The translations under genes were made by a program, and so were the position numbers. This document shows positions 1-64,000 of a stretch of 64,000 nt of DNA, piece by piece. The notes below the pieces were generated by a model. That model had not been told where the DNA came from and ran no database searches. It saw only the letters and a program-made list of their open reading frames with translations. Where the stretch lies: assembly GCF_000695685.1 (NCBI RefSeq), contig NZ_JFFR01000033.1, positions 248,001-312,000 of the forward strand. The letters run 5' to 3'. Each line of letters opens with the position of its first letter. Position 1 is the first letter of the stretch. This stretch comes from Vibrio fortis (GTDB lineage: Bacteria; Pseudomonadota; Gammaproteobacteria; Enterobacterales; Vibrionaceae).

Positions 1-599
1 GTGAGCAAGAGTACCGCAACAAAGGCGTAGCGTACTGCCCACACTGTGACGGTCCACTGTTCAAAGGCAAGAAAACAGCCGTTATCGGTGGTGGTAACTC
101 AGGTATTGAAGCAGCCATTGACCTAGCGGGTATCGTTGAGCATGTAACGGTTCTTGAATTTGCAGACACACTACGTGCTGACCAAGTACTTATCGACAAA
201 GCGAACGCAACGCCAAACATCGAAATCATCAAGATGGCACAGACGACACAAGTGCTTGGCGATGGCAACCGAGTGACAGGTCTTGAGTACAAAGATCGCA
301 ATACTGATGAGCTAAAGCAGATTGAGTTGGCAGGTATCTTTGTTCAAATCGGCCTAATGCCAAACAGCGAATGGTTGAAAGGCACTAAGGTTGAACTATC
401 ACCACGTGGTGAGATCGAGATTGACGCACACGGCGCAACATCAATGAAAGGTGTATTTGCAGCAGGTGACGTAACAACCGTACCTTACAAGCAGATCATC
501 ATCGCGATGGGTGAAGGTGCAAAAGCGAGCCTAGGTGCATTTGACCACCTAATTCGCAACCCAGCGCCAGTCGCTAAAAAAGTGGCAGAAGTTGCATAA
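1..599 (+). CDS. ahpF: Alkyl hydroperoxide reductase subunit F, C-terminal part (5' end outside window)
   Basis: This is the flavoprotein disulfide reductase that passes electrons from NADH to AhpC for peroxide reduction in the cytoplasm. The reading frame is open from base 3, so the gene starts outside the window. The visible part begins just before the redox-active CxxC of the thioredoxin-reductase-like domain ([13 protein letters not shown]). The NAD-binding glycine motif [17 protein letters not shown] follows, and then the C-terminal FAD motif GVFAAGDVT. About 198 residues are present of the roughly 520 usual for the family. The first ATG in this frame, at 234, lies inside the conserved domain and is not the start. 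A strong hairpin follows at 630-662. Identification is secure; AhpC is presumably upstream, out of view. Confidence 0.95.
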
Positions 600-629
600 T
601 TAAATAACGCGGCAAGCCTAACAAAAGAG

Positions 630-662
630 AAAGCCACCACTGAGCTCAGTGGTGGCTTTTTT
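630..662. terminator. Bidirectional terminator between ahpF and quiC
   Basis: AAGCCACCACTGA and TCAGTGGTGGCTT form a nearly perfect stem with a very small loop, followed by a T run on the plus strand. It sits between the convergent ends of ahpF and the quiC operon and can serve both. Confidence 0.85.
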
Positions 663-695
663 GTGATTAATAAAATAGGTTTATAACACTTCTCT

Positions 696-2519
696 TTAAT
701 CCTGATAAGACTGGGAAGCCAGACGAATAAAGGCGTTGGTTTCACCGTATTTCTTATACTCGCCCACTCGCTGCACCACTTCAAAGAACAGGCCGTTCAC
801 TTCCTTGGTGTAGAAGTGGAAAAACGCACCCGTATCATCTTCGGTGTAAAGGATGTTGTTTTGCTGTAGCTGTTCAATCGATTCATCTTCCAAATCGAAC
901 TGTGCCTGAATATCTAGGTAGTAGTTATTCGGAATCTTCAATTGGTAGATAGGCGATAGGTTAGCTGCTGCTTTGAAGATGTCTCGACACTCAATCGCAA
1001 TCTGATTGATGCTCGCACCGTTAGAGTCGTTCAAGAATCGCTGAGCCGAAGTGCGCTTCGCGCTGGTGCTGTTGAGTGCGATCTTAATGTTCTCGTTCGG
1101 GCTCTTAATCGTGCGGCTAGTAATCAAGCCATTGATATCTGGAAGATCGAAGCTTTCTTCAGGAACAAAGCCAAAGATCGACTTATAGAAGAACATGTTC
1201 GACAGCAAAGTCTCTGGCGACACCACCTGACCAATGTGGTCAACGCGAATCAAGTTATCGTTCACTGCCGGTTGCTGCTCTACCGGCTTAAAATCGACGT
1301 CGTAAAACTTGTCTGCTTGGTTCTCATCCAAAAGATGGATCATCAAGTTGCTAGAACTCTTAAGCGTTGGAATATCCAGCTCATTCTCTTGGCGAGCTTG
1401 GAAAATTGCTGGGCTGTTATAGCGTTTTGCCAGTTCAACCAAGCGGTCTGAATCTTTGGTTAATACGCCTAGCGCGCACACAGATTCACCGTGACCTTCT
1501 AAGTAAGTCTGAGCGTTACTGTTTTTCTCGTAGTTAAAGACGAAGTTAATATCACCTACTTGGTATAGGTCGACATTCTTGCTCTTATGGCTGTGTGTTT
1601 TGCTAAAGCCCAATGACTCAATCACATCGGTAAATGGATTGTCTTCACGCTCTTTTACCGCAAATTCAATGAAGCTCAAATCAGAGACACTCGGCATCTC
1701 AAACAAGTTGTTGGTCTGATCTTCCAGCCATTTCAGAGAACGCACGCCATCAACCGCTTTCTCTTTCGGAGAAGAGGCACGGAACTCATCATTAAACACT
1801 TCATGAGAGAGGTAATCATCGTAACCTTTGTCTTTGAGTGTTTTCACAAAGTCGATCACTGGGAAATCACCTTGACCCGGAAAGCATCGGTAGTGACGGC
1901 TGTACTGCAAAATATCCATCTGCATTTTCGGCGCATCAGCGACCTGCACTAGAGCAATCTTTTCCACTGGAATATCTTCACGCAGCGTATCCAGTGTGTT
2001 GCCACGCGCGAACATGTGGAAGGTGTCCAATACCACGCCAAGATTCGGATGGTCTACCATCTTCACCAAGTTCCAAGCATCATCGTAATCGGCAATATGA
2101 CGCCCCCACGCCAGCGCTTCGTAACCCAACTCCATATCTTCACGCTTGGCCAGCTCTGCCAAGGCATGCAGATCTTCAGCGCAGCGGTCAAGGTTATTGG
2201 TCGAAAGCGGATTCACGTTACTGCACATCATTAGGCGTTTTGTGCCCAGTTGATGTGCTAGATCCATCTTGCGCTCCATCATCTTGTATTTCTTTTCGCG
2301 CAAGCCATTTGGCATCCCTTCCATGTCTCGGAAAGGTTGTAGAACCAAGATCTCAAGCCCCATGCTGTCAGCGATGCGTTTAACATCGGCTGCAGAACCG
2401 CGGTACTGAGTTAAATCATTTTCAAAAATTTCGATAGCATGAAAACCGGCTTTTGCCGCTGCATGCATCTTCTGTTCAAGAGTGCCAGATAGACAAACGG
2501 TCGCGATTGAATACTTCAT
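696..2519 (-). CDS. quiC: 3-dehydroshikimate dehydratase, two-domain QuiC type
   Basis: Predicted to dehydrate 3-dehydroshikimate to protocatechuate, the entry to the ring-cleavage pathway encoded nearby. The 607 residues split into an N-terminal sugar-phosphate-isomerase-like TIM barrel (about 1-270) and a C-terminal 4-hydroxyphenylpyruvate-dioxygenase-like VOC region (about 300-600). The barrel shows plausible metal ligands in ELGYEALAWG, VVLDTFHMF and LSHEVFND. The C-terminal part keeps DHIGQVV and FFEVVQRVGEYKKYG. Where true HPPDs have QHIAL it reads NQIAI, so one metal histidine appears to be replaced by Gln. That argues against dioxygenase activity and for the fused dehydratase class known from Pseudomonas quinate catabolism. 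It is the last gene of a six-gene minus-strand operon and lies 11 bases after the Gfo/Idh gene. The assignment rests on domain layout plus the LigABCI neighbours. Confidence 0.88.
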   Translation of the reverse strand: MKYSIATVCLSGTLEQKMHAAAKAGFHAIEIFENDLTQYRGSAADVKRIADSMGLEILVLQPFRDMEGMPNGLREKKYKMMERKMDLAHQLGTKRLMMCSNVNPLSTNNLDRCAEDLHALAELAKREDMELGYEALAWGRHIADYDDAWNLVKMVDHPNLGVVLDTFHMFARGNTLDTLREDIPVEKIALVQVADAPKMQMDILQYSRHYRCFPGQGDFPVIDFVKTLKDKGYDDYLSHEVFNDEFRASSPKEKAVDGVRSLKWLEDQTNNLFEMPSVSDLSFIEFAVKEREDNPFTDVIESLGFSKTHSHKSKNVDLYQVGDINFVFNYEKNSNAQTYLEGHGESVCALGVLTKDSDRLVELAKRYNSPAIFQARQENELDIPTLKSSSNLMIHLLDENQADKFYDVDFKPVEQQPAVNDNLIRVDHIGQVVSPETLLSNMFFYKSIFGFVPEESFDLPDINGLITSRTIKSPNENIKIALNSTSAKRTSAQRFLNDSNGASINQIAIECRDIFKAAANLSPIYQLKIPNNYYLDIQAQFDLEDESIEQLQQNNILYTEDDTGAFFHFYTKEVNGLFFEVVQRVGEYKKYGETNAFIRLASQSYQD

Positions 2520-2530
2520 CCTAAACTCCC

Positions 2531-3601
2531 TTAGTTAACCAGTGCAGTAACATCTTGAACCGGAACATATTGCTCCGTTTCTGTCGCTTTAATGATGGCG
2601 TCGATCACCAACAGATTTTGTAGGCCATCGTAAATGCTGACTTTTGGTGTCTGTTCTTCGCCACGAATTAGAGCGCAGAAGTGCTCAAGTTGACGCTTAA
2701 GTGGATCTTCACGCGTTACTGGCTCTTGGCGCTCTTCCATCGCATTCCACCAAGAAGGCGTCACCCCCTCTTTAAACGACTTAATCTGCATTGTCGGGAT
2801 CGATAGCGAACCGTTGGTACCTGCCACGTGGTAACAATCTTCTGTTTCGTAAGTCGCGTAGGTCTTGTTTTCTTGCGAGGTTTGCTCCCAGCTGCGCGGG
2901 CTTGCCGAGGCATCAGACAACATGAATGAACCCAGTGTGCCATTGGCAAATCGCAGTGAGATTGCAGTTGTGTCTTCTACTTCAAACTTGCGGGTCGCGC
3001 TTGAATTCAGAGCCTGAACGCCAACAATGTCACCAACCAAATGACGCAGATTGCCAATCTCATGAATCATGTTAATTAGGATCGGGCCGCCACCTTTAAC
3101 TTTGCGCCACTCGCCTTCGTTGTAGTAGTAATCAGGTTTGTAGAACATCGCGCTGCCCATGATAGATACCGTCTTGCCCAGTTCACCGCTGTCGATGATC
3201 GACTTAGCTGTCTCTAGCAGTGGGCTGTAAGCACGGTGGTGACCAACCAGCATTTTTGCTTCTTCACGATTTGCGTGTTTAAGAAGCTCAATGGCATCTT
3301 CGATCGAATCAGTAACAGGCTTCTCGACAATGGCAGGCACGCCAGCATTAATACATTCGTGCGCTTGAATAGCATGCAGACGATTTGGTGTCGCCAAGAT
3401 CACACCGTCCGGCTTGTCTTGTGCAAACAGCTCTTCTAGGCTGGCGTAGACCTTAACGCCATACTCTTCCGCAACCTCTTTGGCTCCTGGAGAAGGATCA
3501 ACAATCGACGCCAACTGACATTGCGCGTTTTCAGAAACCAGTTTGATGTGTGTTTTCCCGATCAGACCTGCCCCAGCGACAGCAATTTTAACTTGTTCCA
3601 T
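2531..3601 (-). CDS. Gfo/Idh/MocA family NAD(P)-dependent oxidoreductase, substrate unknown
   Basis: A 356-residue cytoplasmic dehydrogenase. The N-terminal Rossmann motif VAGAGLIGKTH is followed by the family signature VEKPVTDS near residue 94 and a C-terminal alpha/beta domain containing GGGPILINMIHEIG, where the His is the usual catalytic-region residue. Length is typical for MviM/IolG-like enzymes that oxidise or reduce cyclic polyols and sugar derivatives. It lies between the carrier genes and quiC in one operon, so it probably handles a compound feeding into 3-dehydroshikimate or protocatechuate. It is not the LigC of the pathway, which is encoded at 10137. The substrate cannot be read from the sequence. 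Confidence 0.8.
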   Translation of the reverse strand: MEQVKIAVAGAGLIGKTHIKLVSENAQCQLASIVDPSPGAKEVAEEYGVKVYASLEELFAQDKPDGVILATPNRLHAIQAHECINAGVPAIVEKPVTDSIEDAIELLKHANREEAKMLVGHHRAYSPLLETAKSIIDSGELGKTVSIMGSAMFYKPDYYYNEGEWRKVKGGGPILINMIHEIGNLRHLVGDIVGVQALNSSATRKFEVEDTTAISLRFANGTLGSFMLSDASASPRSWEQTSQENKTYATYETEDCYHVAGTNGSLSIPTMQIKSFKEGVTPSWWNAMEERQEPVTREDPLKRQLEHFCALIRGEEQTPKVSIYDGLQNLLVIDAIIKATETEQYVPVQDVTALVN

Positions 3602-3644
3602 GTTATGACCTTATTTTTCATTCACGCTCTACAGGCGTCTATTT

Positions 3645-4574
3645 TTATGATGATGTTGTGATAGCAATAACGACGGACAGCGAGAGTCCAGAGGCCACCG
3701 TCGTAATAATTAGAGTGTTTAAACAGAAGCGTTGTTGTTGATAGAGCCCACCTAAAATCGGGTAGATGGACAACATAGGAGACGCAGCAAAAATCAATAA
3801 GACATACTTGAGGTCTCCTTCTACGGGTAGCGTCATCAGCAGTGCCACGACGATCAATGGAAAAAAAACTAGCTTCATCGCCGTCACAAAAGCGATTCGT
3901 CTGAACTGCTCAAATTTCAGTGATTGACCGAGCGCTCCCCCAATCGCAAATAGGGCGAGAGCAACCGATGTTTTCGCAAAAATGGATACCCCTTCAGTCA
4001 TAAATTCTGGCAAGCGAATTCCCGTGATATTCACGATCAAGGCAAAGCTGATCGCTAAGATAATTGGGTTGCGACTGATACGACCCGCGACAATCTTTAG
4101 TTGCTCACTGATGCTTGACGAACGGCCTTGGGCAAACTCCAGTGAAATCAAGCTCAATGGAATAAACACTAGGTTCTCAATCAGTACACACATTAAAAAT
4201 GCTTCAATGAACTGACCGTCGTACAGCGATAGCACCACTGGAAAGCCAACGAACGCGCTGTTTGGCATGCCGCTGCCCAGACCATTGATGAAGCTTTCCG
4301 TCCAGGTGGACTTGAGTAGGCCCTTGCTCACCAATATCGCCACGGTCATCGCACTCAAGCCTGCAATGGCGTACACCAACATGAAGTTGACGTGGATGAC
4401 TTGCCCTAACTCAATACTACTCAAGCTGCTGATGATCACTGCTGGCAGCGATACATACAGCACGAACTTGCTCACCTCACCGACGAATTGTTGGCTAAAA
4501 AAGCCTTTTTTGGTCGTGAGGAACCCTACTGCCACGATAAAAATCAGTGGCAGCAACACTTCAAATACAAACAT
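3645..4574 (-). CDS. AEC (auxin efflux carrier) family permease
   Basis: A 309-residue inner-membrane protein with about ten hydrophobic segments from the N-terminal FVFEVLLPLIFIVAVGFL to the C-terminal SGLSLSVVIAITT. The pattern, including the G/N-rich segment MPNSAFVGFPVV near residue 105, fits the AEC/BASS-like carriers that move organic anions. It lies 9 bases after the TRAP large subunit gene and before two catabolic genes in the same operon. It may be a second route for the same acids, or an exporter that prevents accumulation of a toxic intermediate. Direction and substrate are unknown. Confidence 0.8.
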   Translation of the reverse strand: MFVFEVLLPLIFIVAVGFLTTKKGFFSQQFVGEVSKFVLYVSLPAVIISSLSSIELGQVIHVNFMLVYAIAGLSAMTVAILVSKGLLKSTWTESFINGLGSGMPNSAFVGFPVVLSLYDGQFIEAFLMCVLIENLVFIPLSLISLEFAQGRSSSISEQLKIVAGRISRNPIILAISFALIVNITGIRLPEFMTEGVSIFAKTSVALALFAIGGALGQSLKFEQFRRIAFVTAMKLVFFPLIVVALLMTLPVEGDLKYVLLIFAASPMLSIYPILGGLYQQQRFCLNTLIITTVASGLSLSVVIAITTSS

Positions 4575-4583
4575 TGTTTTTCT

Positions 4584-5849
4584 CTAGTAGCCGAATAACT
4601 TCGGTAAGAAGAGCACGCTTTGTGGTACGAAAGTGATGAAGAACAGCACCACAACTTCCAGTAGGAATAGAGGAATAACTTGCTTAGATATCGCAGCAAT
4701 CCCGACCTTGGAAATGGTATTGGAGACAAACAGACAGATGCCCATTGGTGGTGTAATCAAACCAATCATTAGGTTGAAGATAACCACAATGCCAAAGTGA
4801 ACAGGGTCGATACCAAAGCTCATCGCAATCGGATGGAAGATTGGAATCAGGATTAGCATGGCTGCAATGCCTTCAAGGAACAGGCCCACCGCCAGTAGGA
4901 TTAGGTTCACCATGATTAGGAACATAATCGGATCTGAGATAGTGCTAAGCACCTGTTGGCTAATGTATTGCGGTACGCGCGAGAACGTCAGCAGCCAGTT
5001 TGCTACAGAGACAACAGCAATCAGAATCAATACGATAGAAGAATCACGCATTGAACGCATAAACACTTCAGGTAAGTCGCTGACTTTGATTGATTTGTAC
5101 ATGAACATGCCGACCGACAGCGCATAGAATGCAGCAAAGGCAGCGGCTTCCGTCGGCGTCACGATACCCATTAGAATCGAGCCAAGGATAAAGATTGGCA
5201 TCGTTAGCGGTACAAAGGCTTTAACCAACGCTTTGCGACGACTGGTTCGCACACCGGTATTCACAATCTTATGCTTGGTCGCATAAAAGAAAACAAACAC
5301 AGATAGGGCAATTGCCGACAAGACACCCGGAACAATACCCGCTAAGAACAGAGCAGGAACCGAGACGCCACTAGCGATAAGCGCGTAGATGATCACCGGA
5401 ATGCTCGGTGGGATCATAGGACCAATCACCGAAGAGGCTGCGGTCAGTGCCGATGAAAACTCTTTGCTGTAGCCCTCTTTTTCCATTTGAGGAATAAACA
5501 CTCGGCCCAGTGCAGAAGTGTCTGCTACCGCTGAACCTGAGATCCCGGCAAACATTACCGAAGACCAGATATTTACTTGTGCTAAGCCACCACGGAAGTG
5601 TCCAACCAAGGCGTTAGCAAAATCGATAATACGATTCGTAATACCACTCTTGTTCATCAGCTCACCAGCCAGAACAAACAGTGGAACAGCCAGAATAGAG
5701 TATGAATCTAATCCGCTAAAAATTCGTTGTGCAACAAGGCTGATTGAGATTGGAGTGCTCGTTACGTAGAACGACATAGCCAAAATAATGGCAAACACTA
5801 ACGGAACACCAAATACGAGCATACCGCCCATTAAAGCTATTGATGGCAT
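4584..5849 (-). CDS. TRAP transporter large permease, DctM type
   Basis: The 12-TM-class large membrane subunit of a tripartite ATP-independent periplasmic transporter, which couples sodium gradient to uptake of a carboxylate delivered by the DctP-type protein. The 421-residue length is typical. Recognisable family stretches include FVLAGELMNKSGITNRIIDFANALVG in two consecutive blocks near residue 60, GSAVADTSALG, MIPPSIPVIIYA and TPTEAAAFAAFYA. It follows the small subunit gene by 9 bases in the order dctP-dctQ-dctM, the usual TRAP layout. Linkage with quiC and the protocatechuate genes suggests a quinate-, shikimate- or hydroxybenzoate-like substrate. Confidence 0.93.
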   Translation of the reverse strand: MPSIALMGGMLVFGVPLVFAIILAMSFYVTSTPISISLVAQRIFSGLDSYSILAVPLFVLAGELMNKSGITNRIIDFANALVGHFRGGLAQVNIWSSVMFAGISGSAVADTSALGRVFIPQMEKEGYSKEFSSALTAASSVIGPMIPPSIPVIIYALIASGVSVPALFLAGIVPGVLSAIALSVFVFFYATKHKIVNTGVRTSRRKALVKAFVPLTMPIFILGSILMGIVTPTEAAAFAAFYALSVGMFMYKSIKVSDLPEVFMRSMRDSSIVLILIAVVSVANWLLTFSRVPQYISQQVLSTISDPIMFLIMVNLILLAVGLFLEGIAAMLILIPIFHPIAMSFGIDPVHFGIVVIFNLMIGLITPPMGICLFVSNTISKVGIAAISKQVIPLFLLEVVVLFFITFVPQSVLFLPKLFGY

Positions 5850-5858
5850 AGTAGATCC

Positions 5859-6359
5859 TTATACATCGCCTTGAGTGAGAGAAGAGACAGGCGCATTAGC
5901 GCGTCGAGAGAGCGTGACGTGTTGTGCGAGACGTAATAGAGCGGCTACAAACAGACAGATACCACCAACAACTAACGCAGACTGGAAGTAGTACATGCTC
6001 AAGCCAATACCTGGTGATTCGATGCCACCGCGTTTCATGACAAATAGGTAACCTGAGTAAGTCATGATGCCCGCCGATACTAGCACTGCGATATCAACCA
6101 CAATCGCCAATACCTTTTGGAAAATTGCCGACTTGACTGAATCTAGAACCGCAAATTTAATGTGCAGCCCTTCTAGGTAACAGAGAGACGTACCAAACAT
6201 CACACCGTAGATCATTGAGTACTTACACAGCTCTTCACCCCACAGAATTGAGGTATTGAAAAAATAGCGCGAGATGGTCGTGACCAGCATAACTGCAAAC
6301 AGTACAAACAGAGACGAACCTGCGCAGAATGCCAATAGTTTTTTATATTGTTCCATCAT
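5859..6359 (-). CDS. TRAP transporter small permease, DctQ type
   Basis: A 166-residue membrane protein with four predicted helices: FCAGSSLFVLFAVMLVTTI, a segment around YSMIYGVMFGTSLCYL, VLAIVVDIAVLVSAGIM and ALVVGGICLFVAALL. This is the size and layout of DctQ subunits, which anchor the large permease. The motif WGEELCKYSMIYGVMFG around residue 40 is characteristic of the family. Two ATGs start the frame (MMEQ), and the choice changes only one residue. It lies between dctM and dctP in the same operon. Confidence 0.9.
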   Translation of the reverse strand: MMEQYKKLLAFCAGSSLFVLFAVMLVTTISRYFFNTSILWGEELCKYSMIYGVMFGTSLCYLEGLHIKFAVLDSVKSAIFQKVLAIVVDIAVLVSAGIMTYSGYLFVMKRGGIESPGIGLSMYYFQSALVVGGICLFVAALLRLAQHVTLSRRANAPVSSLTQGDV

Positions 6360-6419
6360 AGTTCCCTATCTCCTTGGGAAAGCGCAGCATTGAAGCCATC
6401 AATGCTGCGAACATCAGAG

Positions 6420-7424
6420 TTACTTAGTTGCAGTCTCAACCGCTTGAAGTGCGCCATCGATCCATTTCGAATCTACAGTGCCTTCAAGCCATTTGATTAC
6501 CGCAGGCTGAGTTTTGTCGCGGAATTGCTTCTGCTGCTCTGCTGTCAATGACGTGATCTTCATGCCTTTCTTACCTAGCGTTTCTAGACCTTCTGCAGAG
6601 TTAACCTGCTGAACAGCTCGGCCAACTGTGCCGGCAACTTGCGCTGCACGGTCGATGATCGCGCGGTCTGCATCAGATAAACCTTGGTAAAAATCGTCAT
6701 TCATTAATAAGAAATCGGTGCCATAAACGTGGCCATCCAGCGTGATGTACTCTTGCAGCTCGTAGAACTTATTCGCGCTAATAACGCTCACTGGGTTTTC
6801 TTGACCATCAATAACACCGGTTGTTAAAGCAGCTGGTACTTCCGGAAATGCAATAGGCGTTGGCTCAGCGCCTAAAGATTTCAGCAACTCAACATAAAGC
6901 GGGGTTGTCATTACACGAATTTTCAGACCTTTCAGGTCATCAGGAGATTTGATTTCACGTTTCGAGTTAGTGAAGTGACGGAAGCCTGTCTCACCGTAAG
7001 CCAGGTTACGCAGACCTGTCTGTTTTAAACATTGCTCATTAAGTTGTTGGCCAAACTCGCCATCCAACACTTCCCAAGCAACAGGTGCTGAAGGGAAAAG
7101 GTAAGGAATTTCAAGAACATTAGCTTCTTTACACAATTTAGAGTAAGCACCAGACACCATCGTCATGGTCAGCATTCCCTCTTGCGTTGACTGAAGCAGT
7201 TCTGTTTCACCACCAAGTTGACCTGATGGGTAGATGTTAACCGCAATACGACCACCAGATTCCGCTTCTACGATATTTTTGAATACCTGTGTCGCGGCCC
7301 CTTTCTTAGAGATCGTCCAATCCTGAGAGTCGACATGACCTATTGTGATATCGATATCCGCAGCTGATGTGTTTGCAGCAAATGCCAGTGATACAGCCAG
7401 TGATAGTGTCTTTATAGTTTTCAT
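6420..7424 (-). CDS. TRAP transporter periplasmic substrate-binding protein, DctP type
   Basis: A 334-residue periplasmic receptor that captures the substrate for the TRAP permease. It has a Sec signal peptide (MKTIKTLSLAVSLAFAANTSAA, likely cut after ALA-like TSA-A). The hallmark region LKGLKIRVMTTPLYVELLKS contains the Arg that binds the substrate carboxylate in characterised DctP proteins. It is followed by FPEVPAALTTGVIDGQENP. It is the first gene of the minus-strand operon that also encodes the permease subunits, an AEC carrier, a Gfo/Idh enzyme and QuiC, so its ligand is probably an alicyclic or aromatic carboxylate such as quinate, shikimate or protocatechuate. That ligand is an inference from context. 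Confidence 0.93.
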   Translation of the reverse strand: MKTIKTLSLAVSLAFAANTSAADIDITIGHVDSQDWTISKKGAATQVFKNIVEAESGGRIAVNIYPSGQLGGETELLQSTQEGMLTMTMVSGAYSKLCKEANVLEIPYLFPSAPVAWEVLDGEFGQQLNEQCLKQTGLRNLAYGETGFRHFTNSKREIKSPDDLKGLKIRVMTTPLYVELLKSLGAEPTPIAFPEVPAALTTGVIDGQENPVSVISANKFYELQEYITLDGHVYGTDFLLMNDDFYQGLSDADRAIIDRAAQVAGTVGRAVQQVNSAEGLETLGKKGMKITSLTAEQQKQFRDKTQPAVIKWLEGTVDSKWIDGALQAVETATK

Positions 7425-7848
7425 TCTATGGAACCTCCTGTTTCATTGCCGATAAAACTAACACTAGGAATTAACAAAACAAAATTCACTTACTGAAAGC
7501 ATTATTCAAAAATTAGATAACCCTCGTTATCAAAAGGTCGAAAGCCACAAGAAATAAACGCACAAAATCAGAAACTTAAAACCAAAATATAAACATAATC
7601 ACCATCAATAAATGGTTAAATCTGATATTTTGCAAATTGGTTAATTTTGGAGAATTAAGTCACACTTTGGAAACAATATATCGTTCGCTACTTCATAGAG
7701 CGTTTGAATTCCGTTACTAATATGTCCATTGATAAGGGCGTCAGCTATTTCGAGCCAGATCATAAATAGAGTTATAGATCTAAAACATCAAACTGTGATT
7801 TATTTAATATTTCGTACTGTAACTGGTAGTCAGTGGTAAGGAAACCGT
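7425..7848. promoter_or_regulatory. Divergent promoter region, TRAP/quiC operon versus lysR unit
   Basis: 424 bases without a gene, strongly AT-rich. It must hold the promoter of the TRAP/quiC operon reading left and that of the LysR gene reading right. A direct repeat TGGTTAA occurs at 7613-7619 and 7638-7644, spaced about two and a half helical turns, and is a candidate regulator site. I could not identify convincing -35/-10 pairs or a clear T-N11-A LysR box by eye. Confidence 0.5.
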
Positions 7849-9066
7849 ATGTTTAATATCCCCAATTTGCGCCACCTTAGGGCGATCTCAGAAGTCGTTC
7901 ACACCGGAAGTATCAGCAAAGCATCTGACACGGTTTTCCTCTCTCAACCTGCAATTACACAAGCCATCTCTAAACTTGAAAAGAGTATGAATAGTGAGCT
8001 GTTTGAACGTACCAGTGATGGTATGACGCCAACAAAACAGGGCGAAGCTTTCGCTTTTCGAATTGACCGTGCGCTGGAAAACATCAGCCAAGGCATCTCA
8101 AATGCGCTCAAGATTGCCACAAAGCAACGCAAAAATAGTGTGCAGCGTTATCTGTTTAATATCACCACCACTCAACTAAAAGCGCTCGTTGCTGTCGCTA
8201 ACGGACAAAGCTTTACCGAGGCGAGCCGATTACTTGAAGTGTCTCAATCATCGGTCTATCGAGCATCAAAAGATCTTGAAGAAATACTCGGATTTACTCT
8301 GTTTGAAAAGACCAGTACTGGCATTGCCCTCTCGAAGGCAGGAGCGGCGTTAGACAAGGCAAGCAAGCTTGCTTTTGTTGAAATAAAACAAGGACTTGAT
8401 GAAGTTAACCTGCTAAGTAACCGACACGGTTCAGTGATCACAGTAGGCTGTTTACCTCTCGCGAGAACCTGCTTGCTTCCAAGTACCATTAATGAATTTT
8501 CCAAGGCTTACCCTGACTGCCAAATACACGTGATTGATGGCCCATATAAAGACCTGCTCAACCATCTAAAATATGGTGAGATCGATATTCTAATTGGCGC
8601 TCTGCGCTTTCCCGTTCCTAGTACCGATATTCGCCAAGAAACGCTATTTGAATCGAAGAACACCATTTTATCGCGAGCTGATCATCCTTTAGCGACTAAA
8701 GAGAAAGTTAGTATCAAAGAACTTCAAGAGTCGAGCTGGGTTGTCTCCTCCAGTGCAACACCCGCCCGCAAGATGTTCGAAGATATGTTTACCAAGGCCT
8801 CACTTGAAGTACCGAGTCGTTTGATTGAGGCAAGCTCTCAGATGCTAGTCAAAGAGCTATTACTGGGCAGTGATCGATTAACCCTTCTTTCCCAACATCA
8901 AATCAGACGCGATCTCGATGAGGGGCATTTAGTTGCTCTTCCTTATGAAGGTGAAGAACAATCCAGACCCATTGGTTTGACGCTCCGCAAAAACTGGTTT
9001 GCCACTTCTGTACAGACTCACTTCTTACAATTATTGCGAACAAACGGAGTTAAAATGTCGCTGTAA
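7849..9066 (+). CDS. LysR-type regulator with two N-terminal HTH domains, probable regulator of the protocatechuate genes
   Basis: 405 residues, about 100 more than a usual LysR protein. The surplus is a second winged-helix domain. The first HTH spans roughly residues 5-65 (LRHLRAISEVVHTGSISKAS, then LSQPAITQAISKLEKSM and LFERTSDGMTPTKQGEAF). The second spans roughly 107-165 (QLKALVAVANGQSFTEASRL, VSQSSVYRASKDLEE, LFEKTSTGIALSKAG). A LysR substrate-binding domain follows from about 190 (ITVGCLPLARTCLLPS). The gene diverges from the TRAP/quiC operon and heads the unit containing ligC and galB, so it most likely senses a pathway intermediate and controls both units. The effector is unknown. Start ATG has an AAGGAAA-like ribosome site. 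Confidence 0.88.
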   Translation: MFNIPNLRHLRAISEVVHTGSISKASDTVFLSQPAITQAISKLEKSMNSELFERTSDGMTPTKQGEAFAFRIDRALENISQGISNALKIATKQRKNSVQRYLFNITTTQLKALVAVANGQSFTEASRLLEVSQSSVYRASKDLEEILGFTLFEKTSTGIALSKAGAALDKASKLAFVEIKQGLDEVNLLSNRHGSVITVGCLPLARTCLLPSTINEFSKAYPDCQIHVIDGPYKDLLNHLKYGEIDILIGALRFPVPSTDIRQETLFESKNTILSRADHPLATKEKVSIKELQESSWVVSSSATPARKMFEDMFTKASLEVPSRLIEASSQMLVKELLLGSDRLTLLSQHQIRRDLDEGHLVALPYEGEEQSRPIGLTLRKNWFATSVQTHFLQLLRTNGVKMSL

Positions 9067-9182
9067 TAACCCTATTATTTTCAAAATTGAATACCCTTTG
9101 AATTAAATTGATTATCCGCACTCAATACCAAATGATAGTGTTTGACCATAGCCAAAGATAATTAACGAACAAAAAGGTGGTT

Positions 9183-10106
9183 ATGGTAAAAATCAGTAGG
9201 ATTGCATTTATTGGTTTTGGCGAAGCAGCAAAAACATTTATTTCAAGCTGGAACAATAAAGCGCCAGAAATAATTAACGCCTTTGATATAAAGACAAACA
9301 ATGTATTCACCCGAGAAAATAAACTCCTCGAATATATTGACCAAGGTGTGCAAGGGACATTTCGTCCTGAAGAAGCCATTCACGGTGCGCAACTTATTTT
9401 TTCCTTAGTCACCGCTGACCAAGCTGAACAAGCACTGCAGCAGATCGCAGGCTCTCTGACTGAAAAACAGATTGTGCTCGACTGCAACTCTTGCTCACCA
9501 CAAGCCAAACAAAGACTGGCAAAACTGGTTAAAGCGCAAGGCGCTGAGTACATCGACATTGCCATTATGGCGCCAGTATTAACATCACAGCCTAATATTC
9601 CGCTCTACCTATCCGGACAAAAAGCCGACAAGGTCGCGGAATACCTAACTCTACTGGGTTTCGACGTTGAAGTTATCTCAGAAAACGTAGGCGATGCATC
9701 AAGCATAAAAATGATGCGCTCAGTCATGGTAAAAGGCTTAGAAGCGCTAACCACAGAGTGCGTTCTGGCAGCTCGTAAATCAGGTGTAGATCATCACGTA
9801 CTCAAGTCGTTAAGTCACACCTACCCAGGGTTAGAGCTGAGTCACCTAAGTCGTTACCACATGGAACGCATGCTCAACCACGGTCAAAGACGCCACGCAG
9901 AATTAAAAGAGGTCGCTACGACATTAAACGAGTTAGGCATGAGTCACTCGATGGTCGAGGGCGCAATGAACTGGCATCAGTCGCTCGGTGAACTCAACAT
10001 CGAAGCGTCAGAGCAACCTCTCGCTCAGCTGTCAGACCAGATCATAGAACAACTGCAGGTCGAGGATACTGAATCGACCGCAACGAAATTACAAAATATC
10101 CAATAA
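9183..10106 (+). CDS. NAD(P)-binding 6-phosphogluconate-dehydrogenase-like protein with DUF1932 domain
   Basis: An NAD(P)-dependent oxidoreductase of about 307 residues. The N-terminal Rossmann motif is IAFIGFGEAAKTF. The central region LDCNSCSPQAKQRL resembles the beta-hydroxyacid dehydrogenase family, and the C-terminal helical domain (KMMRSVMVKGLEALTTE ... YPGLELSHLSRYH) is the DUF1932 type. I place the start at ATG 9183, which has AAGGTGG just upstream, rather than at the in-frame GTG 9177. It lies between the LysR gene and ligC, with 30 bases to ligC. No step of the known 4,5-cleavage pathway requires it, so it may act on a side substrate or an alternative intermediate. Confidence 0.8.
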   Translation: MVKISRIAFIGFGEAAKTFISSWNNKAPEIINAFDIKTNNVFTRENKLLEYIDQGVQGTFRPEEAIHGAQLIFSLVTADQAEQALQQIAGSLTEKQIVLDCNSCSPQAKQRLAKLVKAQGAEYIDIAIMAPVLTSQPNIPLYLSGQKADKVAEYLTLLGFDVEVISENVGDASSIKMMRSVMVKGLEALTTECVLAARKSGVDHHVLKSLSHTYPGLELSHLSRYHMERMLNHGQRRHAELKEVATTLNELGMSHSMVEGAMNWHQSLGELNIEASEQPLAQLSDQIIEQLQVEDTESTATKLQNIQ

Positions 10107-10136
10107 TTTAATCGCTTGAATACAAAAGGAATGATT

Positions 10137-11090
10137 ATGAAAGTGTGTGTAGTAGGCGCTACGGGTGCATTCGGCCAAAAACATTTAGAGGCACTGCGTA
10201 ATATCGACGACGTTACCGTTACAGCAATGGTTGCCCCTGAAGCGGACAAGCTTGATCAACTCATCACAGATTACAATCAAACAGCTCAAGGCTTCTCTTC
10301 ACTGGAAGAAGCACTGAAATCTGACAACGTCGATGCTGTGATCCTAGCAACACCAACTCAAATGCATGCTGAACAAGCTATCGCATGTATGGAAGCTGGC
10401 AAGCATGTTCTGGTTGAAATCCCAATGGCAGACAACATTGAAGACAGCTACAAAGTGGTTGAGACTCAGAAGAAAACTGGTGTTGTCGCTATGGCTGGTC
10501 ACACTCGCCGATTTAATCCAAGCCACCAGTGGATCCACAACAAGATTGCAGCTGGCGAGCTAAACATTCAACAAATGGATGTTCAAACCTACTTCTTCCG
10601 TCGCACTAACACCAATGCGAAAGGTGAACCGCGCACTTGGACTGATCACCTGCTATGGCATCACGCTTGTCACACTGTTGATCTTTTCCAATATCAAACC
10701 GGTGAGAAAGCATCAAAGATTCAAGCATTGCAAGGCCCAATTCACCCAGAGCTCAACATCGCAATGGACATGAGCATTGGTATGAAAACGCCATCTGGCG
10801 CGCTATGTACGCTATCACTCTCATTCAATAACGACGGTCCATTTGGCACCTTCTTCCGCTACATCTGTGACGAAGGCACCTACATCGCTCGCTACGACGA
10901 TCTATTCGATGGCAAAGAGAACCCGATTTCACTGGAAGGTGTCGCGGTTTCAAACAACGGCATCGAGCTAATCGACCGTGAGTTCTTCGATGCGATTCGC
11001 ACAGACCGCGAGCCGAACTCAAGTGTCGCTAGCTGCCTGCCAGCAATGGAGACACTGCACGCATTAGAACAACTGCTAGAGCAAGAGTAA
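10137..11090 (+). CDS. ligC: 4-carboxy-2-hydroxymuconate-6-semialdehyde dehydrogenase (LigC type)
   Basis: Predicted to oxidise the ring-fission product of protocatechuate (4-carboxy-2-hydroxymuconate semialdehyde hemiacetal) to 2-pyrone-4,6-dicarboxylate using NADP. It belongs to the Gfo/Idh/MocA fold with Rossmann motif VVGATGAFGQKHLEAL. Stretches I associate specifically with LigC include ATPTQMHAEQAIACM, GHTRRFNPSHQWIHNKI, QQMDVQTYFFRRTN and WTDHLLWHHACHTVDLF. The product is 317 residues. The start is ATG 10137, six bases after the AAAAGGA site; the TTG at 10116 and ATG at 10131 are badly placed. It is followed after 11 bases by an aldo/keto reductase gene. Confidence 0.92.
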   Translation: MKVCVVGATGAFGQKHLEALRNIDDVTVTAMVAPEADKLDQLITDYNQTAQGFSSLEEALKSDNVDAVILATPTQMHAEQAIACMEAGKHVLVEIPMADNIEDSYKVVETQKKTGVVAMAGHTRRFNPSHQWIHNKIAAGELNIQQMDVQTYFFRRTNTNAKGEPRTWTDHLLWHHACHTVDLFQYQTGEKASKIQALQGPIHPELNIAMDMSIGMKTPSGALCTLSLSFNNDGPFGTFFRYICDEGTYIARYDDLFDGKENPISLEGVAVSNNGIELIDREFFDAIRTDREPNSSVASCLPAMETLHALEQLLEQE

Positions 11091-11101
11091 GGAGCCCGGC
11101 G

Positions 11102-12106
11102 ATGATTACTATAGGTGAGCACTCACTTGCGCCAGTCGCCCTTGGGTGTATGAACGTTTCTCACGCGTACGGCACACCTCCAAGTGAAGAGCACAGCATC
11201 AAGCTACTTAATAAGGCGCTGGATCTTGGCTACAACATGCTGGATACCGCAGCTCTTTATGGATTTGGTAACAACGAGAAACTACTCGCTAAAGCGGTAG
11301 GTCATCGCCGTAATGAATTCTTCCTCGCCAGCAAGTGCGGCATGTTTAAAGGCCCGGATGGTAAACGCGCGATTGATGGTCGCCCACAAACCATTCGTCA
11401 AACCTGCGAAGAGGCGCTGCAGCGTCTCAATACCGATGTGATTGACCTCTACTATCTGCACCGCTGGGATAAATCAGTGCCGATTGAAGAGAGCATTGGT
11501 GAACTTTCTAGACTGGTTGACGAAGGCAAAATCAAACACCTTGGCCTATCTGAAGTATCGGCAACCACGTTGGAAAAGGCGCACCAAATCCACCCAATAG
11601 CAGCGGTTCAGTCGGAGTATTCACTGTGGTCACGCAATGCAGAGATCGCAGTGATTGATAAATGCCAAGAGTTGGGAAGTACCTTTGTGTCTTTCAGCCC
11701 TGTAGGGCGCGGCATCCTGAGTGGCGAGCTGCAAAACAATCAATTTGTTGATGGTGATATTCGTAATGCGATGCCGAGATTTAACGCAGAAAACTTTGAA
11801 TCTAACTTGTCGGCTGTAAATAAGTTCGCTTCTCTGCTGCCAATTTTTGCCGAAGAGAATGTATCACTACCTGCACCAACTCTGGCTCAATTTGCCTTGG
11901 CATGGACGCTGGCTAAAGCGCCTCACTCGATTGCACTACCAGGCACCACTAACTTTAAGCATCTAGAAGACAACTTGAACGCGCAGCACTACACGGTTTC
12001 GAACGCCCTTCTAGAGCTAATTGAGCGCACGGTTCCGCAAAAGGCATTTGTTGGCGGTCGCTACAACGCACCCACTCAAGCCGAAATCGATACCGAACAA
12101 TTTTAA
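11102..12106 (+). CDS. Aldo/keto reductase, role in the pathway unknown
   Basis: A 334-residue (alpha/beta)8 NADPH-dependent reductase. The catalytic tetrad is visible as Asp and Tyr in DTAALYGFG, Lys in ASKCG and His in YYLHRWD. The C-terminal cofactor-binding stretch is ALPGTTNFKHLEDNL. The family resembles the AKR13/YajO group. It sits 11 bases after ligC and before galB in the same unit, so it is almost certainly co-expressed with the protocatechuate genes, though the canonical route has no step for it. A possible role is reduction of an aldehyde or keto intermediate or entry of a related substrate. Confidence 0.82.
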   Translation: MITIGEHSLAPVALGCMNVSHAYGTPPSEEHSIKLLNKALDLGYNMLDTAALYGFGNNEKLLAKAVGHRRNEFFLASKCGMFKGPDGKRAIDGRPQTIRQTCEEALQRLNTDVIDLYYLHRWDKSVPIEESIGELSRLVDEGKIKHLGLSEVSATTLEKAHQIHPIAAVQSEYSLWSRNAEIAVIDKCQELGSTFVSFSPVGRGILSGELQNNQFVDGDIRNAMPRFNAENFESNLSAVNKFASLLPIFAEENVSLPAPTLAQFALAWTLAKAPHSIALPGTTNFKHLEDNLNAQHYTVSNALLELIERTVPQKAFVGGRYNAPTQAEIDTEQF

Positions 12107-12172
12107 CCGAACAAAGAACATAAAAGACACGCTCATCAAGAAGAGCTCAAGAGTAAATAAAGGATTAATAAC

Positions 12173-12907
12173 ATGACAACAAAGAAAACAGCTTTAGTAA
12201 TCAGTGCCCATTCAGCAGACTTTGTATGGCGTTGTGGCGGTGCTATCGCCCTTCACCAAAAGCTGGGCTACGAAGTGACCATTGCATGTCTTTCATACGG
12301 TGAGCGTGGCGAGTCTGCAAAGCTATGGAAACAAGAGGGCATGACACTTGAAGACGTTAAGCGTATTCGTCATGAAGAAGCGACAGCAGCAGCGGCAGCG
12401 CTTGGCGTAAGTGACATTCGTTTCTTTGACTTCGGTGATTACCCACTGGAAATCGACAAAGAAGGTAAGTACCAGATCGTCGACCTGATTCGTGAGATTC
12501 AACCAGAGTTCATCATGACGCACTCTAAATGGGACCCGTACAATACAGACCACATGTACGCAACTGAGATCACTCTACAGTGCCGTATGATCGCACAAGC
12601 TTGGGGTCATAACCCAGGTGAGAAAGTACTAGGCGCACCTCAGGTTTACCTTTTCGAACCGCACCAAAGTGAGCAGATGGAATGGAAACCAAATACCTTC
12701 CTAGACATCTCTGAAGTGTGGGAAAGCAAGAAAGCCGCTATTGAGTGCATGCAAGGTCAAGAGCACCTGTGGACCTTCTACGAAAACCTAGCAGAAAACC
12801 GTGGCAACCACTTTAGACGTAACTCAGGTGGCCAAGCGGGCGGCAGAAGCTGTCAACACGCTGAAGGCTTCCAAGCTATCTTCCCACAGTGTGTTGATTC
12901 GCTGTAA
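12173..12907 (+). CDS. galB: 4-oxalomesaconate hydratase, GalB/PIG-L family
   Basis: A zinc-dependent LmbE/PIG-L-fold enzyme of 244 residues. In Pseudomonas gallate catabolism the member GalB hydrates 4-oxalomesaconate to 4-carboxy-4-hydroxy-2-oxoadipate, the substrate of the final aldolase. Here the metal-site signature reads SAHSADFVWRCGG (His13, Asp16) with a further His pair in MTHSKWDPYNTDH. The stretch SYGERGESAKLWKQEGMTLE matches the GalB group as I know it. All other steps of the route are encoded in the window and no LigJ-type hydratase is seen, which supports this assignment over a generic deacetylase. It is the last gene of the plus-strand unit and is followed by a terminator. Confidence 0.88.
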   Translation: MTTKKTALVISAHSADFVWRCGGAIALHQKLGYEVTIACLSYGERGESAKLWKQEGMTLEDVKRIRHEEATAAAAALGVSDIRFFDFGDYPLEIDKEGKYQIVDLIREIQPEFIMTHSKWDPYNTDHMYATEITLQCRMIAQAWGHNPGEKVLGAPQVYLFEPHQSEQMEWKPNTFLDISEVWESKKAAIECMQGQEHLWTFYENLAENRGNHFRRNSGGQAGGRSCQHAEGFQAIFPQCVDSL

Positions 12908-12943
12908 AGCCTTTAAATAATTATCTCGACCGATAAACGAGCC

Positions 12944-12970
12944 AAAGCCTCGCAACGCTGCGGGGCTTTT
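12944..12970 (+). terminator. Terminator after galB
   Basis: AAAGCCTCGCA and TGCGGGGCTTT form a stem with a four-base loop, followed by TTTATTAT on the plus strand. It ends the lysR-ligC-galB side. Confidence 0.85.
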
Positions 12971-13018
12971 TATTATCGGTAATCATCTACTCTTCACTGG
13001 GCGCAGCAAACACCTAAC

Positions 13019-13798
13019 CTAAGCCGTTATCGTTCTGAAATAATCCGTAGGCGTTAGGCCAAACTTGTCCTTAAAACGCTGGCTAAATCGCCCCTCAGAT
13101 TGATAACCACACGCCAAGGCCAACTGAGCAACATTGCTGTAGCCACTCTGTATCAAATACAAGGCATGAGCCAAGCGAACTTCGGTAAGCACCTCACGAA
13201 ATTGAGTGCCTTCTCGTTTTAATTTACGAATCATGGTCGCACGACTCATGGCAAATTGTTGCGCGACTTCGTCCAGAGCATGCTTATCACTGGGTGAGCG
13301 AGCTAAGTAGCGACTTAACTGCTGACGAAAGCTTGCATTTATACTTGGAAAAAGTTGATGTAGAACGCCTTTTTCTGCCAACTGCTGATAAAAACCAAGC
13401 ACCCAAAAACGCTGAGTCTCATGACTTATCGTTTGGGATTGAAACGAAAATAGCGCATTAAGCGTACTTTGTAGTGCCGTATCAGAATGGAAAAAAGGCG
13501 CGACCTCTTCACAAGCTCTGTCGTAACTCAGCTCCAACATTTCCGTGGTTGGAGAGCATTGAAACGTAAATACCCGAGATAGAAATCGCCCTTTCTGCGG
13601 CAGGTTCTCAAAACTCAACGAAGCGGAGGCTTCACACAACAACAGCTCAGTATTCGAGAGATCTTGAACAGAGTCTTTCCAAAAAAGTCGCTTACTCCCA
13701 GCCATGATCTGAATAATACTTGGAGAGTGGACTCGCACATTTCTGAGTTTCTGAAGTTGTTCGGCTCGAAACAGAGTCACTTGATACTGAGCGCTCAT
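13019..13798 (-). CDS. AraC-family transcriptional regulator
   Basis: A 259-residue regulator. The C-terminal 100 residues hold two helix-turn-helix units: DEVAQQFAMSRATMIRKLKREG and VAQLALACGYQSEGRFSQRFKDKFGLTPTDYF, the second being the AraC signature. The N-terminal part is poorly conserved and I cannot name its ligand. The overall plan resembles the Rns/InvF-like regulators that lack a cupin effector domain. It follows the PEBP-family gene by 20 bases on the same strand, so the two may be co-transcribed. No target is evident. Confidence 0.85.
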   Translation of the reverse strand: MSAQYQVTLFRAEQLQKLRNVRVHSPSIIQIMAGSKRLFWKDSVQDLSNTELLLCEASASLSFENLPQKGRFLSRVFTFQCSPTTEMLELSYDRACEEVAPFFHSDTALQSTLNALFSFQSQTISHETQRFWVLGFYQQLAEKGVLHQLFPSINASFRQQLSRYLARSPSDKHALDEVAQQFAMSRATMIRKLKREGTQFREVLTEVRLAHALYLIQSGYSNVAQLALACGYQSEGRFSQRFKDKFGLTPTDYFRTITA

Positions 13799-13818
13799 TA
13801 CGCCTCCTAATTGGTCGA

Positions 13819-14352
13819 CTAACGTGTGTAAGTTGCCGTTAGTGAGGCCTTGTCGATAGCAATGCTGTTAAGTGTAAAGCCTACCACGGCCGGCGGCGTA
13901 TTCTCATCGAGGCCTAAGGTCGCCTTTGGCAATGCCCAAACCGTAAACTGATAGCGGTGCATACCGTGACCTTTTGGAGGACAAGCACCGCCAAAACCTG
14001 TACTTCCGTAATCGATACGAGCCTCTTTCCCACCAAGCTTGCCGATATCAACGCCTTGTTCTAACTCCGTTGTTTTGCTTGGAATATCAAACGCGACCCA
14101 ATGCCAAAAACCACTGCCTGTTGGTGCGTCTGGATCATAAGCAGTGATAGCAAAACTCTTGGTGCCTTCCGGTGCACCTTTCCACATCAGTTGCGGCGAC
14201 ACATTGTCGCCATCACAGCCCCAGCCCTGATATTCAAACGTCTTAGCCATTGGATGGCCTTCCTGAATATCTTGACTAACCAGCTCAAATGCTTGAGTTG
14301 AGCCTGCGGTAAAAAGACCTAGTGCGAGTAGATATAGTGTTGGTAGTTTCAT
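13819..14352 (-). CDS. YbhB/YbcL-family phosphatidylethanolamine-binding-like protein, secreted
   Basis: A 177-residue periplasmic protein with a clear signal peptide (MKLPTLYLLALGLFTAGSTQA). The PEBP fold is shown by the ligand-pocket motifs AYDPDAPTGSGFWHWVAFDIP and PPKGHGMHRYQFTVWAL. Bacterial members have no well-defined function; related E. coli proteins are cytoplasmic or periplasmic. Start ATG at 14352 has an AAAAGGAAT ribosome site. It is upstream of the AraC gene and convergent in orientation with nothing from the lig operon, being separated from ligB by a strong terminator. Confidence 0.88.
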   Translation of the reverse strand: MKLPTLYLLALGLFTAGSTQAFELVSQDIQEGHPMAKTFEYQGWGCDGDNVSPQLMWKGAPEGTKSFAITAYDPDAPTGSGFWHWVAFDIPSKTTELEQGVDIGKLGGKEARIDYGSTGFGGACPPKGHGMHRYQFTVWALPKATLGLDENTPPAVVGFTLNSIAIDKASLTATYTR

Positions 14353-14536
14353 TGTGCGATTCCTTTTGTGAGTTCGGAATCAGTCTATCGTCAGTAACAT
14401 CGCACAATATCCCTATAAGTACCACACTGAGTTTAATTTAAGCAACATTTGATACTTTTAGGGATTTCGGAGATTTGTATGCTGGGAGAGCCCAAAAAGA
14501 AATACGGCTTTATAGCTGTATTACCCAAGCAAATAA

Positions 14537-14567
14537 AAAGCCCCAGAGCATGAGACTCTGGGGCTTT
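14537..14567 (-). terminator. Terminator of the galC-galD-ligI-ligA-ligB operon
   Basis: AAAGCCCCAGAG and CTCTGGGGCTTT form a 12-bp stem with a short loop, 25 bases after the ligB stop, followed by TTTATTTG on the minus strand. Confidence 0.9.
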
Positions 14568-14591
14568 AGAAAGCTCAAATCTTAAATTGAT

Positions 14592-15431
14592 CTAACGGTT
14601 TTCTATCAACATGGTGCCAGCGCCGGTATTCGACACGGGGGCGTGATAGCTGCTTTTCAGCACATTAAGCTCGCCCGTCAATGCACCACGCATACCAAGC
14701 CACATAATGAATTCCGCACCTTGCGCACCACCCTGCTCTACTAAATCGTAGATCGAAAGCTTAGTCAGCTCTTCTGGGTTGTCGATCAGCTTCTTCATGC
14801 AGTAAAGGTCAAACTCTTTATTGATGAAGCCAGCACGCTCACCGTCCAACTGATGAGAAAGACCACCAGTGCCAAGCACAACAACTTTTAAGTCTTTATC
14901 GTAGCTTTCTACTGCCTTGCCAATCGCTTTACCTAGGTCGTAACAACGTTTAGGTGATGGCATTGGGTGCTGTTCTACGTTGATACATACCGGAATCACC
15001 TTCATGTGACCGTAGCTGAAGTTTGGCCACATCAGCTGCATTGGTACAGTTAGACCGTGGTCAACTTTCATCTCTTGGCAGATGGTAATATCGAACTCGT
15101 TCTCAACTAGCTCGTTACAGATGTGCCATGACAGCTCTGGATCACCGTTGATCTCTGGAATAGTCGGAATACCCCAGCCTTCATCAGCATTCTTATAACT
15201 TGGTGCTGCACCAATGGCGAAGGTCGGTTTCTTATCTAGGAAGAACTCTAGGCCGTGATCGTTATAAAAAACGACCGCAACATCTGGTTGAACTTCATCT
15301 AGCCAGTGGTGAATCGGTGGATACGCATCGAACAGAGGCTTCCAGTATTCAGTTTGTTGTAGATTGTTCTCAATTGCTTTACCAATTGAAGGAATGTGGG
15401 AAGTGGTAATTCCGCCAACGATCTTTGCCAT
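14592..15431 (-). CDS. ligB: Protocatechuate 4,5-dioxygenase beta (catalytic) subunit
   Basis: The iron(II) extradiol dioxygenase subunit that opens protocatechuate between C4 and C5. The 279 residues match the LigB family throughout. Likely iron ligands are His12 (TTSHIPSIG), His59 (YNDHGLEFF) and the Glu in QGAEFIMWL. The catalytic-region His is in GTGGLSHQLDGERAGFINKEFD. Family stretches PTFAIGAAPSYKNADEGWG and KVDHGLTVPMQLMW are present. It follows ligA by two bases, the arrangement expected for an alpha2beta2 enzyme with balanced synthesis. Gallate dioxygenases are related, but they are usually single fused chains, so the separate LigA favours protocatechuate. Confidence 0.95.
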   Translation of the reverse strand: MAKIVGGITTSHIPSIGKAIENNLQQTEYWKPLFDAYPPIHHWLDEVQPDVAVVFYNDHGLEFFLDKKPTFAIGAAPSYKNADEGWGIPTIPEINGDPELSWHICNELVENEFDITICQEMKVDHGLTVPMQLMWPNFSYGHMKVIPVCINVEQHPMPSPKRCYDLGKAIGKAVESYDKDLKVVVLGTGGLSHQLDGERAGFINKEFDLYCMKKLIDNPEELTKLSIYDLVEQGGAQGAEFIMWLGMRGALTGELNVLKSSYHAPVSNTGAGTMLIENR

Positions 15432-15433
15432 AA

Positions 15434-15784
15434 CTATTTCCCTGCCTCTACTAACATCTGTTTAAATTCTTCAACTGTCATACCCGTTTGCATTGCACCA
15501 ATGTCTTGCATGTTGAGTCCCAACATACCGACGAATTTGGCAAGGTAATAGATACTGCCACCTTCTGCGATCAACCCTAGAACATCACGCTCTTTGATTG
15601 CTGTCTTTTGAGCTTCCGTCAGGCCATACTTGTCGCAGTAAGCCATTTCGTCAACTGAAAACGCATCACGTCCCGCTTGTTCGTTAAGTGAATGACACAT
15701 CTTGTTCAAGCCATAGCCTTTACGCGCCATCGCGCCATCAAACATGGTTGTGCCGGGGATCGGCTTGTTATTTAGGTAAGTCAT
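15434..15784 (-). CDS. ligA: Protocatechuate 4,5-dioxygenase alpha subunit
   Basis: The small subunit that caps the active site of the LigAB extradiol dioxygenase. The 116 residues contain the LigA-domain features GTTMFDGAMARKGYGLNKMCHSLN, in two adjacent blocks, then REAF-like DAFSVDEMAYCDKYGLTEAQKTAIKERD, and the C-terminal LAEGGSIYYLAK-type stretch. The stop is two bases before the ligB start. The symbol is shared with DNA ligase, to which this protein is unrelated. Confidence 0.93.
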   Translation of the reverse strand: MTYLNNKPIPGTTMFDGAMARKGYGLNKMCHSLNEQAGRDAFSVDEMAYCDKYGLTEAQKTAIKERDVLGLIAEGGSIYYLAKFVGMLGLNMQDIGAMQTGMTVEEFKQMLVEAGK

Positions 15785-15785
15785 G

Positions 15786-16664
15786 TTACACGCTCTCCGG
15801 CCAGTAAAGTTTCATTGGGTTAGTAACGAGTAGTGCTTGCTGCTGCTCTACCGTAGTGGCGATTTGTGGGATCACATCCACTAAGTGACCATCGTCTGGA
15901 GTGTGTGATTTCATGTTTGGATGTGGCCAGTCGGTGCCCCAAAGTACGCGGTTTGGAAACAGATCAACCAAGGTTTTAGCAAACGGCACCACATCGGAGT
16001 AATCCGGTGGCGTTTGAGTCAAACGCTCTGGGCAGCTCACTTTGCACCAGATATCTGGGTTACGCTCCATTAGCGAAATAAACTGACTAAACTCTTGGCT
16101 ATCAACACCTTTTGTCACGTCAGGACGCCCCATATGGTCAATTACTACCGTCATGTTGAGCTCTTCTAAAAATGGCGTTACATCATCAATATCTTGCGCT
16201 TCAAAGTAGACCACAACATGCCAGCCTAATGGGCGGATCTTTTCAGCAATCGCTTTAAGCTTTTCAGTTGGTACTGTATCAACCAAGCGCTTCACAAAAT
16301 TAAAGCGAACGCCACGAACGCCGGCTTTGTCCATCGACTTTAACTCTTCATCTGTGACAGTCTCGTCAACAAATGCAATGCCACGAGCTAACTCACCAGC
16401 GGTCCCTAGCGCATCAACAAGCGCGCGATTGTCGGTACTGTGGCAAGAGGCCTGAACAATCACATTACGGCTAAAGCCTAAGTGATCACGCAGGGCAAAA
16501 AGCTGCTCTTTTGACGCGTCGCACGGGGTGTACTTACGCGCCGGAGAGTAAGGGAATTTAGCCGCAGGGCCAAAAACGTGACAGTGGCTATCCACTGCGC
16601 CTTCTGGCACCACAAACTTCGGCTTGCTTGGATTTGGGTGGAACGGTAGGTAATCAGCGTCCAT
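15786..16664 (-). CDS. ligI: 2-pyrone-4,6-dicarboxylate hydrolase (LigI type)
   Basis: An amidohydrolase-superfamily lactonase that opens 2-pyrone-4,6-dicarboxylate to 4-oxalomesaconate. The 292 residues contain the N-terminal HxH motif as His27 and His29 (GAVDSHCHVFGP), the LigI stretch KFPYSPARKYTPCDAS, the loop VIDHMGRPD and the C-terminal Asp in LWGTDWPHPNM. Characterised LigI enzymes need no metal despite this fold. It lies between galD and ligA with two bases to ligA, consistent with one polycistronic message. Confidence 0.94.
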   Translation of the reverse strand: MDADYLPFHPNPSKPKFVVPEGAVDSHCHVFGPAAKFPYSPARKYTPCDASKEQLFALRDHLGFSRNVIVQASCHSTDNRALVDALGTAGELARGIAFVDETVTDEELKSMDKAGVRGVRFNFVKRLVDTVPTEKLKAIAEKIRPLGWHVVVYFEAQDIDDVTPFLEELNMTVVIDHMGRPDVTKGVDSQEFSQFISLMERNPDIWCKVSCPERLTQTPPDYSDVVPFAKTLVDLFPNRVLWGTDWPHPNMKSHTPDDGHLVDVIPQIATTVEQQQALLVTNPMKLYWPESV

Positions 16665-16691
16665 GTTTCTTCCTTGTTATTTTCAGCAGGC

Positions 16692-17756
16692 TTACAGTCC
16701 AAATACGGTGCCATCGAACAGCTTTCTTGCTGTGCGAAGGATCGCGGCGGACTTCACTTGATTTTGTTCAACGTCTAGCACCACGCTCATCTTTCCGATT
16801 GGGTGTTCAACATCGATATGTATTTGTTTTTCTATTTCGACTTCAGCAAGTTGCTTGGCTGGGGCGTCATTCAAAATGCAGGCACTCGCGACACTCACTG
16901 CGCCCAATACACCGATCGACGCATGGCAGCGATGGGGGATAAAAGTTCGCGTTGAAATACCACCACCATATTGAGGTGCGCTCACCAGTGTCATTTTCGG
17001 CACGCTTAGCTCACGAACATCGCCGAGATTCATCATTGGCCCAGCTTGCAGGCGAATCGACTCCAGACGTTGCTTAAGTTCTGCGTTGTCGTCCAATTGC
17101 TCGCGGGATTCGTCACCAGTAAGGCCAAAATCTTGAGCTCTTAGCACCACGACAGGCATACCGTTATCAATCAGAGTCACGCTCACGCCATCAATCACGT
17201 CGACTTCGTTCCCCGTTGGCAATAAAGCACCACAGGTAGAGCCCGCCGTATCTTCAAAGCAGACAGCTAACGGAGCCGCAATATTAGGGACTCCATCAAT
17301 GTGGCAGTCACCAGCATAAGTCACTTGCTTGTTTGGGGTTTGCACAGTAACCGTTGCTACCTGCTGCGTGTTCTCCATGAAGATGCGAACCGAGGTTTGA
17401 CCCTCTTGTGCTTCTACTAATCCACGTTCAATCGCAAACGGTGCAACACCCGCTAAAATATTGCCACAGTTTTGCTTGCCACTAATAAGCTTTTGGTCAA
17501 CAAATACCTGTTGAAATAGGTAGTCAACGTCGACGCCTTCACGTTTTGACGATTCCACTATCGCAACCTTAGAGGCGAGCGGGTCTGCGCCGCCAATTCC
17601 GTCGATCTGTCTTGGGTCGGGGGTGCCCATCATCGACAGTAAAAACTGCTCACATGCTTGCTCGCTCTCTGGTAAATCCTTGCGCAGGAAATAGGCTCCC
17701 TTTGATGTACCAGAGCGCATCCACATGCACGGTGCACTGAAGGGATGACTAGACAT
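16692..17756 (-). CDS. galD: 4-oxalomesaconate tautomerase (GalD/LigU, PrpF family)
   Basis: A PrpF-fold isomerase of 354 residues that interconverts tautomers of 4-oxalomesaconate so that the hydratase can act. The N-terminal [20 protein letters not shown] region is the signature of the family. [16 protein letters not shown] and [14 protein letters not shown], which contains a conserved Cys-Gly-Asn, follow. It starts eight bases inside the end of galC, so translation is likely coupled. The position between aldolase and LigI genes fits the role. A 2-methylaconitate isomerase (PrpF itself) is the alternative, but no propionate genes are nearby. Confidence 0.9.
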
Positions 17757-18426
17757 ATTTCAGTCCTTTCTCTTCTAGACGGCCACGCATTTGATAGATG
17801 TCCAGACCCAACTCGCCATTCGCTAATCGAACACGCTTTGCTTCTTCACGTTCCATGCGCGCTAATGATTCATGCAGAACCTCTTCCGCCTCCTCGCGAC
17901 GCACAACCACAACGCCATCTTCATCCGCGACCATCACATCACCTGGGTAAACCAGAGCGCCGGCACAATTCATTGGCACGTTCACTGAACCCAGTGTCTC
18001 CTTGATGGTACCTTCACTGAAGATCGCCTTAGACCATACTGGGAAATTCATTTCACGCAGGTCACGAGTATCACGTACGCCACCTTCGATGATAAGGCCG
18101 ACCACGCCGCGCGCTTGCGCCGATGTCGCTAGCAAATCGCCAAAGAAGCCGTGATTAGAAGGGGAAGTCGGTGCGAATACTAAGAAGTCACCCGCTTTTG
18201 CTTGCTCGATCGCTACGTGCATCATCCAGTTATCACCCGCTGCACCTGAGATGGTCAATGCAGAACCCGCAACCGCGTCGCCTTGGAAAATTGGGCGCAT
18301 GTAGTGAGCCAATAAGCCTTTACGGCCCTGAGCTTCATGAATGGTAGCCACACCACATTGACGCAGGCCTTCAATAAGCTCTTTGTCTGCGCGCTGAATA
18401 TTTTGTACTACGACGTTGTTCTGCAT
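17749..18426 (-). CDS. galC: 4-carboxy-4-hydroxy-2-oxoadipate aldolase / oxaloacetate decarboxylase (RraA-like)
   Basis: A class II pyruvate aldolase of the RraA-like fold, 225 residues, cutting 4-carboxy-4-hydroxy-2-oxoadipate to pyruvate and oxaloacetate. The family stretch [21 protein letters not shown] binds the substrate. [18 protein letters not shown] carries the Arg (118) and the Asp (119) that binds the divalent metal in characterised enzymes. It is the first gene of the minus-strand operon and overlaps galD by eight bases. The orthologue is called LigK in Sphingobium and ProA or GalC in pseudomonads. RraA itself (RNase E inhibitor) lacks this aldolase context. Confidence 0.92.
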
Positions 18427-18709
18427 TTGTGTTCCCTCTTAATACATTTCGGCAGATGAATCCCTTCAAAGGTGGTTACTGCTCGCTGATGTACTCACTA
18501 TAAAGAGGTGCTGACAAAGGCGATATTTCAATTATTTCGCAAGGTATAAGATTTTGAGATAGGGAGTGCAATTACACCCGTTACTGCTTAGGTGCTGCGC
18601 CCTGCGCTATCGGTAATCTTCAAAAATTGAATGGGTGTTAGGAAAAAACAATTATCGCGAGAAAGAGGGTTTTGCTAGCGTGGTGACAAATAACGATAAG
18701 GAGTGAATC
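18427..18709. promoter_or_regulatory. Divergent promoter region, galC operon versus aroE-aroQ pair
   Basis: 283 bases between two divergent catabolic units, holding promoters for both. A ribosome site GATAAGGAGTGA precedes the right-hand gene. I could not fix -35/-10 elements or a palindrome with confidence. Confidence 0.5.
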
Positions 18710-19549
18710 ATGATTCAATGTCGACTCATAGGGCAGAACATCCAACGTTCTCAATCGCCGGATTTTCACAATGCCCTTGCTGAAAAGCTTAATATTGAAC
18801 TGCACTATCAACTCGAAGAGCTGACTACGAACAGCGCAGAAGCACTCCACCAGCACACTACTGACTTGTTCGACAACGAGATTGATTCAGCTAACGTTAC
18901 CTACCCCTACAAAGAACAAATACTGTCGGTCGCCGATCAGCTCGCGCCTTGTGCCAAGCGAGTCGGTGCGGCTAACACGCTGGTTAAACGTGACCAACAG
19001 GTCATCGCATACAACACGGACTACAGTGGCTTTATCGCTGCATTTAACCAATTTGGTCAGCACAAGCCGGGCAAAGTGGTGGTGCTTGGCTGTGGTGGTG
19101 TCGGCAAAGCAATCTGCTTTTCACTTGCCGATCTCGGTGCGACAGAGATCGCAATATATGACCGGGATCTAACAAAAATGACTAGCCTAGCGAAGCTGCT
19201 TGCGGCTGAGAATATAGATACCGTATGTTTGAATGAAACGACGCTAGAAACAGCGGTACAAAAAGCAGAAGCTGTCCTCAATTGTACGCCCATCGGTCAC
19301 TATCAAACACCCGGTTGCCCAATTGAAGCCTCTTGGTTGCAGGAGCAGGCTTGGTGTTTTGATGCCGTATACACACCGCGGGAGACAGAGTTTCTAAAAG
19401 CCGCACAGCAGAAATCGATCAATACGTTGAGTGGCTTTGAGCTCTTTTTCCATCAGGCCCATGATGCATTCACCCTGTTCACAGGTGCCCAAGTTTCAAC
19501 TCAACAACTCAATACTTTTAAGCAAACACAGCTTGCGAATTTACGTTAA
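18710..19549 (+). CDS. Shikimate/quinate dehydrogenase-like enzyme, catabolic context
   Basis: An AroE/YdiB-family NAD(P)-dependent dehydrogenase of 279 residues. The substrate-binding SxS motif is in NIQRSQSPDFHNAL, the catalytic Lys in NVTYPYKEQI, Asn in GAANTLVK and Asp in YNTDYSGF. The Rossmann glycine motif is GCGGVGKAI. It is followed 13 bases later by a type II dehydroquinase and diverges from the galC operon. I therefore read it as the enzyme that oxidises shikimate, or quinate, to 3-dehydroshikimate or 3-dehydroquinate for QuiC rather than the biosynthetic AroE. The two Ser residues of SxS suggest shikimate is accepted. Substrate preference needs assay. Confidence 0.85.
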   Translation: MIQCRLIGQNIQRSQSPDFHNALAEKLNIELHYQLEELTTNSAEALHQHTTDLFDNEIDSANVTYPYKEQILSVADQLAPCAKRVGAANTLVKRDQQVIAYNTDYSGFIAAFNQFGQHKPGKVVVLGCGGVGKAICFSLADLGATEIAIYDRDLTKMTSLAKLLAAENIDTVCLNETTLETAVQKAEAVLNCTPIGHYQTPGCPIEASWLQEQAWCFDAVYTPRETEFLKAAQQKSINTLSGFELFFHQAHDAFTLFTGAQVSTQQLNTFKQTQLANLR

Positions 19550-19562
19550 GGACAATGACTCA

Positions 19563-20006
19563 ATGAAAAAAATCTTAATACTCAACGGACCAAACCTAAA
19601 CCTACTTGGCACACGTGAGCCTGCACAATACGGCTACGAAACACTGGCTGACGTAGAAGAAAACTGCCGCAAAGTCGCAGCGGAGTACGGTTATGACGCT
19701 GAGTGTTTTCAAAGCAATACCGAAGGCAGCCTAATTGATGCTATCCACAAAGCGGGCCGTGAGTTTACTCAAGATGAATGCGCTGGTGTTGTGTTTAACC
19801 CGGGTGCTTATACGCATACATCGATTGCTCTTCACGATGCGATTAAAGGGGTTGAAGTACCTGTGGTTGAGGTACACATCTCTAACGTGCATGCACGCGA
19901 AGCTTTCCGTCATCACTCGTACATCTCACCTGTCGCTGCCGGAACCATCATTGGTATGGGCACAAAAGGCTACAAATTAGCTTTGGATTTTTTGTTAGAT
20001 AAGTAA
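19563..20006 (+). CDS. aroQ: Type II 3-dehydroquinate dehydratase
   Basis: A 147-residue dodecameric-type dehydroquinase converting 3-dehydroquinate to 3-dehydroshikimate. Signatures are LILNGPNLNLLGTREPAQYG, whose final Tyr is in the active-site lid, FQSNTEGSLIDAIH, VFNPGAYTHTSIALHDAI with Asn, and VEVHISNVHAREAFRHHSY with the catalytic His. The start is ATG 19563 with AAGGA ten bases upstream; longer frames overlap the preceding gene. Its place after the shikimate/quinate dehydrogenase suggests a catabolic QuiB-like role, probably as a second copy beside a biosynthetic enzyme elsewhere in the genome. Confidence 0.92.
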   Translation: MKKILILNGPNLNLLGTREPAQYGYETLADVEENCRKVAAEYGYDAECFQSNTEGSLIDAIHKAGREFTQDECAGVVFNPGAYTHTSIALHDAIKGVEVPVVEVHISNVHAREAFRHHSYISPVAAGTIIGMGTKGYKLALDFLLDK

Positions 20007-20031
20007 TCAAACGGATTAAGCCGAGGGGCGC

Positions 20032-20376
20032 TTACAGCCCTTCAAACTCATCAATCGCGATGCGCGCTTCTGCGAGCGAACAGCCAGATTCACTGACTAG
20101 TTGAGCAACGGTCATCGAAGGCGTTTGTTGAAGCAGTTGTTGCAAGCAAACTGTTGGCTTAGGCAATACTTTGTCAATTGCAGTCACCATCCAAAGTAAG
20201 GGAGCATCGCTAAGTTGCTCCCTTAATTTATGTAGCTGCGCCTCTTCACCTACTAACATCCAATTCCGAGAGCGTCGAATGCGTTTTAACTGACAGCCAC
20301 TCTCGGCTGCTAGGGCGATCACCTGCGCCTTATCTGGCACTCGGTGGACAAAGCTATTTAGTACAACTGAAAACAT
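20032..20376 (-). CDS. Small Vibrio-type protein resembling the RRF_GI family
   Basis: 114 residues, soluble, no signal peptide. The N-terminal stretch FSVVLNSFVHRVPDKAQVIALA followed by a basic segment CQLKRIRRSRNWML resembles a short Vibrio family that databases label ribosome recycling factor-like (RRF_GI). That label does not establish a role in ribosome recycling. The C-terminal 40 residues (TVAQLVSESGCSLAEARIAIDEFEGL, shown as a helix pair) look like a UBA/HTH-like bundle. It converges with aroQ across 25 bases and lies upstream of nothing on its strand. Function unknown. Confidence 0.6.
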   Translation of the reverse strand: MFSVVLNSFVHRVPDKAQVIALAAESGCQLKRIRRSRNWMLVGEEAQLHKLREQLSDAPLLWMVTAIDKVLPKPTVCLQQLLQQTPSMTVAQLVSESGCSLAEARIAIDEFEGL

Positions 20377-20384
20377 AGTGTGGG

Positions 20385-20852
20385 TTACGAGTCTATCTCT
20401 ACCGTGATCTCGGTTTTTACAGAATTGGCAATGAAGCAGTTACTGTGCGCCAGATGATGCAACTTTTCGAGCTGTTTATCCGTCGGGCGCTTATCACCAA
20501 CAAATTGAATTTGAGGTCTAAGCGTAACATGACTCACCCAAGCTCGCCCCGCTTTATCTTCTTCAAGAACGCCAATCGCATCATCAACGTAAGACTCAAT
20601 CACGTACTTACGCTTAGCTGCAATACCCAAAAAGGTCAGCATATGACAACTGGCAATAGCAGCAATAAAGGCTTCTTCAGGATCAACATTTTCTTCAACA
20701 GAGAGTGGTAGTGGCACCACATGAGGTGATGACGACGCAGGGACAATAACGCCACCGTCGAACTCCCACGTATGCCCGCGACTGTATTGGTTATCGCTAA
20801 ATACTTCATCGTCGCCTTTCTGCCAGCGAATCAGGGCACCATAATCAGACAT
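20385..20852 (-). CDS. OsmC-family peroxiredoxin-like protein
   Basis: A 155-residue OsmC/Ohr-fold protein, a class that reduces organic hydroperoxides with two cysteines. Family features are the N-terminal YGALIRWQKGDD, VDPEEAFIAAIASCHMLTFLGIA with the first reactive Cys, and ANSNCF-like HLAHSNCFIANSVKTEI with the second Cys. The start is ATG 20852, preceded by AAGGAG; the longer frame would overlap the upstream gene by 32 bases. It follows the GFA-type gene by ten bases, so the two are likely co-transcribed, and an oxidant or electrophile-detoxifying role for the pair is a reasonable guess. Confidence 0.88.
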   Translation of the reverse strand: MSDYGALIRWQKGDDEVFSDNQYSRGHTWEFDGGVIVPASSSPHVVPLPLSVEENVDPEEAFIAAIASCHMLTFLGIAAKRKYVIESYVDDAIGVLEEDKAGRAWVSHVTLRPQIQFVGDKRPTDKQLEKLHHLAHSNCFIANSVKTEITVEIDS

Positions 20853-20862
20853 ACGTTTCTCC

Positions 20863-21255
20863 TTAGCGATCCGCAGGGTGGTTAACCCCATCATTAGTCA
20901 CCACATCACCAATATCAAAAGGGTTCACCCCTTCCAAGCAACCAATATTGAACCCGTATTCATTTGGGCTAGAGCGACGTTGATGATGGGTATAGATACC
21001 GCAGTTCGAACAGAAGTAGTGCTTCGCGGTGTTGGTATTGAATTGATATAACTTCAGATACTCTGCGCCTTTGAGGATCTTGATGCCATCCAAGGCAACA
21101 GAGCCAACAATCGCCCCTTTGCGACGACAAATAGAGCAATCGCAGCGACGCGGCTTTTCGATGCCGTTAGGTAGGCTAAGTTCTAACTCCACCGCACCAC
21201 AGTGACAGGTCGCTTTATGAAATGGTTTGATCACCGTATTGCCAACTATTTTCAT
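20863..21255 (-). CDS. GFA-family (glutathione-dependent formaldehyde-activating-like) zinc protein
   Basis: A 130-residue protein of the CENP-V/GFA fold, which binds zinc through several Cys residues: CHCGAVELEL, CDCSICRRKG and FCSNCGIYTHHQ are all present. Some members bind glutathione adducts, but most have no proven activity, so the formaldehyde name should not be taken literally. The start is ATG 21255 behind a GGAGAGA ribosome site. It precedes the osmC-like gene in the same direction. Confidence 0.88.
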   Translation of the reverse strand: MKIVGNTVIKPFHKATCHCGAVELELSLPNGIEKPRRCDCSICRRKGAIVGSVALDGIKILKGAEYLKLYQFNTNTAKHYFCSNCGIYTHHQRRSSPNEYGFNIGCLEGVNPFDIGDVVTNDGVNHPADR

Positions 21256-21354
21256 TGTTCTCTCCAGTACATCCATGTATTGCTCACATCATAACCAGTT
21301 GGGCGAGTTCTGTCCGCAGCCTCGTTTTCAGTTCGAGAGTTTTGTCATGTCGCG

Positions 21355-22287
21355 TTAATTAATTGATTTATCAGTCAAACGGCCAAAATTATCGATTAGG
21401 AAATCCAAAAATAGTCGAATTCGCTTAGGTTGATACTTCTTGCTGATGTACACCACATTCAAGTCGGCGCTCGATACAGAGGTCGAGGTATTGAAGTTTT
21501 TCATATAGCCGTTGAGCAGCGTGACAAGGCGTTGGTTATTGATGTCATCTTGCACATCCAACACTGATTTGAGCGCAATACCCTCGCCTTTTAATGCCCA
21601 GTAGCGAATCACTTCACCGTCGTCTGAGAATCGCTTTGGAACAACGGTAATCGACTTCTTCATATCGTGATCTTGGAAATGCCATGTCTTGAGCTCTTCA
21701 TTGCTACGTAGCATTGCCAAACAGTCATGCTCTACTAAGTCTTGTGGCGTTAACGGCGTTCCATGCTTGGCAAGATATTCAGGAGAAGCACACAACACAC
21801 GTCGGCTCGGGGATAAACGTCTTGATATCAAACTGCTGTCGACTAACTCTCCGTAGCGAATCACCACATCCATGCCCGACTCTGCAATATTCGACAGGTT
21901 ATCGTTCAAATACAGGTAAGGGATCACGTCAGGATAGTGCTGACAGAACTCCGACAAGATTGGCAAAACGTACTGCTTGCCGATGTCTTTCGGTGCGGCG
22001 ATTTTTAAAGGGCCTTTAACCTCTTTGACGCCATTTTGAATCAGGTTTTCGGCTTCGCTAACGTTATCCAATATCTCCAAACACGCCTTGTGATATAGCT
22101 CGCCAGAGTCAGTCAAAGACACATGTCGAGTACTTCGATTCAACAGCTTCACGCCATATCGCTCTTCCAGTGCCTGCAACCTTGCCGTCATGGTCGCAGG
22201 TGATAAGCCTAGCTCACGCCCTGCTGCAGCCAGCCCTTGGTGCTTCACGATACTGACGAACATCGTCATGTCTGAAAACTTATCCAT
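21355..22287 (-). CDS. LysR-family transcriptional regulator
   Basis: A 310-residue LysR protein: HTH in residues about 1-60 (MTMFVSIVKHQGLAAAGREL, LSPATMTARLQALEERYGV, LLNRSTRHVSLTDSG) and an effector domain from about 90. The ATG at 22287 has AGGAAGAAG upstream and starts at MDKFSDM, the usual LysR start; the upstream extension is not needed. It diverges from the SDR gene across 124 bases. It is therefore the likely regulator of the SDR-MFS-flavin oxidoreductase group to its right. The effector may be a reactive carbonyl or nitro compound, judging from the Old Yellow Enzyme. Confidence 0.88.
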   Translation of the reverse strand: MDKFSDMTMFVSIVKHQGLAAAGRELGLSPATMTARLQALEERYGVKLLNRSTRHVSLTDSGELYHKACLEILDNVSEAENLIQNGVKEVKGPLKIAAPKDIGKQYVLPILSEFCQHYPDVIPYLYLNDNLSNIAESGMDVVIRYGELVDSSLISRRLSPSRRVLCASPEYLAKHGTPLTPQDLVEHDCLAMLRSNEELKTWHFQDHDMKKSITVVPKRFSDDGEVIRYWALKGEGIALKSVLDVQDDINNQRLVTLLNGYMKNFNTSTSVSSADLNVVYISKKYQPKRIRLFLDFLIDNFGRLTDKSIN

Positions 22288-22411
22288 GCTACTTCTTCCT
22301 CGCCACATTGTTCATCTCAACCGAATAATGAATTCACATTTTAGCCAATTATCAAAATTAATCGAATAAATATAATGACAACCATCAGCAGAACACGCAG
22401 GAATTCAGAAC

Positions 22412-23095
22412 ATGAACAACGTAGTTACGAACCAAGAAAAGAGCACTTTCGTCATCATTGGTGGCACGTCTGGCATCGGTAAAGCAGTAGCGATGCAATT
22501 GAGAAACGAAGACAACACAGTACACATTGCAAGCCGACATACAGGCGTTGATATAAGCAATGAAAAGTCGATTTGCGAATATTTCGAATCCATTGGTCCC
22601 TTTGATCATTTGGTGGTCACGGCTGGCTCATCTGCTCCCGCAGGAAAGGTAACCGACGTTGTTCTTGAAGACGCAAAAACGGCATTTGATACCAAATTTT
22701 GGGGCAGCCTAAACGTTGCTAAGCATGCTGCACGTTACATGAAGCCCAACGGTTCTATCACGCTCACGACGGGCATGTTGTCACGCAAAGTGGTCGCCGG
22801 CACTTACGTAAAAACCGCCATCAACGCTGCACTAGAGAGCGTGACTAAAGTGCTTGCAAGAGAACTCGCGCCTATTCGAGTGAACGCCGTTAGCCCGGGC
22901 TTAACCATGACCGAAGCTTACAAAAATATGGACGATTCATCTCGTAACGCCATGTATGACAACGCCAAGAATAACTTACCTGTTGGCAAAGTCGGTGATG
23001 CTTCAGAGGCCGCCATGGGCTACCTGTTCGCGATTAAAAACTCATATGTGACTGGCTCAATTATCGACATCGATGGCGGCGCGCTGCTTGGCTAA
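22412..23095 (+). CDS. Short-chain dehydrogenase/reductase-like protein lacking the usual YxxxK
   Basis: 227 residues with an SDR nucleotide-binding motif (VIIGGTSGIGKAVA), a conserved C-terminal VRVNAVSPGL-type stretch (PIRVNAVSPGLTMTEAY) and the ending GSIIDIDGGALLG. Where classical SDRs have Ser and YxxxK, this one reads ITLTTGMLSRK and VKTAINAALESV. By eye the Tyr aligns with Lys and the Lys with Asn. This variant occurs in a recognisable subgroup, so it may be a real family and not a damaged gene. It is divergent from a LysR gene and precedes an MFS exporter. Catalysis by the standard mechanism is doubtful. Confidence 0.85.
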   Translation: MNNVVTNQEKSTFVIIGGTSGIGKAVAMQLRNEDNTVHIASRHTGVDISNEKSICEYFESIGPFDHLVVTAGSSAPAGKVTDVVLEDAKTAFDTKFWGSLNVAKHAARYMKPNGSITLTTGMLSRKVVAGTYVKTAINAALESVTKVLARELAPIRVNAVSPGLTMTEAYKNMDDSSRNAMYDNAKNNLPVGKVGDASEAAMGYLFAIKNSYVTGSIIDIDGGALLG

Positions 23096-23180
23096 AACAC
23101 CTCGCAAAGACACAAAGAACAATCGTTAGGACGTGTACCCAAACGTCCTAACAAACCAGAATTTACATAGGCATATCATC

Positions 23181-24374
23181 ATGAAAAAAGAACAGATCCC
23201 ATTCCAAGTTTGGATACTGACACTCGCAGCATTTGCAATCGGCACCGCTGAGTTTGTTATCGCCGGTATCCTTCCGCAAATTGCCACATCCCTTTCGATC
23301 ACAGAAGGCCAAGCAGGTTATCTAATCAGTGCTTATGCTTTAGCTATCGTTATCGGCGGGCCAATCTTAACCATCTACCTTGCTCGCTTTAATAAGAAGA
23401 TGGTGCTGATTGGATTAATGGCGCTATTCATTATTGGTAATGTCTTGTCAGCCCTAGCGCCTAACTATCCATTACTGCTCGCTAGCCGTGTAATTGCAGG
23501 CTTAGTTCAAGGCCCCTTCTATGGCATAGGTGCGGTTGTCGCGACCAACCTAGTGTCGGAAAAAATGGCAGGCCGTGCGGTTGGTCAAATGTTCGCAGGC
23601 TTAACACTGGCTAACGTTCTTGGCGTTCCCGCTGGTACATGGATTAGCTTGCAGTTCGGTTGGCACACCACCTTCTTTACCGTAGCTGCACTTGGCACCA
23701 TCGCGATGATTTCTATCCTAACGTCAATCAAATCAAGCGGTCATAGCGAAGCGAAAGACATCAAGACTCAACTAATGGCATTTAAAAACCCAATGCTACT
23801 GATCAGCTTGGCGATCACCGCTTTTGCTTGGTCTGGGTTTATGACGCTTTACGGCTACCTTGCACCTATTGCCATGCACATCACGGGCTACGGTCAAGAC
23901 TCAGTCACTTGGATCTTAGTGATTGTCGGTGTGGGCTTAATCATAGGTAACACATTAGGCGGCCGCTCTTCAGATAAAGATTTAGGCAAAGCTTCCATGT
24001 TTTGGGCAATCGCGATGATCGCTTCACTGGTTGTGGTGGGCCTAGTGGTAGACAACAAAATCCTATTCGTTGCAGCTGCATTTGTCTTTGGTATTTCATC
24101 ATTTGCGAACGTTCCTGCCATGCAACTTCGAGTAATGAACCACGGTGGCGAAGGACAAGAACTTGCTGCTACAGCCAACATTTCAGCCTTTAACCTAGCG
24201 AATGCCTTCGGTGGATTCCTTGGTGGCATGGTACTCGACAGCCAGCTAGGCGCAGGCATGATTCCATTCGCAGCCGTTGTTGTTCCTGTCATTGGCTTGC
24301 TACTTATCGCCAAAGCCAACCGAGCTGATAAGCCTCAGAGCAACTCGATTTTCAGCCCAGCGGAAAGCAAGTAA
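23181..24374 (+). CDS. MFS transporter, DHA1 drug/sugar efflux type
   Basis: A 397-residue inner-membrane carrier with 12 predicted helices. The N-terminal WILTLAAFAIGTAEFVIAGI is characteristic of the AraJ/YdhP/NepI group of proton-coupled exporters. The loop motif LARFNKKMVLIG corresponds to the inter-helix 2-3 signature. I use ATG 23181, which starts MKKEQIPF, rather than the upstream GTG frame that adds a non-hydrophobic tail. It lies between an SDR and an Old Yellow Enzyme gene, all controlled presumably by the divergent LysR. Substrate unknown. Confidence 0.88.
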   Translation: MKKEQIPFQVWILTLAAFAIGTAEFVIAGILPQIATSLSITEGQAGYLISAYALAIVIGGPILTIYLARFNKKMVLIGLMALFIIGNVLSALAPNYPLLLASRVIAGLVQGPFYGIGAVVATNLVSEKMAGRAVGQMFAGLTLANVLGVPAGTWISLQFGWHTTFFTVAALGTIAMISILTSIKSSGHSEAKDIKTQLMAFKNPMLLISLAITAFAWSGFMTLYGYLAPIAMHITGYGQDSVTWILVIVGVGLIIGNTLGGRSSDKDLGKASMFWAIAMIASLVVVGLVVDNKILFVAAAFVFGISSFANVPAMQLRVMNHGGEGQELAATANISAFNLANAFGGFLGGMVLDSQLGAGMIPFAAVVVPVIGLLLIAKANRADKPQSNSIFSPAESK

Positions 24375-24447
24375 TCCGCTCTATAACCCGAATACAAAAC
24401 TATAAACATTGAATTAAAAAGTACTGAATTAAAACAAGGTGGATACC

Positions 24448-25554
24448 ATGAACAAATTATTCGAAACATCAGCACTCAAAGGTCTAGCACTGCAAAACCG
24501 TGTCGTTATGGCGCCTATGACTCGCGCTCGTACCAGTCAACCGGGCAATGTGCCCAACGATATGATGGCGACCTATTACCAACAACGTGCTAGCGCTGGG
24601 CTTATCATCACTGAAGCGACGCAGATCTCCGATGACTCTCAAGGTTACTCATTCACTCCCGGCGTTTACACCGAGGCACAAATTGAAGGTTGGAAGTCAG
24701 TAACCACAGCAACCAAAGAGCAAGGCGCAGCAATATTCTGTCAGCTCTGGCATGTCGGCCGCGTGTCTCACCCTACCTTTCAAAAGGGCGAACTGCCGAT
24801 TGCTCCGTCAGCTTTGGCTCCAATAGAAACTCAGGTGTGGATTTCTGATGAGAATGGCAACGGCAATATGGTCGATTGCATCCAACCAAGAGAGATGACC
24901 CAAGCAGACATCGATCGAGTGGTTCAAGATTTTGCGAACGCTGCAAAGAAAGCTATCGAAGCAGGCTTTAATGGTGTCGAGATCCACGGTGGTAATGGCT
25001 ACCTAATCGATCAATTCCTAAGAACCAACTCAAACAGACGCAACGACAACTATGGCGGAAGCCGTGAGAACCGACTTCGATTTCTGATTGAAGTGGTTGA
25101 TGCTGTGATTGCAGAGATAGGTGCCGATAAAGTGGGTGTGCGCTTGGCGCCATTCATCACCTTTAAAGACATGAACTGCCCAGACATAGTGCCAACAATT
25201 TTAGAAGCTGCAAAAGCGCTGCAAGCTCGTGATATTGCTTATTTGCACCTGTCAGAAGCCGATTGGGATGATGCACCGGTGATTCCTGAAAGCTTCCGAG
25301 TAGAACTAAGGGAGCTATTCTCCAACACCATCATCGTCGCTGGCAGCTACACGCCAGAGCGCGCCGAAGAAGTGTTAAGCAAAGACTACGCCGATCTCGT
25401 CGCATTTGGTCGCCCATTTGTTGCCAACCCCGATCTGGTATCACGCCTGCGAAACGGCAGCGAGTTAGCACAACTCGATGGCGGTACCCTATTCGGCGGC
25501 AATGAAAAAGGTTATATCGATTATCCTGCGTTAAAACAGCCTCAAACGGTGTAA
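24448..25554 (+). CDS. Old Yellow Enzyme family NADH:flavin oxidoreductase / alkene reductase (NemA-like)
   Basis: A 368-residue FMN-dependent TIM-barrel ene-reductase that reduces activated C=C bonds and some nitro compounds or N-ethylmaleimide. Visible features are the N-terminal RVVMAPMTRAR, GLIITEATQIS, substrate-binding HGGN in GVEIHGGNGYLIDQFLR, NRRNDNYGGSRENRLRFL in two blocks, and the FMN phosphate site in VAFGRPFVANPDLVSRL. The start is ATG 24448 with AAGGTGG upstream, not the GTG at 24439. It is the last gene of the SDR-MFS-OYE group, which looks like an electrophile-response cluster. Confidence 0.92.
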   Translation: MNKLFETSALKGLALQNRVVMAPMTRARTSQPGNVPNDMMATYYQQRASAGLIITEATQISDDSQGYSFTPGVYTEAQIEGWKSVTTATKEQGAAIFCQLWHVGRVSHPTFQKGELPIAPSALAPIETQVWISDENGNGNMVDCIQPREMTQADIDRVVQDFANAAKKAIEAGFNGVEIHGGNGYLIDQFLRTNSNRRNDNYGGSRENRLRFLIEVVDAVIAEIGADKVGVRLAPFITFKDMNCPDIVPTILEAAKALQARDIAYLHLSEADWDDAPVIPESFRVELRELFSNTIIVAGSYTPERAEEVLSKDYADLVAFGRPFVANPDLVSRLRNGSELAQLDGGTLFGGNEKGYIDYPALKQPQTV

Positions 25555-25577
25555 AAGTTAAACGACAGGCAAAAGAA

Positions 25578-25602
25578 AGGCTCGCGTGACTAGTGCGAGC
25601 CT
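25578..25602 (+). terminator. Stem-loop after the OYE gene, weak terminator candidate
   Basis: AGGCTCGC and GCGAGCCT form an eight-bp stem with a nine-base loop, 24 bases after the stop. No T tract follows, so it may stabilise the 3' end rather than terminate alone. Confidence 0.5.
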
Positions 25603-25824
25603 AATGCTGTTTAGGGGGTAAACTGCATAGATTGAAATGGAGATTATTTGTTTAAGTGTGTCGCAATTCAAACCTGAATTTGGGCAACTCTCCGTTTGTA
25701 AGTCTCAGTTTTAAATGATTAACGAGAATTAATCAACTTTTATAAGTTAGAGCTAGGTCAATTAAAAACCTTATCTTTTACAATGACTTATTAACACAGT
25801 GTTCGCTTAGCTATGCCAACTTAG

Positions 25825-26694
25825 TTATGCTAAGCCACGCATTTGCCAATACCCTTCGCCGTGGGTTGCCAGATCTCGATGCAAAAACTCCAGAATATCG
25901 GCGACCTTGCCTGCAAGTCCTTGTGGCGGATTAAACAATAGCAGCCCACTTCCTATCAGGCGGTCATCCCCTTTCGGATCTCGCAATCTTAACTCAGCCT
26001 TAATTGGGTTCGGCAACTCTTCCGCTTGCATTGCATCAAAGCAGTGGCTGAGGATCAGCGAGCTCTTATCTTCGGTGTACAACGGGTACCAAATTAACGC
26101 GGACACCTTATCTGACTTCTGATAGGCCTTGGCCAGCGCATCGATAACCGCAAGGTACTCATCGTCGCTCTCATAAGGCGGATCAATCACTACCAATTGA
26201 TGCCTGTCACTCTTGACGACGATATCTGGAAGTGCTGTCAACCCATCTCCAGCACTGACATGCAACGCACTTGAAACGCCACGTTGTTGCTGGATCTCTT
26301 CGATATTGGAGCGCAACAAATCTGCTTCAGATTGCTGAATATCGGAGAAATAGAAGTTGTCTTGGCTGCGCCCATGCTGATAAGCAATCGCTGCCGACCC
26401 AGGATAGTCAGTAATCAGTTGATTAGGGTTGTAGTATTCCAAGATCGAGATAAATGATGAGAAGGCATTTGGTAGATAACCCTTGTTGCGCCATAGATAC
26501 CCGACGCCTTCGGCAAACTCGCCCGCATGATTGCTCGGCGCTGTGGTTAGGTCGTATCGCGCAGTCCCTGAATGCGTGTCAATCACGGTCAAACTTGAGT
26601 GCTGCTGCATGAGCATTTTAACGAACTCACTCAATACTGGATGTTTGAGTGCATCCCCATGATCGCCTACGTGACATTGATGTCGATATTCCAT
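25825..26694 (-). CDS. RlmJ-like adenine-N6 methyltransferase
   Basis: A 289-residue SAM-dependent methyltransferase of the RlmJ family, which modifies A2030 of 23S rRNA in E. coli. The N-terminal YRHQCHVGDHGDALKHPVLS and DTHSGTARYDL match the family, and the catalytic DPPY is in LVVIDPPYESDDEY. The sequence departs from typical RlmJ at several otherwise stable places (GDHGD where GNHAD is usual), so it may be a paralogue with another target. It stands alone, reading left, with 200 bases before the secF terminator side. Confidence 0.8.
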   Translation of the reverse strand: MEYRHQCHVGDHGDALKHPVLSEFVKMLMQQHSSLTVIDTHSGTARYDLTTAPSNHAGEFAEGVGYLWRNKGYLPNAFSSFISILEYYNPNQLITDYPGSAAIAYQHGRSQDNFYFSDIQQSEADLLRSNIEEIQQQRGVSSALHVSAGDGLTALPDIVVKSDRHQLVVIDPPYESDDEYLAVIDALAKAYQKSDKVSALIWYPLYTEDKSSLILSHCFDAMQAEELPNPIKAELRLRDPKGDDRLIGSGLLLFNPPQGLAGKVADILEFLHRDLATHGEGYWQMRGLA

Positions 26695-26813
26695 TGCTTT
26701 GCCTCATTTCCAACTAACATCTTATAAACATAAGTCATATTGGATAGAGGTGCTGCGCCAATGTGCAGATTTTTGAAATAGAGTCACTTTATCTAACCTA
26801 TTGACCACACTAA

Positions 26814-26855
26814 AAATAAGGCCCCAAAACCGAGTCCAGTCTTGGGGCCATTTAT
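26814..26855 (-). terminator. Terminator of the vemP-secD-secF unit
   Basis: GGCCCCAA and TTGGGGCC flank a 15-base loop, with AT-rich arms AATAA and TTATT extending the stem. It lies 40 bases beyond the secF stop. Confidence 0.8.
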
Positions 26856-26894
26856 TGTGTCGAACTCTAAATGCTCAATGCGAAGCGTATTGGA

Positions 26895-27833
26895 TTAAGG
26901 ACGGCTATCTTCCAGCTCATCAACCGGCTTTACTTGGTAGTGACAAGGCTGTAAGCCAAGTAATTTCGGAAGAGTGATACCAACCGAAATTGAAGACCAT
27001 GTACCACTCGCGATACCCACAACCAATGCAATCGCAAAGCCTTGTAGCGCCGCACCACCAAGCAACCAAAGCGCTGATACCGTCAACAACGTCGTACCTG
27101 AGGTCACCATAGTACGAGAGAACGTTGCTTTAACTGACTCGTTAAGCAGGTTGTCAGTATCGCCGTTAGGGTTGCCACGCAGCATCTCACGTACACGGTC
27201 AGCAATGATGATCGAGTCATTGAGTGAGTAACCCAGAATCGCTAACACCGCCGCCAGTACTGTTAGGTTAAATTCAAATTGAGTCAAAGCGAACAAACCG
27301 AAGATGATGGTCACGTCGTAGATGATTGCAGCCAGAGCACCTAGAGCTAAACGCCACTCAAATCGGACACTTAGGTAGAGCATGATCATTAAGAAACATA
27401 CCAATACCGCCAAGCCACCTTGGTCAACCATGTCTTGACCGACTTGAGGGCCTACCACACTGCTGTTAAGCACTTTCACTTGGTCACTCACCGATGCCAA
27501 GGCATCAACTAAGCTTGTTTGTGATGCTTCCGTCAATTGACTGTAGCGGATCGTCCAGCGGTCTTGTTCTGCCATACCAACCACTTGAACGTCTTGTTGG
27601 AAAGCGGCATCAAGTTCGGTTTTAAGCGCGTCTTTGGTCACTTGGTCAGAGAGCTGAACCTCAGCAACCACGCCGCCTGTGAAGTCCAAGCCCCAGTTAA
27701 ACCCTTTCACTGCCACCAGCATTACAGAGCTCATGAACAGCACAATAGATATTACCGACATCACCTTGCGCAGAAGGGTCATATTACTGTCTGAAAAATA
27801 GCGGTCTGACACAGTCATTTTTGAAGTACTCAT
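26895..27833 (-). CDS. secF: Protein translocase subunit SecF, second copy type (SecF2)
   Basis: A 312-residue inner-membrane protein working with SecD to pull preproteins out of SecYEG using an ion gradient. Features are the first membrane segment VMSVISIVLFMSSVMLVAV, the periplasmic P4 domain (about 60-130), the GLDFTGGV motif at about 48-55, and the five-helix RND-like core with LGYSLNDSIIIADRVRE and SGTTLLTVSALWLLGG. It begins three bases after the secD stop. The lack of yajC and the presence of a VemP-like gene upstream mark this as the regulated SecDF2 pair; a yajC-linked pair is expected elsewhere. Confidence 0.93.
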   Translation of the reverse strand: MSTSKMTVSDRYFSDSNMTLLRKVMSVISIVLFMSSVMLVAVKGFNWGLDFTGGVVAEVQLSDQVTKDALKTELDAAFQQDVQVVGMAEQDRWTIRYSQLTEASQTSLVDALASVSDQVKVLNSSVVGPQVGQDMVDQGGLAVLVCFLMIMLYLSVRFEWRLALGALAAIIYDVTIIFGLFALTQFEFNLTVLAAVLAILGYSLNDSIIIADRVREMLRGNPNGDTDNLLNESVKATFSRTMVTSGTTLLTVSALWLLGGAALQGFAIALVVGIASGTWSSISVGITLPKLLGLQPCHYQVKPVDELEDSRP

Positions 27834-27835
27834 GC

Positions 27836-29635
27836 TTAAATCCTTACATCGTGGCGTTGGTCACGACCCCAAACCAAATTGATGATCGCTCGTGAAGCAA
27901 AAATGCCCGTAAACATACTGGTTAGAAGACCTAAGCCCAGCGTCAAAGCAAAACCTTGAATAGGTCCGTTACCAATGGTGTAAAGAGCGACAGCTACAAT
28001 CATTGTGGTGAAGTTAGCATCGAAGATCGACGAGAACGCGCTATCGAAACCACGATCGATGGAGCTAGCAAAGCTGCGTCCTTCTTTCATTTTGTCTCGA
28101 ATACGTTCGAAGATTAGTACGTTGGTATCTACCGCCATACCAACGGTTAATACCAAGCCCGCAATACCCGGCAGCGTTAATACCGCTCCTGGTAGCAATG
28201 CGATTAGACCAAATAGCGTCACCATGTTTAGGATAAGCGCGCCATTCGCGACCCAACCAAGGCGGCGATACCATAGCGCCATAAATGTCAGAGTAAGACC
28301 AAGGCCAAGTGCTAGAGCAGCGAAGCCGTTAGTCACGTTTTCTGCACCCAAAGATGGACCAATGGTACGTTCTTCAATGATGGTCACAGGCGCGGTTAAC
28401 GAACCCGCTCGAAGCAGTAGAGCCAACTCTTGTGCTTCAGCCATAGTGCCAGCACCTGTGATTCTAAAACGGCTGCCCAATTGAGATTGGATATTCGCAA
28501 CACTGATCACTTCACTGGTTTTCTCGCTGTTACCGGCTCTGTCGCGGCTGTACTCGCTGTACACGGTCGCCATTGGCTTACCAATGTTGTGACGAGAGAA
28601 CTCAGACATTTTCTTACCACCCGCTGAATCTAGGGTGATGTTTACTTCTGCGCTGCCCATTTCACCAATGCCACTGCGTGCATCAATAATGTGTTCACCA
28701 CTGAGCACTGCTTTGCGAGCAACAACCACACGGTTGCCATCGGTATCTTTTAGCGTTTGAGTGTTGCGTGTTGGGTTGTCGTAAACCGAGTAGAACGCCA
28801 ATGATGCCGTTGCACCAATCACGTCTTTCGCAGCTGCAGGATCTTGTACACCCGGCAATTCGATACGGATACGGCTTTCGCCTTGGCGCTGAATTGATGC
28901 TTCAGTGATACCTAGCTCTTCAATACGGCTACGCATGATTTGTAGGTTTTGTTGAACCGTTAGGTTGCGAAGCGTGCGTTGTTCGTCTTCTGATTGCGTC
29001 AAAGTCAGCTTTTTGTCTGAGCTGTCACGTAACCATTGCGGGAACTCTTCACGAATCAGCTTCTGCGCCTTTTCAAAATCCGCGTCAGTACGGAAGTTAA
29101 ATTCCACTTGGTTGTTGACCACTTTGCCGCGGGCATAACGCACTTGGCTTGTGATCTCGTCAACCATAGCTTGAGCTTGCGCGTGGTAAACCGGCTCCAT
29201 ATCTACTTCTAGTAAGAACTGCACACCACCACGTAAATCAAGACCTAGCTGAATCGGTGCAAAGCCCATGTCAGTCAGCCATTTTGGTGCCGCAGGCTCC
29301 ATTGCTAGCGCGACGGTTGCAGTATCGAGCAGACGCTCATTCAGCACTTCTTTGGCTTTTGCTTGCTGCTCAGCATCTTCTAAGATCACGACTAAACGCT
29401 TGTCTTTCTGATAAGCCGATTTAGCTTGGATGCCTTCGCTCGCAAGGTATTGCGTCACCTGCGTCGCGTCGATTGTTTGCTCAGAGCGATTGTTAATTTG
29501 AACCGAAGCGTCTTCACCATACCAAGACGGTAAAGCACTCAGAATCATGATGATAATGGTGGTGATAAGTACCACGTATTTCCACTTCGAGTAGTGGTTG
29601 ATTTGTTTTCTTGGAATGCGTTTTTTCACAGTCAA
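27836..29635 (-). CDS. secD: Protein translocase subunit SecD, second copy type (SecD2)
   Basis: A 599-residue SecD subunit. The N-terminal membrane helix (KYVVLITTIIIMILSALPSW) is followed by the P1 periplasmic domain with LGLDLRGGVQFLLEVDM near 130 and the RIELPGVQDPAAAK region. The RND-type core contains GMAVDTNVLIFERIRDKMKEG with the conserved intramembrane Asp used for ion coupling. The frame opens with a TTG at 29635, and a GTG at 29629 (protein starting VKKRIPRK) is equally possible; AAGAG lies just upstream. The leader is folded into an RNA structure reaching the vemP 3' end. In Vibrio alginolyticus the corresponding pair is induced when the sodium-driven SecDF1 works poorly. Confidence 0.93.
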   Translation of the reverse strand: MTVKKRIPRKQINHYSKWKYVVLITTIIIMILSALPSWYGEDASVQINNRSEQTIDATQVTQYLASEGIQAKSAYQKDKRLVVILEDAEQQAKAKEVLNERLLDTATVALAMEPAAPKWLTDMGFAPIQLGLDLRGGVQFLLEVDMEPVYHAQAQAMVDEITSQVRYARGKVVNNQVEFNFRTDADFEKAQKLIREEFPQWLRDSSDKKLTLTQSEDEQRTLRNLTVQQNLQIMRSRIEELGITEASIQRQGESRIRIELPGVQDPAAAKDVIGATASLAFYSVYDNPTRNTQTLKDTDGNRVVVARKAVLSGEHIIDARSGIGEMGSAEVNITLDSAGGKKMSEFSRHNIGKPMATVYSEYSRDRAGNSEKTSEVISVANIQSQLGSRFRITGAGTMAEAQELALLLRAGSLTAPVTIIEERTIGPSLGAENVTNGFAALALGLGLTLTFMALWYRRLGWVANGALILNMVTLFGLIALLPGAVLTLPGIAGLVLTVGMAVDTNVLIFERIRDKMKEGRSFASSIDRGFDSAFSSIFDANFTTMIVAVALYTIGNGPIQGFALTLGLGLLTSMFTGIFASRAIINLVWGRDQRHDVRI

Positions 29636-29646
29636 GATCTCTTATT

Positions 29647-29807
29647 TTAACTAAGTTTTGCGAACGCGAACGATGGCTAACCAACCCCCACCAGACCAAA
29701 CTGATTGAGTGGCAGCAGAGTGCATTCGCGAATTGTTTGGGGATTGGCTAGAGCAACGGACACAAGGGATCGTCGATGCGACCAATCAGGGGCAAACGTT
29801 TAGCTAA
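29647..29807 (-). promoter_or_regulatory. vemP-secD2 intergenic RNA structure sequestering the secD2 leader
   Basis: Two pairings are visible in the minus-strand RNA. An outer one joins the vemP stop region (plus 29792-29807) to the sequence directly upstream of the secD ribosome site (plus 29647-29661): eight bp UUAGCUAA with UUAGUUAA including one GU, then five bp UUUGC with GCAAA. An inner stem joins plus 29678-29690 to 29738-29750 over 13 bp with two GU pairs. A ribosome stalled near the end of vemP would cover one arm of the outer helix and free the secD leader. This agrees with the published model for vemP-secDF2; the exact pairing here is my own reading. Confidence 0.75.
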
Positions 29808-30288
29808 GAAGTTCTCGAAAGTGGGAATATTGGATGTTGCCCTCTTTCCACCCAGACAGGCGGGAAGGCGGAGAGCTTACAATACTGGTCCAGTGCTGTT
29901 TGAGGTCTAACATCGGGGTTGTCTCTAACAACGAAGCCAGTAAAGAAGGGGGAGAAAAGTCAATCAGCAGGTGATAGACGGGCTCGATATCACTTGAACC
30001 GTCTTGTTCATTGCTGAGTATTCGACGAAACGTGCTGGCTTGAAGGCTCGATTCAGAATCATGATAGTGCGAGCCATCCTCCACTGGAGGAGTTAACTTG
30101 GTCTGTTCACACGCGTGTCGTGTTTCAAAAGCGTCTTTTTGAGAAGCTTGCGCCAGTTGCTGACACAAGTGACTACTTGAAGTGGCAATTTGAAAAGGCT
30201 TTGCTGGAAACGAATAGCCATGACTGTTCACTAAGCCAAAACTCAGTACAAACAGCATCAACACTAAACGCGCGCCCAACTTCAACAA
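29800..30288 (-). CDS. vemP: VemP-like secretion monitor, translation-arrest peptide controlling SecDF2
   Basis: About 162 residues with an N-terminal secretion signal (LVLMLFVLSFGLVNSHG) and a C-terminal segment WTSIVSSPPSRLSGWKEGN then IQYSHFRELLS. It lies directly upstream of secD2-secF2, exactly the position of Vibrio alginolyticus VemP. That 159-residue chain stalls the ribosome near its C-terminus until it is pulled through the Sec channel. Prolonged arrest, when export is slow, opens the secDF2 leader. The frame opens with tandem TTG codons at 30288 and 30285, and a third TTG at residue 4 would give 159 residues; no ATG precedes the signal peptide. Counting from the end, the reported arrest residue Gln156 corresponds to Glu here, which should be checked by alignment. 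Confidence 0.88.
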   Translation of the reverse strand: MLKLGARLVLMLFVLSFGLVNSHGYSFPAKPFQIATSSSHLCQQLAQASQKDAFETRHACEQTKLTPPVEDGSHYHDSESSLQASTFRRILSNEQDGSSDIEPVYHLLIDFSPPSLLASLLETTPMLDLKQHWTSIVSSPPSRLSGWKEGNIQYSHFRELLS

Positions 30289-30319
30289 TTCAAAACAGTC
30301 CTAAATGGTAGAAACGACG

Positions 30320-30348
30320 ACAATATATAACAGCAATAAAAGATACAA
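30320..30348 (-). promoter_or_regulatory. Candidate sigma-70 promoter of vemP-secD-secF
   Basis: On the minus strand TTGTAT (30343-30348) and TATTGT (30320-30325) are separated by 17 bases, about 35 bases before the first vemP start candidate. The match to consensus is moderate. Confidence 0.35.
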
Positions 30349-30407
30349 TTGATTTAAAAGCAGCGTTATTCATATTTGACACAACGCTGACAATCTTGAG
30401 CCAATAA

Positions 30408-30436
30408 AAAAGCCAAGCATAATACACTTGGCTTTT
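30408..30436 (-). terminator. Terminator of the M16 peptidase gene
   Basis: AAAAGCCAAG and CTTGGCTTTT form a perfect 10-bp stem with a nine-base loop, followed by a T run on the minus strand. It insulates the vemP promoter from upstream transcription. Confidence 0.9.
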
Positions 30437-30485
30437 ACTCTGTTGCTTTCCCGCTGTGGCAAAAGTGCTCAGCTATCTACAACCT

Positions 30486-33275
30486 TTAATTTTTAGGACG
30501 CAGAATATTCTTGTAGTGGCGGCTATTCTCACCAAACAGACGTTCGGCAAGCGCATCCATATCTTGGCGGGAGATAGAATCCACCGTCCCTTCTACATAA
30601 AACAACGCCTCCACGCCAAAATCATGCATATTATAGCGAGACACAAACCAAGCTTGGTCGACAGGCGCCGATTCTAGCGGTGCGAAGTCATTCACCAGTT
30701 GTTTGCCCGCTGCCCTTAACTCATCGTCAGAGATACCTTTCAGTAGGTCGGCCATGACCTTATCAATCGCAGTCTCAATTTTATCCGCGTTGTCCGGAGC
30801 AATTAACGCACCAATAAACCAATCGTAACTGCGTTCGCCATCTTGTGAGATCCAGTAGTTGTATGGCGAGTAATCCAAACTCAACTCTTCGCGGACATAA
30901 GCGTCTAGACGTGTGGTCAAGATACGTTGCATCAAATCCGTCATAAACACTTCTTTAGCAGTTACCCCTACCTCAGGTTGAGAGTTCGCAGTCTCTGTAG
31001 CTGGAATATCGGAGATCACTCGTAGAATGTATTCAGAACTATTCTCGGTGTTGACCGATAAGTCGATACGCTCTTTGTTCGGCAGTTTATAAGGCACTGA
31101 AAAGTCGGGAATCGACGCTTCTTGCAAAGGAATCGAAGCCACATATTGACTGACTAATGGCTTCAAGATGCTTGGGTCGATATCACCGACAATTACCAGT
31201 TGATTGCGGCGGTCTTTGCTAAACAAAGTGTTATGAAGTTGGCGCACCTGTTCAACCGACACGTTTTCTACCGCACTACCATCAATCAAGTAATGGCTGC
31301 TATTTACTTGGTAGGTATTGTGGTTCATCGCCTGTTCAAATTGCCCCATAGGACTTTCAAGAAAGGCCGTTCTTTCCTGTATAAACTCTTGTTTTACTGC
31401 GTCTAACTGCTTTGCAGAGATATTAGGTGAAGTAGCGATCGAATAAAGTGCGGCAAAGGCTTGCTCAAGGCCATCTTGGTAGAGTTTGAATTCAATACCG
31501 TGACGGGTTGAATCGATAAATGAGTACAGTTCGATAGTTTCTCGATCAAGATGCGCATCAAGCTCAGATCCCGTAAAGCTACCTAAGCCACTTCGAGCCA
31601 TAGTAGCAATAGCAATTTCTGTGGCGGGGTACAGGCTCGGGTCGAGCGCCATTTTTCCACCAAGGCTTGTGTAGTAGATTCCAACTTCGTCATTGGCATA
31701 GGTGTCTCGCAGGTACCACATATCTACGCCATTACTGAGGGTCCACTTTTGGATATAAGGATCAACATATTTCTGCTCAACGAGCACCACTTCTCCTGTG
31801 GTGGTTGGAACAGCAAAGCCGTGATCGTTAGCAGCCCGTGCAACTTTAGCTCCAGGTACGGCATAAGCGGCTTTTAGGCTAGCTGTCGTCTCTGTGAGTG
31901 CATCCTTATCTTCACTGGCATCAACTCCAATAACCAAGAAGTAGTCGCTAGACAGTAGACTTCGAATATTGGCGTTGATGGTGTCTAAGTTAAGACTACC
32001 GACAAAAGCTTCTAAGCTAGCTTTTTCATCTTTCGCCGATTGTAACGGCCCTTCAACCACTAAACTACTAACCTTATAGTTAGCGAGATCAAGCCCATTC
32101 ATGGCATCCCATTCACGCTCAACATTTTGAAGCCAATCTATGTAGTACTGTTTCTCACTAACGATTTCATCTTCAGAGACACCATAATCCCTCAATGAGG
32201 TCAGTGTAGAGATAAATTGCTGCTGGGAAACCTCACGAGAGCCGACAGGAAAGGCGACACTGGCCAAAGAGTAACGTTGATACTCCATTGAGTAACGTTC
32301 TGAGAGGAGCCATTGAGTAGGCAGGGCTGCGTCATTAAATACCGAGCCCAAGCGCTGCTGGATAAGTCGCTGAGAGAGGTCATCTAACCAGCGTTGATGC
32401 TGCTGCTCATGAGTGTAGACCACTTCTGAGCCACGGTTGAACATCAGACTGAGGCTTGGCGATTCCCCACCTTTTACATACTCAACGAAGTCATTTTCGT
32501 TAAACGAGGTGATTCGCTGCTTCTCTGGTCGAGGCGTTTGGCCACGTTGCCAGTCAGAGAATTTCTCCTTGATGAGCGCAACTGCATCTTCTTTGTTGAT
32601 GTCACCAGCAACGACAACTTCAACGAGCTGAGGCTGATACCATGTTTGATAGAAGCTTCTTAGCCCCTGCTGATCTGCCGCCAAGACCGATGCTTTGGTA
32701 CCCAACGCATCCTGAGATTCATACTGACCACCTTCGATAAAGTAGTCGTAAAATTTGTCGGCTAATTGCTTGTCTTCAAGTCTTGCATAGCGAAACTCGC
32801 CCAGAATCACGCCTTTCTCTTTTTCCACTTCAACGTCAGCAATATCAAGACCATCGCCGATATCCCGCATCCAAGTCAAAGCTTGAGTTAATTGAGTGTT
32901 GTCTGGCAGGTCGAGTTGATAGACCGTTTCTTGGTAAGAGGTGTAAGCATTTAAATCGGCACCAAAGCTAACGCCTGCATCTTCGAATAGGCTGATAACA
33001 TCATTCTGCGAGAAGTTTTCACTACCATTAAACGCCATATGCTCAACAAAGTGGGCGTAGCCTTCCTGTTGTTCGGTTTCTTGGAACGAACCTGCATGCA
33101 CCACAAGTCGAACCGATACAGGTTCTTCAATATCTCGGTAGACGTGATAAGTCAGTCCGTTTTCTAGCTGCCCCGATGCCCAAGCAGGATCAGATTGGAT
33201 TCGATTTTCTGTAGAGATAGAGCTACAACCGATCAAGGTCACGCTCAATGCGACCACTAAACAATAATTTTTCAT
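30486..33275 (-). CDS. M16 (insulinase/pitrilysin-like) family zinc peptidase, predicted lipoprotein
   Basis: A 929-residue protease with a lipoprotein signal (VTLIGC, Cys17), so probably tethered to a membrane facing the periplasm. The inverted zinc motif HxxEH is His75-Glu78-His79 (YAHFVEHMAFNG), and the third ligand is likely a Glu in VEVEKEKGVILGEF about 75 residues later. Four M16-type half domains are expected over this length. The second half contains FAAL and DIDPSIL stretches typical of the non-catalytic repeat. These proteases degrade short unfolded peptides in a closed chamber. It is monocistronic, bounded by its own terminator and by a 177-base upstream region. Confidence 0.9.
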   Translation of the reverse strand: MKNYCLVVALSVTLIGCSSISTENRIQSDPAWASGQLENGLTYHVYRDIEEPVSVRLVVHAGSFQETEQQEGYAHFVEHMAFNGSENFSQNDVISLFEDAGVSFGADLNAYTSYQETVYQLDLPDNTQLTQALTWMRDIGDGLDIADVEVEKEKGVILGEFRYARLEDKQLADKFYDYFIEGGQYESQDALGTKASVLAADQQGLRSFYQTWYQPQLVEVVVAGDINKEDAVALIKEKFSDWQRGQTPRPEKQRITSFNENDFVEYVKGGESPSLSLMFNRGSEVVYTHEQQHQRWLDDLSQRLIQQRLGSVFNDAALPTQWLLSERYSMEYQRYSLASVAFPVGSREVSQQQFISTLTSLRDYGVSEDEIVSEKQYYIDWLQNVEREWDAMNGLDLANYKVSSLVVEGPLQSAKDEKASLEAFVGSLNLDTINANIRSLLSSDYFLVIGVDASEDKDALTETTASLKAAYAVPGAKVARAANDHGFAVPTTTGEVVLVEQKYVDPYIQKWTLSNGVDMWYLRDTYANDEVGIYYTSLGGKMALDPSLYPATEIAIATMARSGLGSFTGSELDAHLDRETIELYSFIDSTRHGIEFKLYQDGLEQAFAALYSIATSPNISAKQLDAVKQEFIQERTAFLESPMGQFEQAMNHNTYQVNSSHYLIDGSAVENVSVEQVRQLHNTLFSKDRRNQLVIVGDIDPSILKPLVSQYVASIPLQEASIPDFSVPYKLPNKERIDLSVNTENSSEYILRVISDIPATETANSQPEVGVTAKEVFMTDLMQRILTTRLDAYVREELSLDYSPYNYWISQDGERSYDWFIGALIAPDNADKIETAIDKVMADLLKGISDDELRAAGKQLVNDFAPLESAPVDQAWFVSRYNMHDFGVEALFYVEGTVDSISRQDMDALAERLFGENSRHYKNILRPKN

Positions 33276-33342
33276 AACAACCTCTTACATGTCATTGCGT
33301 GACAATATACAGATCGGGTGAATAATTATCGTTTAATACTAA

Positions 33343-33378
33343 ATCACATGAATATCTTTGTGATCAAGATCGTCATTT
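33343..33378. promoter_or_regulatory. Inverted repeat / CRP-like site upstream of the M16 gene
   Basis: ATCACA (33343-33348) and TGTGAT (33359-33364) form an inverted repeat with a 10-base spacer. The right half also begins TGTGATCAAGATCGTCA, a partial match to the CRP consensus TGTGA-N6-TCACA. It lies about 70-100 bases upstream of the M16 start. Confidence 0.35.
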
Positions 33379-33452
33379 TATAAAATTCATCACACTATCC
33401 GTTTTATATCATAGCCTGTTCTATCTTATTGATAGAACCACGACTAATCGAC

Positions 33453-34262
33453 TTACATCCCTTTAAAAAGCCCTTGTGATGAACGGCTTACCGGCAGTTT
33501 CCCCCCAGATACATATGCGAACATCTGCCCTGAAAAGCTCTTACTGACCTTATCAATAGCGGCAACTCGCACCACTACCGAGCGATGAATTTGCCAAAAC
33601 ACATCCGGCTCTAACTGACCGAGCAGCTCTTTGAGCGACGTGCGCAGAATGAATTCCTCAACAGCGCCAGCTTCTCCAACCTTAAATACTGACACATATT
33701 TATCCTCAGCCTTGAAATAGAGCACGTCTTCCACTGCGATAAGATGGATATCGTCACCCGAATGGGCTTTGAGCCACGTGAGATATTGTGGTGTGGCGAC
33801 CGTTTGAGAGAGCTGTTGGATATGCTCCATTAACGATCCCATATCAACGGGAGAGGAGTTAGATTTGCGCACTTCCAAGCGATCTTTGAGTTTTTGACAG
33901 CATGAAAATAGTCTTTCTTCGTTGATCGGCTTGAGTAGGTAATCTGCGGCATTACGCTCAAACGCTTGCAACGCATATTCATCATACGCGGTAATGAAGA
34001 CTACCAGTGGTGGGTTCGTCTGTTTTTGCAGCTGCTTTGCGAGAGCCATGCCATCAAGCTCAGGCATTCGAATATCAAGGAACACCACATCCGGTTGGTG
34101 CGCCTCAATCATCTGTTTCGCCTCGGTGCCATTTTGTGCCCGACCAAGGATGTCGAGTTCAGGCCAAACGTCAGCCAAACTCTTATCTAGATGATGGCGA
34201 AGCAAGGGCTCATCGTCCGCTATGATGGCAGTAAAGCCGTTATTGTTTGCCATATTCGCCAT
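33453..34262 (-). CDS. LytTR-type response regulator
   Basis: A 269-residue two-component regulator. The receiver domain (10-125) has acidic pocket residues in IIADDEPLL, the phosphorylatable Asp63 in [13 protein letters not shown] and Lys in [10 protein letters not shown]. The LytTR DNA-binding domain (about 165-265) has [13 protein letters not shown] and [19 protein letters not shown]. Start ATG 34262 is behind AAGGAA. It is the last gene of a seven-gene minus-strand operon, 37 bases after its partner kinase. LytTR regulators typically bind imperfect direct repeats; I did not identify the target site with confidence. Confidence 0.92.
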
Positions 34263-34299
34263 TATTCTTCCTTAAAATTCACACTGTAAATCGCCATTT

Positions 34300-35331
34300 C
34301 TATTGGCCTGAGAGCGGTAGTCTTAATTGCGCCACCACCCCACCAGTAGCTTGCTCTTTGATTGATAAGCTTGCCTGTTCATCAAATAACATCGCGATAC
34401 GCTGGCGGATATTGCTCAACCCAACACCATGACCGCCGCTATTGGACGAACTCAACAACCCTAAGCCATTATCAACCACATCGATCATTAGGCACTCTTG
34501 CTCAACACTGAATCGAATCGAGATCTCACCGCCTTCAGCCTTGGGCTCTATCCCATGAGTGAGAGCATTCTCAACCAAGGGCTGGATCAAAAATGGCGGG
34601 ATCACTTGTGCTGAGTCGACTTGGCTCTTGTCGATGTTGAAGGTCAGGCGCTCACCCAAACGAATTTTCTGAATATTCAGATACGCATCCAGAAGGTCAC
34701 TCTCTTGAGCAATGGTTGATTGTTCACTTCGACTATTACGCAGTGTAACTCGCAAAAGCTCAGTAAGCTTATCCAGCATCAGCTTTGCCTTATCACTGTC
34801 AGTCTCAATCAAAGCGCTGACTGTGGCCAGAGTATTGAACAAGAAATGCGGTTCAATTTGGCTTTGTAGCTGTTTTAACTGGCTGAGTACAACCACTTTC
34901 TCTTGATCTGCTTGGCGACGCTTGGCCACTTCTAATTCATTGTCTGCACGTAGCTTTTGCTCTCTGGTGTAGAAATAGTAGTAGCTGACCGAACAGAAAA
35001 TGACGCCGAGGAAGATCACCGACTTAAGCTCAGATATACCTTCGCCAAAGAAGCCATTCAACCAGTAGTGCGCGTTGAGTGTTCCGAAGGTTAGAGCAAA
35101 TACCATTGAGATGGCGATCTCCAACAAGCGTGACGTATCAGGAAACAACTTGATGAGGACAAAAGAAGAAAACACCGCGCTGTAGCCAAAGCCAAAACTT
35201 ATCATGGCACTGGTGAACAGTGGCCCTCCCCAGATACTTTGAGTTGTCACACTAATCGCGACACAAAACAGGGTAGTCACTAACCAACTCTTAAACCAAG
35301 AGTACTGTTTACATCCAGATTCACTCATCAA
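34300..35331 (-). CDS. LytS/YehU-type sensor histidine kinase
   Basis: A 343-residue inner-membrane kinase. Four N-terminal hydrophobic segments (about 14-32, 38-62, 69-90, 102-122) are followed by a coiled segment and a His_kinase domain with phosphoacceptor His162 in QLQSQIEPHFLFNTLATVSA. The ATP-binding domain has Asn in PLVENALTHGIEPKAEGG and glycine box DVVDNGLGLLSS. No large periplasmic sensing domain is visible, so it probably senses through its membrane part or a partner. It overlaps the end of the outer-membrane-protein gene by four bases, tying it to the envelope operon. Confidence 0.92.
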   Translation of the reverse strand: MMSESGCKQYSWFKSWLVTTLFCVAISVTTQSIWGGPLFTSAMISFGFGYSAVFSSFVLIKLFPDTSRLLEIAISMVFALTFGTLNAHYWLNGFFGEGISELKSVIFLGVIFCSVSYYYFYTREQKLRADNELEVAKRRQADQEKVVVLSQLKQLQSQIEPHFLFNTLATVSALIETDSDKAKLMLDKLTELLRVTLRNSRSEQSTIAQESDLLDAYLNIQKIRLGERLTFNIDKSQVDSAQVIPPFLIQPLVENALTHGIEPKAEGGEISIRFSVEQECLMIDVVDNGLGLLSSSNSGGHGVGLSNIRQRIAMLFDEQASLSIKEQATGGVVAQLRLPLSGQ

Positions 35332-36695
35332 AATCGTCCTTTAATATTTAATAGAATCATATGACTATCGGGCAAATTAGCGTAAGCAGAATCCTTATTT
35401 CCGCCTAAAAAGCGTGCAGCAAGTTCCAGTTCAACCGACGCACTGCCATTGTCTATTGCTTGATAGTTGATCCATTGTGTTGCGATAATTCCGCCATCTT
35501 GTGGTGCGATCATCAGATCCAGAGTTGGGGTAACATCATCCAGCCACGCCCATGTAGACGCACCATCAGCAAACCAGTGTCGCCAACCACTTGAGTCCAA
35601 TGACCAGTGAGCCATCAGATTGTGCTCAACAATATTGGCGTGCTGATACCCCTGCGCGTAAGCACTTGCCAAAGGCTGGGTGCTCGGCACCTGCGATAAG
35701 TCTTGGGCTCTATTGATTGCGGTCTGCCATTCAGAATTACTCCATGCGCGGCCGTCATACCAATATTCGAGTACGATGTTGTGCCCGGTGTCGTTAGCCC
35801 ATGTCAGCCCGACAAGAGCTTGAAAGGCGTCACCTTGATCCTCCAGTTGAACTGGCTGATATTGATCATCAGGCAAACTGTACCCTAGGCTGTGGCGTTG
35901 GTAGACCATGGATCCATGAAACTCCCACGCTAGGTTAAGCACCGACACTAAGCTCGCCCCAAGCAACCCATGTCTGACATCGTCATAATAGGCGAGCCAT
36001 TGATACTCATGGTCACCAATCAAGTTGTAGCGCTTAATTCCCACACCTTGTTGTTCACTGGCCCTTTCGAGTTGATTGACCTCTTGAGAACCCCAAGAAG
36101 AGTCACTGTAGAGCAAGGTCCACTCACCGCTATCGTCAAACATAGAGAGTGATGCCACGCCCGCTCCCTCCTCCGCAACAATACCTACCGGATTTTGTCG
36201 GTAGGGCTTTATCACATCCAATGGCCGATAGCCGTAGCCAACACCCCAGTCGAGACGCATCTTGCCTAGCGTGACATCGATATACTGCTCTCCGAACAGC
36301 GCATTAGACAAGCTAACACTGTCTTGCCAAAACAGCTCTCGCACAATCAGCTGTGTATCACTGTGACTATCGGGGAGCTCATGTCGGCTCTGTTCATGGT
36401 AAAGGTCATCGCCCTTAATCGAGAACAGGCCAAGCCATTGAGCATAATTCACTTCAAGATCGAGTAACGCATTCACAGACTGGCGATGATATTCAGGCTC
36501 ACTCAACCATGGCGTTTCCCGTGATTGCACCGTTTCAGCGCTGACCTGCCAGTCCCAAGCTAGGCTCAGTTGGTTATCATCTGCCAATACGCTCGCGCTC
36601 AATAGAGAAGTTGCAGCGGTGCTTATTGCGACAGCTCGCGCACACCAGCGTTTAGGGCTACCATCTCTCGTTTTCAAACAAGCCAAAGTGTTCAT
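35328..36695 (-). CDS. Predicted outer-membrane beta-barrel protein of an ABC/LolA-like operon
   Basis: A 455-residue exported protein with a signal sequence ending SLLSASVLADDN, rich in alternating aromatic/polar strands (WLGLFSIKGDD, VTLGKMRLDWGVGYGYRPLD, WTLLYSDSSWGSQEV) and ending in Phe (LLNIKGRF), as barrel proteins do. I use ATG 36695 (MNTLACLKTRDG), because the longer frame overlaps the upstream gene by 89 bases. I do not recognise a named family; the N-terminal half resembles alginate-export or DUF1302-type porins in style. Its location after a LolA-like gene and an ABC transporter suggests it is the outer-membrane part of the same export route. Confidence 0.75.
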   Translation of the reverse strand: MNTLACLKTRDGSPKRWCARAVAISTAATSLLSASVLADDNQLSLAWDWQVSAETVQSRETPWLSEPEYHRQSVNALLDLEVNYAQWLGLFSIKGDDLYHEQSRHELPDSHSDTQLIVRELFWQDSVSLSNALFGEQYIDVTLGKMRLDWGVGYGYRPLDVIKPYRQNPVGIVAEEGAGVASLSMFDDSGEWTLLYSDSSWGSQEVNQLERASEQQGVGIKRYNLIGDHEYQWLAYYDDVRHGLLGASLVSVLNLAWEFHGSMVYQRHSLGYSLPDDQYQPVQLEDQGDAFQALVGLTWANDTGHNIVLEYWYDGRAWSNSEWQTAINRAQDLSQVPSTQPLASAYAQGYQHANIVEHNLMAHWSLDSSGWRHWFADGASTWAWLDDVTPTLDLMIAPQDGGIIATQWINYQAIDNGSASVELELAARFLGGNKDSAYANLPDSHMILLNIKGRF

Positions 36696-36705
36696 CACCA
36701 CCAAC

Positions 36706-37527
36706 CTATAGCCCAGACACGCTGTTACGAGACAAATACGCAGGGTTGTAGTACTTATCCGCCAGTGACTGTTCGCTGATCTCTTGATACTCAATCAGGG
36801 TACGCTTATTCGGCTGAATCTTATCAAGCAGACTCATCGCAACCACACTTGGCAGCCCATTACGCTCTCCCTCATCAAACCATGCCTGTTTGGCTAGTTT
36901 TCCCGATCTCAAGTACAGATCAGCCTTGACTGGGAACGCGCGATCAGTGGTTAACCACAAGTCGATCGACTGATAGCTTGCTCCTTTGGTTTTAGCGGTC
37001 AGTTTTAATTTATGTGTCGTTACCAGCTCGCCGTTGTCCAACTCAACGTTCTCTTGCTGCACCCACTCACCTCGATAATCCTCACTCCAAGTCAATGTTG
37101 AGATGTCACCCACCGAGGCTTCACCTAGAAGTTTCTGCATTGGTGTGATTCGGATAGGTCGGCGCGACTTAGGCATAAGTAGCCAGTAGTTATCCTCAAT
37201 CATCAGCATCTTTTGCCCAGCTTCCACTGCCGATTTAAAGATCACCAGTGATTCACGATTTGGACGTGTGTAGACGTTGTACTGGCGAGTTTTATCCAAC
37301 TTATCATTGTCAAAAAGGTGCACTACAGACACCACCTTTGAGGCCTGCTCACTGTTGAGTCGGTAGCGATCGGCTTTGGCAATCATCTCTGTCACTTGTT
37401 CGGCATCAACCGCCCAACTCGATCCACTAAACACAAACGACAACATCAACAAACACGTCATTACTGTGTGATGCCAAACAGTTTGGCTTGCGCGTCTATT
37501 CGAAATGGCATTTAGGTCATTAAACAT
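36706..37527 (-). CDS. LolA-like outer membrane lipoprotein-sorting-type periplasmic protein
   Basis: 273 residues with an N-terminal export signal ending FSGSSWAVDA. The body matches proteins annotated as outer-membrane lipoprotein-sorting (a LolA/LolB-fold beta half-barrel): KVVSVVHLFDNDKLDKTRQYNVYTRPN in two blocks, NYWLLMPKSRRPIRITPMQKLLG and LWLTTDRAFPVKADLYL. It is longer than LolA (about 200) and is not the housekeeping LolA. It starts eight bases inside the end of the permease gene, so the two products are made together. The fold implies carrying a lipid or lipoprotein across the periplasm. Confidence 0.85.
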   Translation of the reverse strand: MFNDLNAISNRRASQTVWHHTVMTCLLMLSFVFSGSSWAVDAEQVTEMIAKADRYRLNSEQASKVVSVVHLFDNDKLDKTRQYNVYTRPNRESLVIFKSAVEAGQKMLMIEDNYWLLMPKSRRPIRITPMQKLLGEASVGDISTLTWSEDYRGEWVQQENVELDNGELVTTHKLKLTAKTKGASYQSIDLWLTTDRAFPVKADLYLRSGKLAKQAWFDEGERNGLPSVVAMSLLDKIQPNKRTLIEYQEISEQSLADKYYNPAYLSRNSVSGL

Positions 37528-38800
37528 AAGTCAGCGCCTCCGTGATAGGTTTGTTTACACCTTTGCGAGCAGCGAAATAAGCCGCAATAAGACAGATAGC
37601 AGTCACACCAGCCATGGCGTAAGCCACCAATTCAAAAGAGAAGTAGATATTCAACGGATAGCCATCAGTTCGACCTGGAGGCGGTGGCATTTGCACATCC
37701 ACCACTAGCAATAGAACAGTCACAGCTGCGCTGGCAAAAGCGCCAAGCAAACCACCAAGTACCGCTAACAGGCCTGCCTCTTTCAAGAATCCGGCAATGA
37801 TTTCAGATGGATAACTACCCAATGCCGACAGCGTCCCCATCTCTCGAGTGCGCTCTGTGACCGACATAGTCATGGTGTTAAACAGAGAAACGAAAACTAC
37901 CAACGCCATCACCGCACCCATAATGCCGAAGATCCGATCGTAGAGATCTTTCACTTTGACGTAGAAAAATGCGCGATCTTGCCACGGAGTGATCTCGATC
38001 TGCGGGCTGTCCGCATTGCCGTTTCGCTGTGCCAGCTTTTGTTGCAAGCGTTGATCAACCTGACTTGTCAATTGAGTCTCAAATAAGAATACCGACAGTG
38101 TGCTCACTCGATCTGTAGCCAGCAGCTCCTGTGCTTGGCTGATATGAACGTACAACTGGCGTTTATCTAACTCAGGAACGCCAGTCGAGTAGATACCTTG
38201 CACCTTAAAGTCGAATGCGTTGAGAGCCCCATCACTGGTGGTCGCGAGCAGCGTAACCCAATCGCCAATGCTCACTTTCAGGTTACGCGCTAAGTCTTTC
38301 CCCAACATCACTTGCGGCTCGGAATCTTCGTATCTTGGTGAATCAATACTGGTTAGAGTCTGCCCTTGTCGAACATCTAAAAACGGGCCCTTCATGTCAA
38401 ATTCACGCTCGTTAACGCCTGTTCCCATAAAGATGGTCGACTTAGAACCATTGGAAACAAGGCCACTAAAGTAGACTCGTGGCTGAACACCGCGCACATC
38501 GCTATCGCCAATGATCATCTTTGTCAGTTCATCTGCGTTTTCTAAACCGTTGCTTAATGGCGTATCTTCGTCCTGCTCAAAGTAACCCGGTGTGCTGAGT
38601 GTTAAGTGCCCAGTATCGCGCGCGGTCGACTCTCGCAAAGATTCATAGGTATAAAGTCCATACCCACCTGCGGAAGTGAGTGCGAACACGGCAATCGCCA
38701 CGATCAAAACCGACAACAAGCTACGACGCCCATTACGCAGGAGATTGAGCCACGCTAGGCGCAGAGAATGTAGAAACCCAAACTGCATTAACTTGCCCAT
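37520..38800 (-). CDS. ABC transporter permease, MacB/LolC-E (FtsX) type
   Basis: A 426-residue membrane protein with the four-helix FtsX plan: one N-terminal helix (about 26-48), a large periplasmic domain (about 50-280) and three C-terminal helices (about 285-310, 340-370, 385-410). The core stretch VFVSLFNTMTMSVTERTREMGTLSALG, split over two blocks, contains the coupling-helix signature RTREMGTLSALG. Such permeases use ATP to move lipoproteins or other amphiphiles from the periplasmic face of the inner membrane, without transport through it. It overlaps the ATPase gene by 13 bases. Confidence 0.9.
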   Translation of the reverse strand: MGKLMQFGFLHSLRLAWLNLLRNGRRSLLSVLIVAIAVFALTSAGGYGLYTYESLRESTARDTGHLTLSTPGYFEQDEDTPLSNGLENADELTKMIIGDSDVRGVQPRVYFSGLVSNGSKSTIFMGTGVNEREFDMKGPFLDVRQGQTLTSIDSPRYEDSEPQVMLGKDLARNLKVSIGDWVTLLATTSDGALNAFDFKVQGIYSTGVPELDKRQLYVHISQAQELLATDRVSTLSVFLFETQLTSQVDQRLQQKLAQRNGNADSPQIEITPWQDRAFFYVKVKDLYDRIFGIMGAVMALVVFVSLFNTMTMSVTERTREMGTLSALGSYPSEIIAGFLKEAGLLAVLGGLLGAFASAAVTVLLLVVDVQMPPPPGRTDGYPLNIYFSFELVAYAMAGVTAICLIAAYFAARKGVNKPITEALTYV

Positions 38801-39486
38801 GAGACGGCCTCCTGATTCATTGTTGAGGTCACGATCTTGCCGTCCACCAGCTCAATCACTCGATCGCAACGGCTGGCCATTCTTGGATCGTGGGTCGCGA
38901 CAATAAATGTGGTGCCAAACTCGTGGCCAAGCTCGCGCATAATGTCGATCACTTTATTGGCAGTGTGGCTATCCAAGCTTGCTGTGGGTTCATCGGCAAT
39001 CACTAACTTAGGCTTGTGGACCAAAGCACGAGCAATCGCGACGCGCTGTTGCTGACCACCAGAAAGGTTATCTGGTCGATGGTGAATGTATTGCTCTAAG
39101 CCAACACGCATAAGCATCTGCTGCGCTTGTTTATGCTGCTCTTCAAGACTTAAACCATTGAGCATCAGAGGGTAAGCAACGTTTTCGAGCGCAGTCATGA
39201 CAGGCACCAGATTGAACTTTTGAAATACAAAACCTAAAGCGTGACGACGAAAACGCGCAGCGGGGATCGCTTGTTCAGGGTAGGGCTGCCCTTCTATCGA
39301 AATCATCCCTTGGTAATATCGGTCCAACATTCCTAGGATATTGAGCAAAGTACTTTTACCAGAGCCCGACGGACCGCATAACGCCACCATCTCGCCTTGC
39401 TCAATCGATCCAGAGACTCCATTAAGGGCATGTACTACCTGCTCACCCGCTCTGTATCGCTTTTTAATGGCTTCGAACACTATCAT
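38788..39486 (-). CDS. ABC transporter ATP-binding protein, LolD/MacB type
   Basis: A 232-residue nucleotide-binding subunit. Walker A is CGPSGSGKSTLLNILG (about 38-53), Q-loop is in GFVFQKFNLVPVMTALENV, the signature is NLSGGQQQRVAIARAL, Walker B is LVIADEPTASLD and the H-loop is in FIVATHDPRM. The length and motif spacing are those of the LolD/MacB/FtsE-like clade. It pairs with the overlapping permease gene. It is the second gene of the operon, 28 bases after the periplasmic protein gene. Confidence 0.93.
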   Translation of the reverse strand: MIVFEAIKKRYRAGEQVVHALNGVSGSIEQGEMVALCGPSGSGKSTLLNILGMLDRYYQGMISIEGQPYPEQAIPAARFRRHALGFVFQKFNLVPVMTALENVAYPLMLNGLSLEEQHKQAQQMLMRVGLEQYIHHRPDNLSGGQQQRVAIARALVHKPKLVIADEPTASLDSHTANKVIDIMRELGHEFGTTFIVATHDPRMASRCDRVIELVDGKIVTSTMNQEAVSWAS

Positions 39487-39514
39487 CTTGTTATCTCCCT
39501 TGTTCGAGCGGATA

Positions 39515-40189
39515 TTATTGAGCCTGACTGACGAGTGCCTTCGCCGTCATGGTTTCAATGTTGCTGCTATCTTTCTCCTCCATTACAGCCAACCAAGACT
39601 GTGCTTGTGCGAAGTCTTGTGCTCGAATCGAAGCGATAATCGCATAGCGGTAGATCCAAGCGGTAGCAGCAAAGTTTTGGTGTAAAAATTCGTCTTCAGA
39701 TAGCAGGTCTAAATAGAGGTCATAGCCACGGTCAAAGTGGTTAAACATATCTGGTAGAGAGGTATAGGTGGTCGCCGCCATGGCGCGGGTGAGGTAGGCT
39801 TCTGGCAGGCCCTGAACTCTCGCCTGCTCAGCCACAGGTTGTTCGATGCTATTTAATAGAGTCAAAGACTTATCGATAGTCGCGAGCCCTTTTTCGACAT
39901 ACTTCATCTTGTTCCAAGGCAGAAAAGCATCGCGCCCTTGAAGGGTTTCTGTACTACCCAAGTAGACCAAAGTCAGCGGTGTTGCCCCCTCTTTGTCGAG
40001 GATCGATTTCAGCGCATCATGCGCCGCTTCAACCATCTCTTCATCACCTTGAGCAGCTTGGTTATACATAGAGAGAGCTTCTGGCGTTGGGTTGGCAAAT
40101 GTTAATGTCGGAACGATTGACACAAGCCCAATCAAAAGTGAGCGGCTAAATAGAGAAGTAAGCGAATGTGTGTTGTTTGCAGCAGTCAT
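39515..40189 (-). CDS. Exported helical-repeat protein of unknown function, first gene of ABC/LytSR operon
   Basis: 224 residues with a signal peptide (LLIGLVSIVPTLTFA, cut before NPTPEA). The rest is helical and looks TPR-like: MYNQAAQGDEEMVEAAHDAL, LVYLGSTETLQGRD, YLTRAMAATTYTSLPDMFNH, and IIASIRAQDFAQAQSWLAVM. Similar small proteins accompany MacB-like ABC/LolA-like operons in other gammaproteobacteria as far as I recall. It has a clear AGGAATC ribosome site before ATG 40189. It could be an adaptor for cargo or a signal input for the membrane kinase; neither is shown by sequence. Confidence 0.75.
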   Translation of the reverse strand: MTAANNTHSLTSLFSRSLLIGLVSIVPTLTFANPTPEALSMYNQAAQGDEEMVEAAHDALKSILDKEGATPLTLVYLGSTETLQGRDAFLPWNKMKYVEKGLATIDKSLTLLNSIEQPVAEQARVQGLPEAYLTRAMAATTYTSLPDMFNHFDRGYDLYLDLLSEDEFLHQNFAATAWIYRYAIIASIRAQDFAQAQSWLAVMEEKDSSNIETMTAKALVSQAQ

Positions 40190-40339
40190 GATTCCTAATC
40201 CCTTTCAAATGTTGACGTTGAAAGGTTAACCACAAACTGTCACGCCGTTTTATCAATGCGACGAATGGTAATAATGCGGAGTGAATGGTTGAGAGAGGGT
40301 GTGAATGGGGAAGGTACTTGGCAAGTTTAGAGAAAATAA

Positions 40340-40364
40340 AGAGCCTCCAAATACTGGAGGCTCT
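40340..40364 (-). terminator. Terminator of the sugar-utilisation operon
   Basis: AGAGCCTCCA and TGGAGGCTCT form a 10-bp stem with a five-base loop, 25 bases beyond the MFS stop, followed by TTTATTTTCT on the minus strand. Confidence 0.88.
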
Positions 40365-40388
40365 ATCCATATTAGCAACAAGTGATCG

Positions 40389-41834
40389 CTACACTTGCTT
40401 TGGTTGAAGCTCTTTTTCTTCAACTTCTTTTATGTCGAAGCGCTGCTTTAATTCTTTCTCGATGCTTTCTAAACTGCGATTTGCTGTTTCAGGAAGTATT
40501 TTGATAGCAAACCAAACTTGTCCAAGTAGGATGATCGCAAACATAATGAAGAGCGCAGATGTCCCAAATGATTCTCTAAAAGCAGGCGTGAATGAGTTCA
40601 AGATAACGCCCTGAATCCAAATAGCCGCAGTCGTGATAGAGACTGCACGGCCACGAACAGAAGTTGGCAGAATCTCAGCTGAAATTGTGAACTTCAAAGG
40701 ACCTAAACCCAATGCTGTGAAGGCAACAAAGAACGCCATTAATCCAACAATCAACATCGGTGGGGTGTCGGGTCTGTCGAAGAATATCGCAAGGCCAATC
40801 AGACAAGTGAAACAACCAAGTGCAGAGGTTATCAGCATTTTTCTACGGCCCACCTTGTCAATGAACACCATTGATAAAGAGGTAAAAATAACGCTGACTA
40901 AGCAGATCCAGCCAAATCCACCTAGTGCTGAACCTTGGTTACCCATGATTTCTTCTAGCATTACAGGGCCGTAGTACATCACAACGGTTACACCAGACCA
41001 TTCTGACCAGATTGCGAGTAATATCCCCGTCATCAGTCCAAAACGCATCACTGGGTTTTTAACTAGCTGCTTGTAAGAACCTGTTTTCTCGGAGCGGATA
41101 ACTTGACGACATTCAATGATCGCTTCTTCCGCTTCACCTTTGGTTAGGAACTTTCTTAGAATACTCGCGGCTTCTTTCTCTTTCGCTTTAGATATTAGCC
41201 AACGAGGTGATTCTGGGAAAAACGCGACTAACCCTAGAAAAATGACAGCAGGTAAGAATTCAACAGAGAACATGCCACGCCAGTTTTCAGTAATAAAGAA
41301 ATGATCAAGGTAATGACCGGTAACAACGGCAGACTGGCTGTAGTTCACGATCAGCGTGTTGGTGATAACTGAGCAAGTTAAACCAATAACGATGGCAACT
41401 TGAAACAGATTGCTGAGTTTACCTCTATGCCTTGCTGGAGCTACCTCAGCAATATACATAGGACAAACTACAGTAGCGATACCAATACCGAAGCCACCAA
41501 TAATGCGAGCCCAGATAAGCAAGTTAAATGAGTTTGCGTACATACAACCAAGTACAGAGATGATGGCCAATAGAGCTCCTAACATCAGAGGTTTCTTACG
41601 CCCAGCATAGTCCGCAATAGGACCTGCTATTACGCTACCAAATAGACAGCCCACGAGCGCTGAAGATACGTACCAACCTTGTTGTAAGGCCGATAATTCA
41701 AACTGTTGTGTGATTTGTGTGATTGTGCCGCCAATAACTATGGTGTCCATTCCAAATAGGAAACCACCGATGGTTGCCGCCGCGCAAATAAATGTTAAAA
41801 AGAACATCTTCTTATTGTTTTCACTAAGAATCAT
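40389..41834 (-). CDS. MFS sugar-porter family transporter
   Basis: A 481-residue proton/sugar symporter with 12 helices. Sugar-porter signatures are visible: the helix 2-3 loop DYAGRRKPLMLG, RIIGGFGIGIATVVCPMYIAE, PESPRWLISKAKEKEA in the central loop, DKVGRRKMLI for the second GRR motif, and PETANRSLESIE at the C-terminal end. It is the last gene of a unit with a GH32 hydrolase and two kinases, so the likely substrate is sucrose or a small fructoside imported without phosphorylation. Confidence 0.9.
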   Translation of the reverse strand: MILSENNKKMFFLTFICAAATIGGFLFGMDTIVIGGTITQITQQFELSALQQGWYVSSALVGCLFGSVIAGPIADYAGRKKPLMLGALLAIISVLGCMYANSFNLLIWARIIGGFGIGIATVVCPMYIAEVAPARHRGKLSNLFQVAIVIGLTCSVITNTLIVNYSQSAVVTGHYLDHFFITENWRGMFSVEFLPAVIFLGLVAFFPESPRWLISKAKEKEAASILRKFLTKGEAEEAIIECRQVIRSEKTGSYKQLVKNPVMRFGLMTGILLAIWSEWSGVTVVMYYGPVMLEEIMGNQGSALGGFGWICLVSVIFTSLSMVFIDKVGRRKMLITSALGCFTCLIGLAIFFDRPDTPPMLIVGLMAFFVAFTALGLGPLKFTISAEILPTSVRGRAVSITTAAIWIQGVILNSFTPAFRESFGTSALFIMFAIILLGQVWFAIKILPETANRSLESIEKELKQRFDIKEVEEKELQPKQV

Positions 41835-41876
41835 TTGATCTCTCCATGAGAATTGTAGAGTACATGGGACGCTGTT

Positions 41877-42533
41877 CTAGTGCGTCTGGATTACGTAGTC
41901 TGCGTTTGATTCGTATTTTTTTATTTTTAACGCATTGACTAGATCCACGCGCTCGGTTTTATCAAGCGCCTCTTGTTGCGACTTTCCACCGGCCATGTGT
42001 CGTGATATCAATCGTTCTCTAAGGACCTCTTCACTTGCGGTGAGAAAGATCTTCAAGTCAATTAAATCACTGACGGGTAGCCAGTCTTCATCGGTTGAGT
42101 AGATGTAATTGCCTTCGAGTAAAATAATTTGAGTGTCAGGCTCAATTAAAAAACCTTCAGCAATGGGGTCATGCAACTGACGACAGTATTTCGGCCAAAA
42201 GAATGCATCAGCATTTGGTGTCACCGCCTTGCCAAGCAAATGTGCCAATGAGGTTACATCAAATGTTTCGATACTACCTTTGACTGACGTCAGTCCTTTT
42301 TCTTTCAGTACCGAATTAGGGTAGTGGAAGCCGTCCATGGGACAAAGTTGGGCTTTGAGACCTAACTTCGATAATCCGGTATGTAGAGATTCTGACAGAG
42401 TTGATTTACCCGTAGCTGGTGCACCAGATATACCGATGACAAGAATCGGTTTCCCTGACTCTTGGTAAGTATTGGCAATCAGCTGAGGAATACTTGCAAT
42501 GTCATCAACCGTTAACGAATGTGTTTTAGCCAT
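41877..42533 (-). CDS. P-loop kinase of the uridine kinase/FrcK-like group
   Basis: A 218-residue cytoplasmic kinase. Walker A is GISGAPATGKSTLSESL (about 33-49); LCPMDGFHYPNSVLKEKG contains the base/substrate-binding Asp and the stretch LLEGNYIYSTDEDW is the family Walker-B-side motif. Proteins like this are labelled nucleoside/nucleotide kinase but some are encoded with fructose transport systems (FrcK). It overlaps the end of the PfkB gene by 22 bases, implying coupled translation. With a PfkB kinase and an aldolase next to it, phosphorylation of a sugar or sugar phosphate is more likely than of a nucleoside. Substrate not proven. Confidence 0.82.
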   Translation of the reverse strand: MAKTHSLTVDDIASIPQLIANTYQESGKPILVIGISGAPATGKSTLSESLHTGLSKLGLKAQLCPMDGFHYPNSVLKEKGLTSVKGSIETFDVTSLAHLLGKAVTPNADAFFWPKYCRQLHDPIAEGFLIEPDTQIILLEGNYIYSTDEDWLPVSDLIDLKIFLTASEEVLRERLISRHMAGGKSQQEALDKTERVDLVNALKIKKYESNADYVIQTH

Positions 42534-43366
42534 GATCTAGTTCCTAATTCAGTACATGATAATGCCGCTATGTGACTAGCTTTCTTCAAAGAGCCTCGGA
42601 AATCTTGATTCTCTGAGTAGTAATGACAAAAGGCCCCATGGAAAATATCTCCAGCACCCAGCGTATCGATAGCATCAACTTTAGGTGCAGGAATTAACCC
42701 GCTACCAGACTCATCACTATAAAAAACACCTTTGTCACCTAGCGTCATTGCCCACTTTTTTATCCCATATTGGTCACAAAGCTCCTGCATTTTCTCTTTA
42801 TCACCGTTGGTGAACTCCTCTGAAACAATAGGAATAGTACAGAGAGATAAAAACAGTTCGCTGTGTGACTTCCAAGTACCTGCGTCTAGAACAATATCCC
42901 CTGTAAACTCAGCTAGTGCTTGTACGTTAGTACTTACAAACGGATGTTCATATTGGTCAAGTAACACAAGCTTTGCATTATCTAGCCATTTCGGGTCTAA
43001 ACTCACCACCTGTTCGCAATCGGGCTGACTTGCGTTGACAATAAGCCTAGATGCCGTTTGCTTTGCAGAGATAATATTCGATAGTGGCAACTGATATTCG
43101 TCATCGAGACTTAAGTCCACAACCGAAATTTCGTGCTCATTAAGCTCTGCTGTCACTATCGATTTATAGAGGTGCTCTTTACCTAAACATGTCCAAAGGT
43201 GTACATCAGAACCTAATGCGTTGCATGCAACCGCCGCATTGAGTGCAGACCCACCACCACCAATAAAATCAGCAATGGCATTCACCTTTTGGTCGGGGCC
43301 AGGCATCACTTCAACAAAGCTCATTAAATCAATCGTGCTTCTGCCTATAAATACACAATTTCCCAT
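42512..43366 (-). CDS. PfkB-family carbohydrate kinase
   Basis: A 284-residue ribokinase-fold sugar kinase. It shows the N-terminal GGGGSALNAAVACNALGSDV motif and the C-terminal signature DTLGAGDIFHGAFCHYY with the catalytic Asp in GAGD. It is somewhat shorter than typical fructokinases (about 300). In this operon it probably phosphorylates fructose released by the GH32 enzyme or converts fructose phosphate to a bisphosphate for the aldolase. It follows the aldolase gene by 18 bases and overlaps the P-loop kinase gene. Confidence 0.87.
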   Translation of the reverse strand: MGNCVFIGRSTIDLMSFVEVMPGPDQKVNAIADFIGGGGSALNAAVACNALGSDVHLWTCLGKEHLYKSIVTAELNEHEISVVDLSLDDEYQLPLSNIISAKQTASRLIVNASQPDCEQVVSLDPKWLDNAKLVLLDQYEHPFVSTNVQALAEFTGDIVLDAGTWKSHSELFLSLCTIPIVSEEFTNGDKEKMQELCDQYGIKKWAMTLGDKGVFYSDESGSGLIPAPKVDAIDTLGAGDIFHGAFCHYYSENQDFRGSLKKASHIAALSCTELGTRSWLKHIR

Positions 43367-43384
43367 ACGTAGAACTCCTTTGAA

Positions 43385-44437
43385 TTAAAGCTCACCGCTA
43401 GCGTAGCGTGCAGCCATGTCATCCATAGAAATAGGTGTGATCTTGTCACCGTGACCAGCACAGCCAAAGCGTTCAAATCGGTTTAAACAAAGCTTCGTTA
43501 ATTCGTCCATTCCAGCTAACAGGAACTTACGTGGGTCAAACTCTTGCGGGTTTTTCATCGCGAGTTCACGGAAGCGACCGGACATCGCCATACGACAGTC
43601 TGTATCAATATTTACCTTACGAACACCATGCTTAATACCACGTTCAATCTCTTCAATTGGTACGCCGTATGTTTGAGGCATTTCACCACCATGCTCATTA
43701 ATCATATCTTGAAGGTATTGAGGTACCGAAGATGCGCCATGCATAACAAGGTGAGTGGTTGGGAGCTTTGAGTGAATCTCTTCAATAACGTTCATTGCTA
43801 AGATATCGCCATCGGGTTTACGCGTGAATTTGTAGGCACCGTGGCTTGTACCACAAGCGATTGCTAATGCATCGACCTTAGTTCTTTTTACAAAATCAAC
43901 AGCTTGGTCCGGGTCAGTTAAAAGTTGGCTCTTTTCAAGAATACCAGCCGCGCCAACACCATCTTCCGCTTCCGCTTCACCTGTTTCTAAAGAACCGATA
44001 CAACCCAGTTCACCTTCAACAGACGCCCCAACCCAGTGTGCAGATTGAGCCACGCGCGAAGTAATATCTACATTGTAATCATAGCTACTTGGAGTTGAAG
44101 CATCTCGCTCTAATGAGCCATCCATCATCACTGACGTAAAGCCGTGACGAATGGCTGAAAGGCAAGTTTCTTCGCTGTTGCCATGATCTTGGTGAAGAAC
44201 GATTGGTGTTTTCGGGAACATTTCAGCGAGAGCACAAACCATCTTATAAAGCATCACGTCACCAGCGTAGCTTTTACGAGCATTGATGCTCGCCTGCAGG
44301 ATGACACCTGAATTACATTTTGCTGCCGCGCGAACAATAGCAAGCCCTTGCTCCATGTTGCTGATGTTGAATGCTGGCACTGCATAACCATTTTCTGCTG
44401 CGTGATCCAGTAATTGTCTTAGTGTAACGATAGCCAT
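43385..44437 (-). CDS. Class II fructose-bisphosphate aldolase
   Basis: A zinc-dependent aldolase of 350 residues that cleaves a ketose bisphosphate to two trioses. The catalytic Asp84 and zinc ligand His85 are in [11 protein letters not shown]; further zinc ligands are the His in [12 protein letters not shown] and [22 protein letters not shown] binds the phosphate. The start is ATG 44437 behind GGAGAAG; the TTG at 44449 overlaps that ribosome site. It has its own promoter region with two operator-like arms and is separated from GH32 by a terminator. The family resembles the CbbA/FbaA side, so FBP is the likely substrate, though tagatose bisphosphate cannot be excluded. Confidence 0.92.
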
Positions 44438-44453
44438 TTTCTTCTCCAAAGTG

Positions 44454-44510
44454 ATTTAATTGTTTCTTGCAATTAAACTTACTTAATTTAATTGCAAGAA
44501 ACAATTAAAT
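44454..44510. promoter_or_regulatory. Double operator for the ROK repressor upstream of the aldolase gene
   Basis: A perfect 24-bp inverted repeat: 44454-44477 and 44487-44510 with a 9-base spacer. Each arm is itself pseudo-palindromic (TTTAATTG-n7-CAATTAAA). The same TTTAATTGC element recurs upstream of GH32 at 46212-46268, next to the ROK gene. Its position directly before the aldolase ribosome site fits repression. Confidence 0.8.
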
Positions 44511-44611
44511 AGAATTTAGAATGTGAAAAGGATCGTGTTTTTGTTCTGATGATCTTTATTTTCAGCAGGGGAAAGAGGCTCGTTTTTTAATAGAAACTCT
44601 TTTTAAGAAAC

Positions 44612-44637
44612 AAAAAAGCCCAGCAATATGCTGGGCT
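44612..44637 (-). terminator. Terminator after the GH32 gene
   Basis: AGCCCAGCA and TGCTGGGCT form a nine-bp stem with a three-base loop, followed by TTTTTTG on the minus strand. It separates GH32 from the aldolase unit, which has its own operators. Confidence 0.88.
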
Positions 44638-44665
44638 AAATAGAAGAGGAGGAAGACTGAATCAG

Positions 44666-46189
44666 TTATTCGGCAACACTTTTCATTCCGAATGTTTTTA
44701 GTGTTTCAATTCTTACGTTACCGTTCTTAGCGTATACATAGAGGCCTGCACTGTCTTCATCAGAAAAGATGTTATTGGTCATCACAGTACGACCGCCATC
44801 GGTAAAGACTTCCACAGAAATACTGTCCATAAAGATACGGATATTTGCTCGATCCTTACTTGCACACTCTAGTGGGCATGTTCTACGCAAAGCAGAGCGG
44901 CTACCTGACTGGGTACGATCAAAGGCCAATTCGCCTTTCTTAAGATCCAACTCAATCAGTGTTTTCTGTTCACCTTTACTACGAATCTCAAACACAACGC
45001 TATCACAGTCGCTAGCAGCTAGGTCAATGTCAGCAATGATTTCACAGTGAACATTATCACCGGCTTCAAATGCGAACTTTTCACCATCGTTTAACTCTAG
45101 CTCTGTATGCCTTTTTGGCGAATGACGCAACTTTTCAACTTCTTGCACTGGTGTGAACTTCAGTTTCCCGTCGTGACATAAAGAGACTTCACGAGCCAAT
45201 GTGATACTGCCGTACCAACCAAGTTCACTCGTATCGTAAGTGCCATCACACCATGGCATGAATGGCCATGAACCAATCCAAGCTTGGATGAGAGTACGCC
45301 CATTTTCATCATCGAAGACTTGTGGTGCGTAGTAGTCGAAGCCCCAATCTAATGAGCCCATAGTGGACCAATGGAACTTACCAGTTCGGTAGTCTAAGTC
45401 ACCAACAAGGTAAACCACTTGGCGTTGTTGCATACCCATTGGTGAATACATAAGGACATGTTTGTCACCCAATTTGAAGATATTTGGGCACTCAAGCATT
45501 GTCCCCAATTCGCCCATACTTTCAACACAGTACCCTACGAATTCCCAATCGGTTAAATTGTCTGACTTGTGCAGACAGACTTTACCAAATCCATTGGTCT
45601 CGTAGTTTGATGCATTGATGAGATCACTCACGCCATCTGTTACACCTGTCACCATGTACCATGAGCCTTCATGCTTCCAAACCTTTGGATCGCGGAAGTC
45701 ATGTAGGTTAATTCCCTCTGGTGGATCCGATAAGATTGGGTTTCCATCATATTTTTCGAAGTTGATACCATCCGTCGATGTTGCCATACATTGGACTTGG
45801 CGAGCTTGTGCGCATCCCGTGTAGAACAATGTCATCACGCCATCATTATTAACCGCACTACCGGTGAAGATACCGCCGCCATCCCAGCCGTCATATTCTT
45901 CGCTTGGTGCCAACGCTTCTGGCAGAGTTTCCCAGTGAATCAAATCCTCACTGACAGCGTGCCCCCAATGCATGGTGCCCCACTTTCCACTAAATGGGTG
46001 ATGCTGATAGAAGAGGTGATATTTACCTTGATACTGAATCAAACCGTGCGGGTCATTAATCCAACCAACAGGGGCTTGATAATGGTAATGCTCACGCCAA
46101 TGGTGCTGCTTGACTGTATCTTTATGCTCAGCGATGTAATCTTCAACTTGATCAATAATTGCCTGATGCTTCTTCTTATCGAATACCAC
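44666..46189 (-). CDS. GH32 family beta-fructosidase (sucrose hydrolase-type), cytoplasmic
   Basis: A 507-residue GH32 glycoside hydrolase. The nucleophile Asp46 is in GWINDPHGLIQY, where the usual motif is NDPNG, the transition-state Asp in HDFRDPKVW and the acid/base Glu in TMLECPNIFKLG. A C-terminal beta-sandwich domain (about 360-500) completes the fold. There is no signal peptide, so substrate must be imported first. I place the start at GTG 46189 because GGAGG lies five bases upstream; the longer frame extends into the operator region. The His in NDPHG is unusual. It diverges from the ROK regulator and has operator-like palindromes in its promoter. Confidence 0.9.
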   Translation of the reverse strand: MVFDKKKHQAIIDQVEDYIAEHKDTVKQHHWREHYHYQAPVGWINDPHGLIQYQGKYHLFYQHHPFSGKWGTMHWGHAVSEDLIHWETLPEALAPSEEYDGWDGGGIFTGSAVNNDGVMTLFYTGCAQARQVQCMATSTDGINFEKYDGNPILSDPPEGINLHDFRDPKVWKHEGSWYMVTGVTDGVSDLINASNYETNGFGKVCLHKSDNLTDWEFVGYCVESMGELGTMLECPNIFKLGDKHVLMYSPMGMQQRQVVYLVGDLDYRTGKFHWSTMGSLDWGFDYYAPQVFDDENGRTLIQAWIGSWPFMPWCDGTYDTSELGWYGSITLAREVSLCHDGKLKFTPVQEVEKLRHSPKRHTELELNDGEKFAFEAGDNVHCEIIADIDLAASDCDSVVFEIRSKGEQKTLIELDLKKGELAFDRTQSGSRSALRRTCPLECASKDRANIRIFMDSISVEVFTDGGRTVMTNNIFSDEDSAGLYVYAKNGNVRIETLKTFGMKSVAE

Positions 46190-46211
46190 AAGGACCTCCA
46201 ATGTTATCGAA

Positions 46212-46268
46212 ATATATTTAATTGCAACCTGCAATCAAATATATTTCATTTAATTGCAGCTAACAAAT
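46212..46268. promoter_or_regulatory. ROK operator region between GH32 and the ROK gene
   Basis: A 33-base near-perfect palindrome (46212-46244) centred on ATTGCA-ACC-TGCAAT is followed by a second partial element TTTAATTGCAGCTAACAAAT at 46249-46268. Both carry the TTTAATTGC core found upstream of the aldolase gene. The site lies just before the GH32 start and about 145 bases before the repressor start, so it can control both. Confidence 0.75.
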
Positions 46269-46412
46269 ATAGTATGATGAACTTGAGATTACGCTCACAT
46301 AAGTAAAGTAGAGCCTATTTCTAACTATATGATTTTATTGAAACTTAACTTTTTCAATATATTGTATAGAGCCATTGGAACGTTATTGCAGATCAAACTG
46401 GTCAGGAGAACT

Positions 46413-47642
46413 ATGAACAAGCCTATGAAAAGCGGACTAGGCGTTTCGTTAGATGATGTACAAAATCATAATAAACGCGTGATTCTTAATGCACTTCACA
46501 CAAGTGGTAGTTGCTCCAGAAAAGAGATAAGTCAACTCGTTGGGCTTGATCAAGCGACAGTGACACGAGCAATTAAACCGCTAATAGAACAAGGGCTAAT
46601 CGTAGAAACTGGCGTACGAAAAGCCGCGCGTGGCCGGAGCTCTATCTATCTCGGATTCAACACTCAACACCTGCGAATTTTGTCTGTTCGAATACAACGT
46701 ACTAACTTCTCTATTGATACCTTCGATCTCAATGGCGTTTCACTGACTAGCATAGTCAAACCAATCAATATCGATAATAGTCCAGAAGAGCTAATCGCGT
46801 ATTTAACACAGCAAGTAAGCAATGTACTTCAAAAGCAAGAAGGTGATGTTCTAGGTATCGCTGTTGCTATGCCTGGGCCATTTTTAGAGCAAGACAATAA
46901 AATCATGCTAATGACGGATGCTAAAAACTGGCAAGATATTGATTTTATCTCTCATATGCGTGAACAATTTCCTGACCATCCAATTTATGCCGGTCACGAT
47001 GCTAAATTGGCAGCACTTGCCGTTTGGCGTCAATTGCAAAACACTTATGATGCGAGTGTTTTATTGTATGTGTCTCTTGGACAAGGCGTGGGCTCAGGTT
47101 TGGTTATCGAAGGACAGGTTTACCATGGCAGCTTAGGTGCCGCAGGAGAAATTGGTCACACATCTATTAATTTTCAAGGGCCACAATGTAAATGTGGGAA
47201 CCTAGGTTGCCTTGAGCTTTACAGCTCAACGACAGCCTTAATAGAACGCTACAAACTTGAAGCATCACTAGAGTCCGCAGATTTTGAAGTAGTAGTGAGT
47301 GCATTCCATAACCAAGAACAAGCTGCAATAAGTGCCGTCGACTATTTAGCTAAATGCTTAGCGCACGGTTTAGTTAATAACATTAACCAGCTAAACCCAG
47401 ACTTGGTCGTCATTGGTGATGAACTGGCACAGTTAGGTACTGAGTTCTTAAGCCGCATTAAAGAACACACATTTCGATTACTGCTTCCAGATCTAGCAAA
47501 CAATATCGAATTGGTTCTTGATGAAAGCCAGGAAGATTTAGTTCATAAAGGAAATTATCACAACGTGATGTCCAATGAACTACTTCTGCCTTTGGCGCAT
47601 TTAGGGATTAAAGCCACTAATACAGCTGAAAGAACAAAATAA
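46413..47642 (+). CDS. ROK-family transcriptional repressor (NagC/Mlc/XylR type)
   Basis: A 409-residue regulator. The N-terminal winged helix (about 15-75: NKRVILNALHTSGSCSRKEI, GLDQATVTRAIKPLIEQGL) precedes the ROK sugar-binding domain. The zinc motif is CKCGNLGCLELYSS and the ROK signature is AGEIGHTSINFQGPQ. The start is ATG 46413 with AGGAG seven bases upstream; the frame extends farther up but without a ribosome site. It is divergent from the GH32/aldolase/kinase/MFS genes, so it most likely represses them until an imported sugar or its phosphate is bound. Confidence 0.92.
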   Translation: MNKPMKSGLGVSLDDVQNHNKRVILNALHTSGSCSRKEISQLVGLDQATVTRAIKPLIEQGLIVETGVRKAARGRSSIYLGFNTQHLRILSVRIQRTNFSIDTFDLNGVSLTSIVKPINIDNSPEELIAYLTQQVSNVLQKQEGDVLGIAVAMPGPFLEQDNKIMLMTDAKNWQDIDFISHMREQFPDHPIYAGHDAKLAALAVWRQLQNTYDASVLLYVSLGQGVGSGLVIEGQVYHGSLGAAGEIGHTSINFQGPQCKCGNLGCLELYSSTTALIERYKLEASLESADFEVVVSAFHNQEQAAISAVDYLAKCLAHGLVNNINQLNPDLVVIGDELAQLGTEFLSRIKEHTFRLLLPDLANNIELVLDESQEDLVHKGNYHNVMSNELLLPLAHLGIKATNTAERTK

Positions 47643-47661
47643 AGCTAGCTAACTCAAGCCA

Positions 47662-47710
47662 AACACAAATAGCCGCTAATCAGCGGCTATTTTCAGTTAT
47701 CAGAGCGAAT
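47662..47710 (+). repeat. Left copy of a terminator-containing direct repeat
   Basis: About 49 bases that align without gaps to 49792-49840, with roughly 40 positions identical by eye. They include the hairpin ATAGCCGCT/AGCGGCTAT and the downstream TTTCAGTTATC stretch. The two copies flank the DUF1254-LysR gene pair. Confidence 0.7.
47669..47693 (+). terminator. Terminator after the ROK gene
   Basis: ATAGCCGCT and AGCGGCTAT form a nine-bp stem with a four-base loop and TTTTC after it on the plus strand, 26 bases past the stop. Confidence 0.85.
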
Positions 47711-47771
47711 CTTCGCAGAGACTATTTTTCGTTTTGTCGACTACGGCTTCCATAAAAAACGCTGAATTAAC

Positions 47772-48749
47772 TTAACCGACCTTCTTAATCATCGTCACCG
47801 GGTTGTACCCCTTCTCGCCCTTGCTGACTGGCTCACTTGGGTTGTAATGGCGCATAAGCACATTAAATTTGCCCGTATTATTGCCTTCCATAGTTGGAAT
47901 ATTGTTTGGCTGACCTTCACATCCAAAACGGAGAGTGTAGGTTCCATCAATGTTCATCACGGGTTCCATTTCACTCGAAATGTTGGCTTTATCGTTAAAC
48001 ATACGCCCATCAGCATTGTAAACCGTCGCTGACCAGAATGCCCCTGCCTTCGGGTCTTTGAAAGTCGTCTCGTAACATGCATTCGCATCGAAGTACTGAC
48101 TGGTTTGATAGATGTTGTCTTCAACCATCGCACCACCCCAGCCACCAGCTGCGCCAACATAATTCATGTAATCAGTTTGGCCACTTTCTTTGTTACCAAA
48201 TGCTTTTGATTGATCATAGCCGTCACTGAAGTCGATGTTGCCAGCTCTATCCGTGGCCTTAAATGACGCCATATCCCACTCCTTTACAACAAACGGCTTA
48301 TCGCTGCTGGTTTCAATCTTCAGGTTACGGCGTGCATCATCTTCAAGAGCACGGACAATAACAAATGCGTGATCCGTTTTTGCGCTGATTTTGTGACGAC
48401 CAGAACCGTAGATCATTGGCTGTGTTTCGTGGTTTTCATCGACGACTTGCAGTGACACATATTGGTCGGTTTCTGGAACTGTCACATAGACATCATCGTT
48501 CGACATATCGATGACAGAAACAGAATAGAAAGTGTCTCGATTCATTCGTACAACGAACTGCTCTTCAGGAACGCTGCTCGGTACAGGCATCTCAAAGAAT
48601 GTGTTGATACCACCCGCTTTTTCTACCACCGCGCCGAGGCGCATATTCGTGTATGCCTGAGCAAAATTATCTTCCGTGACAATAGTTGGCGCTGCAATAA
48701 CGCTGGTTGAGAATAAAGCGACAGCAGTAAGGGGAAATAGTGTTTTCAT
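47772..48749 (-). CDS. DUF1254/DUF1214 domain exported protein
   Basis: A 325-residue periplasmic protein with signal peptide MKTLFPLTAVALFSTSVIAA. The N-terminal part (about 30-140, RMNRDTFYSVSVIDMSNDD, VSLQVVDENHETQPM) is the DUF1254 type. The C-terminal part (about 215-320, FKDPKAGAFWSATVYNADGRMF, LRFGCEG) is DUF1214. Many such proteins keep both domains, and their molecular function is unknown. It diverges from a LysR gene across 116 bases and is probably its target. Confidence 0.88.
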   Translation of the reverse strand: MKTLFPLTAVALFSTSVIAAPTIVTEDNFAQAYTNMRLGAVVEKAGGINTFFEMPVPSSVPEEQFVVRMNRDTFYSVSVIDMSNDDVYVTVPETDQYVSLQVVDENHETQPMIYGSGRHKISAKTDHAFVIVRALEDDARRNLKIETSSDKPFVVKEWDMASFKATDRAGNIDFSDGYDQSKAFGNKESGQTDYMNYVGAAGGWGGAMVEDNIYQTSQYFDANACYETTFKDPKAGAFWSATVYNADGRMFNDKANISSEMEPVMNIDGTYTLRFGCEGQPNNIPTMEGNNTGKFNVLMRHYNPSEPVSKGEKGYNPVTMIKKVG

Positions 48750-48865
48750 AGTAGCGACCTTTATATTTCAAAGTGAATGTCATTTGGAAGAGTATTGTTT
48801 GCTCCGCCGACAGTGATCACTTTATACTTCCAATATGGAAAGCGTGGAAAATAGGACTTGCCGAT

Positions 48866-49747
48866 ATGGAAAGTGTAGACTTGAACTTGCTGCGTACCTT
48901 TGTATTGCTGTGTCAGTCGAATAGCCTTAAAAGGGCTGGGATGAAACTGGGGATCTCAGAGAGCGCAGTCAGCAAGCAAATGGCCAAGCTAAGAGAGCAA
49001 TTAGGACACCCACTTTTCGAGCGCACCACAGAAGGATTGAGACCAACGCACTACAGCAAATCTATTTTGCCCAAGATTGAACAAGCCTTATCCTTAATGC
49101 ACTCCGCTACATCACCAGTGACATTCGACCCTGCTACCTATGAAGGGCCCATTACCCTCGCTTTCTTCGCCTCCACACTCGAATTTTCAGGTCTAAGTTT
49201 ATTTAAGGAACTTTCGAAAACATTCCCCAAAGCACAAATTGAGCTGAAGACTTGGACATCAGATACAGAGCAAAAATTAGAAGAAGGTGATATCACCTTA
49301 GGTGTGCACTTTCTAAACGAAGACCGCAGCACCAATATCTTCCAGAAACGCATCATGGCCGACCAACTGGTGATCGCCGTATCAAAATCGTTGGGGCCAC
49401 TAACATGGGAAGAGGCGTTGCAATTGCCTTTTATCAAGATCCGCAGTCAAGGCTGGAATGAAGACCGTTACCGATATTTAGAAATGTTGAGAAGCAATGG
49501 CATTAACCCCAACATCAGTATCACGGTGGACAATTTTTCAGTTGCGAGGCAGATTCTCGAGCAAGGAGAACACGCCTGCGTGCTAAGCGACAGTTGGAAG
49601 GACGCTTCGCTTAATACGATAGAGCCCCCCAAAGCGCTTAGGATTGATTTAAACCTTGTATCCTGCATGCGTCTTGTCGATCGTCAAAGCCCTCTAAATC
49701 TAGCGGTTCATGATGTGGTTAAAAGAGTTATGCTCGAGTCTAGATAG
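48866..49747 (+). CDS. LysR-family regulator, divergent from the DUF1254 gene
   Basis: A 293-residue LysR protein. The HTH (about 5-65) reads DLNLLRTFVLLCQSNSLKRA, then ISESAVSKQMAKLREQLG and LFERTTEGLRPTHYS. The effector domain starts near 90 with GPITLAFFASTLEFSG. ATG 48866 is chosen because it begins MESVDLNLLR, the normal LysR start, with AGGAC nine bases upstream; the longer frame adds 31 residues with no match. It most likely controls the divergent DUF1254 gene. Confidence 0.88.
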   Translation: MESVDLNLLRTFVLLCQSNSLKRAGMKLGISESAVSKQMAKLREQLGHPLFERTTEGLRPTHYSKSILPKIEQALSLMHSATSPVTFDPATYEGPITLAFFASTLEFSGLSLFKELSKTFPKAQIELKTWTSDTEQKLEEGDITLGVHFLNEDRSTNIFQKRIMADQLVIAVSKSLGPLTWEEALQLPFIKIRSQGWNEDRYRYLEMLRSNGINPNISITVDNFSVARQILEQGEHACVLSDSWKDASLNTIEPPKALRIDLNLVSCMRLVDRQSPLNLAVHDVVKRVMLESR

Positions 49748-49791
49748 TTAATTCCCTTGCACGAGAGAAATGCTCGTTATCACTTTGTACA

Positions 49792-49840
49792 AACAAAAAT
49801 AGCCGCAGATTCGCGGCTATTTTTAGTTATCTAAACGAAG
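49792..49840 (+). repeat. Right copy of the terminator-containing direct repeat
   Basis: Matches 47662-47710 without gaps at roughly 40 of 49 positions by eye, including ATAGCCGC, GCGGCTATTTT, AGTTATC and CGAA. The offset is 2130 bases. Confidence 0.7.
49795..49824. terminator. Bidirectional terminator between convergent LysR and dehydrogenase genes
   Basis: AAAATAGCCGC and GCGGCTATTTT form an 11-bp stem with a small loop; T runs occur on both strands. It lies between the convergent ends at 49747 and 49853. Confidence 0.88.
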
Positions 49841-49852
49841 CTTTTATGACTT

Positions 49853-50728
49853 TTACTTCTTCGTCTCTTCAACCACAGCCTTCATCAATACCGAAGTATC
49901 CATGCGACCTTCGCCTTGAGCAGATAGAGCTTTATATGCGTTGTTGGTTTTTTCCGTCAATGGAAGTTGGATGCCTTGGCGCTCAGCTTCATCTAAGCAG
50001 AAACCTAAGTCTTTGATCATCCAGTCGATAGCAAAGCCAAAGTCGAACTTGTTTTCCGACATCGTCACCGCGCGGTTCTCCATCTGCCATGAGCCAGCAG
50101 CGCCGTTTTTAAGGCAATCAACCAGAGTTTGAATGTCTAAGCCTGATTTCTCAGCAAGCACTAAGCCCTCAGACAGGCCGTTTAATACACCTGCAATACA
50201 GATCTGGTTAACCATTTTCGCGCGTTGGCCTTGGCCGACCTTACCCATAAGAACGGATGACTTACCATAAGCGTCGAATACAGGTTGCAGGTCATTGAAT
50301 AGCTCTTGTTCACCACCACACATGATGGTTAGCACGCCGTTTTCTGCGCCCGCTTGACCGCCTGATACTGGTGCATCCATAAAACGAACACCAGCTTTGT
50401 TAGCAGCAACGTCAAGCTCTTCCGATAACAGTGCAGACGTCGTGGTGTGGTCGACAAGGATCGCGTTTGGCTTCATCGCCGCCAATGCACCTGTTTCGCT
50501 GGTCGTCATACTGCGAACGTCGTCATCGTTGCCAACACAAACCAACACTACGTCAGCTTCTGCTACACACTCCGCAACGGTCTCAGCGGCTTTACCTTGA
50601 TATTTATCAGCCCAATCGAGTGCTTTGCTGTGAGTACGGTTAAATACCGTTACTTCGAAACCGGCTTTAACTAGGTGACCTGCCATTGGGAAACCCATCA
50701 CACCCAGTCCGATAAAACTTACTTTCAT
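49853..50728 (-). CDS. Beta-hydroxyacid dehydrogenase (3-hydroxyisobutyrate / tartronate semialdehyde reductase family)
   Basis: A 291-residue NAD(P)-dependent enzyme. The Rossmann motif is SFIGLGVMGFPMAGHLVKAG. The substrate signature DAPVSGGQAGAENGVLTIMCGG is near 120, and the catalytic Lys is in GQGQRAKMVNQICIAG. Length and motifs fit GarR/MmsB-type enzymes, but substrate cannot be decided. It lies 13 bases after a LysR gene on the same strand, so regulator and enzyme may share a transcript. Confidence 0.88.
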   Translation of the reverse strand: MKVSFIGLGVMGFPMAGHLVKAGFEVTVFNRTHSKALDWADKYQGKAAETVAECVAEADVVLVCVGNDDDVRSMTTSETGALAAMKPNAILVDHTTTSALLSEELDVAANKAGVRFMDAPVSGGQAGAENGVLTIMCGGEQELFNDLQPVFDAYGKSSVLMGKVGQGQRAKMVNQICIAGVLNGLSEGLVLAEKSGLDIQTLVDCLKNGAAGSWQMENRAVTMSENKFDFGFAIDWMIKDLGFCLDEAERQGIQLPLTEKTNNAYKALSAQGEGRMDTSVLMKAVVEETKK

Positions 50729-50741
50729 TTATTGCTCCTTT

Positions 50742-51644
50742 TTATGAGGCGGGCGCTTCATTGTGAAAAGATCGAATGCTCTCAATCAGTGCATTAATCA
50801 GTAGCGTCAACGCCTTAGGCTGATATTTTCTCTCTTTGTACACTAAATATGCCTGTCGGTCACCTCGATGGTATTCAGGTAGGAGTTGAATGAGGTCCAT
50901 ATTGGGTGAGATATGACGAAACGGCAGTGAAGCGACACCTAAGCCATTCTCAACCGCTTCGGCGACTCGGTGGATATCATTGACCACAAACTTGGGTTGA
51001 ATGCTGATATTGCGCTCAAGGGTATCTCCTTTATAGAGCGGAATGTCCGTCACATGGTCAACACTGACCCAGTCTTGCTGCGCCAACTGTTCTGGGGTGG
51101 TTATGGCACCTCTGCGCTCTAGGTATTTCTGACTAGTAAAGAAGCCGTGCTTGGCTTTAAACAGGGGGCGCGCAATCATCCCTTCCAAGTTGGAGACATT
51201 AAAGGTCACCAGCAAGTCACGATCCGTTTCTGGGACTAAATGTTGCTGACTCAAGACTAAATCCAATTGCACCTTAGGGTACTGGATCAGAAAATTCTCG
51301 ATCGTGTTGCTCAGAAAGCTGCCATAAAAATTGTGTGGGACGGTCAGCTTAATCTTGCCCTGAATCACATCCTTGCCTTTGAGCAGATCCAAAAAACCAG
51401 CTTGCAATGACTCCATACCGCTACTGAGGGATTGAAACGCCGCTTCGCCATCCTCAGTCGCAACCAACTCTCGCCCTTTTTTCTCAAGCAGACGAATCCC
51501 AAGCCGCTCCTCTAAAGCAGATAGACGGCGGGACATGGTTGAGACAGGAAGCTGCAGTGAACGCGAGGCCGAAAGCAGAGAGCCTTTCTCTACCACAGCA
51601 CAAAATAAAAACAGATCATCAATGTTTCCATATATGGAATTCAT
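50742..51644 (-). CDS. LysR-family regulator upstream of the dehydrogenase
   Basis: A 300-residue LysR protein. The HTH is IDDLFLFCAVVEKGSLLSAS, LPVSTMSRRLSALEERLGIR and LLEKKGRELVATEDG (about 5-65). The effector domain runs from about 95 (GKIKLTVPHNFYGSFLS). Its stop is 13 bases before the dehydrogenase start. It also diverges from a DUF2798 gene across 82 bases, so either neighbour may be its target. Confidence 0.88.
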   Translation of the reverse strand: MNSIYGNIDDLFLFCAVVEKGSLLSASRSLQLPVSTMSRRLSALEERLGIRLLEKKGRELVATEDGEAAFQSLSSGMESLQAGFLDLLKGKDVIQGKIKLTVPHNFYGSFLSNTIENFLIQYPKVQLDLVLSQQHLVPETDRDLLVTFNVSNLEGMIARPLFKAKHGFFTSQKYLERRGAITTPEQLAQQDWVSVDHVTDIPLYKGDTLERNISIQPKFVVNDIHRVAEAVENGLGVASLPFRHISPNMDLIQLLPEYHRGDRQAYLVYKERKYQPKALTLLINALIESIRSFHNEAPAS

Positions 51645-51726
51645 GGTTCTTTATATGCCTATTTTTCTCATTTGTGGATAAGAGTAACCTTAACCCAACG
51701 AACAAGAAAAATCATTAGGAGCAGAG

Positions 51727-51984
51727 ATGAACAAAAAACTTCACTATGTCACTGCAACACTCTCTTCACTGGTCATGGCAGTACTGATGTCAGGCATAAT
51801 TTCAGGTACTAAGATGGGCTTCAGCCACGATTGGCCACCAGTATGGCTAAACAGCTTTTTGTTGGCGTGGCCATGTGCACTGGTACTTAGCCTTACGCTA
51901 CTGCCAAAAGTGAAAAAGCTCGCAGAGTGGATATGTAAACCAAGAGAATCACAACCGTCTCAAGTCGGGCTATGTGATGAATAG
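51727..51984 (+). CDS. DUF2798 small inner-membrane protein
   Basis: An 85-residue protein with two membrane helices (VTATLSSLVMAVLMSGIIS and NSFLLAWPCALVLSLTLLP) separated by a short periplasmic-side loop. Proteins of this size and pattern are classed as DUF2798, and no function is known. The ribosome site AGGAGCAG precedes ATG 51727. It is divergent from a LysR gene. No clear terminator follows; the 100 bases after it hold nothing I can identify before the YebC terminator. Confidence 0.85.
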   Translation: MNKKLHYVTATLSSLVMAVLMSGIISGTKMGFSHDWPPVWLNSFLLAWPCALVLSLTLLPKVKKLAEWICKPRESQPSQVGLCDE

Positions 51985-52081
51985 GGAGTCGACGAATGGT
52001 TTTTGTAATGGTTAAAGCCAAAAAGCACCGATTTTTTCATCGTTCCGGCGGAACAATGATCAAGGTAAAATCGCAGACATA

Positions 52082-52110
52082 AAAAAACCGAGCACATGGC
52101 TCGGTTTTTA
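52082..52110 (-). terminator. Terminator of the YebC-family gene
   Basis: AAAAACCGAGC and GCTCGGTTTTT form an 11-bp stem with a short loop, with T runs available on both strands, 44 bases past the stop. Confidence 0.9.
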
Positions 52111-52153
52111 GTATTCAAATGACAGTTCACTGAGCTGTCACGACAACGTAGAA

Positions 52154-52870
52154 TTACAGCTCAGCGTTGTGGTAAACCTGTTGTACGTCATCACAGTCAT
52201 CTAGAAGGTCTAGGAACTTCTGGAATTTCACTGCATCATCACCCGCTACAGGCGTGTGAGTTTGAGGTACGAACGTGATCTCTTCAACGTCTAGTGTTAG
52301 ATCTGGGAAAGCAGCTGTTAGTGCAGTCTTAGTCTTGAAGAACTCTGTTGTTGGAGCGAATACAGTGATTACGCCGTCTTCTAGCTCAACGTCAGTTACG
52401 TCTACGTCTTCCATCATTAGCGTTTCTAGGATGATCTCGTCATCTTCGCCTTTGAATTGGAATACCGCTTGGTGAGCGAACATGTGAGAAACAGAACCTT
52501 CAACACCGATTTTCGCACCAGTCTTAACGAAACATTGGCGAACGTCTTGGAAAGTACGGTTACCGTTATCTGTTAGACAGTCAACGATTACGCTTGTGCC
52601 GCCAGGGCCGAAACCTTCGTAACGAGCTGGTACGTAGTCTTCACCACCACCGCCGTTTGCTTTATCGATCGCTTTGTCGATAACGTGTGCAGGTACTTGG
52701 TCTTTTTTCGCTTTAGCAATCAGGTGCTTAAGCGATAGATTCATATCTGGATCTGAACCGCCATTCTTCGCACACATGTAAATTTCTTTACCGTACTTGG
52801 AATAAACTTTAATTTTTGCGCCTGCTGTTTTCGCCATAGAGGCTTTACGCACTTCAAAACTTCTTCCCAT
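52154..52870 (-). CDS. YebC/TACO1-family protein, YeeN subgroup
   Basis: A 238-residue cytoplasmic protein of the YebC/PmpR family. The signatures are [70 protein letters not shown], and the end [15 protein letters not shown]. The end and N-terminal [22 protein letters not shown] resemble E. coli YeeN more than YebC. Family members were described as regulators, and recent work on YebC links it to translation of proline-rich stretches; the YeeN branch is less clear. It is probably monocistronic, with an AAGATCCCGATGG start region. Confidence 0.88.
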
Positions 52871-52967
52871 CGGGATCTTCTCTCTGATTCAATTAACGGG
52901 GCAAATTCTAGCAAAAAACCGCATCATTTCAATTCTGCGGCATTGCTGGGGTAAGCGTGGTCTGCAA

Positions 52968-53177
52968 TTATGCGACACCCATTACCTGTTTGTATTTCTC
53001 CACAGACTGATCAAACCAAGCTTTCTCTTGTGGGTCGGTAAGCTTCATTGCTTCTTCAACAATGGCTTCAGGGCCACATTTTGCCTGCTTCAATTGCCAT
53101 ACGAGGAATGAAGCCTGCTTATCCAGCTCGATCTTGTTTTTCTCATCGGGTGGAAGGAGTGAAAGGTTGATAGACAT
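52968..53177 (-). CDS. Small DUF3283-like protein
   Basis: A 69-residue soluble protein, MSINLSLLPPDEKNKIELDK onward, mostly helical and charged with one central Cys. It resembles a short Vibrio family I recall as DUF3283. The start is ATG 53177; upstream codons in this frame run into the promoter region and lack a good ribosome site. It is alone between the YebC-type and phhB genes. Function unknown. Confidence 0.65.
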   Translation of the reverse strand: MSINLSLLPPDEKNKIELDKQASFLVWQLKQAKCGPEAIVEEAMKLTDPQEKAWFDQSVEKYKQVMGVA

Positions 53178-53379
53178 TTTCAGCCTCAGTCTGTAGTAAA
53201 CTTGGCCGAGAAATATAGCATATAGGGCTCTAGTAAAACCAATATTATAAGAAGAATTCAATAAGAAAGAGGCTCACACAGAGCCCCTAGCTTGCCTATT
53301 TAAGCGATGATGGCACTCTCATCACAAATAAATCACAAATCCCCTAAATGCTTGACGCAACTCGTCAACAATATCGTTG

Positions 53380-53718
53380 TTAGACATCTGGTCTGAACTC
53401 ATCGCATTTGGCCGCACAGATAAAATCGTTGTTATGGAGCCCCTTAATGGAGTGACTCCACCATGTCACGGTCACTTTGCCCCATTCCAATAATATTGAA
53501 GGGTGATGAAACTCTTCTTCAGCCAATTCTGCGACTTGATTGCTGAATGCCCACGCCAGCTTAAAATTCTTAAAGCGATAGGTTTTCTCCAACTGCGGAA
53601 TACCCTCTCTGATGACAATCTCCCAGTCATGCAGCTCTTTTAGTAGAGTCTGTTGCTCTGATTCATTCAACGCTTTGGCATCACTGGTACAGGCTTCGCA
53701 TTTTAATTCATTCAGCAT
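53380..53718 (-). CDS. phhB: Pterin-4a-carbinolamine dehydratase
   Basis: A 112-residue enzyme that dehydrates 4a-hydroxytetrahydropterin so that the cofactor of phenylalanine hydroxylase can be recycled. The active-site motif [21 protein letters not shown] contains the His pair (EEFHHP) and the conserved Trp/His segment; the N-terminal [20 protein letters not shown] is typical. The start is ATG 53718, 11 bases inside the end of phhA; the longer frame starts with basic residues not seen in the family. Overlap with phhA fits the shared pathway. Confidence 0.93.
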
Positions 53719-54502
53719 GTGTCGCTTCCTTCGGTTCAAAAAGTGGTGGTAACAGCCCAGACTGACGAGCTAAATCGGCTTGGGCGATGAGGTCTCGTTG
53801 GCTTAATTGAAACAAGTGCGCTAGACCATCAATAACAAAATATTTCGGCTGCATGATGTCTATTCGATAAGGCGTTCTGAATACAGTCTGAAGATCGAAC
53901 GTTTCTCGAATGACGCTTGGCTCTTCCAATGCGTAGAGCGTTTCTGCTGGCGATGACAGAATCCCCCCCCCATAGATTTTGGTTTGTCCTTGCTCTTTGA
54001 CTAAACCGAACTCAACGGTAAACCAGTATAGGCGAGCAAGATAAGCACGCTGCTTTGGCGTCGCAGCTTGACCCAAGCGGCCATAATGTTCAGTGAACGA
54101 TGCAAAACTGGCATTGGTAAGCATCGCACAGTGGCCAAATATTTCATGGAAAAAGTCCGGCTCTTGCAAGTAGTCGAACTCGTCACGGGTTCTTAAAAAG
54201 GTCGCGACAGGGAAACGCTTGCTGCCAAGCAGTGCAAAGAAGCGGTCGAAATCAATCAAAGCGGGCACAGGCTCCACCTGCCACCCTGTGGTGGAGGCTA
54301 ATACTCGATTGATTTCAGGTAGTTGCGGTACTCGGTCTAAAGGCAAATCCAATAAACGTAACCCCTGCAAATAAGCCTCACAGGCTCGATTTTGGATCAC
54401 ATTTAGCTGCCTACTAACCAAGTCATGCCAAATCGCATCTTCTTGGCTGTTCCAATCTACCCACCCATCTTGGCTGACAGGTTTAGAATGATAATGAGTC
54501 AC
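53708..54502 (-). CDS. phhA: Phenylalanine 4-monooxygenase (PhhA)
   Basis: A 264-residue iron- and pterin-dependent hydroxylase making tyrosine from phenylalanine. The iron ligands are the His pair in [14 protein letters not shown] and a Glu in [14 protein letters not shown]. Length is that of bacterial enzymes, which lack the regulatory domain. A run of nine G residues (minus strand, plus 53963-53971) encodes the Gly triplet in [11 protein letters not shown]. The frame is intact here, but the tract could be unstable. It diverges from aacS across 282 bases carrying a TyrR-box-like site. Confidence 0.95.
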
Positions 54503-54590
54503 TGCTTCCCTCCAATTGCTTCCCTACTTTAAGCGTATCCGCCCTCCCCTTAACCGCCAGTTTGTACAGATGGATTAGCAACACGAAACC

Positions 54591-54608
54591 TGTAACAAAT
54601 ATTTTACA
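54591..54608. promoter_or_regulatory. TyrR-box-like operator between phhA and aacS
   Basis: TGTAAC-AAATAT-TTTACA matches the TyrR consensus TGTAAA-N6-TTTACA at all but one position. It lies 89 bases before the phhA start and could act on both divergent promoters. Confidence 0.75.
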
Positions 54609-54784
54609 TTAATTTTAGTTGTATGATTTTATTGGACTTTTAAATACATAACAGTGGGAATAACACCGCCTAGTTCACTCAAAGGCTATACAAGTGAGGT
54701 GCTAGCGTGTTGATAGCCATTGTTTGACTTTGGAGATCGTCGGTACAAGACTGAATCTATTAATTTTTTATCGAAGAGGCACTC

Positions 54785-56761
54785 ATGGATAAGAGTGAAC
54801 CAATCTGGCAACCAAGCTCTGAGCGCATTGCTCAAGCGAACATCACAAGGTACATGGATCAACTAAGCCAACAGGGTTTAAATCTTGATGGTTACCCCGC
54901 ACTGCATCAATGGTCTATTGAGGAACCAGAGCGTTTCTGGGGGCAAACCTGGGAGTTTTGTGGTGTGGTAGGTTCACAAGGGAAACATACCGCCATTTTA
55001 GGTGAGCCTCGTTGGCAGCAGTCACAGCCAAATCGAGATACCTTGTGGTTCCCCGAGGCCAAACTCAACTACGCTGAAAACCTGCTTAAGCATACCCACC
55101 AGCAACAAGACACTCTGGCGATATGGTTCGAAAATGAGTTGGGTGAACAGACTCAATACACTTGGCAGACACTGTATGACGATGTCTCTCGTGTTCAGCA
55201 GTGGTTGATGGAGTGCGGAGTGACGAAAGGCGATACGGTCGCTGCGTATACTCCGTATTTACCAGAGGTGGTGGTCGCGATGCTCGCCGCTACCAGTTTA
55301 GGAGCAACTTGGACGTCAACCTCGCCCGATTTTGGTGTGGAAAGCGTTTTAGAGCGCTTTGGACAAGTTCAACCGAAAGTGTTGTTTACCTGTGATGGCT
55401 ACTCTTTTAATGGTAAGCACTTCGATATGTCAGAGAAAAACCACGCGCTTTCTCAGCAAATATCAGGGTTAGAGCAAGTCTGTCAGATAAGCTACGCTAA
55501 CAAAGCCAGTGCACCAGCGTCCCCCTCTCAGCAAAACTGGCAAGCGATTATCTCTTCTTACCAAGCTAGAACCATCGAGTTTACTCAAGTGAGTTTTAAT
55601 GAGCCGCTGTTTGTTCTCTACTCTTCAGGAACCACAGGCAAACCGAAATGCATTGTGCACAGCGTCGGTGGCACCCTGCTCAACCACCTGAAAGAGCATC
55701 AACTGCATTGCGACATCAAGCCACACGATCGCGTATTCTATTACACCACCTGTGGCTGGATGATGTGGAACTGGCATGTTTCTGCACTGGCGAGTGGGGT
55801 TTGCTTAGTGATATTTGATGGCAGCCCAATGTGCCCAAATCCAAGTGTTTTATGGGATCTGGCTGCACGAGCCGACGTAAGCCTATTTGGTACCTCAGCG
55901 AAGTATTTAGAAGCGCTAGAAAAGGTTCCATTTCACCCTGCAGAGCACACCGCTTTGCCCGCGCTGAAGACGCTCTGCTCTACCGGTTCAGTGCTATATC
56001 CTGAGCAATTCGATTTTGTCTACCAATCGATAAAATCCGACTTACATCTCGCTTCGATTTCTGGTGGCACCGATATTTGTGGCTGCTTTGTGCTGGGCAA
56101 CCCTATTTCTCCGGTTTATCGAGGAGAGTGCCAAGCTGCTGGCCTAGCCGTGGATGTAAGAGTGTTTAGCAGTCACGGAGAGGCCATAACCGAACAACGA
56201 GGCGAACTGGTGTGCTGCAACTCACTCCCCAACTTCCCGAACGGATTTTGGAATGACAATGGTGAACGCTATCACGACACCTATTGGAGCCGTTTTGAGG
56301 ATACTTGGCACCACGGAGACGATGTAAAGCAGAGCGACAATCGAGGTTTTGTATTCTTCGGACGTCGCGATGCAACACTCAACCCCGGTGGCGTGCGTAT
56401 CGGTACGGCGGAAATCTACCAACAGGTGAATCATATCGAGGGGATCGTCGACTCTATCGCCGTGGGCAAAGCAGCTGAGCGCAATGAAGAGATCTGGCTA
56501 TTCGTTCAACTGGAATCACAAATAGAGCTTACCGAGCCTTTAAAGGCGACCATTAAGAGCCAGTTGAAATCTGCGTGTTCACCAAGGCATGTCCCGAGCC
56601 AAATCTTTGTGATCAGTGACATTCCTAAAACCCGCTCCGGTAAGTTGGTGGAGCTAGCCGTGAAACAGGTCGTTAATGGCAACCTCGTCGAGAACATCGG
56701 TGCGATCGCCAATGCCGAGGTACTAAAAGAGATAGAGCAAATGATTACGAAAAAGGGATAG
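54785..56761 (+). CDS. aacS: Acetoacetyl-CoA synthetase
   Basis: A 658-residue adenylate-forming ligase converting acetoacetate to acetoacetyl-CoA. The P-loop is LYSSGTTGKPKCIVHSVGG (about 278-297), the region GTDICGCFVLGNP follows, and the C-terminal catalytic Lys is in KTRSGKLVELAVK. The N-terminal ACAS-type domain (RFWGQTWEFCGV, FPEAKLNYAENLL) is typical of acetoacetate ligases. Acetoacetate is one product of the homogentisate pathway whose genes lie just downstream on the other strand, so this enzyme probably recovers that half of tyrosine. ATG 54785 is preceded by GAAGAGGCA. Confidence 0.93.
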   Translation: MDKSEPIWQPSSERIAQANITRYMDQLSQQGLNLDGYPALHQWSIEEPERFWGQTWEFCGVVGSQGKHTAILGEPRWQQSQPNRDTLWFPEAKLNYAENLLKHTHQQQDTLAIWFENELGEQTQYTWQTLYDDVSRVQQWLMECGVTKGDTVAAYTPYLPEVVVAMLAATSLGATWTSTSPDFGVESVLERFGQVQPKVLFTCDGYSFNGKHFDMSEKNHALSQQISGLEQVCQISYANKASAPASPSQQNWQAIISSYQARTIEFTQVSFNEPLFVLYSSGTTGKPKCIVHSVGGTLLNHLKEHQLHCDIKPHDRVFYYTTCGWMMWNWHVSALASGVCLVIFDGSPMCPNPSVLWDLAARADVSLFGTSAKYLEALEKVPFHPAEHTALPALKTLCSTGSVLYPEQFDFVYQSIKSDLHLASISGGTDICGCFVLGNPISPVYRGECQAAGLAVDVRVFSSHGEAITEQRGELVCCNSLPNFPNGFWNDNGERYHDTYWSRFEDTWHHGDDVKQSDNRGFVFFGRRDATLNPGGVRIGTAEIYQQVNHIEGIVDSIAVGKAAERNEEIWLFVQLESQIELTEPLKATIKSQLKSACSPRHVPSQIFVISDIPKTRSGKLVELAVKQVVNGNLVENIGAIANAEVLKEIEQMITKKG

Positions 56762-56785
56762 CCGCTCATACGCGGCTACCCCTTT
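56752..56785. terminator. Stem-loop between convergent aacS and maiA
   Basis: AAAGGG-A-TAGCCGC pairs with GCGGCTA-C-CCCTTT, a 13-bp stem with one mismatch overlapping the aacS stop. No long T run follows. Confidence 0.65.
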
Positions 56786-56814
56786 CAAGATCTTGTTGCT
56801 ACTTGTCCCTCAGA

Positions 56815-57483
56815 TTAACTGCCCGCGTCCTCTTGGTTCTCGGGCAGAGCATCAATAAAGGCCTGCTGTTGATTACACGCTGCAACGATCGAGTTAATCA
56901 GCGGATAGGGTGACATATCTACTCCAAACCTTTGTGCGTTATACACTTGTGGGACCAAACAGATATCGGCAATCGACGGTGAGTCCGTCACACTGAACCG
57001 ACACGAGCCGTGCTCCGCTCTATACTTTGCAAGCTTCTCTTCAAGCGCCGAGAACCCTTGCCCAATCCAGTGATGCATCCATTTCACCTTGGCTGATTGC
57101 TCACAGCCTAGCTCTCGCTCTAAGTACTGCAGAACGCGCAGATTGTTAAGCGGATGAACATCAACCGCGATGTCTTGAGCTAACGCCAATGCCTGATAGC
57201 GCAGCGGCGTTTGTGTCGGAATCACTATGCTGGATGGGTACTCGTCATCCAAATATTGGATGATAGCCAAGGACTGGTTAAGGCAAATTTCACCGTCCAC
57301 CAGCACAGGAACTAACTCGGCGGCATTCAAGCGGTGATATTCAGCACTGTGCTGCTCACCGCCTTCACGCAACAGATGAATCGATTGTGACTGGTAACTA
57401 AGCTGTTTTAGGTTGAGACAGATCCTGACTCGATAAGCCGCTGATGATCGCCAATATCCGTAAAGCTTGATCCTTTCACTCAT
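56815..57483 (-). CDS. maiA: Maleylacetoacetate isomerase
   Basis: A 222-residue GST-zeta-fold enzyme converting maleylacetoacetate to fumarylacetoacetate with glutathione. The N-terminal LYGYWRSSAAYRVRICLNLK is the family motif, here with Ala where many members have Cys. QSLAIIQYLDDEYP and the C-terminal helical domain (DICLVPQVYNAQRFGVDM) follow. It is the last gene of the hppD-hmgA-fahA-maiA operon, 14 bases after fahA. Confidence 0.94.
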   Translation of the reverse strand: MSERIKLYGYWRSSAAYRVRICLNLKQLSYQSQSIHLLREGGEQHSAEYHRLNAAELVPVLVDGEICLNQSLAIIQYLDDEYPSSIVIPTQTPLRYQALALAQDIAVDVHPLNNLRVLQYLERELGCEQSAKVKWMHHWIGQGFSALEEKLAKYRAEHGSCRFSVTDSPSIADICLVPQVYNAQRFGVDMSPYPLINSIVAACNQQQAFIDALPENQEDAGS

Positions 57484-57497
57484 CGCTTACCCTCTAC

Positions 57498-58535
57498 TTA
57501 CGAGCCTTGATACTTAATCACTTGTTGCTCAATGGCACCGAAGATCGATTGCCCTTCCCAGTTCAACATCTCCAATTTGATCGAGTCACCAAAGGTCATA
57601 AAGCGCGTCTTAGGTTGACCATCACGAATGGTTTCAATCATGCGCACCTCTGCGATACATGAATAGCCAACCCCCCCCTCTTGAATGGAGGTGCCATGAT
57701 CAGTGCCCTGTTTATTCGACACGGTGCCAGAACCGATGATGGTACCTGTCGACAATGGACGTGTTTTTGAGGCGTGCATAACCAGCTGCGCAAAATCAAA
57801 CGTCATATCAACTCCAGCATTGGGGCAACCAAACGGCTCGTTGTTATAGGTCGAGATCAGAGGAAGATGGACTTTGCTCTGGTGCCAGTCCTGCCCTAAC
57901 TCATCTGGGGTAACGGCCACGGGCGAGAATGCAGATGAGGGTTTTGATTGGAAAAAGCCAAAACCCTTGGCTAGTTCGGCTGGGATTAACCCTCGCAGAG
58001 AGACATCGTTCACCAGCATTAACAAGCGAATCGACGCTTCTGCCTGCTCTCGATTTGCTCCCATCGGCACATCACCAGTGATCACGGCGACTTCCCCTTC
58101 AAAGTCTATCCCCCATTCATCACTCGCAAATTCAATGTCATCGCGAGGACCAATGAAAGAGTCGGAACCGCCCTGGTACATCAACGGATCGCTCCAAAAG
58201 CTCTCTGGTATCTCCGCACCACGCGCCTTTCTGACCAATTCAACATGGTTGACATAAGCGCTACCATCCGCCCATTGGTAGGCTCGCGGCAGTGGTGATT
58301 CACAGTTAACCGGTTCAAAAGGTTCGCTATGTTCGACGCTCTGATCGTTAAGCGCTTCATACAATTCGGATAGTGGTAATTCTACCTGTTGCCAATGATC
58401 CATGGCCGTCTGCATCGTCGGCGAGAGATGCAGTGCGTGGAAAATCTCTGTTGCAGGGACACATCGAGAAAGATCTCGGCTCACGACCATCAATAGCCCA
58501 TCGCGAGTCCCATTTTTCTTGGTTGCTAATTTCAT
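57498..58535 (-). CDS. fahA: Fumarylacetoacetase, FAH family
   Basis: A 345-residue FAH-fold hydrolase that splits fumarylacetoacetate to fumarate and acetoacetate. The metal-site residues are expected in FIGPRDDIEFASDEWGIDFE (the Glu/Asp cluster near 140-160) and in TGDVPMGANREQ. RPLSTGTIIGSGTVSNK and GGVGYSCIAEVRMIE are typical of the subgroup of this length. A run of eight Gs (plus 57671-57678) lies in coding sequence and is in frame. It is shorter than the eukaryotic-type enzyme (about 420) but usual for Vibrio and Shewanella operons of this kind. Confidence 0.9.
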   Translation of the reverse strand: MKLATKKNGTRDGLLMVVSRDLSRCVPATEIFHALHLSPTMQTAMDHWQQVELPLSELYEALNDQSVEHSEPFEPVNCESPLPRAYQWADGSAYVNHVELVRKARGAEIPESFWSDPLMYQGGSDSFIGPRDDIEFASDEWGIDFEGEVAVITGDVPMGANREQAEASIRLLMLVNDVSLRGLIPAELAKGFGFFQSKPSSAFSPVAVTPDELGQDWHQSKVHLPLISTYNNEPFGCPNAGVDMTFDFAQLVMHASKTRPLSTGTIIGSGTVSNKQGTDHGTSIQEGGVGYSCIAEVRMIETIRDGQPKTRFMTFGDSIKLEMLNWEGQSIFGAIEQQVIKYQGS

Positions 58536-58544
58536 CCTTGCTCC

Positions 58545-59675
58545 CTACTTCTCTTGCCAACTGTAGACATATTGTTTGTTCTCTACCACGTCGAGCTCAT
58601 CAGCAAACGATAGAGCGTGGCGTGTATCAATCATGACGGCGACTTCATCGGTAAAGGTTTTCTTATGCTCTAATCCCGCCTTGAAGGCTTTAGGGTGTGG
58701 GCCATGCGAGAAGCCCGCAGGATGAAACGTCACCATCCCGGCTTCGATGTTGTCGCGACTGAAGAAGTCACCCGCATGATAGAAGAGCACTTCGTCATAA
58801 TCGTCATTGTTGTGGTAGAACGGCACTTTCAGCGCACCGGGGTCGCTCTCTATCGGACGTGGTACAAAAGTGCACACCACAAATCCAGCCCCCACAAAAG
58901 TCGTGTGGGCAGATGGCGGTAAGTGATAACGGTGTGACATTAAAGGTCGGATATCGCGCCAATTGACCTTCACAACCGCCAGATCACCATGCCAACCAAT
59001 CGCATCTAACGGATTAAATGGATAGGTGATCACACTAGTCTGGTCATGGCGTTTTACATGAACCTGAGTTTCGTTTTCTGAATATTGAGCTTGGAATGCT
59101 TCATCGATGGAAGGCACCTCAAGCACGGCCGGATCGAACACCGCATGATTCCCAACCATGCCCTTCTCCGGCAAGGTATACGCAGCGTCGGTGTTTTCAA
59201 TCATCAAGATAAACATCGGCTCGTTAGGCTCTAAACGCCAGCTGGTGGAGCGCGGGATCATGACGTAGTCACCATCCCTCACTTCTAAGTGTCCATAATC
59301 ACAGTAAAGGTGTGCGCTGCCTTGATGAATGAACAACAGCTCATCACCATCGGCATTACGGACTAGGTGCTCCATACTCTTTTCAACTTTCCAAACTCGA
59401 ATCTTGCAGTCCGCATTGTGCAACAAGTGTGGCACTTGCCAAGGCGACACCTGAACAGCGGATTCAACCCGAGTAAAGTCAAAGGCGCGAGGACGTAGCT
59501 CCCCCTCCCATTGCGACCAACCCGTGGGAGCGTGTTGATGGTGAAAGTGTGCAGCAGGGCCAAAGAAGCCGCTTCGACCTGCTTCGCGCTCATAAATCGC
59601 CTCCTTCGGAAAGTCGGCGTGCGCTTGCTTAGAGCAAGTTCCCTCACGATGAGGAAAAGGGATCCATTTACTCAT
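58545..59675 (-). CDS. hmgA: Homogentisate 1,2-dioxygenase
   Basis: A 376-residue cupin-fold iron dioxygenase that opens homogentisate to maleylacetoacetate. Likely iron ligands are the His in NDDYDEVLFYHAGDFFSRD and in FHPAGFSHGPHPKAF, with the adjacent Glu. The N-terminal FFGPAAHFHHQHAPTGWSQWEGEL is characteristic. It is shorter than the roughly 430-residue enzymes but matches the length in related marine bacteria. Its start overlaps the end of hppD by eight bases. Loss of this step gives brown pyomelanin in other bacteria, a testable phenotype. Confidence 0.92.
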   Translation of the reverse strand: MSKWIPFPHREGTCSKQAHADFPKEAIYEREAGRSGFFGPAAHFHHQHAPTGWSQWEGELRPRAFDFTRVESAVQVSPWQVPHLLHNADCKIRVWKVEKSMEHLVRNADGDELLFIHQGSAHLYCDYGHLEVRDGDYVMIPRSTSWRLEPNEPMFILMIENTDAAYTLPEKGMVGNHAVFDPAVLEVPSIDEAFQAQYSENETQVHVKRHDQTSVITYPFNPLDAIGWHGDLAVVKVNWRDIRPLMSHRYHLPPSAHTTFVGAGFVVCTFVPRPIESDPGALKVPFYHNNDDYDEVLFYHAGDFFSRDNIEAGMVTFHPAGFSHGPHPKAFKAGLEHKKTFTDEVAVMIDTRHALSFADELDVVENKQYVYSWQEK

Positions 59676-60741
59676 CGGTCAACACTCCGCGTCGGATCTG
59701 ATCCTCTTCAATCGATTCAAACAGCGCTTTAAAGTTACCTTCACCAAAGCCCTCGTTACCTTTGCGTTGAATGATCTCGAAGAACACCGGCCCAATAACG
59801 GTTTGCGTGAAGATCTGAAGTAAGATGCCATCTTTGGTGGGTGCACCATCGATCAGGATGCGCAAATCACGTAAACGACTGGTATCTTCACCATGGCCTT
59901 TAACGCGCTGATCGACCTTCTCATAGTAGGTGTCAGGCGTTGGCATAAAATCCATGCCTCGGTCACGCAGGGTCGAAACAGTTTGATAGATATCGTCAGT
60001 AGTCAGGGCAATGTGCTGAATCCCTTCGCCGTTGTATTCGCGAATGAACTCCTCAATCTGAGATTTATCATCGGAAGACTCATTGATTGGGATACGGATC
60101 TTGCCACACGGTGCAGTCATGGCACGGCTTACAAGACCTGTAAGTTTACCCTCGATATCGAAGTAGCGAATCTCTCTGAAGTTACCGATACGCTCGTAAA
60201 AACCTGACCATAAATCCATATTGCCTTGTTTCACGTTGTGGGTCAGGTGGTCTATCTCGTACAAGCCGACATCGGCACCTGCTAGCCTTTGGTCCGCATC
60301 ATCATAGAAGCGGAAATCGACGTCATAGATACTCTGTTTTCCATAGCGGTCAACGAAATACAAAAGACTCTCGCCGATTCCATAAATCGCGGGAATACTG
60401 AGCTCCATCGGGCCAATATCAGTGATGTACTCCTCGCCGCCATTGTCCAATGCTTGTTTCAGCGCCACATTGGCATCATGAACACGAAAAGCCATGCCAC
60501 AGACCGATGGGCCATGCACTCTCGCAAACTCCTCAGCTTGGCTGTGAGGCTGCGCATTGACGATAAAACTGATGTCCCCTTGTCGATATAGCCACGCCTC
60601 CTTTGAGCGGTGCTTGGCAATCTCGGCAAAACCCAGTGACACAAACAGCGCCTTCAGTTGCTCTATCCCTTCATCATTAGCTGCTGTGTACTCAACGAAT
60701 TCAAAACCATCCGTACCTAACGGGTTGTAGCTATCGACCAT
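59668..60741 (-). CDS. hppD: 4-hydroxyphenylpyruvate dioxygenase
   Basis: A 357-residue two-VOC-domain iron(II) dioxygenase converting 4-hydroxyphenylpyruvate to homogentisate. The three iron ligands are His in EIDHLTHNV, His in GEGIQHIALTTDD and Glu in GPVFFEIIQRKGNEGFGEGN. All are intact, in contrast with the HPPD-like part of QuiC. It is the first gene of the hppD-hmgA-fahA-maiA operon. Two TyrR-box-like sites lie upstream at 60861-60878 and 60956-60973. Confidence 0.95.
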   Translation of the reverse strand: MVDSYNPLGTDGFEFVEYTAANDEGIEQLKALFVSLGFAEIAKHRSKEAWLYRQGDISFIVNAQPHSQAEEFARVHGPSVCGMAFRVHDANVALKQALDNGGEEYITDIGPMELSIPAIYGIGESLLYFVDRYGKQSIYDVDFRFYDDADQRLAGADVGLYEIDHLTHNVKQGNMDLWSGFYERIGNFREIRYFDIEGKLTGLVSRAMTAPCGKIRIPINESSDDKSQIEEFIREYNGEGIQHIALTTDDIYQTVSTLRDRGMDFMPTPDTYYEKVDQRVKGHGEDTSRLRDLRILIDGAPTKDGILLQIFTQTVIGPVFFEIIQRKGNEGFGEGNFKALFESIEEDQIRRGVLTDE

Positions 60742-60860
60742 GTTTCTCTCCTTGTGAAAATTGCAGCACGCAGAACGCGCTTAACTTAAACTTGGAACAG
60801 AACTCGTGAGATTGAAAATCCTCAACAAAATCAGCAAAAACCACCTTTCACAATGAAAAA

Positions 60861-60878
60861 TGTAAACGAGATGTTACA
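60861..60878. promoter_or_regulatory. TyrR-box-like operator, proximal to hppD
   Basis: TGTAAA-CGAGAT-GTTACA matches TGTAAA-N6-TTTACA except one base. It is 120 bases upstream of the hppD start in the 342-base gene-free stretch 60742-61083, whose only other visible content is the second box and a terminator. Confidence 0.75.
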
Positions 60879-60955
60879 CCCAAGAATAAAAAGGCTGAAA
60901 GCTAACCCAATCAAGCGATTGAGGCTTAAAGGCGGGGTTTACAAGGCAAGTCAAG

Positions 60956-60973
60956 TGTGAATGAATTGTTACA
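60956..60973. promoter_or_regulatory. TyrR-box-like operator, distal to hppD
   Basis: TGTGAA-TGAATT-GTTACA matches the TyrR consensus at 10 of 12 defined positions. Centre-to-centre distance to the proximal box is 95 bases, about nine helical turns. Confidence 0.6.
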
Positions 60974-61031
60974 TTGAAGCTTGTCGGCAGAATTCGGTGT
61001 CGCGTTGATAATGAAGTCACGCGAGCATAAA

Positions 61032-61067
61032 AAACGGTCCATACAACTCATCTTGTATGGCCCGTTT
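61032..61067 (-). terminator. Terminator after the hybrid histidine kinase gene
   Basis: AAACGG-T-CCATACAA and TTGTATGG-C-CCGTTT form a 14-bp stem with one mismatch and a six-base loop, 17 bases beyond the stop, followed by TTTTATGC on the minus strand. Confidence 0.88.
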
Positions 61068-61083
61068 ACAATTAATAAAGAAG

Positions 61084-63459
61084 TTAAATGATCTGCTGCT
61101 CGACTCCATCTTTATCGAGCACCTTCTTCGGCAGACTCAAAAACTTCTCGGCAGCAGCGAGCAGCTTGTGCTGATTCACAGGTTTAGCGATAAACTCATC
61201 CATCCCCGCTTCGAAGCAGAGGTGCTTGTCTCTTTGCACCACGTTAGCGGTTAAAGCAACGATTGGTACATGTCGCTCAGACCCTTCTTCGATGGCGCGA
61301 ATCAGCTTGGTTGCTTCGAAGCCGTCGAGGACAGGCATTTGGCAATCCATGAACACGATTTTGTAGTCGGCTTTTTGATACATCTCGACACCGATCTTAC
61401 CGTTCTCAGCAATATCGACTTCAAGCCCCAATTTCTTGATCATCATTTTGGCAACTTGCTGATTCACTCGAGAATCCTCAACCACCAGCGCTTTACCCTC
61501 GAATTGAGGCAGTGGCGCTTGCTCAACTGGCGGCTCTACTTCTGGTTTCGGCTGCTCAGTAGCGACGGTTTTGAAAGAAACTTCGCCTCGATTTGCATAG
61601 GTAAAGCCTTGTTCAGATGCTCTATTTGAGAGGACACGGTTCACCGTCCACTTCAGTTGGTTATCATGATAAGGGCGTGCAATGTATGCGACATACCCCA
61701 CCTGTTTGGCTCTCTGTTCGTCTTCAAGGTGCGGATCGGCGGATATCATCACAAGCAGCGGACACTGATCTTTAAATCGTTGAGTTAAAGTATCAGCCAA
61801 TTGGAAACCATCGACTGATGGCATCACTTTGTCGATCAATATCAAATCGTAAGGGGTGTTTTTCTCCAATGATTGAGCAACAAGTTCAACGGCTTTGTCA
61901 GCGCCATCACAGCTCTGAGACTGACAACCAAATGCCTTCAGTTGTGCCGAGGTAATACGCATATTGAGCTGGCTGTCGTCCACAAGCAGTACCGACACCT
62001 TGCTCATATCCACTTGGGTTTGCGTCACTTCACTGCATACATCAAAGTCAGCCGAGAAGTAGAAAGAGCTTCCCTTGCCTTCGATACTGTACAGCTCGAG
62101 CTTAGAGTCCATCAGCGTGACAATTTTCTCACAAATAGCGAGCCCGAGCCCGGTACCACCATAGTTACGAGTGGTACTGCCATCGGCTTGTTGGAACTTC
62201 TCAAAGATGCTGCGCTGCTTATCTTCCGCGATACCTATACCGCTGTCTTTCACCTCAAACTTGATTCGAGCTTTGTCGCAGTTAGGAGCGCCATTTAATG
62301 ATGGCTCTAGAGACAGAGAAAGAGTCACATGGCCCTGCTCAGTAAACTTAATAGCATTACCGACTAAGTTGTTCAGCACTTGGCGAAGTTGCGTACCATC
62401 ACCTTTGATCACAGCAGGAATACGCGGGTCGGTGATCAGCTGGAATTTGAGGCCTTTCTGTTCGGCTTTGATACGGAAGGTCGATTCTACATCATCGATA
62501 ATATTGGCAATACGGAATGGTTCAGATTGCAGGTCGAGGTGCCCTGCTTCGATTTTTGAATAGTCGAGGATGTCGTTGATCAGATCCAGCAGCGTTAATG
62601 ATGAGGTATTGAGCATGCGCACATACTCTTTTTGCTCTTTTGGCATATCCATATCTGCCAATAAAGATGACAAGCCAATGATCCCATTCATCGGAGTACG
62701 TATCTCATGGCTCATGTTTGCCAAGAACTCACTCTTGTTTTGATTGGCCACTTCAGCAGCTTCTTTAGCTTGCTTCAACTCTTCATACTGTTGACGAATA
62801 CGTTCTACTGATTGGTTGTAACTGTACTCAAGTGTGGTGATCTCATCAGAATAGGTGTGCCCAACGGGTGTGAGCTTTTGCGGTCCGGCTTGCTGGTCTT
62901 GTTCATCTATTTGGTTAGAGATTGTCTTCAAACGTCGAACGACAAGACGATAGACGACCGTCAGGCAGACAAGTGAAAGCAGGAATACCTTCACTGCTTC
63001 AAACACGGCTAACACAAGTACACGATCAACAAAGTCATTCAGAATCAAATTGAGATCAGACTGCACCGTCAGTTTTGCGAGAGGATAATCTTTCCCCCCC
63101 ATCTGATAAACCATATCCCAAGTTTTCGAATAGGCTCTACCGACAATCGGCTGTCCTAGCTCGATCACAACTTGATTGCTATCTTCAATAAGCAGGTAAC
63201 TGACCGTCGGCAGTTGAAAAACACTCTCAGCCTGAACACGCAGTTGGTCGCGGTCTTCAACCCAGAGGCTTGAGGTTAGTCCTGGTAGATGGCCTGTTTT
63301 TACTTGGTCAATTTGAGTGCTGATGTAAGAAACGCGATCTTGGTACTCAACATATAGGCTGAGCCCTGTCACAATAACAGTGAACAAAGTGCTGATAGCG
63401 ATGATTATCCCGATAAGTTGACGAGACAGTCCGATATAGCGCTTTCCTTGTTTCACCAT
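61084..63459 (-). CDS. Hybrid sensor histidine kinase with two receiver domains
   Basis: A 791-residue inner-membrane hybrid kinase. Two membrane helices (about 14-36 and 146-170) enclose a periplasmic sensor of about 110 residues. A HAMP-like/coiled linker (172-245) leads to a HisKA with His251 in [16 protein letters not shown]. The ATPase domain has Asn in [15 protein letters not shown] and G-box [13 protein letters not shown]. Receiver 1 (about 495-610) has Asp in [13 protein letters not shown], and receiver 2 (about 660-780) has Asp in [18 protein letters not shown]. No phosphotransfer domain is included, so a separate Hpt protein is expected. It is divergent from a periplasmic binding-protein gene 86 bases away. 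Confidence 0.92.
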
Positions 63460-63545
63460 AGATAAATTCCGTTTTTTAAGTTTAGTAAATTACTATTACT
63501 CAACTAGTATAATAGTAGTCGTCCTACAAATAACCAGGGAAGGTT

Positions 63546-64000
63546 ATGAAAAAATATCTTCTTTCAACTGCAATAGCAGCTTTATTTTCAAGTGGTTACG
63601 CTGTGTCATCAGAACCACTTCATTACTACATCATTGCCAGCCAAGCTCAGCCTTTTCAAATAGAAGAGGAAGGCGGCGCTCACGAAGGCATGGTCACCGA
63701 TATTGTTGAAGCCGTATTTCAAGACAGCGATTACGACATCAACTATCACACCTACCCATTCAATCGCATGATCTCGAAGCTTGAAGCTCGCGAGAATGAC
63801 AACTGGGTAACCTATGGCAGCCCAAGCTGGGGAAATATCCAAGCTGAGAACCTTTCAGACATTCCGATTTACAATGTAAAACACTCTCTCCTCAGCAGCG
63901 GAAAAAAACCATTTGAGTTCAATACTATCGATGACTTAGAAGGCAAAGCAGTAGTATTACTATTAGGTTTTGAATATCCAAACCTTGAGCCCTACATTGC
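63546..64000 (+). CDS. Periplasmic solute-binding protein (SBP family 3 type), 3' end outside window
   Basis: A truncated reading frame of 151 codons with no stop before the window end. ATG 63546 follows AGGGAAGG and opens a signal peptide (MKKYLLSTAIAALFSSGYA). The mature part (SEPLHYYIIASQAQPFQIEE, GMVTDIVEAVFQDSDYDINY, PFNRMISKLEARENDNWVTY) is the lobe-1 pattern of amino-acid-type binding proteins. No transport genes are visible. The divergent hybrid kinase suggests it is a sensor partner rather than a transporter subunit, but that is inference. Confidence 0.8.
   Translation, partial: MKKYLLSTAIAALFSSGYAVSSEPLHYYIIASQAQPFQIEEEGGAHEGMVTDIVEAVFQDSDYDINYHTYPFNRMISKLEARENDNWVTYGSPSWGNIQAENLSDIPIYNVKHSLLSSGKKPFEFNTIDDLEGKAVVLLLGFEYPNLEPYI

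Follow-up and report, generated by a model that had tools for sequence, protein, structure and literature searches.

The region upstream of secD2 in Vibrio fortis raises the question whether the short open reading frame located there specifies a secretion monitor of the VemP type, which arrests its own translation to raise secD2F2. In the window, the whole stretch of 64,000 nucleotides that was analysed, the genes are arranged in the order vemP-secD2-secF2 on the minus strand, vemP being located 164 nt ahead of the secD2 open reading frame. The leader (29800-30288, stop codon 29800-29802) starts with TTG and specifies 162 amino acids rather than the 160 given in the first-pass annotation, which had the coordinates of the three genes right. 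secD2 was listed as an open reading frame from TTG 29635 (27836-29635), but GTG 29629, 8 nt after the sequence AAGAGA, is the more likely start, so that the gene would span 27836-29629. Both secD2 and secF2 (26895-27833, 312 amino acids) matched Pfam and NCBIfam families; the identities of SecD2 and SecF2 are clear and their earlier naming was borne out. A terminator-like hairpin with a 13-pair stem downstream of secF2 (26820-26849, minus strand) is, on its own, a weak indication of the operon end, and three terminator-like sites were found in the region versus 4.2 expected from shuffles. The same genome harbors a separate SecD with 46% identity to SecD2 beside genes which we take, by eye, to be yajC and tgt, the usual place of secDF1. 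A third secDF is present together with chaA-like and dedA genes, and no VemP leader was detected there.

No Pfam or NCBIfam family matched the leader up to E 1, no PDB chain was matched up to E 10, and an Rfam search of the window yielded nothing. By eye, the N-terminus shows a basic start and a hydrophobic run, and a probable Sec signal sequence, MLKLGARLVLMLFVLSFGLVNSHG, was assigned by inspection (30217-30288, minus strand). Towards the other end, the sequence RLSGWKEGNIQY (R143-Y154, codons at 29827-29862, minus strand) fits RxxxWKxxNxxY, given as the consensus of VemP-like sequences in PMC10987492. In an alignment of nine sequences including that of the window, 14 of the 16 residues from R143 to R158 are invariant, with S145 and F157 as exceptions, and this invariance reaches out to Photobacterium sanctipauli. 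The C-terminal segments, which the first-pass annotation had quoted exactly, are therefore not obtained by chance. Across 15 diverse leaders, R143, G146, W147, K148, N151 and Y154 (window numbering) do not vary. Comparison of the window with D404a over the last 22 columns revealed 2 nonsynonymous changes in 51 sites and 10 synonymous ones in 15. Judging from the aligned codons, the C-terminal motif block is under strong purifying selection, the rest of the protein drifting.

Another element known from V. alginolyticus VemP is Arg-85, described as the arrest-cancellation residue in PMC7793623. In the window, R89 (codon 30022-30024, minus strand) is placed 62 residues before N151, as is Arg-85 relative to Asn-147. 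An arginine at this offset is present in 52 of 69 secD2 leaders; 37 have one at -63, 14 at -61, 9 at -56 and 6 at -54, and at each remaining offset from -72 to -51 it occurs in zero to two leaders. The HxP element of VemP (Gln-65 and Pro-67, according to PMC11470409) was not found at equal spacing, V69 and D71 occupying positions -20 and -18 from R89 with P67 and P68 close by, which may speak against the VemP reading.

The arrest sequence of V. alginolyticus VemP is HRIxGWKETNAMYVxLNxx (PMC7897499). Seven of its 15 named residues (R, G, W, K, E, N and Y) are retained in the window, where the motif is therefore a divergent variant; the other eight differ, so that the strict arrest sequence is absent and the V. 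alginolyticus stall site is not transferable. The stretch forming, in V. alginolyticus, a helix at the peptidyl-transferase centre (PTC) is also different, and the 29-residue arrest segment of V. alginolyticus gave no match in the V. fortis genome at E 0.1. The eight differing residues could indicate a VemP descendant with lost or weak arrest, secD2F2 being set mainly by the structure of its own mRNA. This is very unlikely, since drift would be expected had arrest gone, whereas the motif block is under strong selection and retains the consensus published for the family. The window contributes a clade whose arrest motif is distinct and strictly conserved, and which helps to ask what parts of the VemP PTC helix are required.

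The last vemP codons and the stop codon (29800-29823, minus strand) are predicted to form the 5' arm of an mRNA helix, whose 3' arm (29627-29654, minus strand) contains the SD sequence AAGAGA and the GTG start of secD2. In the window, pairing of the SD with the leader end amounted to 0.73 versus 0.10 in shuffles, and none of 30 shuffles reached 0.73. In 37 out of 37 distinct loci of the window type, the minimum-energy fold joins two to six of the six SD bases to the final codons of vemP; when all 87 secD2 loci were folded, there were only 30 in which at most one of 30 shuffles reached the observed pairing with the leader end. An ordinary secreted protein merely located ahead of secD2, which would fit the missing family matches of the leader, is extremely unlikely in view of this predicted pairing in every one of the 37 loci and of the concentration of selection at the C-terminus. 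When the 5' end of the folded piece was set at 29809 instead of 29827, AAGAGA became more accessible, its probability of being unpaired rising from 0-0.4 (1.0 at the last A) to 0.7-0.9. In such truncated folds the SD opens, yet the GTG start and the greater part of TCTTGACT remain paired; on further shortening, the first three bases of the SD drop back to 0.2-0.7 unpaired, so that unmasking is incomplete in the folding model. Masking of the secD2 SD by the leader end is a prediction only.

Position, published consensus, Arg spacing and predicted SD masking support the membership in the VemP family proposed in the first-pass annotation. The last 40 residues do resemble those of VemP; a lack of such similarity had been named there as the sequence half of what would speak against the proposal. 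Very probably, the leader is a VemP-type secretion monitor that arrests to raise secD2F2. Its signal sequence would direct the nascent chain to the Sec translocon. If export is brisk, the chain would be pulled, this force would prevent the C-terminal motif from holding the ribosome, and translation would finish; after termination, the last vemP codons would pair with the secD2 ribosome-binding site and secD2F2 would be off. If export is slow, in V. alginolyticus because there is not enough Na+ to drive SecDF1, the RLSGWKEGNIQY-SHFR segment would stall the ribosome, the presumed stall codon lying close to the end of the open reading frame. The stalled ribosome would cover the 5' arm of the helix, the SD would be freed and SecD2F2 could be made. 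The Na+ link of the window system is carried over from the V. alginolyticus work and may hold by analogy.

Among the other Vibrionaceae sampled, VemP-type leaders are also located directly ahead of an intact chaA-like gene in 8 genomes and of a dedA-family gene in 6 genomes, and a more divergent leader precedes another dedA gene in 16 genomes. Two further leaders are followed by a decayed chaA, truncated in L061 and with in-frame stops in L063. No prior report of leaders ahead of chaA-like or dedA genes was found in the literature searched. chaA-like genes belong to a Na+/K+ or Ca2+:H+ antiporter family, and the dedA family comprises candidate undecaprenyl-phosphate flippases. Over 328 aligned columns, the chaA-like antiporter and E. 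coli ChaA are 47% identical; the antiporter gene P0003 is below the NCBIfam ChaA cut-off (NF007895, 311.6 of 505 bits) and matched Pfam Na_Ca_ex. The dedA genes P0002 (40.5 of 250 bits), P0004 (51.4 of 300) and that of the V. fortis genome (45.2 of 300) are below the NCBIfam UptA cut-offs and matched Pfam VTT_dom. Leaders in front of several different genes would fit a regulatory peptide whose trigger is not Sec export but, for instance, a ligand or codon supply. For the window leader this is very unlikely, considering its hydrophobic N-terminal segment, the Arg-85 counterpart at equal spacing and an export motor as target.

The two decayed chaA genes would fit the idea that leaders ahead of chaA and dedA are non-functional leftovers of secDF operons that have been lost. 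This was rejected because the last 22 codons of the dedA leaders are conserved: L102 and L104 differ by 0 nonsynonymous changes in 52 sites and 12 synonymous ones in 14, and the other five pairs by 3-5.2 in 52 and 5-9.8 in 14. L101 versus L103 is less clear, with a whole-ORF ratio of 0.76. Nor was simple masking of the chaA SD supported: in the 8 loci folded out of 9, pairing with the leader end was 0.04 versus 0.12 in shuffles. For the divergent dedA leaders, in whose folds the start codons of L160, L164, L166 and L168 fell inside the gene, pairing was 0.445 versus 0.18 in shuffles, and in 8 of 16 no more than 10 of 100 shuffles reached the observed value; predicted SD masking is only suggestive here. 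The p107 leaders showed 0.23 versus 0.21 in shuffles (11 loci). Rfam searches with L008, L053, L130 and L102 detected only a tRNA, in L130.

That the divergent dedA leaders are probably homologous to VemP is concluded from 23 C-terminal columns (hhalign probability 72.6, E 3.2e-5) and from a Trp-containing form represented by L167 and L169. In the other 14 of 16 the motif Trp is missing, which counts against arrest since W143A impairs arrest in V. alginolyticus VemP, as stated in PMC7793623. Arg at -62 is weak support in this group because it occurs in 8 of 16, two other offsets reaching at least as many (8 at -58, 9 at -71), and because it is missing in L158 and L159. The W-K..N core is missing in the chaA leaders L081 and L136 and in 5 of 11 p107 leaders. 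Furthermore, PMC9876793 describes the proteome of V. cholerae without secDF1 as unchanged except for more SecD2 and SecF2, arguing against a DedA response in that species. Trp and core losses, weak Arg support and the V. cholerae proteome lower the odds that VemP-type leaders are a modular export-sensing switch in Vibrionaceae, by which slow SecDF1-driven export, a proxy for Na+ shortage, turns on several Na+-independent membrane functions, chaA-like and dedA-family genes included. We regard this as possible, with slightly less than even confidence; leaders ahead of secDF2, chaA-like and dedA genes may form a wider low-Na+ response. If the chaA and dedA leaders do arrest, the V. cholerae yghB (dedA family) mutant reported in PMC9876793, which does not grow without Na+ above pH 6, would fit, and in marine bacteria ion homeostasis and the recycling of cell-wall lipids would share nascent-chain export sensing as an input. 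A divergent dedA leader is present in two genomes that have the exact V. alginolyticus arrest segment (L158, L159), and the claim is therefore testable in the source organism of VemP. This wider result matters more than the window member alone.

Since VemP-secDF2 is published, with 339 VemP-like sequences already catalogued in PMC10987492, the window system is a further member and not newly found; two genomes with two vemP-secDF copies each are named in the same source. It shares with these sequences the position ahead of secDF and the RxxxWKxxNxxY consensus. The screen described there took open reading frames upstream of secA, secDF and yidC, and chaA or dedA leaders would fall outside. With V. 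alginolyticus VemP, whose mechanism is treated in PMC5449182, PMC7793623 and PMC11470409, the window protein has in common its place as secD2F2 leader, the R..GWKE.N..Y core, the Arg 62 residues ahead of the motif Asn and the predicted masking of the secD2 SD. It differs in the C-terminal half of the arrest sequence, AMYVALNSQFSA in V. alginolyticus but IQYSHFRELLS in the window, and is one residue shorter past the motif. SecM and MifM, as far as these sources describe them, are likewise monitoring substrates, each halting its own translation and thereby raising a gene for export or insertion located downstream, but their arrest sequences are unrelated and their targets are secA and yidC2.

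On the minus strand of the window, a leader ORF of 162 codons with a TTG start is read from the sequence at 29800-30288. The secD2 ORF (27836-29635) starts 164 nt past it, with a likelier GTG start at 29629, 8 nt past AAGAGA, and secF2 follows at 26895-27833. A terminator-like hairpin is located at 26849-26820, in a region where such sites are not more frequent than in shuffled sequences. SecD and SecF were identified with very strong Pfam and NCBIfam scores, and no match to the leader was found in Pfam, NCBIfam or PDB sequences.

The first-pass annotation had taken the gene before secD2 for vemP, and two features support this identity. One is the family consensus RxxxWKxxNxxY, derived from 339 VemP-like sequences (available text of PMC10987492); the corresponding stretch of the window leader is RLSGWKEGNIQY. 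Across 15 diverse aligned leaders, only R143, G146, W147, K148, N151 and Y154 (window numbering) are invariant. The other is an arginine 62 residues before the motif asparagine, the spacing of R89 to N151 in the window leader and of Arg-85 to Asn-147 in V. alginolyticus VemP, where Arg-85 is required for export-coupled release (PMC7793623, as far as available). Among 69 distinct secD2 leaders, one more being too short to score, 52 have an arginine at -62, and an arginine at -61 is found in 14. The V. alginolyticus arrest sequence in its strict form is HRIxGWKETNAMYVxLNxx (accessible part of PMC7897499), and 7 of its 15 named residues are found in the window leader. Since consensus and arginine spacing are present and this part of the arrest sequence is kept, the leader is, judged by sequence, a VemP family member with a divergent arrest end, and because of this divergence the V. 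alginolyticus stall site is not transferable to it.

Comparison of the entire leader ORF with that of Vibrio sp. D404a gave a dN of 0.115 and a dS of 1.117. Within the final 22 columns, two nonsynonymous differences in 51 sites and ten synonymous ones in 15 were counted; against V. chagasii the values were 0 in 51 and 7 in 15. GWKEGNIQYSH is unchanged in all 17 relative loci, as far as Photobacterium sanctipauli.

In the predicted fold, the final vemP codons, CAC TTT CGA GAA CTT CTT AGC TAA, pair with the ribosome-binding site (SD) and start of secD2. Mean pairing between SD and leader end was 0.73 in the window; the 30 shuffles averaged 0.10, and not one reached the observed value. For 87 of 92 secD2 loci (five were too long), many of them close relatives of one another, the means were 0.48 and 0.12, and in 30 of the 87 at most one of 30 shuffles matched the observed pairing. 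In the predicted folds of all 37 distinct window-type loci, a count excluding one locus with a split leader (L100) and one lacking downstream sequence (L022), two to six of the six SD bases pair with the final vemP codons (three in 24 loci, four in 5, five in 3, six in 4 and two in 1); the folded pieces ranged from 206 to 379 nt, and pairing was kept despite this range. Upon removal of the 5' arm the SD opens in the predicted fold, yet most of TCTTGACT and the GTG stay paired. Masking of the secD2 SD by the leader is published for V. alginolyticus (available text of PMC5449182), and a masking and unmasking switch is predicted here for the window secD2. In many Splendidus-type loci (L012-L060) the vemP-secD2 gap is about 75-170 nt longer than in the window, with both arms of the masking helix kept. 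The L100 leader (genome G115) is broken into two frames, a C-terminal one of 60 aa and a separate N-terminal one, with a full-length secD2 match downstream.

Genome sets were taken as genus Vibrio (196) and family Vibrionaceae (329), judged from named relatives. The leader profile matched 83 of the genus genomes and, at E 0.01, 167 of the family genomes; the 29-residue V. alginolyticus segment matched 108 genus genomes at E 0.1. The genome containing the window has three SecD proteins: that of the window, a copy of 62% identity on contig C14, and one of 46% identity adjoining genes recognised by eye as yajC and tgt. No VemP-type ORF was found upstream of the 62% copy, which is followed by chaA-like and dedA-family genes. 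At this locus (L008, all minus strand) secD occupies 3449-5236, secF 2547-3449, the chaA-like gene 1207-2298 and dedA about 493-1200; ten further loci (L172, L174-L181, L194), some with broken frames, show the same leaderless layout. Upstream of this third copy of secD, L008 carries an inverted repeat, TTAGAGAAATTCATA...TATGAATTTCTCTAA (5410-5462, minus strand), which is present with small changes in 11 of 11 aligned loci; an 80-nt piece folds with -20.1 kcal/mol, and L008 gave no Rfam match.

Leaders were also detected before other genes. Of 119 leader ORFs in the loci examined, 94 have secD2 as the first recognised gene downstream, 10 dedA, 7 a chaA-like gene, 5 the gene for p107, a small protein, and 3 none; these are not frequencies, as duplicates are included, 12 loci have no pattern-matched leader and second copies were deliberately added. 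With duplicates removed and weaker, profile-found leaders added, an intact chaA-like gene lies directly downstream of a leader in eight genomes (L081, L101, L103, L107, L118, L119, L120, L136), a decayed chaA in two (L061, L063), and dedA in six (L026, L089, L091, L102, L104, L105). In five of the six, leader and dedA are separated by a short ORF, which is similar in L091, L102, L104 and L105. Between leader and chaA, L118 and L119 carry octamer tandem repeats of ACGTCAGT units differing in copy number. The p107 protein, probably secreted and of about 107 residues (L127:1263-1586; relatives in L061, L074 and L197), is encoded after a VemP-type leader or in the place of dedA within a long operon; no Pfam family matched the L127 copy above cut-off. 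Such long vemP-secD-secF-chaA operons with dedA or p107 exist (L110, L111, L112, L113, L117 with broken frames, L197, L198), which suggests that shorter forms arose through loss of secDF.

A more divergent leader with a C-terminal end NLIYRFxHAR or similar was found in 17 of the 196 genus genomes at E 0.01. A dedA-family gene, frame-broken in L167, is directly downstream in 16; the single exception is a match at a contig edge (L162). Of the chaA leaders, 8 of 9 have the arginine at -62, as do 6 of 6 dedA leaders, 5 of 11 p107 leaders and, among the divergent dedA leaders, 8 of 16. G085 and G192, the two genomes in which the V. alginolyticus segment is exact, also carry a divergent dedA leader, missing this arginine, and a p107 leader (L158, L159, L207); in G192, VemP was observed upstream of secD2F2 (L208).

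The antiporter P0003 shares 47% identity with E. coli ChaA, a protein annotated as a Na+/K+:H+ antiporter, and identity to E. coli YghB is 35% for P0002, a dedA protein behind a divergent leader, and 33% for DedA of the window genome. All of these proteins scored below the equivalog cut-offs of NCBIfam for ChaA and UptA, and the genes are therefore named only chaA-like and dedA-family. According to the available passages of PMC9876793, V. cholerae depends on its YghB for growth without Na+ above pH 6, and SecD2F2 rises upon loss of secDF1. Thus, a leader switch reading SecDF1-driven export would make sense as a proxy for Na+ shortage. Counting against this idea, the same passages describe the proteome of the secDF1 mutant as otherwise unchanged, and ChaA-like genes, present in 37 of 196 genomes, often lack a VemP-type leader, that of the window genome included.

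The vemP-secD2-secF2 observation is thus sound, and the system is of an already known kind. Worth pursuing are those leaders that precede chaA-like and dedA genes in related genomes; judged by title, no report of VemP-type leaders before either gene was found in the literature searched, which includes few subscription papers. If these leaders arrest, they would represent a variation on VemP-type regulation new to the literature searched.
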